Shown: positions 1 through 20,941 of the stretch, one piece after another
How the letters are laid out: each line of letters opens with the position of its first letter
Position numbering within the stretch: the first letter of the stretch is position 1
IMG/VR virus record: IMGVR_UViG_3300006802_000738
Coordinates: 1 to 20,941 of that record
Source of the DNA: a virus
DNA: 20,941 nucleotides
Reading direction: 5' to 3' (one strand)
Position numbers and translations under genes: made by a program
Notes under the pieces: model-generated
What the model was told of the DNA's origin: nothing
Seen by the model: the letters and a program-made list of their open reading frames with translations, nothing else
Databases searched by the model: none

Positions 1-598
1 CTAACCATACGCCGACAATAAGCCTGTTGACAACTAACGGTAACTAAGCAAAACGCTGCGATCCGATAACTCCAGCTAGGGGGCGACAAGATGCCGCACG
101 TTATACCTAAACCGAGCGATTCGCTTAGTTACAGTGTGCGCAAGCCAAGGGCCTTTCGGGCAGAGCCACTAGCTTCGGGCCGGGCCTTACGCTGTCTGCA
201 AACAGCACGGTTCCGGCGGAAGGTTCTAGTGGGGGCGTGGGCCTTTATCTCTCGCGAGTTGTTCGGCGGCCACACCTCTGGCTACTAGCCTCAGGGGGGT
301 CAGCTTGCTTCCGCGTCGTCGCAGCAGTCTCTGTGCTCGGGCTTCCGGATCCTCTCCACGCAACCGCGCGGGGGTCTTTCCTGCCGATGAGACCAGCTGG
401 CGCTTCCGCGTCACACCTGTCAGTGGTTCAACCGTCGACCTTTCGATCGATGGGCACAGCATGGCCCGGATTCGCCCGGTTGGTCAAGCACCTTCGACCG
501 GTTCGCCAACCGGCACACGGGTCAGGGGCTCGGGGGCAGGGAGAGGAACCGCGCAACGCCCGCGCAAATACCATGCCGGACCCCCTGCGGCACAACGC

Positions 599-615
599 TG
601 TAACAATTCGTTACA
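599..615. promoter_or_regulatory. 17-bp dyad TGTAAC-N5-GTTACA, possible operator
   Basis: A perfect inverted repeat with 6-base arms and a 5-base centre. It lies about 45 bases upstream of a perfect TATAAT box. A second, overlapping inverted repeat (ACAAT at 603-607 with ATTGT at 615-619) could form an alternative pairing. The dimension fits a dimeric helix-turn-helix repressor site, but no second copy was seen and no regulator is linked to it. Confidence 0.35.
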
Positions 616-660
616 TTGTGTGATTCTTCAGGGCTAAATGTAAAACTTAACAGAACTAAA

Positions 661-666
661 TATAAT
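661..666 (+). promoter_or_regulatory. Perfect TATAAT box, possible promoter
   Basis: TATAAT sits in an AT-rich stretch (ctaaatataatttaag). No good TTGACA-like box lies 16-18 bases upstream, so it would be a weak or activator-dependent sigma70 promoter. A transcript would start near 673 and meet a run of eight T at 719-726, so it could give a very short RNA or lead on to the gene at 877. Confidence 0.3.
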
Positions 667-806
667 TTAAGGCAACGCTATGTGTAGCTTACTACCACGC
701 GCGCACCCGCAACCCTGCTTTTTTTTAAATAGCGCGCTACGACGACGGGGTGGGCGAGAAGCCAAAAATAATCTGGCGGGCAAAATAGGGGTAAAAGTTG
801 TCGAGT

Positions 807-816
807 GTTAATATAC
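807..816 (+). promoter_or_regulatory. GTTAATATAC motif, promoter-like
   Basis: The identical 10-mer occurs at 14394-14403, where it forms the -10 part of the likely terminase promoter. A 9-of-10 match lies on the minus strand at 6890-6881, upstream of the FkbM gene. Here it precedes the gene at 877, but no consensus -35 box is visible. Confidence 0.3.
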
Positions 817-827
817 TAACAGGCGCC

Positions 828-843
828 CAGCGCGTAAGCGCTG
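828..843 (+). promoter_or_regulatory. Leader hairpin with GTAA tetraloop
   Basis: CAGCGC-GTAA-GCGCTG is a perfect 6-bp stem closed by a GNRA-type tetraloop. It lies between the promoter-like motif at 807-816 and the gene at 877. It is followed by a modest T-rich stretch (caccttttg), so it could be an attenuator, an mRNA-stabilising 5' hairpin or a weak terminator. Confidence 0.35.
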
Positions 844-876
844 ACTGGTTCACCTTTTGTTGGTCATGCCTAGGCT

Positions 877-1215
877 ATGACTACCGGCTTAAGGCTTATG
901 TTGTCCCCGGATGTGCGCCTCAGAGTCGAATTTATCTGTCAGCGCATCTCGAAGGGGCACGAAGTCAAGCTCAGCGACATGCAATGGATCCAGAAGTGGG
1001 CCAACTGCAACCACTCCGTCGACGCCATGCTGCGAAAAGCACGCCGCGTGGCTGTGCAGGGCGACCTACCGACGGACGGATTGGACGCTTTTATGCAAGA
1101 TATGGATATTGGTGAGCCAGATCCGTCTGATCAGCTATCCGGACCGCAAGATCCAACGACGCTTGCTGAGTGGTTTAGTCAAAAGCGCAAGTGGTTTAGG
1201 GGCACGGGTGTCTAA
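877..1215 (+). CDS. Conserved-looking hypothetical protein, 112 aa
   Basis: I do not recognise the family with certainty. The protein is soluble, with no signal peptide or membrane segment. Its first two thirds look helical and basic (ICQRISKGHEV, then AMLRKARRVAV). The tail is acidic, with an LDAFMQDMDIGEPDP stretch near residues 67-82. An in-frame stop lies just upstream at 871-873, so translation begins at 877 or at the second ATG at 898. The latter has a nearby AAGG and gives an N-terminus of MLSPDVRLRVEF; I find it equally likely. It is the first gene after the gene-free leader region and is read in the same direction as the virion genes. The balanced amino-acid composition supports a real gene. 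Function unknown. Confidence 0.7.
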   Translation: MTTGLRLMLSPDVRLRVEFICQRISKGHEVKLSDMQWIQKWANCNHSVDAMLRKARRVAVQGDLPTDGLDAFMQDMDIGEPDPSDQLSGPQDPTTLAEWFSQKRKWFRGTGV

Positions 1216-1246
1216 ACATCCGTTTTTCGGACATTTGAATTGAGGC

Positions 1247-1252
1247 TATACT
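1247..1252 (+). promoter_or_regulatory. TATACT -10-like box
   Basis: TATACT matches five of six bases of the sigma70 -10 box and would start RNA near 1259, 14 bases before the ATG at 1273. No good -35 box is present, so support is weak. Confidence 0.3.
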
Positions 1253-1272
1253 GACGTAGGGGCTTCACTAAA

Positions 1273-1530
1273 ATGTATAGCGCTGACGAATTGCTGGCTA
1301 ACCTGCCGGATTTTGACCGGACGAAGATCCGCGGCGGCAATAGCCCGTACAGTCAGCCCACTATGCCTGGTGAGCAGCGACTGACTCCGCGCATGCAAGA
1401 ACCCCGTAACGAAGTCCCATTGCGCTTGGGCCCGTCACTGAAGCAAGCCAGCGGGTCGGGGCTAGAGTTTTTGGAAGGATATCTTCCTGAGATTATTGCC
1501 CAGCTGATCGAGTCTTCGCGCCAAGGCTGA
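1273..1530 (+). CDS. Small hypothetical protein, 85 aa
   Basis: Not recognised. The N-terminal two thirds are rich in Pro, Arg and Asn and look unstructured. The C-terminus (about residues 62-82, GLEFLEGYLPEIIAQLIESS) is a likely amphipathic helix. No membrane segment or metal-binding motif is seen. The gene has its own -10-like box just upstream, and its TGA is one base before the GTG start of the next gene, so the two are probably cotranscribed and coupled. Small helix-tailed proteins next to larger virion proteins can be assembly partners, but that is only inference from position. Confidence 0.65.
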   Translation: MYSADELLANLPDFDRTKIRGGNSPYSQPTMPGEQRLTPRMQEPRNEVPLRLGPSLKQASGSGLEFLEGYLPEIIAQLIESSRQG

Positions 1531-1531
1531 C

Positions 1532-2440
1532 GTGGGCATTTCTTTACCCTCCTGGTTAGCCCCGATCGGGCAGTCGCTGCAGCGCGCAAAACAAAGCGCT
1601 GTTCGCATGGCGACTACAAATCCCGTTGTAGCCCCGATTCTTAAGCAATACCGTACGCGCGTTCCTGAACCTGTTCGTCGTTATATAAATCCTCGTCTTA
1701 ATCCCCTCAGCGGGGTGCAGGATATTGCTGGTCTTAACTCTCTGCTGTTCGGTCGAAACGAGCCTACGGCTACGGGGATCTACGCAGCTGGTCTTATCAC
1801 CCCCGTCGCGGGCACGATTGCAGGTCTTTCACAGTTAGGAGGCGACACACCTCAAGCCGATACTCCGTACGGAAATTGGAGACGCCTTGGTTATAAGTCT
1901 GAAAATGATATGCGACTTCGGGTCGCGCAAGCGCAAGCTAATGAGAACGCACGCGCTCTGATTGGCCGTCTTACGGTTCCCGGCGCACCCGCGTTTGTAC
2001 CGCCGGCTGCACCCCGCGATATTCCTGAGTCACTTGCTGCGCCCTCGACTCTCGAAATCCCTCGAAACCCCGTGGACGCAAGTACGCGTCAAGTCGGTAC
2101 GCCTGCACCGCAAGCCCCTATTGTCCGGGCTGATGTTAGTGCAATCCCGTACAAAGCCTATGAAGCTGCCGTGACCACGGGGTTAGCTCAGAATTCTGTA
2201 ACACCTCAGGATCTCTATCGGGCCCAGGAGTATTACGGCAATGTTATGGATCAGAGCGGGGATCTCCAAAGTCGGTTGAAAGCTGCTGGCGGCGCAGCGG
2301 GCATGACTGATGAAGCTCTTAGTGCCTGGGTGAAAGAGAATCCAGCTTTGGCGTACCGAGAAATGTTTAGGCGCGAGAAGCTCCTAAAGGATTCTTATGC
2401 TCGGAGTGCTGCCGAATCAGCTGAAAGTACGCTAATCTGA
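1532..2440 (+). CDS. Pro/Ala-rich protein, possible virion component, 302 aa
   Basis: No family recognised. Residues 1-60 carry Pro-spaced basic segments (PSWLAPIGQSLQRAK, then RVPEPVRRYINPRLNP). A weakly hydrophobic Gly/Ala stretch follows near residues 80-100. A long Pro/Ala-rich linker spans about 145-200, and the C-terminal third is helical and charged (EMFRREKLLKDSYA near the end). This pattern resembles the Ala-rich proteins encoded at 9239-11592, so a virion or DNA-ejection role is possible but unproven. Translation starts at GTG 1532, one base after the previous stop, with AAGG upstream. An internal ATG at 1610 is the alternative. A structured, gene-free interval follows. Confidence 0.65.
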   Translation: MGISLPSWLAPIGQSLQRAKQSAVRMATTNPVVAPILKQYRTRVPEPVRRYINPRLNPLSGVQDIAGLNSLLFGRNEPTATGIYAAGLITPVAGTIAGLSQLGGDTPQADTPYGNWRRLGYKSENDMRLRVAQAQANENARALIGRLTVPGAPAFVPPAAPRDIPESLAAPSTLEIPRNPVDASTRQVGTPAPQAPIVRADVSAIPYKAYEAAVTTGLAQNSVTPQDLYRAQEYYGNVMDQSGDLQSRLKAAGGAAGMTDEALSAWVKENPALAYREMFRREKLLKDSYARSAAESAESTLI

Positions 2441-2465
2441 TTCAGTTCCCGCTCTGTTTCGGCAT

Positions 2466-2536
2466 CGGGCACTGGCGCGCGCTGGGCAGATAGCCCAGAA
2501 AGCAGCCCGGTTATGGAGGCGTCCGATAACGTCTCC
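2466..2536. other. Two consecutive stable hairpins
   Basis: CGGGC at 2466-2470 pairs with GCCCG at 2505-2509 and encloses CTGGGC-AGATA-GCCCAG at 2482-2498. Directly after it, GGAGGCGT at 2515-2522 pairs with ACGTCTCC at 2529-2536 with one G-U pair. The interval lies between convergent genes (stops at 2440 and 2617), where a bidirectional terminator would be expected. No T-run follows either hairpin, so a structured RNA is equally possible. Confidence 0.45.
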
Positions 2537-2539
2537 CCG

Positions 2540-2614
2540 CATCCCGTGCGAGCCAATCGGAAAGGACGGTAATGCTGCTGCATTACGATGCGGGTTCGAC
2601 TCCCGCCGGGGTGA
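2540..2614 (+). tRNA. tRNA-like element, non-canonical, anticodon uncertain
   Basis: The 3' half is typical of tRNA: a T arm GCGGG-TTCGACT-CCCGC at 2590-2606, followed by CGGGGTG and a discriminator A. The acceptor pairs fully with CATCCCG at 2540-2546 (one G-U), giving 75 nt in all. A hairpin GTAAT/ATTAC at 2569-2586 sits where the anticodon arm should be. Its loop, GCTGCTGC, has 8 rather than 7 bases, and no normal D arm forms in 2547-2568. If T2576 is position 33, the anticodon would read GCT (Ser). No CCA is encoded. It may be a degenerate tRNA, an unusual one, or a tRNA-like RNA end. Confidence 0.35.
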
Positions 2615-2616
2615 TT

Positions 2617-3504
2617 TCAATCTGACAAACGGCTTACAGCGAGTTTAAACATTCGCTGCCAGTTGCGTTTCCAGTGTTGCCAGAAGTCTATGCAGCTCTC
2701 TTGTACTGCATCGACAAGGCCGCTATCCAAAACTGTACGGGCTTTCAGGGCGGCGTCTTCCCACGTGTCGGCCAGCACGAACGGCAGCGTGGTTTCGCCT
2801 CGAAATACGGCGTGCCAATACGACGGATCAATCTGCAGTGATGTGTCATTCCTGAGAACGACAGGGATTACGCCGGCTTCTAAAGCCTCGTAGATCCTGA
2901 ACGAGTCGTTACTGGCTCCACCGCAGGGCGCAGGAGCAAAGATACAGTTGTTTAGGAGTTCGGCGTACCGCTGTGGAGGCAAGTACAACGGGTCGTTGAA
3001 GTTCTTAAAGATGTGAGTTTCGTAGGGTTGAAGCGATTCGAGCTGTTTTAGCGCCTCAGCACGGTCTGTTTTGAGGCTTCCGGCGAATCCCCACATCAAC
3101 TCGCGCTCGCTCGCCTTGCGTTTCGTGCTTGCGTGCGTCTCAAATCCATTTTGCCAGCCCAGGCCGAAGATAAAAGCCTTTGGGTTGTTTAGGACCAATG
3201 GGTGCGCGTAGTTGCGCGCCAGAAAAACGCAGTTTGGGTCGTCTATAAACGGCGTGTCGTGCGCTAAACACTCGTCTGACAGCAAAATGACGCCAAATTT
3301 CACCCCGTGGCGACGAAGTTTGGCGATATACGCGTCTGCCGCTCCCGCATTCGTGCACACGATGCAGTTTTCGGCGACGTCTGGGATTGATCCTGGCTCA
3401 AAAACCGTGATTTCGACGGAATTTGGCGGCAAAAGGCCTAAAAGCCAGTTTCGGCCCCACGGATAGCCGCCATCACCAAACCACAAAAGTGGAATTTGGC
3501 TCAT
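2617..3504 (-). CDS. Exostosin-like glycosyltransferase
   Basis: The 295-aa protein fits the exostosin (GT47-like) fold. The diagnostic part is about residues 180-217: YAELLNNCIFAPAPCGG, then SFRIYEALEAGVIPVVL. That is the nucleotide-sugar-binding segment with the conserved Glu in R-I-Y-E-A-L. The N-terminal half has alternating hydrophobic strands (VILLSDE near 72-78) as in the acceptor domain. There is no signal peptide or membrane anchor, so it would act in the cytoplasm, moving a sugar onto a glycan precursor. Donor and acceptor are unknown. The ATG overlaps the stop of the upstream methyltransferase as ATGA, so the two are translationally coupled. The pair runs against the surrounding + strand genes. 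Family call fairly sure; substrate not. Confidence 0.8.
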   Translation of the reverse strand: MSQIPLLWFGDGGYPWGRNWLLGLLPPNSVEITVFEPGSIPDVAENCIVCTNAGAADAYIAKLRRHGVKFGVILLSDECLAHDTPFIDDPNCVFLARNYAHPLVLNNPKAFIFGLGWQNGFETHASTKRKASERELMWGFAGSLKTDRAEALKQLESLQPYETHIFKNFNDPLYLPPQRYAELLNNCIFAPAPCGGASNDSFRIYEALEAGVIPVVLRNDTSLQIDPSYWHAVFRGETTLPFVLADTWEDAALKARTVLDSGLVDAVQESCIDFWQHWKRNWQRMFKLAVSRLSD

Positions 3505-4142
3505 TTAACGACGCACCACAGCTGCCAACCCGTCATAAAGCCCATTTCTAGGCTTCCGCACGCGTTTAGGGCGTTATCCACGCCTCGTTTGACTTCTTGG
3601 TGACCATAGTCATCGAAAATGACCACACCGCCAGGACGAACTAGAGGCAGATACAGTGCTATATCGCGACAAACCGCATTTGGAGTGTGCTCGCCGTCGA
3701 TATACAGAATGTCGATTGGTTGTTTGAGCTCTCGGTTGATCGTTGGGAACAAATCCCAAGAGCAGCCCACGCGAACGTCTACTTTGCCGGCGTTTTTGCT
3801 CATCGCGATGTTAGATCGCGCGATGTATTCAATTTTGTCCAGCGTGGGGAACTTCTCTTTTTCTTCTTTGTACTCTTGGTTGCCTGTGAAGGGGTCAATG
3901 GCGATTAGCCGACTGTCGGGATGATCTAGGAAGTTATCGGACCACCAACAGGTGGACGCACCTTCGTAAACACCGATTTCGACGATCAGACGTTGTTCGG
4001 CGGGGTCGAAGTGCAGTTTTTTAGCGCGCTCCTCTTGGGAGACGATCTTTGCGGAACCTAGTAGCTGTGTGTACCAAGTGTGCGTGATGTTGTATTTTTT
4101 ATCTAAGAAGAAATTCACGGCTCTGGGGCTGATAATCAACAT
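3501..4142 (-). CDS. Class I SAM-dependent methyltransferase (Methyltransf_24-like)
   Basis: 213 aa from the ATG at 4142; an upstream in-frame ATG at 4208 would add 22 basic residues with little resemblance to the family. The SAM-binding motif I is VEIGVYEGAST at 54-64, the acidic end of strand 2 is AIDPF at 81-85, motif III-like YIDGEH is at 147-152, and GGVVIFDDYG is at 171-180. This pattern (YIDGxH, then FDDY) is that of the Methyltransf_24 and cephalosporin hydroxylase-like group, often found in glycan and O-antigen clusters, where it methylates sugars. It is cytoplasmic. It forms a coupled pair with the exostosin-like glycosyltransferase through an ATGA overlap, which suggests that one enzyme adds a sugar and the other methylates it. 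Confidence 0.82.
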   Translation of the reverse strand: MLIISPRAVNFFLDKKYNITHTWYTQLLGSAKIVSQEERAKKLHFDPAEQRLIVEIGVYEGASTCWWSDNFLDHPDSRLIAIDPFTGNQEYKEEKEKFPTLDKIEYIARSNIAMSKNAGKVDVRVGCSWDLFPTINRELKQPIDILYIDGEHTPNAVCRDIALYLPLVRPGGVVIFDDYGHQEVKRGVDNALNACGSLEMGFMTGWQLWCVVK

Positions 4143-4172
4143 AGTAACAGTTCTTACCGGAGCTGCCTGCCC

Positions 4173-4202
4173 TTGACACCGGCGCCACATAGCTGGTATG
4201 CT
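4173..4202 (+). promoter_or_regulatory. Sigma70-type promoter with extended -10
   Basis: TTGACA at 4173-4178, an 18-base spacer, and TATGCT at 4197-4202 preceded by TGG, which gives the TGn extended -10. RNA would begin near 4209, 17 bases before the ATG at 4226. This is the best host-like promoter in the window and lies in the divergent gap beside the minus-strand methyltransferase. Confidence 0.6.
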
Positions 4203-4225
4203 GCGCATGGAATTACTTCCAACAC

Positions 4226-4528
4226 ATGGCTAGCGACATCAAAATCAATCTCGACAGTAAGCACCTGCCCCAAACTGCGGCAGCTTGGCAGGCGTGGAAA
4301 ATCATTCTGGCGACGTTCGCATGCGGGTTTGTTGGCGTCGTCGGTTCGCTTCTGCTGGTTGCCGTTTTCTGGGTCTTTACCGCGCCGATGCGTGAGACTC
4401 AAACGGACAAACTCCGCAAAGCAGCCAAAGAGCAGTGCATGGCCCAGTTCCTCATTGAGAACAATGGTATGCGTGCCGATACGGGGTTCTCGATTTGCAC
4501 GGCTAAGAGCAAGCTTCAGTACCCATGA
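4226..4528 (+). CDS. Small single-pass membrane protein, 100 aa
   Basis: Residues about 25-53 form one strong hydrophobic helix (ILATFACGFVGVVGSLLLVA and onward), preceded by a short hydrophilic head and followed by a basic, Lys/Arg-containing tail of about 45 residues with two Cys (in EQCMAQ and FSICTA). This predicts an inner-membrane protein. It could be a holin- or spanin-associated protein, or a membrane effector of the phage. No family is recognised, and the single helix and the long tail fit neither a classical two- nor three-helix holin. It has its own strong promoter at 4173-4202 and a stem-loop right after its stop, so it looks like an independent single-gene unit that may be expressed early. 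Confidence 0.7.
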   Translation: MASDIKINLDSKHLPQTAAAWQAWKIILATFACGFVGVVGSLLLVAVFWVFTAPMRETQTDKLRKAAKEQCMAQFLIENNGMRADTGFSICTAKSKLQYP

Positions 4529-4541
4529 CATGAGACTCAAA

Positions 4542-4572
4542 CAAGCCCCCGAGATTGTTTGCGGGGGTCTTG
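4542..4572 (+). terminator. Strong stem-loop after the membrane-protein gene
   Basis: CAAGCCCCCG at 4542-4551 pairs with CGGGGG-(T)-CTTG at 4562-4572, a 10-bp stem with one bulged T and a 10-base loop. It begins 14 bases after the stop of the gene at 4226-4528. No T-run follows at once (six T come only at 4584), so efficiency as an intrinsic terminator is uncertain. Confidence 0.5.
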
Positions 4573-4598
4573 CGTAGTACTAAGTTTTTTGGTTTACT

Positions 4599-4835
4599 AT
4601 GGTTGTTCTTGGTTCTCCGGACGTGACCCTGCATCAGCTCTACGCTGTCTGTCCACGGTGTTTTACTCCATTTGTGCTTAAGGGGTCTCGCCTTCGTAAG
4701 TACAACCAAACACTAGAGCGCAATCCGGCTATGAAGGGCCCCTACTGTTCGTATCTGTGCTCTGCGCCCAGCAACTTGGAGAAAGCCCCGACCTTTGTTA
4801 AAAAAAGAAAAAAAGACGCCAATCGTACCGAGTAG
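4599..4835 (+). CDS. Zinc-ribbon protein, 78 aa
   Basis: The N-terminal half carries a four-Cys metal site: CPRC at residues 18-21 and CSYLC at 50-54, separated by a basic linker (KGSRLRKYNQT). This CxxC...CxxxC arrangement resembles the zinc-ribbon part of some small phage proteins and of HNH-associated zinc fingers. No HNH catalytic histidines are present, so I do not call it a nuclease. The C-terminus is strongly basic (KKRKKD), which suggests nucleic-acid binding. It begins 26 bases after the strong stem-loop and ends 25 bases before the tRNA genes, with which it may be cotranscribed. Function unknown; the metal-binding inference is fairly good. Confidence 0.7.
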   Translation: MVVLGSPDVTLHQLYAVCPRCFTPFVLKGSRLRKYNQTLERNPAMKGPYCSYLCSAPSNLEKAPTFVKKRKKDANRTE

Positions 4836-4860
4836 GGGTTCTGGCGCTGTTATGCTTTAT

Positions 4861-4936
4861 GCGCGTCTTGCTATCTGGTGAAAGCAGCGAACTCATAATT
4901 CGCCTCAGAAGGGTTCGATCCCCTTGACGCGCACCA
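4861..4936 (+). tRNA. tRNA with CAT anticodon (elongator Met or Ile2)
   Basis: Canonical cloverleaf of 76 nt: acceptor GCGCGTC/GACGCGC, D arm GCT/AGC, anticodon stem GCGAA/TTCGC with loop CTCATAA, variable loop CTCAG, T arm AAGGG-TTCGATC-CCCTT, discriminator A, and an encoded CCA at 4934-4936. The first pair is G1-C72, so it is not the initiator. A CAT anticodon may decode AUG, or AUA if C34 is changed to lysidine; the sequence alone does not tell which. Confidence 0.93.
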
Positions 4937-4946
4937 AACCCTTAAA

Positions 4947-5028
4947 GGGAGCGTGGTGAAATTGGTAAACACTACGGATTTAAAATCCGTTGACCTTGGT
5001 CTTGCGGGTTCAAGTCCCGCCGCTCCTA
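4947..5028 (+). tRNA. tRNA-Leu (TAA anticodon)
   Basis: Class II tRNA of 82 nt. Acceptor GGGAGCG pairs with CGCTCCT (G-U at the first pair). The anticodon stem is ACGGA/TCCGT with loop TTTAAAA (anticodon TAA). A variable arm GACC-TT-GGTC follows, then T arm GCGGG-TTCAAGT-CCCGC and discriminator A. The bases after it are CCT, so unlike its neighbour it does not encode a full CCA. It lies 10 bases after tRNA-CAT, and the two are probably processed from one transcript. Confidence 0.93.
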
Positions 5029-5063
5029 CCTACACACCACATAACACTGTGCCCGACATCTCC

Positions 5064-5231
5064 ATGTGTTCTAATGGCGATTCCTGCGCACTGCGCAGTA
5101 GTTGCTACCGGTATGTTGCGGAGCCTTCGCGATACCAGAGTTACATGGTGTCTCCCAATCCCGGCTCTGACTGCGAGTATTACTGGTCTAATGGCTCCCC
5201 TGATGATTGCAAGAACATCACCGAAACTTGA
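5064..5231 (+). CDS. Tiny cysteine-rich protein, 55 aa
   Basis: The protein has five Cys (residues 2, 8, 14, 37 and 49) together with clusters of Tyr and Ser, a composition unlike random translation and suggestive of a small metal-binding or disulfide-bonded fold. The frame is open back through the tRNA-Leu gene, but that part is a familiar tRNA read-through artefact. The true start is therefore likely the ATG at 5064, 35 bases after the tRNA. Its 3' end overlaps the next small gene by 29 bases. It has no membrane segment or signal peptide. I do not recognise the family. The chain of tiny genes 5064-5688 following the tRNAs looks like one operon. Confidence 0.55.
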   Translation: MCSNGDSCALRSSCYRYVAEPSRYQSYMVSPNPGSDCEYYWSNGSPDDCKNITET

Positions 5232-5385
5232 GAGCTCGCGGTTTATCGCGGTGTCCTTCCAGCGTCGCGATACCAAACAGTACAGTCAGCATCGTTTTGT
5301 CGGGTGGGACACAGCTCTTAAGTTTGCGCGCTGGGTAGCAAACTCTCCCGAACTTGAACTCCTCAAACTGGATCTGGAATCTTAA
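5203..5385 (+). CDS. Small hypothetical protein, 60 aa
   Basis: Starting at the ATG at 5203 (an ATG at 5191 would add four residues), it reads as a compact globular peptide: a basic N-terminus, a strand-like FIAVSFQRRD segment, then a helical half (GWDTALKFARWVANSP, followed by ELELLKLDLE). It overlaps the previous gene by 29 bases in another frame and its TAA directly abuts the ATG of the next gene, which indicates translational coupling. No family recognised. It is kept because its composition is protein-like and it exactly fills the space between two neighbours. Confidence 0.55.
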   Translation: MIARTSPKLESSRFIAVSFQRRDTKQYSQHRFVGWDTALKFARWVANSPELELLKLDLES

Positions 5386-5688
5386 ATGTCTACAAAAATC
5401 AAACACCATCTGAAAGTCGGTGACCGCGTGGCTGAGCGGCCTCGTCTCCGGGGGATTTTTGCGGTCCGTAAGGAATCTGTTGCCGTTGCCGAGTTTCACA
5501 GTCAACCGCGGTTCGGGGTTGTTAAGGAGCTGGTTGCTAAACCGAATGCGCGTGGTCAGGCGATTAAATACTGCATGGTGCTTTGGGATTATCAGCAAAC
5601 TCCGTCACTGCATGCTCACTCGCGGCTGTGTTTGGAGAGCGAGTGGGAGCAACTTACCGAGAATGCTCGGGAGACTATTGGCACCTAA
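5386..5688 (+). CDS. Hypothetical protein with SH3/KOW-like start, 100 aa
   Basis: The ATG follows the previous TAA without a gap. The N-terminal part reads KVGDRVAERPRLRGIFAVRK, the pattern of a small beta-barrel (KOW or SH3-like) in which a V-G-D-x-V turn opens the barrel. Later strands include FGVVKELV and YCMVLWDY. Such small barrels often bind RNA, DNA or protein partners, but no catalytic motif is visible, so no function is claimed. It is the last of three abutting tiny genes after the tRNAs. A short AATCT/AGATT dyad lies between it and the dCMP deaminase gene. Confidence 0.6.
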   Translation: MSTKIKHHLKVGDRVAERPRLRGIFAVRKESVAVAEFHSQPRFGVVKELVAKPNARGQAIKYCMVLWDYQQTPSLHAHSRLCLESEWEQLTENARETIGT

Positions 5689-5713
5689 TCTAAATACATA
5701 AGATTTTAGTTAC

Positions 5714-6166
5714 ATGGATTGGAATTACAGATTTCTGGACTTGGCTAAGACCTTGGCTAAGTGGAGCAAGGATCCGTCTACGCAAGTCGGCGCAGTCGCT
5801 GTTAAAAACAAGCGCATCCTCGGGACCGGATACAACGGGTTTCCCCACGGCATCTCGGATCTGCCGGGGCGCCTGTCGGACCGAAACGAGAAGCTGCTGC
5901 GCACGGTCCACGCCGAAGCCAACATAATCGCACACGCGGCGCGTCACGGTGTGAGTCTTGCCGGTTCGACGGTTTATGTTTGGCCCTTTTTGCCGTGCAG
6001 TAACTGCTGCACCTTGTTGATTCAAGCAGGCATAACCCGCGTGGTAGCCCCCGATCTGCCGATCCCGGATCGATGGGCTGACAACTTCGCGATGTCGCAG
6101 GGTATGTTTCGTGAGGCCGGTGTCGACCTCGTCTTGCTTGACGTTTCGGATCAGCCCGAGAACTGA
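5714..6166 (+). CDS. dCMP deaminase
   Basis: Zinc-dependent cytidine/deoxycytidylate deaminase family, 150 aa, the usual length for phage dCMP deaminases. The catalytic motif HAEAN is at residues 66-70 (His ligand and proton-shuttling Glu). The second zinc motif PCSNC is at 94-98 (two Cys ligands). The N-terminal DPSTQVGAV (20-28) and GTGYNGFPHG (37-46) are hallmarks of the dCMP rather than the free cytidine branch. It converts dCMP to dUMP, feeding thymidylate synthesis for phage DNA replication in the cytoplasm. It lies apart from other nucleotide genes in this window. Its 3' end overlaps the FkbM methyltransferase, which runs the other way, by 16 bases. Confidence 0.9.
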   Translation: MDWNYRFLDLAKTLAKWSKDPSTQVGAVAVKNKRILGTGYNGFPHGISDLPGRLSDRNEKLLRTVHAEANIIAHAARHGVSLAGSTVYVWPFLPCSNCCTLLIQAGITRVVAPDLPIPDRWADNFAMSQGMFREAGVDLVLLDVSDQPEN

Positions 6167-6855
6167 GCTAGGTACATGTTGTCGTACGGGCGGATCTCTG
6201 CGATGTCGTATCCCAGAGTCCGCAAGTACTCAAATAGCTGTTTTTTGAGTGTGGTGTACCACTCATTGTTGTTGGCTTCGAAGACGATCGGCGGGTAGTC
6301 GCTTCGTTCGAGGGTCAGCTCAGCGCCTTTAAGAGCTGCCATCTCGCTGCCTTCGATGTCCAGTTTGATGAGGCCAACCTGCGGGATCCGGTACGAGTCA
6401 AGGTGTGCGCCCGGGATCCGTTCTTGCCTGAGGATCGGTTCGTGAGGCGAAAGCACCGTGGAGCCGCCTCCGTCTTCGGACACGATTGACAGGGTTAGGG
6501 TTTCGCTGGAGCGGACCTTATCTGTGATCGCTACGTTGTACGGTTTGATGTTATTTTTTTCGTTTAGGAAGATGTTTCCGCATAGCTGCATGTAGGTGCG
6601 CCGTTGCGCCTCGAACGCATAGACGTCTTGGAAGTCGTCAGCCAATAGGATTGAGTAGCTGCCCATGTGGGCGCCGCAGTCGATAAAGCTTTTTGTTTTG
6701 TCTCCAAATTGTCGAGCCCAGTCGATCAGGGCTTTTTCGGGGATTCCGACTTGGTGCATCTGACAACGGGCGGAGTCATCGTCGTGCATCAAAAAGCCCA
6801 CGCGCGGCGTGGGTACGATCAAAGACTCTTTCGGACCCCAGAGGTACGTTGCCAC
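6151..6855 (-). CDS. FkbM-family methyltransferase
   Basis: 234 aa with the FkbM signature: FIDCGAHMGSYSILLA at residues 57-72 (SAM motif I), YAFEAQRRTYMQL at 79-91, and the diagnostic GLIKLDIEGSEMAALKGAE at 161-179. FkbM proteins O-methylate sugars or related hydroxyls and are common in surface glycan clusters of bacteria and phages. Translation starts at GTG 6855; an N-terminal extension upstream is not supported. The gene faces a dCMP deaminase at its 3' end and shares a 50-bp divergent promoter region with the second methyltransferase at 6906. That region holds a near-perfect palindrome. No membrane segment, so cytoplasmic action on a lipid- or nucleotide-linked glycan is inferred. Confidence 0.87.
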   Translation of the reverse strand: MATYLWGPKESLIVPTPRVGFLMHDDDSARCQMHQVGIPEKALIDWARQFGDKTKSFIDCGAHMGSYSILLADDFQDVYAFEAQRRTYMQLCGNIFLNEKNNIKPYNVAITDKVRSSETLTLSIVSEDGGGSTVLSPHEPILRQERIPGAHLDSYRIPQVGLIKLDIEGSEMAALKGAELTLERSDYPPIVFEANNNEWYTTLKKQLFEYLRTLGYDIAEIRPYDNMYLAQFSG

Positions 6856-6870
6856 GGGCAGTTGCCGGCT

Positions 6871-6885
6871 TATAGTGGCACTATA
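6871..6885. promoter_or_regulatory. 15-bp palindrome in a divergent promoter region
   Basis: TATAGTG-G-CACTATA, perfect 7-base arms around one base. It sits in the 50-bp gap between the FkbM gene (starts at 6855, minus) and the methyltransferase at 6906 (plus). A promoter-like TTGCCG at 6862 with TATTAA at 6884 (16-base spacing) reads rightward, and the motif GTTAATATAG reads leftward from 6890. A bound dimer would cover both, so it is a good operator candidate. Confidence 0.45.
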
Positions 6886-6905
6886 TTAACCGTGTTGCTG
6901 GGCTG

Positions 6906-7421
6906 ATGCCTCCGACGTACCAGAATTTTGTTGACGGCTGCAACACAGAGTCGGATATCAACGAGCACTTGCCCACTTTGCTGCGGTTTGCGAGCAAATG
7001 CGACACCGTTGTGGAGTTTGGGGTGCGCTTTGGTGCCAGCAGTCGCGCTCTTATTGCGGCGCGTCCCCTGAGTCTCGTCAGTTACGACATAACGGCCGAA
7101 CCCGAAGCCGAAGCTTTGTTTGCCGCGGGGCGCGCTGAGGGAATCAACTGCCGTTTAGTTGAAAAGAGCTCGTTTGACGTCCAGTTGGACCCCGTGGAGT
7201 TTTTGTTTATCGACTCGGATCACACGTATGCGTGTCTCAGTAAAGAGCTGAAACTGCACGCCGATAAAGTCACTCGGTTCTTGGCGTTTCACGATACGGT
7301 CAGTTACGCACACGAACTTGTGCCTGCTATTAACGAGTTTCTAGAGACGCACCGCGAATGGCGTCCTTTAGAGGTGTACGAGAATAATAATGGTTTTGTA
7401 GTTCTCCATCGGGTTTCTTGA
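6906..7421 (+). CDS. Class I SAM methyltransferase, 171 aa
   Basis: Motif I is VVEFGVRFGASSRAL at residues 35-49 and the motif II acidic residue is in SYDIT at 59-63. FLFIDSDHTY at 99-108 and FLAFHDT at 125-131 give the IDxDHxY and FHDT pattern of the Methyltransf_24 or cephalosporin hydroxylase-like group. These enzymes modify sugars in surface glycan pathways. It differs from the FkbM enzyme on the other side of the shared promoter region and from the methyltransferase at 3501, so the phage has three distinct methyltransferases. The next gene, a glycosyltransferase, starts 4 bases after its stop, so they are almost certainly one operon. Confidence 0.8.
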   Translation: MPPTYQNFVDGCNTESDINEHLPTLLRFASKCDTVVEFGVRFGASSRALIAARPLSLVSYDITAEPEAEALFAAGRAEGINCRLVEKSSFDVQLDPVEFLFIDSDHTYACLSKELKLHADKVTRFLAFHDTVSYAHELVPAINEFLETHREWRPLEVYENNNGFVVLHRVS

Positions 7422-7425
7422 TATC

Positions 7426-8196
7426 ATGGATGCCATTCCGGTTCTGGGTACTGCTGTTGTAAATGCCCCGCATTGGGTTTACAGGCTGTTTTACAGTATC
7501 GATTACCCTGTAGACACCTTTGTTATTTTTGATAACAACGGGCGCGGGCAGATTACCGAGGAGCTTGATCTGCTCACTAAGGTGCCGCACAAGTATGTAA
7601 AGCGCGTTGTTGTGACGCACATGCCCTCTAACTACGGGTGTTCGGGCGCATGGAACTTGATCATCAAGTCCTTTATGAATGCACCGTACTGGGTCATAAC
7701 TAACCACGACCTGATGTACACGCCGGGATTTTTGGCGAAAGCCGTGGAGCACGCCCGCGATGCGCAAACAGGTATCGTTCATGGAGAGAACGGCAGCTGG
7801 GATTTCTTTTTGATTAAGGACTGGGTTGTTCAGAACTTCGGTTTATTTGACGAGAATTTGTATCCGGCGTACTGCGAGGATATGGATTACGGAATGCGGT
7901 TTAAGCACAAGGAGTTGCAACGTGTTATGTCGGTAGGTGCGCCGTATTACCACGGTGAGACGTCGGGCGACTACGCGGACGGGTCCCAGACATGGCGCAG
8001 CGAACCGGATCTCGCACAGGGTATTCATACAGCGCATGAACTAAATAAACTGTATCTCCATCACAAGTGGTCGCCTGCGTGGCAACATCATGTTGCTGGT
8101 GAAGTCTACGAGAGTCCGTTCAACAACCCTCATTTACCACTCGACTACACAACGTATGATCTTGAGTTTGTTCGTCGGAAAAACTTAGGATTTTAA
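7426..8196 (+). CDS. GT2-like (GT-A fold) glycosyltransferase, 256 aa
   Basis: It has an N-terminal Rossmann-like half with VIFDNNGRG near residues 33-41 and GCSGAWNLII near 71-80, as in GT2 enzymes. NHDLM at 93-97 occupies the DxD (metal and nucleotide-sugar) place, in the form xHD. The catalytic-base region is FDENLYPAYCEDMDYGMR at 141-158, with the FDE...EDxD pattern of rhamnosyl- and other GT2 transferases. No membrane helix, so it acts in the cytoplasm or at the membrane surface. It follows the methyltransferase by 4 bases. Donor sugar unknown. The non-standard DxD means the call rests mainly on the second motif. Confidence 0.78.
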   Translation: MDAIPVLGTAVVNAPHWVYRLFYSIDYPVDTFVIFDNNGRGQITEELDLLTKVPHKYVKRVVVTHMPSNYGCSGAWNLIIKSFMNAPYWVITNHDLMYTPGFLAKAVEHARDAQTGIVHGENGSWDFFLIKDWVVQNFGLFDENLYPAYCEDMDYGMRFKHKELQRVMSVGAPYYHGETSGDYADGSQTWRSEPDLAQGIHTAHELNKLYLHHKWSPAWQHHVAGEVYESPFNNPHLPLDYTTYDLEFVRRKNLGF

Positions 8197-8234
8197 ACTA
8201 TATTTAGGGGCATAGACTCATCATGTTGCCATAA

Positions 8235-8525
8235 ATGCCGTTTTACTCGTCACACCCGGGGTATGGCCGTTTAGTCAACACGTTGAAAGACGTGCTGGAT
8301 TCGCGGGGTCTTTCTTCCTTCAAGTTGAGCCGTACCTCGGACGTGTCTCCTACGACTGCACGTAAAATTTATAGTGACCCTAGTTATATCCCGTCTCCCG
8401 ATGTGCTCGAAAAAATCTGCATAACACTAGAGATTCAGCCTGGCGATATTTTGCGAATTGGTCCTAAACTGGAAACAACGGTAGCAATGGTGTTAGGTTC
8501 CGGTGTTCTCCCCTCAGGACTTTGA
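8235..8525 (+). CDS. XRE/Cro-type DNA-binding protein, 96 aa
   Basis: It carries a Cro/C1-type helix-turn-helix, close to the HTH_26 group. LKDVLDSRGLSSFKLSRTSD at residues 17-36 and VSPTTARKIYSDPS at 37-50 give helices 2 and 3. IPSPDVLEKICITLEIQPGDIL at 52-73 is the typical last two helices, with the 'L-x-I-x-P-G-D-I-L' ending of the family. A 23-residue tail of unknown role follows. It should bind DNA as a dimer and control transcription. It is the first gene of the 8235-12119 run and overlaps the next gene by 23 bases, so it may regulate the virion operon or itself. Which site it binds is unknown; the palindrome at 6871-6885 is one candidate. Confidence 0.8.
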   Translation: MPFYSSHPGYGRLVNTLKDVLDSRGLSSFKLSRTSDVSPTTARKIYSDPSYIPSPDVLEKICITLEIQPGDILRIGPKLETTVAMVLGSGVLPSGL

Positions 8526-9006
8526 ATTAGCTGCCCGTCTTCTGGGCCTTCCGGTTCCGCAGACTCCCGCCGAATGCGCGGCTGCAGTTCCCATGACTGC
8601 GACCATTCTGCGGTCGTATTACAAGGCACCTTCGCCGATGCCTGGTTTTGAGGGGGATGGAATTCACACCTCCGCCACGCGTTCGTTAAACGCGATGCCC
8701 CGCGTGGCTCAGCCCGAAGCGCGTAACCAACTCGCTCATCGTCTTCAAGCTGGTTTGGTTAGTCGTGATGACGATATCGAAGTTCGGCGTCTCTTAGAGA
8801 TCGTCCTGTCCGATCCGGATACGCGCGAAGCTTTCATGAATTTCATTGGTCAGATTCAGGAGAATTCTCTGGACTCCGGTGAGTTTTATAGTCAGCAGCG
8901 CCCTCTTCAGTTCGATACCCCCGGTATGGGAGGCCAGTACTCGATGCTGAATGCTCCGAGTTCTTCTTCGATTCCTCCCTCTCAGCACTACCAGGCTCTG
9001 AGCTGA
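8503..9006 (+). CDS. Hypothetical protein in virion gene run, 167 aa
   Basis: No family recognised. Helix-rich N-terminus (residues 1-30) with a P-Q-T-P linker, a Pro-rich spacer near 45-50, a helical centre (residues 75-130; the segment EVRRLLEIVLSDPDTREAFMNFIGQI is typical of an amphipathic helical pair), and a disordered Ser/Pro/Gln-rich C-terminus. The GTG start at 8503 lies inside the XRE gene, overlapping it by 23 bases; no ATG gives as long a protein. Its last base is shared with the next ATG (TGATG). A structural or assembly role is inferred from position only. Confidence 0.65.
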   Translation: MFSPQDFELAARLLGLPVPQTPAECAAAVPMTATILRSYYKAPSPMPGFEGDGIHTSATRSLNAMPRVAQPEARNQLAHRLQAGLVSRDDDIEVRRLLEIVLSDPDTREAFMNFIGQIQENSLDSGEFYSQQRPLQFDTPGMGGQYSMLNAPSSSSIPPSQHYQALS

Positions 9007-9239
9007 TGAATACCGTCCAATACCGGCTTAAAGAGAACGACGTTCGTCACGATTCTCCAGAACTTGCGGCGGATTTGTTCTTGAAGTTGTACTTAGAGTC
9101 TAATTTTCCTCAGACTTCTGCGTATCCTTCTAAGCAACAGAAGGAGCAGAAAATTGCAATGCAGCCTAAAACTGATGCGATAGACTACATGAAGAAACCC
9201 CAGTCGGGAACTTCATTCGATCGCCCGGATCGGTACTGA
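9006..9239 (+). CDS. Small hydrophilic protein, 77 aa
   Basis: Highly charged, rich in Lys, Gln and Asp, with no hydrophobic core visible beyond a short LAADLFLKLYLE helix near residues 20-31. The rest appears disordered. Start and stop both overlap the neighbours by one base (TGATG), the signature of translational coupling, and the gene fills its space exactly. No family recognised. In such runs, small disordered proteins may be scaffolds, chaperones or virion linkers; I make no firm claim. Confidence 0.6.
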   Translation: MNTVQYRLKENDVRHDSPELAADLFLKLYLESNFPQTSAYPSKQQKEQKIAMQPKTDAIDYMKKPQSGTSFDRPDRY

Positions 9240-10006
9240 TGTCTCGTTACAGCTATGTAACTCCGGGGCCTAACCAACCGCTAGTCCAGGTTCCGTCTTA
9301 CGCCGCTCAGACCATGGTCGCTCCTGCTATTGCTCCTGTCGCGGCGGCTGCTGCTCCTGCAGCTACGGCAAGCGCTAGTTCGGTTTTAGAAGGTGTTCTT
9401 GCTAATCTATTGGCTAACGTAGCCACTCAGGGTGCGGAGCGTATGCTCTTTCGCCCAGGTGGCGAAGCTCTTGGACCTTCTTCGTATGCTACGGCGGATC
9501 CCTCCGGTCGTAGCAAGTACTTCACAAGCACGACTGAACAGCTTGCAGTCGAACAGTATCTAAACAACGAGCGTTTCCGTCGCGGTCTTTTATCTCTGAT
9601 TCCTGGCGTTCGAGACGCCCTTCCTCCTCTCCCCACGCGGGAAGATATCGTTGGCGGGTATGCCGACGGTCAATTCGTGGGCGGCGCCGCGTTGCGCGAA
9701 GCTCAAGCAGAGAGTCTGACTCGCCGTGAGATTGAGCGTATTCGCGCTGAAAAAGAGTACGAGTATGCTGCTCGCCTAGCCGAAGCTCAAGCCAGTATTC
9801 AGCGTCAGAAAATTCAATCTCTCGCCGATGCCCAGGCCCGCGTGGAGTCCCAGAAAGTTTCTTCGCTTGGCGATGTCCAGCGGCAGCGTCTGCAATCTCA
9901 ATACGGAACTGCCGGGGACTTGCTGGATGCTGCGATCAAAAATATTGCATTCCGCGATAAAATTGAATCAGCAAGTACTCTTAATGAGTTAGCGAGGGCC
10001 GTTTGA
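9239..10006 (+). CDS. Ala-rich coiled-coil protein, probable virion/ejection component, 255 aa
   Basis: Three parts: a Pro/Ala-rich N-terminus with an Ala run near residues 34-46, a middle with the repeat-like phrases YATADPSGRS and FRRGLLSLIPGVRDALPPL, and a long coiled coil at about 155-225. The coiled coil is rich in Ala, Gln and Arg (AQAESLTRREIERIRAEKEY, then QKIQSLADAQARVESQKV). The tandem phrases QSLADAQARVESQK and SSLGDVQRQRLQSQ suggest an internal repeat. This layout is common in internal virion and DNA-ejection proteins of podo- and siphoviruses, but I do not recognise a named family. It shares a 1-base overlap with the previous gene; the next begins two bases after its stop. Confidence 0.6.
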   Translation: MSRYSYVTPGPNQPLVQVPSYAAQTMVAPAIAPVAAAAAPAATASASSVLEGVLANLLANVATQGAERMLFRPGGEALGPSSYATADPSGRSKYFTSTTEQLAVEQYLNNERFRRGLLSLIPGVRDALPPLPTREDIVGGYADGQFVGGAALREAQAESLTRREIERIRAEKEYEYAARLAEAQASIQRQKIQSLADAQARVESQKVSSLGDVQRQRLQSQYGTAGDLLDAAIKNIAFRDKIESASTLNELARAV

Positions 10007-10007
10007 G

Positions 10008-10829
10008 ATGGCGGATAATGACCTTCTTCCAAGACTTGCTGGAGCTATCTTCGGGGCTCCTCTTGGTCCTCTTGGGATTGCTGCTGGCTCTGTTGCTTTC
10101 CCAGCTGCTGCAGGTTTGGCTACCGAGAGCGTTCGGTCTGCCTTACCTCCCAAAGTTGGAACTGTTTTTAGTTATTTAAACGGGAAGCCCTACAAGGTTT
10201 ATGCGGGTCCGGAGTTTGGATCCCAGAGTCTTGAGTCCTACTCGGCGCTGCGCAGAAAAGATCCGACCAAGTTTCCTAAGATAACAGGTGTTATTCAGGC
10301 ACCAGAAAGACCCGCCTCGTCAGCGCCGGCAGTTATGCCTGCTGCGAGTGAATCTCCCAGCGCATCTGCTTCCGCCCCTACTCCCGCTCCGGTCATTGCG
10401 GACGACAGGAGCGCTGGCACCGTGGAACAAATTGGTGCTGAAAACATCGGCGAACAGATGGCTAAACAGCCGTCGGATACACTTCTTGAGCAACTGTATG
10501 GACTGTCTGCTCGTAGCCTGAGTCCTGAGTTTTTAAAGGAGCGTACGGACCAAGCGATTCGTCAGTACGCCGCTACCACGGCTATTACAGAGGCGCTTGG
10601 TGCAGAGAAATCTGAGCAGCGGCGTCGCCGGGAAGTTGAGCTGGCGAAAATTGATCAGTGGACTAAGGCATTCCAGGCTCAAACCTCGGCTAATGCACTA
10701 CAAAATATCGCTGTGAGTCAGGCTGTTATCGCTATGCAGCAGCCAAATGCGAATACGGTCGCTGCGCTGCAGCAAGGAGCCCAGGCTGCGGCTCAAGTTT
10801 TAGGTGTTCCCACTCTGAGGGTTACTTGA
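10008..10829 (+). CDS. Ala/Ser-rich protein, probable virion component, 273 aa
   Basis: The N-terminus (residues 5-40) is a weakly hydrophobic Gly/Ala/Pro segment (FGAPLGPLGIAAGSVAFPAA). It could insert into a membrane or pack in the particle. A Pro/Ser/Ala-rich linker spans about 98-130 (ASASAPTPAPV), and the C-terminal third is helical (residues 175-265), rich in Ala and Gln (LQQGAQAAAQVLGV). It is similar in size and composition to the proteins on both sides, which suggests a paralogous or co-assembling set. No signal peptide with a cleavage site is visible. Function inferred from position and composition only. Confidence 0.6.
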   Translation: MADNDLLPRLAGAIFGAPLGPLGIAAGSVAFPAAAGLATESVRSALPPKVGTVFSYLNGKPYKVYAGPEFGSQSLESYSALRRKDPTKFPKITGVIQAPERPASSAPAVMPAASESPSASASAPTPAPVIADDRSAGTVEQIGAENIGEQMAKQPSDTLLEQLYGLSARSLSPEFLKERTDQAIRQYAATTAITEALGAEKSEQRRRREVELAKIDQWTKAFQAQTSANALQNIAVSQAVIAMQQPNANTVAALQQGAQAAAQVLGVPTLRVT

Positions 10830-10830
10830 T

Positions 10831-11592
10831 ATGCCTCTTCCGTTTGCAGCTGCTCTGGCGATGCCCTCCTTAATTGGCGGAGGGGCTGCCGCAGGAGGCG
10901 CGAGTCTTGCCGGTATTGGCTCGCTTTTAGGTGGATTAGGTAGCGCTGCGGGTGGAATCGGCTCAGTTATTGGCGCTCTTGGCGGTGGCGGCGGAACTGG
11001 TCAGGCCGATTTCGCGAGTATTTACTCTCAGTTGGCTCCTGGTCAGACTGCGTTAACTACGCAGCAGTATGAGTTGGGTGCTCGGATGCAGCCCCTGATT
11101 CAAGCCGAAGGTTTGCTTAGCAAGCTTTACGGAGAGTCCGCGTGGCGCCAGTTCACCGACGCTTCGGAGAAAGATAAGACAGCAGCGGGAACTCTTGCCG
11201 GTATTGCGTCTCAGTATGCTAGTAACGCTTTAGGCGCACAGAATAAAGCGATTACTTCAAACATCGCGCAAGAGACTTTAGGCTACGAGACTGCAGCTAA
11301 TCTTGCTAAAACGTATGCAACTGCTGCATCTAATCTGAAAACTCAGGAACTAACGGGTCTTCAGAGTCTTTTAGCTCCTACGACTACTGCCTTAGCCTCG
11401 GCAGGGCAAACCGCCCAGCAGGGTAAGAATCAACTGGCTTCTAATGTCGGTGCTACCAACTTGGCTATTCGACAGGATCAGGAGCGCACTCGTAACCAGA
11501 TGGCCTTGAAGCGAGCAGACATCGAGGGCCAGTTAGCGCTCAAGCGTTATGGCGCCGGTCTGGCTATGGCTGGGCAGGCACAGTTCGCATGA
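10831..11592 (+). CDS. Gly-rich/coiled-coil protein, possible pore or pilot protein, 253 aa
   Basis: Residues 1-55 form a Gly/Ala/Leu-rich hydrophobic stretch with repeated Gly-Gly pairs (LIGGGAAAGGASLAGIGSLL), the kind seen in membrane-active phage proteins. The rest (60-253) is helical and rich in Ala, Gln, Thr and Leu, including AQNKAITSNIAQETLGYE and a final charged helix (RQDQERTRNQMALKRADIE). That fits a DNA-ejection or tail-tube-type protein that inserts by its N-terminus, but I can name no family. The next gene starts inside its last codon (ATGA). Codons end mostly in T or A, as in neighbouring genes. Confidence 0.6.
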   Translation: MPLPFAAALAMPSLIGGGAAAGGASLAGIGSLLGGLGSAAGGIGSVIGALGGGGGTGQADFASIYSQLAPGQTALTTQQYELGARMQPLIQAEGLLSKLYGESAWRQFTDASEKDKTAAGTLAGIASQYASNALGAQNKAITSNIAQETLGYETAANLAKTYATAASNLKTQELTGLQSLLAPTTTALASAGQTAQQGKNQLASNVGATNLAIRQDQERTRNQMALKRADIEGQLALKRYGAGLAMAGQAQFA

Positions 11593-12119
11593 TTAAAGCC
11601 GTCATCGGCGATTCGACCACGGTTGGAGCGTGGTTGGATTCGCTTGATAAATCGCAGAAAGACGCGTTTGTCTTCTACGCCAAGAACGCTACGAGTGATA
11701 TCGAAGCGTACCTGTATGCACGGTTTCTTAAACCGTCGTACACCGGCAGCATCTCCGATCTCACCGCGTGGATTCAGGAGAAATATCCTAAGGATGACCT
11801 TAGAAAAGTCCTGCTTCGCGAGATCGATTCGTTGCAGCAGGACATTTCGGATGTTCGCGCCATGGTGTCCAATGGCATGTTGGATTCAGCTACGTCAGCT
11901 ACGAAGGTTTCGGCACTTCAAAAAGAACTTCGCAGCCATATTCAAGCTGTGCGCGCCATTTCGGACGGGCTCGATCGCCGCGGTTTGCTGCTGGCAGGAG
12001 CTGACCGTTGTCTGCGGGAACTCATGCAGACGTTTGACGGTCAGCCCAGCATCCAGGCGCTACTTGACGATTCCGCGTTACTCGTGTGGTCGACGTTAGA
12101 GCGCGAAGAGCGGACTTAG
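11589..12119 (+). CDS. Helical hypothetical protein, 176 aa (possible small terminase)
   Basis: Mostly helical and charged. TTVGAWLDSLDKSQKDAFVF at residues 10-29 and the SDLTAWIQEKYP segment near 56-67 could form a DNA-binding head. REIDSLQQDISDVRAMVSNG onward (77 to about 120) looks like a coiled coil, and the last part is globular. Small terminases often combine an N-terminal DNA-binding region with a central oligomerising helix and lie before the large terminase, as here after a minus-strand pair. That is suggestive only, with no named family. The ATG overlaps the previous stop as ATGA. Its TAG overlaps the TAA of the convergent gene at 12116. Confidence 0.55.
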   Translation: MIKAVIGDSTTVGAWLDSLDKSQKDAFVFYAKNATSDIEAYLYARFLKPSYTGSISDLTAWIQEKYPKDDLRKVLLREIDSLQQDISDVRAMVSNGMLDSATSATKVSALQKELRSHIQAVRAISDGLDRRGLLLAGADRCLRELMQTFDGQPSIQALLDDSALLVWSTLEREERT

Positions 12120-13201
12120 TCCACCCGAGTCATCAGCCTCATGATGGAGGCTAACGGGCAACGGAACACACCCATAAAGGCGTCGTTTACGCCAAGGGGC
12201 ATAACGAGCTCGTCGTTTTCAAGGTGTGCGCTAAACGGCAAAATAACCGCAGGTTGCGTCGACATTGGCGTGCCGTCGTGTGCCGTCCACTGGATAACCT
12301 GATCGTTTAGCGACCCGCTGAAGATCGGATCCATCGTCTTGTAGATGACTTTTGTGAAGTCACGGTCGACGATGTAGGCGCCCAAGTGATACTGGAGGTA
12401 CTGGATGCCATCCTCGCGAAACTGCATGTGCTTCCAGTGGTAGAACACGAGGTGCCCATACCCGACATTGACGGGGGCTGTCGAGTTGAATGTCGGCGCG
12501 TTCCTTGTAATTTCGGCAAGGCAGTCCGTATTTACCTGGATGGGTTCTTCTTCCTCCCGCTCGACAACCAAAGGCCGCGTGGAGTAAAGACAGTGCAGTT
12601 TGTCTTTGCGAGAGAAGAAACACCAGTTCTTTTCGGTTTGTGAGCTGTCGCGGTTTCGTCCTAGCGGGGGAATAGCTGCGCTGACTGCGTTTAGGTGTTC
12701 GTCGACGTAACAGACGACAACTTTGGGATTCGCGAACAGCGAATGTTTCTTTTGATCAAATCGGCTTGCGTATGTAGAAGCTACAAACTGTACGTACATG
12801 TTGTCGTCGGGACCAACGAACAGCCGCGGGTCTTCGTAACTCAGGCGATGTTTCTGAGACCGTAGTTTTTTGGCGCCCAGAACGGTCTGATCGTCCGCGA
12901 GTACACCGATATAAATGTCGGTAGGTGTGTCGTTTAGGTAGAAATACTTGGAGTCATAGCGAAATCCGAATGGCTCTTTCTGACCTCGCCACGCGATGTA
13001 CGTGTTGTTGTTATGCCGAAGCAAGCTAGGGCTGAAGTTGAAGATGTTCTCGTGAGGCACCCCGTGGACAATACGGGTGAACGTGCCGCCGAGACTCTCA
13101 GCTTGTTCGTAGACATTCGGAACTCCAACAACCTCCCGTTTGTTAGGGAAGATCACGTCACTATGGGCGTGCCAAAAGCGTGTCGATGTTTGTGTGCTCA
13201 T
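12116..13201 (-). CDS. Beta-propeller carbohydrate-active enzyme (GH130/GH43-like fold)
   Basis: 361 aa from the ATG at 13201; an in-frame ATG at 13228 is unlikely because 13201 gives an ATGA overlap with the upstream glycosyltransferase. Blade-like repeats appear: FNFSPSLLRHNNNTYIAWRG at residues 54-73, HRLSYEDPRLFVGPDDNMYV at 118-137 and EKNWCFFSRKDKLHCLYSTR at 190-209. SYEDPRL and EKNW...F are typical of five-bladed propellers of the GH130-like and related glycan-locus families. Asp or Glu in EDPR is a likely active-site residue. It may cleave or phosphorolyse a mannoside-like bond, or act in assembly. No signal peptide, so cytoplasmic. Exact family not certain. Confidence 0.72.
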   Translation of the reverse strand: MSTQTSTRFWHAHSDVIFPNKREVVGVPNVYEQAESLGGTFTRIVHGVPHENIFNFSPSLLRHNNNTYIAWRGQKEPFGFRYDSKYFYLNDTPTDIYIGVLADDQTVLGAKKLRSQKHRLSYEDPRLFVGPDDNMYVQFVASTYASRFDQKKHSLFANPKVVVCYVDEHLNAVSAAIPPLGRNRDSSQTEKNWCFFSRKDKLHCLYSTRPLVVEREEEEPIQVNTDCLAEITRNAPTFNSTAPVNVGYGHLVFYHWKHMQFREDGIQYLQYHLGAYIVDRDFTKVIYKTMDPIFSGSLNDQVIQWTAHDGTPMSTQPAVILPFSAHLENDELVMPLGVNDAFMGVFRCPLASIMRLMTRVD

Positions 13202-14370
13202 TGCTGCAGATCCGAGATGACTTGGCAAAAGCCGGCGGCGACCGAATCCCAGCGGTATTCAGGTCGTTGCGTCACAGCGTAACACGCATCGGCAACTTCG
13301 TCATAGTTTTCTTTGTTGTAGTACAGATTGTTCAGAAGTTCGACAACATGATTTACATCGACGAGCCCGCGTTCGACCCCCAGGTCTTTTTCGACGACCC
13401 ACGTGGCAATATCGGCGAGTTCGCCGGCTTCACTCCAGATGTCTCGGCACGCTGTGTGATTAGGGACGATTTGAGGTTTGCGGCAGCTCGCGTGTTCGAA
13501 GCTAACTAATCCCCAGCCTTCACCTTCGGCTGTATTTATACCTACGTCAGTCGCGTTGTAGATCTTGTTTAGGTAACTATCGGACGGAGCCGACATGTAA
13601 TTCATGCTCTCGTTTGTCAGGATTAGACGCTGATGCCCTTGGATTCCGTGCATCTCCATCTCGCGTTTGAACAACGGAACTAGGTCCCACCCCATGTCCT
13701 TTGCGCCCATGTGTGCATACAGCATCACATCGGGTTTGTCTTGCGCAAACTTGGCGAATGCCTTGACGGTCAGGTCGATTCGTTTGCGCGGTTGGTTTCG
13801 ATTGCCGTTGAACACGATGAATTTATCGAGCGGCAAACCCAAAGCTTTTCGAGCTTCGTCTTTAGGCATCGGCGTGAACCGATCGACGTCAACCCCGTGG
13901 GGGATCACGGCAAGTTTCGAGATCTCTGGTCCGTGTGCCAGGATTCGGTTAGCTGATTCGGGGGTGAAGGTAATTGCCAGATCCCACGCAGCGAGGATGC
14001 GGAACATATCCGCGAAATACACCTGACTGTCGATAGGGAAGTACGCGATGAATTTAAAGTTATGTGTATGTTTTTGGAACTGACAGCGCTCCCAGAACTG
14101 ATTGATAATCCAAATATCGTTCAGACAGATAATGAAGTCGGGGCGCTCCTTGTCGATAATCTCAGGGACACGCGGCAGTCCGAATCTGTCCGGACAATGT
14201 ACGGTTCCTGCCGGATAGATCTTATAGGGGTAGTCGTGCGGGTCCCCTGCGTAATTGATTCCCAGAACGACGACTTCGTGCTCGTGGCTGAGATACTCCA
14301 GGATACTGTGTGTTACTCTTGCAAAACCCGTGTTGCTGCAGGCGTCACCGTACCAGAGAATTTTCGCCAT
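13198..14370 (-). CDS. GT4-like (GT-B fold) glycosyltransferase, 390 aa
   Basis: Full-length GT-B glycosyltransferase. The N-terminal domain starts with a Gly-rich loop (ACSNTGFARVT at residues 10-20). The C-terminal donor-binding domain has IPHGVDVDRFTP at 156-167, the link segment FNGNRNQPRKRIDLTVKAFA at 187-206 and the E-x7-E motif EGWGLVSFE at 284-292 (Glu284 and Glu292), all hallmarks of GT4. It transfers a sugar from a nucleotide donor to a glycan acceptor in the cytoplasm. The stop overlaps the start of the propeller gene (ATGA), so the two are coupled and probably work in one pathway. A TTGACA box on the minus strand lies in the 54-base gap facing the terminase gene. Confidence 0.88.
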   Translation of the reverse strand: MAKILWYGDACSNTGFARVTHSILEYLSHEHEVVVLGINYAGDPHDYPYKIYPAGTVHCPDRFGLPRVPEIIDKERPDFIICLNDIWIINQFWERCQFQKHTHNFKFIAYFPIDSQVYFADMFRILAAWDLAITFTPESANRILAHGPEISKLAVIPHGVDVDRFTPMPKDEARKALGLPLDKFIVFNGNRNQPRKRIDLTVKAFAKFAQDKPDVMLYAHMGAKDMGWDLVPLFKREMEMHGIQGHQRLILTNESMNYMSAPSDSYLNKIYNATDVGINTAEGEGWGLVSFEHASCRKPQIVPNHTACRDIWSEAGELADIATWVVEKDLGVERGLVDVNHVVELLNNLYYNKENYDEVADACYAVTQRPEYRWDSVAAGFCQVISDLQQ

Positions 14371-14372
14371 TC

Positions 14373-14401
14373 TTGAAGTAGCATTCAGATACAGTTAATA
14401 T
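14373..14401 (+). promoter_or_regulatory. Plus-strand promoter for the terminase gene
   Basis: TTGAAG at 14373-14378, 17-base spacer, TAATAT at 14396-14401, within the 10-mer GTTAATATAC that also occurs at 807-816. RNA would begin near 14408, 17 bases before the ATG at 14425. Confidence 0.45.
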
Positions 14402-14415
14402 ACCAACACTGTCAA
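14386..14415 (-). promoter_or_regulatory. Minus-strand promoter for the GT4/propeller pair
   Basis: On the minus strand, TTGACA (14415-14410) is followed after 18 bases by TATCTG (14391-14386), a fair -10 match. RNA would begin near 14379, just before the ATG at 14370. The core overlaps that of the terminase promoter on the other strand. Confidence 0.4.
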
Positions 14416-14424
14416 CTTACTGCC

Positions 14425-15948
14425 ATGCCTAGCCGGGAAACGTTTGCTTATCGGCGAGGCGCACAGATGCGTGCGGTACGTGCTGTCGAGGATGCAGTAA
14501 ATTCAAGCGTTGAGACTATATACACTAAGGCAGCCGAGGATTTTCATACGTTTTGTACGCTGTTAGATAAGCCTCCGGCGCCCCACATGCTGGAGTGGCA
14601 CGATCACTTGATAACAAGAGAGAGTAATAAGTACCTGTTGGATATTGCCGGGCCGAATCTAGATATTTTATCTCCGCGAGGTAGCGCCAAGTCCACGGTG
14701 TTGAACATGTTCACCGCTTGGTGCATAGGGCGACATACGGCCGCAAAGCGCCCTCTGCAGATAATTTACGTTAGTTACAACATTGCAACGGCCATTCCGA
14801 AGTCACGGATCATTCGGCAGATCGTGGACTCACCAGAGTTCCGCAAGATCTTCCCGACGTGTCGGCTTAAACCCGGCATGCAGTCTGATATCGGCTGGTC
14901 GATTGATTTCGACTACGCAAACATCCCGCGAGTAGGTGATGAAGAATTCACTCTACGTGCAGCTGGGCTACGAGGTAGTATTACGTCTAAAAGGGCTCAC
15001 TTAGTACTAATAGACGACCCTATAAAATCTAGTAGCGATATACGCAACCCAGCGATCAGAGATGAAATGATGACGAACTGGAGCAGTGTGATCGCGCCCA
15101 TTGTGTTCGAGGGCGGTCGCTCGATCTGCCTGGGCACCCGATTCCATCCTTTAGATATTCACAAGACGATGTTCATCCCCGATAAGGGATGGAAACAAGT
15201 GACGCAGGAGGCTTTGACGTACGACGACAAGGGCCAACCCAAGAGTTATTGGCAGAGTCAATGGTCGGTCGAATACTTGTTGCAGCAAAAGGAATTAGAT
15301 CCTGTTGCTTTTGCTTTCCAGTATCAACAGCAGCCAGTGATGACTTCGGATCTGGTCGTCTCACCTGATCTTTTGGTCAAAGGCGAGGTTGTCACGGAGT
15401 TTGATTCGCTCGCCGTGGGAATCGATTTGTCTGCCAGTAAGAATGAAACTAGTGACTACACCGCATTTGTACTCGGCGGCAGGCTTAAAGATAAGTACTA
15501 CATCATTGACGCGCACCAGTGCCGTTCTATCGGCAACCTAGAGAAGATTGATCTTCTATGCGATATGTTGCTGGAGTGGGGCATCCTGACACAACATGAC
15601 GGTCAGTTTATGCCTACGTATTCCACGATCACCTTGGTTGTTGAGTCTGTGGCATACCAGGCTTCGCTTGCTGCGGATCTGCGTCGCGTCTTGATCAACG
15701 AGCGGGATCTGGGTAATCTCCATATCCACGAGATCAAGGGCTTCCGTGGCGATAAGGTTGCCCGATTCCGAGGCACCCTCGGGTTGCTAGAGAATAAGAA
15801 AGTCGTGTTCAACAAGTACAGAAAGTTTGATCCGCTGTTTGACCAGTTGATTAACGTCGGCGCGACGGCGCACGATGACTTGCTGGACGCTTATGTCTGG
15901 CTGGTTACGTACTTGCAGAGGCGCGGCGAATTTTCGATTCAGTACTAA
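14425..15948 (+). CDS. terL: Terminase large subunit
   Basis: 507 aa, a usual length for TerL. The ATPase domain has Walker A SPRGSAKST at residues 83-91, Walker B LVLIDDP at 193-199 and a coupling-motif-like CLGTRFHP at 235-242. The RNase H-like nuclease domain has VGIDLSASKNETSDYTAFVL at 331-350 (first Asp, 334), VVESVAYQASLAADL at 405-419 (Glu407) and HDDLLDAYVWLV at 483-494 (last acidic pair, Asp484/485). The protein cuts concatemeric DNA and pumps it into the prohead through the portal. It has its own promoter just upstream. A small terminase is not obvious next to it; the gene at 11589 is a candidate. The portal follows only after more than 3 kb of accessory genes. Confidence 0.95.
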   Translation: MPSRETFAYRRGAQMRAVRAVEDAVNSSVETIYTKAAEDFHTFCTLLDKPPAPHMLEWHDHLITRESNKYLLDIAGPNLDILSPRGSAKSTVLNMFTAWCIGRHTAAKRPLQIIYVSYNIATAIPKSRIIRQIVDSPEFRKIFPTCRLKPGMQSDIGWSIDFDYANIPRVGDEEFTLRAAGLRGSITSKRAHLVLIDDPIKSSSDIRNPAIRDEMMTNWSSVIAPIVFEGGRSICLGTRFHPLDIHKTMFIPDKGWKQVTQEALTYDDKGQPKSYWQSQWSVEYLLQQKELDPVAFAFQYQQQPVMTSDLVVSPDLLVKGEVVTEFDSLAVGIDLSASKNETSDYTAFVLGGRLKDKYYIIDAHQCRSIGNLEKIDLLCDMLLEWGILTQHDGQFMPTYSTITLVVESVAYQASLAADLRRVLINERDLGNLHIHEIKGFRGDKVARFRGTLGLLENKKVVFNKYRKFDPLFDQLINVGATAHDDLLDAYVWLVTYLQRRGEFSIQY

Positions 15949-15985
15949 CCGGCCCACCGTGGGTGACACTAGAGTGCAAAAGACT

Positions 15986-16000
15986 CTCGGCTCTGCCGAG
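15986..16000 (+). terminator. Stem-loop between terminase and the next gene
   Basis: CTCGGC-TCT-GCCGAG is a perfect 6-bp stem with a 3-base loop, 38 bases after the terL stop and 7 bases before the ATG at 16007. It is followed only by ccctttat, so it is a weak intrinsic terminator or a hairpin that modulates translation of the downstream gene. Confidence 0.4.
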
Positions 16001-16006
16001 CCCTTT

Positions 16007-16885
16007 ATGCAAGACAAAAAACTCTGGGTTGCGATTACGGCTCACAATCCTTTATCGCGCCTGGAGTGCCTTATTGGTGTAGTTAAGGAATACTCTTCGT
16101 ATCCTTGTGAAGTTCTTATAAATGTGTATGTAAATTACGACGCCCAGGACTCTGCGGACCTTTTAAAGAGCATTCTTGAACGAGTCTCAAATAAGACTAT
16201 TGAGATAAAAGTCGCTTCCCCTGGGTACGAAAACTGGTATTTAACCTGGGCACATAAGACAGACCTGGCCCTGGCTGTCCTCAACCGCGCGGCAGATTTT
16301 TATATTTACCAGGAAAACGATATGCACTTGAGCCTTGAGAACTTTAAATACTGGTATAAGTGGCAGCCGCGCCTTAAACCCCTGGGCCTAGAACCCGGGT
16401 TTGCGCGGTTCGAGAAATACTCTGGTAAGCGTGTATTGTTCGATAACTACTTCCCGTACTCTTTGACGCGCGTCACGCCCAAGATCTGGGGGGACCGCGG
16501 ATTTGAAGTTTCTAAGATCTTAGTGCTTGATCGTGAAGTCAACTTCTTTGTTCAGCTGGCCAACCCCTATTACGGCGCCATGATTCTGGCCCAGTCGGAT
16601 GCTGAGAAGTACATCCGCACAGCCAGTTTTGATCCGGAATTGAGTTATTCCCGCGTGGGAGTACGCAACTGGCCGATCGCTGATCGCAGTTCTATGGGTT
16701 TGGCTTTCGAGTCGCCGCCGACTCCGTATGAGCATCGACGCTGCGTGCCGGTGCACAGAACTTCAGCAGGATACGAGATTTATGATGTAGGTCTGATTTG
16801 GCACGAAGATACAAAATATTCTGTAGAACTTGAGCGTCAGCATGGCGAGCTTAAAGATTGCGCTACGATGCTCTCGTTAGATTAA
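16007..16885 (+). CDS. Probable GT-A fold glycosyltransferase, 292 aa
   Basis: I chose the ATG at 16007 because the frame upstream runs into the end of terL and into a hairpin. The start LWVAITAHNPLSRLECLIGV (residues 6-25) is the first strand and helix of a nucleotide-diphosphosugar transferase. The strand EVLINVYVNYDAQD (35-48) follows. YIYQENDMHLS at 99-109 is in the place of the DxD metal motif (E-N-D). Further on, HEDTKYSVELERQHG near the C-terminus could supply late ligands. This fits a GT2-like enzyme on a surface glycan, but motifs are loose. It is the fourth glycosyltransferase-type gene and sits directly behind terL. Confidence 0.62.
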   Translation: MQDKKLWVAITAHNPLSRLECLIGVVKEYSSYPCEVLINVYVNYDAQDSADLLKSILERVSNKTIEIKVASPGYENWYLTWAHKTDLALAVLNRAADFYIYQENDMHLSLENFKYWYKWQPRLKPLGLEPGFARFEKYSGKRVLFDNYFPYSLTRVTPKIWGDRGFEVSKILVLDREVNFFVQLANPYYGAMILAQSDAEKYIRTASFDPELSYSRVGVRNWPIADRSSMGLAFESPPTPYEHRRCVPVHRTSAGYEIYDVGLIWHEDTKYSVELERQHGELKDCATMLSLD

Positions 16886-16892
16886 ACAGGCT

Positions 16893-17117
16893 GTGAGCGA
16901 CGTAGTAAACCATCCGTCTCATTACACCCAGGGGCCTGTCGAGTGTATCGATGCGCTTTATTCGGCGCTTGGTCCAGAGGGCTTTAAACAGTATTGTCGA
17001 GGGGCCTGTTTGAAGTACCTTTGGCGGACCGAGCACAAGAACGGTTTAGAGGACCTTAAAAAGTGCGCGTGGTATTTAGCTCGTCTGATTGAAGAAACTG
17101 AAAAGACTTACGAGTAA
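16893..17117 (+). CDS. DUF3310 protein
   Basis: 74 aa. NHPSHYTQGPVECID at residues 6-20, KYLWR at 41-45 and DLKKCAWYLARLIE at 54-67 match the DUF3310 family of small phage proteins, found near replication or nucleotide genes in many tailed phages and sometimes described as nucleotide kinase-like. The molecular role is not established. Translation starts at GTG 16893, eight bases after the previous stop, preceded by acagg. A stem-loop with a T-rich tail follows the gene. Confidence 0.88.
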   Translation: MSDVVNHPSHYTQGPVECIDALYSALGPEGFKQYCRGACLKYLWRTEHKNGLEDLKKCAWYLARLIEETEKTYE

Positions 17118-17120
17118 ACT

Positions 17121-17140
17121 AGGTCTGTCGACCTGTTTCT
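17121..17140 (+). terminator. Short intrinsic-terminator-like hairpin
   Basis: AGGTC-TGTC-GACCT at 17121-17134 followed by gtttcttt. It lies four bases after the stop of the DUF3310 gene. Stem of five pairs, so a modest terminator. Confidence 0.45.
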
Positions 17141-17148
17141 TTACGAAA

Positions 17149-17190
17149 CTGTAGGTTTCGGCAAATCACGTTAAGCGCTGGAGCCTACAG
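17149..17190 (+). promoter_or_regulatory. Inverted repeat upstream of a basic small gene
   Basis: CTGTAGG at 17149-17155 pairs perfectly with CCTACAG at 17184-17190, enclosing 28 bases with extra short pairing. It ends nine bases before the ATG at 17199, so the folded form would lie across the ribosome-binding region. It may be an attenuator, a translation switch or a processing site. Confidence 0.4.
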
Positions 17191-17198
17191 CAGAAGTT

Positions 17199-17426
17199 AT
17201 GGCAGAAATTGCGAAAAAGAAAGACCCCGAGAAGTGGGCGAGGGCTAAGGCTCGGGCAAGGGCAAAGCTCGGAGGCCACTCGGCTCGGGCGATGCAATTA
17301 GCTACAAAATATTATAAAGAATCTGGCGGCACCTACGAAGGTAAGAAGTCCTCTGAGAATCGCCTTCGCCGGTGGGGCAAGGAGGACTGGCAAACCCGCG
17401 AGGAATACGAAAAGAAATCCAAGTAA
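17199..17426 (+). CDS. Small basic protein, like the N-terminal half of DUF5872 proteins, 75 aa
   Basis: Lys/Arg-rich. Its middle reads HSARAMQLATKYYKESGGTY and then GKK followed by LRRWGKEDWQT (residues 27-66). From memory this matches the first part of the DUF5872-type family, in which W-S-A-R-K-A-Q-L-A, a Tyr-Lys-Gly-Gly-Gly-Tyr turn and W-x-x-E-x-W-x-T occur in order. In those proteins a second part (RYLP..AW..LS..E..AT) follows. That part is absent here and appears as a separate gene at 17679. Function unknown; the basic charge suggests DNA or RNA binding or packaging. Not a truncation by frameshift, since a whole other gene lies in between. Confidence 0.75.
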   Translation: MAEIAKKKDPEKWARAKARARAKLGGHSARAMQLATKYYKESGGTYEGKKSSENRLRRWGKEDWQTREEYEKKSK

Positions 17427-17451
17427 ACTAAGTTTATCGCGATTCTGAGTG

Positions 17452-17679
17452 ATGGCTAGCTACACCGCAAAAGATTTAGTCACCGCGTTAACGGGCGAAA
17501 TACCTAGTTATCGCGAAGAGCTGCTCACTTCTAAGGACCTTCTTAAGGAAGTGTATAACGCTAGTGACGATAATGAGCTGCTTGCTCGTATTATCAATCC
17601 GCTAAAGGATGAACTTCTGGCTAAGGCTTACACTGACCGAGCTCTAATCGGCGGTTCGAAGCAAGGTGGTTACGTCTGA
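17452..17679 (+). CDS. Small acidic helical protein, 75 aa
   Basis: Helical and mostly acidic: DLVTALTGEIPSYREELLTS near residues 7-26, then DNELLARIINPLKDELLAKA near 39-58. No family recognised. It lies between the two halves of a DUF5872-like pair and ends in a TGATG overlap with the second half. Starts at the ATG at 17452, 25 bases after the previous stop, although a GTG directly before it is possible. Its acidic character could let it bind the two basic partners; that is inference only. Confidence 0.62.
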   Translation: MASYTAKDLVTALTGEIPSYREELLTSKDLLKEVYNASDDNELLARIINPLKDELLAKAYTDRALIGGSKQGGYV

Positions 17680-17906
17680 TGGCGGACCTCGCTCGCGAAA
17701 AGGGTCGTACAGAACGGTATTTACCGCGTCGAGCGTGGGCGTCGCTTAGCCCGGAAGAGCGTAAAGCTACGGATGAGCGTAAAAAGCGCGCCACGGCTGG
17801 GGATAAACCCGTTAACACGCAGGTCCCTAATACCGAAAAGGCTAGAAAAGCGCGGCGTCTTGCTTCAGAATACGTAAAACGAACCGGTAAGAAATCTGAT
17901 GGCTAA
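17679..17906 (+). CDS. Small basic protein, like the C-terminal half of DUF5872 proteins, 75 aa
   Basis: Residues 11-34 carry TERYLPRRAWASLSPEERKA and T-D, and 50-60 read PNTEKARKARR. From memory these are the second half of DUF5872-type proteins, where RYLP-x-x-A-W-x-x-L-S-x-E-E-x-x-A-T and an N-T-E-K-A-x-x-A-R ending follow the N-terminal motif. Here this half stands alone as its own gene, coupled to the preceding gene by a 1-base TGATG overlap and overlapping the next gene by 8 bases. It would pair with the protein at 17199 if the two halves work as a split complex. Function unknown. Confidence 0.75.
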   Translation: MADLAREKGRTERYLPRRAWASLSPEERKATDERKKRATAGDKPVNTQVPNTEKARKARRLASEYVKRTGKKSDG

Positions 17907-18216
17907 CTACTACGACGCCGCTGGACAGTTTTTCGATAAAGCGTACGCGTCGCAGTCTTTAGCGGCGGCCGCTCAACGTCAAAAGAGTGAGCGGTATGAC
18001 GATGACGCCGACATCAATCCTTACTCTACTGCGCTCCACACGGGCTCTGTACCTCCTGATGTGAATCAGGGCGGAACCCAGCAAGGTGAGATCAATAATT
18101 ACATCACAGATGTTAAGGAAGATTTAATTTCGCAAGCTAAGGAAAAGCGCCGTCCTGTCGATGGTGAGCCTGCGTATCGTGCCGGCGGTGGGATTAACTA
18201 CGCCGTTAAGCGCTAA
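17899..18216 (+). CDS. Hydrophilic protein, 105 aa
   Basis: No family recognised. Gln-, Ala-, Ser- and Asp-rich, with a YDDDADINPYSTAL segment near residues 33-46 and a Gly/Asn-rich end (YRAGGGINYAVKR). It has no membrane or metal motif. It looks like a disordered linker protein, such as a virion decoration or neck protein. Starts inside the last codons of the previous gene (8-base overlap), which indicates coupling, and the start codon sits where a ribosome finishing the previous gene would restart. Confidence 0.55.
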   Translation: MANYYDAAGQFFDKAYASQSLAAAAQRQKSERYDDDADINPYSTALHTGSVPPDVNQGGTQQGEINNYITDVKEDLISQAKEKRRPVDGEPAYRAGGGINYAVKR

Positions 18217-18222
18217 TATGCT
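18194..18222 (+). promoter_or_regulatory. Promoter-like pair upstream of the GT17 gene
   Basis: TTAACT at 18194-18199, 17-base spacer and TATGCT at 18217-18222. TATGCT is the same -10 form as the strong promoter at 4197-4202. RNA would start near 18229, 12 bases before the ATG at 18241. Confidence 0.4.
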
Positions 18223-18240
18223 GACAGCTTTACGGTTGTC

Positions 18241-19077
18241 ATGCTGTTTGACTGCTTCTTGTATTTCAACGAAAAAGAGCTGTTAGAGCTCCGCGTAAAC
18301 TTACTTAAAGATATTGTAGACGGATTTATAATTACAGACGCAGACCGTACGTTTAAAGGCGACCCTAAGCCTTTCACATGTGTTGATACGATTCGTGAGC
18401 TAGGGTTGCCTGAGGAGAAAATTCAAGTTCTCCACGTCGAGTTGCCGTCGCCGGAGGACGTGCTCGATCCGTGGGTGCGGGAGCGCGCTCAGCGGGATGC
18501 TCTCGCTGTGGGCATGCGGATGACTCCGCCCGATTCCGTGTTTTTCTTCAGCGACGTCGACGAGATCCCGAACCCTGACTCGCTCTTAGAGGCTGTTGAG
18601 TTAGCTAAGGAGGATCCGGCTCGATGCGTACGGCTGTCAATGCCGATGTTCTATGGTCGCGGTGACTTGCGCGTCATCAATCCGCAAGGCTCGTCAGATG
18701 AAGCCCCTAATAACTGGACTTGTGGCACCGTTGTCCTCTATGAGCATTTAGGATCTACACCTTCACAGATTCGTGCGAACCCCAACGACATTGTTGTGGG
18801 GAACTGTGATGCCGGCTGGCATTTCAGTTGGATGGGGGACGCAGAGCGTCTGAAGAAAAAGCTGACCTCCTTTTCGCATTGTTACGACGACATCCCGAAC
18901 TCCGTGGCACCGGCCTACAGCCAGGAGATGTTGGATTATCTGGATACGTACGTGCCTTCTGCGGGGTCTACAGATCCTCTAGGGCGTACTGATCATGTTT
19001 TAGTGCCGTATCCGCATGAGCTTTTACCTGCGGAATTGTTTAAACTTGAAAGAGTTAAGCGATACTTACTGCCGTGA
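18241..19077 (+). CDS. GT17-family glycosyltransferase
   Basis: 278 aa. The start DCFLYFNEKELLELRVNLL (residues 4-22), then FIITDADRTFKG at 29-40, gives the GT17 opening, and FFFSDVDEIPNP at 101-112 is the DxD-like motif S-D-V-D-E-I-P. The family-specific GWHFSWMG at 192-199 and LTSFSH at 208-213 follow. GT17 includes the eukaryotic bisecting N-acetylglucosaminyltransferase, but the bacterial and phage members have unknown acceptors and are found in surface glycan loci. No membrane anchor. It has a promoter-like pair just upstream and is the last gene before the portal. Confidence 0.88.
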   Translation: MLFDCFLYFNEKELLELRVNLLKDIVDGFIITDADRTFKGDPKPFTCVDTIRELGLPEEKIQVLHVELPSPEDVLDPWVRERAQRDALAVGMRMTPPDSVFFFSDVDEIPNPDSLLEAVELAKEDPARCVRLSMPMFYGRGDLRVINPQGSSDEAPNNWTCGTVVLYEHLGSTPSQIRANPNDIVVGNCDAGWHFSWMGDAERLKKKLTSFSHCYDDIPNSVAPAYSQEMLDYLDTYVPSAGSTDPLGRTDHVLVPYPHELLPAELFKLERVKRYLLP

Positions 19078-19147
19078 GGGTCGGCCCACTCAACGGATCT
19101 TAAAGTCTCCTTCTCCGGCGTTCAGTTTTTTCCAAAGGTAACCCTTC

Positions 19148-20941
19148 ATGTCGGATACATTCGGCGTTCGGCAACGATTCACCGAGATCATCGAAGCTTC
19201 TCGGGATCAGGACCGTTCGCGGCAGTCCGCCACGATGGTTGTTCTTGGGCATCTTCAGCAGATGGTTCTGCTGATGATCAAGAAGGGTCTGTTTTTTTAT
19301 TGTGAGCAAGATACGTACAGGGCGCGCACCAAGTTTATTCAAGATCTCCTAGACCTTAACAAACTGGACATTCGCTTCCCGGCGATCATCCGCAACTTCC
19401 TTATCGACGGTTGTGGTCTGTTTTACTTTCGACCTGACCCGAAGCTTAAGTACCAGATCTACTTCTTTAACAAAGATCAGTATCGGGTCTACCACGATGT
19501 AAACGGAAACATCGAAGAAGTCATCATCATCTACAGCTATAAGATTCGTAACAGCAACCTAGGTTTGCCGTCGGATACTTATGGGCTTAACGAGCGTCAC
19601 GTTCGCATCTCTATTACGAACGACACAATCTCTGAGTACGAGGCCAACACTGAGCTGAGTTTTGAGTTGGAGCCCGGTGCTCTGATCTCACCGAAAACCA
19701 GCCGGCCTAACACGATCGGGTTCATTCCCGCCGTGGAGGTTCTGAACAAACCCAACAGCAGCGGGACGGAGGGCGAAGGCGAGTTCGAACCGTTCATGGA
19801 GCAGATCGTTCTCCATGACCAGATGATGCGTAATATCGCCAAGAACATTGAGTTCTTTGGTAATCCCACGCTGATCAGCTCCCGTCCTCGTAGTGATCTG
19901 GTCGAAGCATCGGATGCGGACCGTACCTTCCGCCCGACTATCAGCAGCCAGAGTGGTTTCGGCGGCCGGGATACTCCGTCGACACGCGTGTCGGAGCCCT
20001 TCGGATCGAATTCTTCGATCGGCGGTCTGCGGGTTCCCCGGGTTATCGCCAACGTCGAGCCCAACGACCGCGTGGGTTATATGACGCCAGACCCCGTTAA
20101 CGGGGACATGAACCGTTACGCTTTGTTGCTTCGCGAAGAAATTCGCACGGCTCTCGGTGGCGTCGACGAAATCTCTATCTCAGCTGGCGCAACCGCTACG
20201 GAGATCAAAGGTCTGATGGGCCGCGCGCAGGCTACGGCTCTGCGTAAGAACAAGAGCTTCTTGACCTACGGTTTCTGTAAATTGCTGGAGATGATTATTT
20301 ATCATCAAGAGCAAATCTTCCGCGAGAGCTTCATCTCTGTTGCCGAGCTGAAAGCGCCCAAGGAGCCTAAGGAGCCGACCGAAGAGTCGATTGAAAAGTA
20401 TCAAGTCGCCACGAAGCGGTTTGAGGTGAAGGTCGATCAGGCGATCAAGGCTGCTCTAGACGAAAACAAAGTTCCGCCGGGTGTCTTTGGGCTTCCGCCG
20501 GATGGTGATCGTCAAGTTTCTTATCGCTTCCAGGGCGATGTTTACGAAGACACGGCGTACGACTTAAACCAAAAGTCCATCGTTGTGCGTAACTTGCAGG
20601 AACTCGGCGTGGATAGCGTCGAGGCCATTAAGTATCTTTTCCCTGATAAAACGGATTCTGAACGAGCGGAAATGTTGAAGGGATTTCCCTTCCGCATGAT
20701 CCAGCAAACACAAAGCGCATTTCAGCAATTTTTAGTATTATTAAGTCAGATGTTGCAGACGCCGCATCCTCTTGCGCCGAACCAGCCTTTAGCGGCTGAT
20801 CCTCGGCTAAACCTTACGCCCCTGTTCTACAGGACGTTTGACCACCTTGCGCAAGAACTGACTTACTCGGGCAGCTATGAGCCAGCAGATCCCAGCTTCG
20901 ATCCCGAGCCCGGTATCCCCGGCGGTAGCAGCCCCGCAGGC
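19148..20941 (+). CDS. Portal protein, 3' end beyond window
   Basis: The frame is open from the ATG at 19148 to the right edge (598 residues, incomplete). It follows an AAAGG ribosome-binding site. The conserved portal-like stretch begins around residue 334 (GGVDEISISAGATATEIKGL, then MGRAQATALRKNKSFLTYGF), a long helix-rich region as in the stem and wing of portal proteins. The N-terminal half has strand-rich segments with KYQIYFFNKDQYRVYHDVNG. The portal forms the dodecameric ring at one prohead vertex through which TerL pumps DNA. Length and helix pattern fit; the family call rests on recall of such motifs and on its closeness to terL. The C-terminal part is Pro/Asp-rich. Confidence 0.72.
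   Translation, partial: MSDTFGVRQRFTEIIEASRDQDRSRQSATMVVLGHLQQMVLLMIKKGLFFYCEQDTYRARTKFIQDLLDLNKLDIRFPAIIRNFLIDGCGLFYFRPDPKLKYQIYFFNKDQYRVYHDVNGNIEEVIIIYSYKIRNSNLGLPSDTYGLNERHVRISITNDTISEYEANTELSFELEPGALISPKTSRPNTIGFIPAVEVLNKPNSSGTEGEGEFEPFMEQIVLHDQMMRNIAKNIEFFGNPTLISSRPRSDLVEASDADRTFRPTISSQSGFGGRDTPSTRVSEPFGSNSSIGGLRVPRVIANVEPNDRVGYMTPDPVNGDMNRYALLLREEIRTALGGVDEISISAGATATEIKGLMGRAQATALRKNKSFLTYGFCKLLEMIIYHQEQIFRESFISVAELKAPKEPKEPTEESIEKYQVATKRFEVKVDQAIKAALDENKVPPGVFGLPPDGDRQVSYRFQGDVYEDTAYDLNQKSIVVRNLQELGVDSVEAIKYLFPDKTDSERAEMLKGFPFRMIQQTQSAFQQFLVLLSQMLQTPHPLAPNQPLAADPRLNLTPLFYRTFDHLAQELTYSGSYEPADPSFDPEPGIPGGSSPAG

Follow-up and report, generated by a model that had tools for sequence, protein, structure and literature searches.

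A DUF5872-family protein encoded by two phage genes, and its fused, differently split and permuted relatives

Split phage genes are, as a kind, already known. In Aeh1 nrdA (split by mobE), the large subunit of the T4 topoisomerase and gene 43 of phage 25, one protein is likewise carried by two phage genes; reassembly has been shown for Aeh1 NrdA, and gp43A and gp43B co-purify (PMC2988022). DUF5872 (PF19197 in Pfam) is known as a one-gene form in giant algal viruses, e.g., Chrysochromulina ericina virus CeV-01B, and on bacterial chromosomes, while PHROGs divides fused proteins into an N part (phrog_17747) followed by a C part (phrog_14910), two families that are listed apart and have no function assigned there. 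In the literature searched, DUF5872 was named by a single paper, within a gene list, and the family and its split pattern appear to be undescribed within the searchable literature.

Two genes of one family in a virus record

Here we report on a 20.9-kb virus record (the whole stretch is called the window below) with genes for large terminase, dCMP deaminase and glycosyltransferase. A first-pass annotation had delimited three small genes in it, and their limits were confirmed:

Gene A, 17199-17426, + strand: 75 aa, N-terminal part of a DUF5872-family protein
Gene B, 17452-17679, + strand: 75-aa acidic protein
Gene C, 17679-17906, + strand: 75 aa, C-terminal (RYLP) part of a DUF5872-family protein

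The same annotation had assigned the two motif sets of the family to different genes, and both were found where it had put them: SAR..QLA, GGTY and W-x4-W-x-T in gene A, and RYLP..AW..LS and PNTEKA in gene C. Gene A consists of a helical unit and the W-x4-W-x-T element, followed by a conserved REEYEK tail, and gene C begins with a conserved MADLAREKGRTE leader. Both products are basic, with a net charge of +11 each and a pI of 10.1 (A) and 10.6 (C); that of gene B, for which a GTG at 17449 offers an alternative start one residue longer, is acidic, as had been noted (net charge -3, pI 4.8). The neat overlaps described between neighbouring genes hold for B and C, which share one base (TGATG), and for C and the next gene, which share 8 bases (ATG at 17899; the C stop ends at 17906), but not for A and B, which are separated by a gap of about 22-25 bases. 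A DUF3310 (nucleotide-kinase-associated) gene lies directly upstream of A (window 16893-17117). Window 8235-12119, flanked by the dCMP deaminase region and that of the terminase, is occupied by a run of genes without a PHROGs match at E 0.001, which are possibly divergent virion genes.

A profile check against DUF5872, proposed in the same annotation, succeeded in part. Neither A nor C alone matched Pfam, and the A+C concatenate scored 19.3 bits against PF19197 (E 0.0018, model 3-113 of 116), below the curated cut-off of 27.5 bits. In profile-profile comparison, by contrast, the A-type profile matched columns 4-77 of 138 of a DUF5872-like reference profile (hhalign 99.4%, E 6e-22), and the C-type profile matched columns 82-132 (98.1%, E 1.3e-13). 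The reference was built from six chromosomal one-gene proteins (L254, L256, L311, L313, L272 and L289), all of which reach the 27.5-bit cut-off, L254 and L311 scoring at or below it once a longer stretch is given. A and C match consecutive, non-overlapping columns of one family, and comparison of the A and C profiles revealed no similarity between them (1.8%). These consecutive matches make the homology of both genes to DUF5872 clear, the sub-cut-off Pfam score notwithstanding, and it is on profile-profile homology that we place A and C in the family. Gene C also matched PHROG 14910 (E 1.4e-6).

Homologues carrying both parts in order on one gene, as the first-pass annotation had described for the family, include gp97 of S-CRES1, L315 and many others, on phage contigs as well as bacterial chromosomes. 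A fold search with the model of a fused protein returned the DUF5872 protein of Chrysochromulina ericina virus (probability 1.00, E 1.7e-3, TM about 0.46-0.48); in the PDB, no relative was found by sequence or by fold.

Recurrence of the split and other forms of the family

Classification of the fetched loci covered at least 489 distinct sequences or pairs: at least 228 fused, at least 128 split as in the window (window-type), at least 128 split at another site, at least 4 permuted and 1 unclear, all counts coming from query-biased scans and being lower bounds, not frequencies. What PF19197 describes as one polypeptide is two genes both in the window and in at least 128 distinct pairs. The N half precedes the C half on one strand in all splits classified, and only three window-type N halves are without a partner, all of them less than 200 bases from a contig end. 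The isolated cyanophage S-EIV1 shows the same split, its A-type and C-type genes being separated by a further small gene. Assembly error as the source of the arrangement is ruled out by the recurrence of at least 128 pairs, their constant order, the confinement of orphans to contig ends and the S-EIV1 isolate. As with Aeh1 NrdA, a one-gene homologue exists (S-CRES1 gp97) and the halves are conserved together. The A/C arrangement is, almost certainly, a DUF5872-family protein that was split into two genes long ago and has been conserved in that state.

In S-EIV1, AHV82147 (L003:5451-5762) is annotated from an internal ATG, and the frame runs on upstream with YSKPELRERIKDRI. Since this upstream stretch encodes the first helix of the DUF5872 family, the annotated start is probably misplaced. 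Separate origins of the window and S-EIV1 splits were hinted at by a tree, but an AU test is compatible with one origin (p 0.55), which we prefer because the C halves also cluster and tail and leader are alike. Formal rejection also fails for a common origin of every split (p 0.077), but two origins, one for the window-type and one for the marine splits, are favoured, as the cut sites differ.

Marine phages (HMO-2011 type, pelagiphages) cut the protein elsewhere than the window does: after GGGY, with the W-x4-W-x-T element sitting on the second gene. This cut was found in HTVC033P, HTVC035P, Lederberg, CRP-9, CRP-13 and MEP402. Two genes lie between the halves in HTVC033P, and those of HMO-2011 (L170:295-717 and 2471-2719) are about 1.75 kb apart; a methanesulfonate monooxygenase subunit gene sits between them. 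Within the fetched stretches, 17 N and 11 C halves of the marine type have no partner, not all of them near a contig end.

SAR11 bacteria carry a circular permutant, with the RYLP part first and the WSARKAQ/GGGY part after it in one frame:

L325, L327, L328 and L331, about 2950-3393: permutant in four SAR11 single-cell loci
L653-L665: SAR11 permutant loci

The permutant is a single open frame in 13 of 197 genomes of the SAR11 family, and the halves stand adjacent in normal order in 4 of the 197. It is nested in the marine split group in both trees, many forks of which are unresolved, and this position is what a split-then-rejoin route predicts. TspO, called by motif, directly follows the permutant in 9 of the 13 genomes, and genes for CFA synthase, DUF3833 and a short-chain dehydrogenase lie near that of L328. 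The singlet-oxygen regulon of Rhodobacter sphaeroides includes CfaS, and R. capsulatus shows induction of tspO (PMC7074977); a stress link of the SAR11 permutant is a lead only.

Structural units, reassembly and competing explanations

Couplings between positions were estimated by a mean-field method from 488 sequences and set against 40 tree-based simulations in which sites evolve independently, used in place of a plain shuffle control that ignores relatedness. Coupling of the W-x4-W-x-T element to the RYLP part was 3.96 against a null of 1.52 (sd 0.13; 0/40 simulations), an excess whose size counts for more than its exact value given the simplicity of the simulation, and it equals in strength that within either part. 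Strong couplings were also present within the N part and within the RYLP part, and coupling of the N part to the W-x4-W-x-T element or to the RYLP part was not above the null in the 40 simulations. An AlphaFold2 model of fused L315 from 133 sequences, in an alignment that left out L468 and six fused proteins from the last scan's loci, had a pLDDT of 88.7 and a pTM of 0.64; single-sequence prediction of the same protein was poor (pLDDT 62.4). Model confidence falls to about 69 at residues 51-60, the location of the marine cut. The loop in which the window-type cut falls is bordered by two-residue strands, at 67-68 and at 87-88, which would pair across it. Coevolution and the model together indicate two units, a predicted N-terminal helical pair and a second that unites the W-x4-W-x-T element with the RYLP part; the marine cut would separate these units and the window-type cut would open the second.

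Window-type pairs retain the core positions that exceed 90% conservation among fused and marine forms, and W54, W59 and T61 are present in every pair. The loop positions G64 and S67 are lost, and the C-terminal G100, K101, Q102 and R118 are retained in only 35-43%. A new tail on A, e.g., REEYEK or KDEYEK, occurs in 94%, and C bears a new conserved leader, e.g., MADLAREKGRTE or MADKAIQKGYTK.

At the level of sequence, comparison of these forms shows gene fission of one ancestral protein. We propose that A and C are the halves of an ancestral DUF5872-family protein, parted by an old fission that phages have kept; the fission would lie in a loop inside the second unit and leave A holding the W-x4-W-x-T piece needed by C. 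The two products probably associate in trans, rebuilding the second unit, as would be expected where the cut opens that unit, the core is kept and the new ends are conserved. The reassembled protein would bind nucleic acid, which late in infection might be phage DNA, and gene B would be an operon passenger outside the split mechanism. Taken as one explanation, fission, association, nucleic-acid binding and a passenger B seem to us likely.

Halves of common descent could instead act today as two independent small proteins for which contact is needless. The marine cut, parting two units without detectable coupling, implies an N unit that probably folds alone and is consistent with such independence, as are the marine-type halves without a partner in the fetched locus. 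A pairing test, which scored pairs by couplings learned from other relatives, lends no support to association either: within each split clade, where the coupled sites vary little, true A-C pairs were not preferred over shuffled ones, and an apparent signal over all window-type pairs (0/2000 shuffles) was discarded because it disappeared within clades. Against independence, window-type A retains its W-x4-W-x-T element though this is coupled with C, W54, W59 and T61 are never lost, and window-type orphans occur only at contig ends. Because the window-type cut opens the second structural unit, we favour association and consider independent action of the halves rather unlikely.

The first-pass annotation had noted the middle gene between the halves; a part for it in the split is not borne out by the relatives, most of which have B elsewhere or not at all. 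Of the 128 window-type pairs, 43 carry a match to a B profile between the halves, 13 carry it before A and 2 after C; it was not found in 70, nor in fused or marine loci, absences that partly reflect reach, as the fetched flanks differ. B has no significant match in Pfam or PHROGs, and its relatives are inconsistently acidic (mean net charge about +0.6 in stop-to-stop frames). The middle gene of S-EIV1 seemed at first to be a relative, but was not picked up by a profile that had been grown from B only. We judge B to be a common neighbour, an optional passenger outside the split. That B is instead a mobile element or homing endonuclease whose insertion split the gene, like mobE in Aeh1 nrdA (PMC2988022), would suit the presence of a separating gene in both the window and S-EIV1, and an inserted element may later have been lost; yet a 75-aa protein without an endonuclease match, variable in position and distinct by profile from the S-EIV1 middle gene, in a family where many halves are directly adjacent, makes such an insertion improbable.

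Erroneous sequencing, gene decay or a programmed frameshift giving one product, the simple form of which the first-pass annotation had rightly set aside, can be dismissed as extremely improbable, for although TAATG or ATGA overlaps do occur in some adjacent pairs, there are at least 128 distinct conserved pairs and an isolate genome, the reading phase between halves varies, 71 of the 128 pairs have more than 150 bases and even whole genes between the halves, and the new tail and leader are conserved.

Function and comparison with known systems

Several chromosomal DUF5872-like proteins have extensions:

L289:3001-3642: C-terminal Rho_N domain (45 bits, above cut-off)
L304:2911-3627: C-terminal Rho_N domain (32.5 bits, above cut-off)
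L256:2881-3768: tail resembling the HC2 histone-like (histone-H1-like) protein (25.1 bits, below the cut-off of 40)

Weaker Rho_N matches were present in L254, L286 and L303. These fused extensions and the strong positive charge of the protein suggest nucleic-acid binding by the family, towards which we lean slightly. In several phages, lysis or packaging genes stand close to the DUF5872 gene, neighbours that would suit a late role; on bacterial chromosomes its neighbours include no constant partner, and none of the solved structures or fold matches points to a function.

On the broadest reading, DUF5872 would be a small nucleic-acid binder opened in at least two places, between its units in marine phages and within the second unit in S-EIV1-like phages and the relatives of the window, and joined again on SAR11 chromosomes with its parts exchanged, its function kept throughout, and we regard the chances of this as evenly balanced. 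If true, it would constitute a natural fission and circular-permutation series in a protein roughly 130 residues long. A natural series of fused, twice differently split and permuted forms is rare, and this one lets one ask directly what keeps the halves of a split protein attached to each other and by what route circular permutants originate. Two PHROGs families and one Pfam family, each with function unassigned, become one family that is widespread in bacterial and algal viruses as well as on bacterial chromosomes, with nucleic-acid binding as the first functional lead for DUF5872.

The one-gene PF19197 forms share the core motifs and the consecutive profile match with A and C; in contrast to them, the window has two genes, its halves and their concatenate fall below the Pfam cut-off, and a new tail and leader stand in place of the loop at the cut. 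The boundary between phrog_17747 and phrog_14910 coincides with the marine cut, whereas the window cut lies after the W-x4-W-x-T element. The split proteins of Aeh1, T4 and phage 25 are large enzymes, two of them involving homing endonucleases, while A and C make up a small basic protein with no endonuclease; reassembly is here something we infer, and DUF5872, unlike those three, is cut at two sites and has a relative in permuted form.
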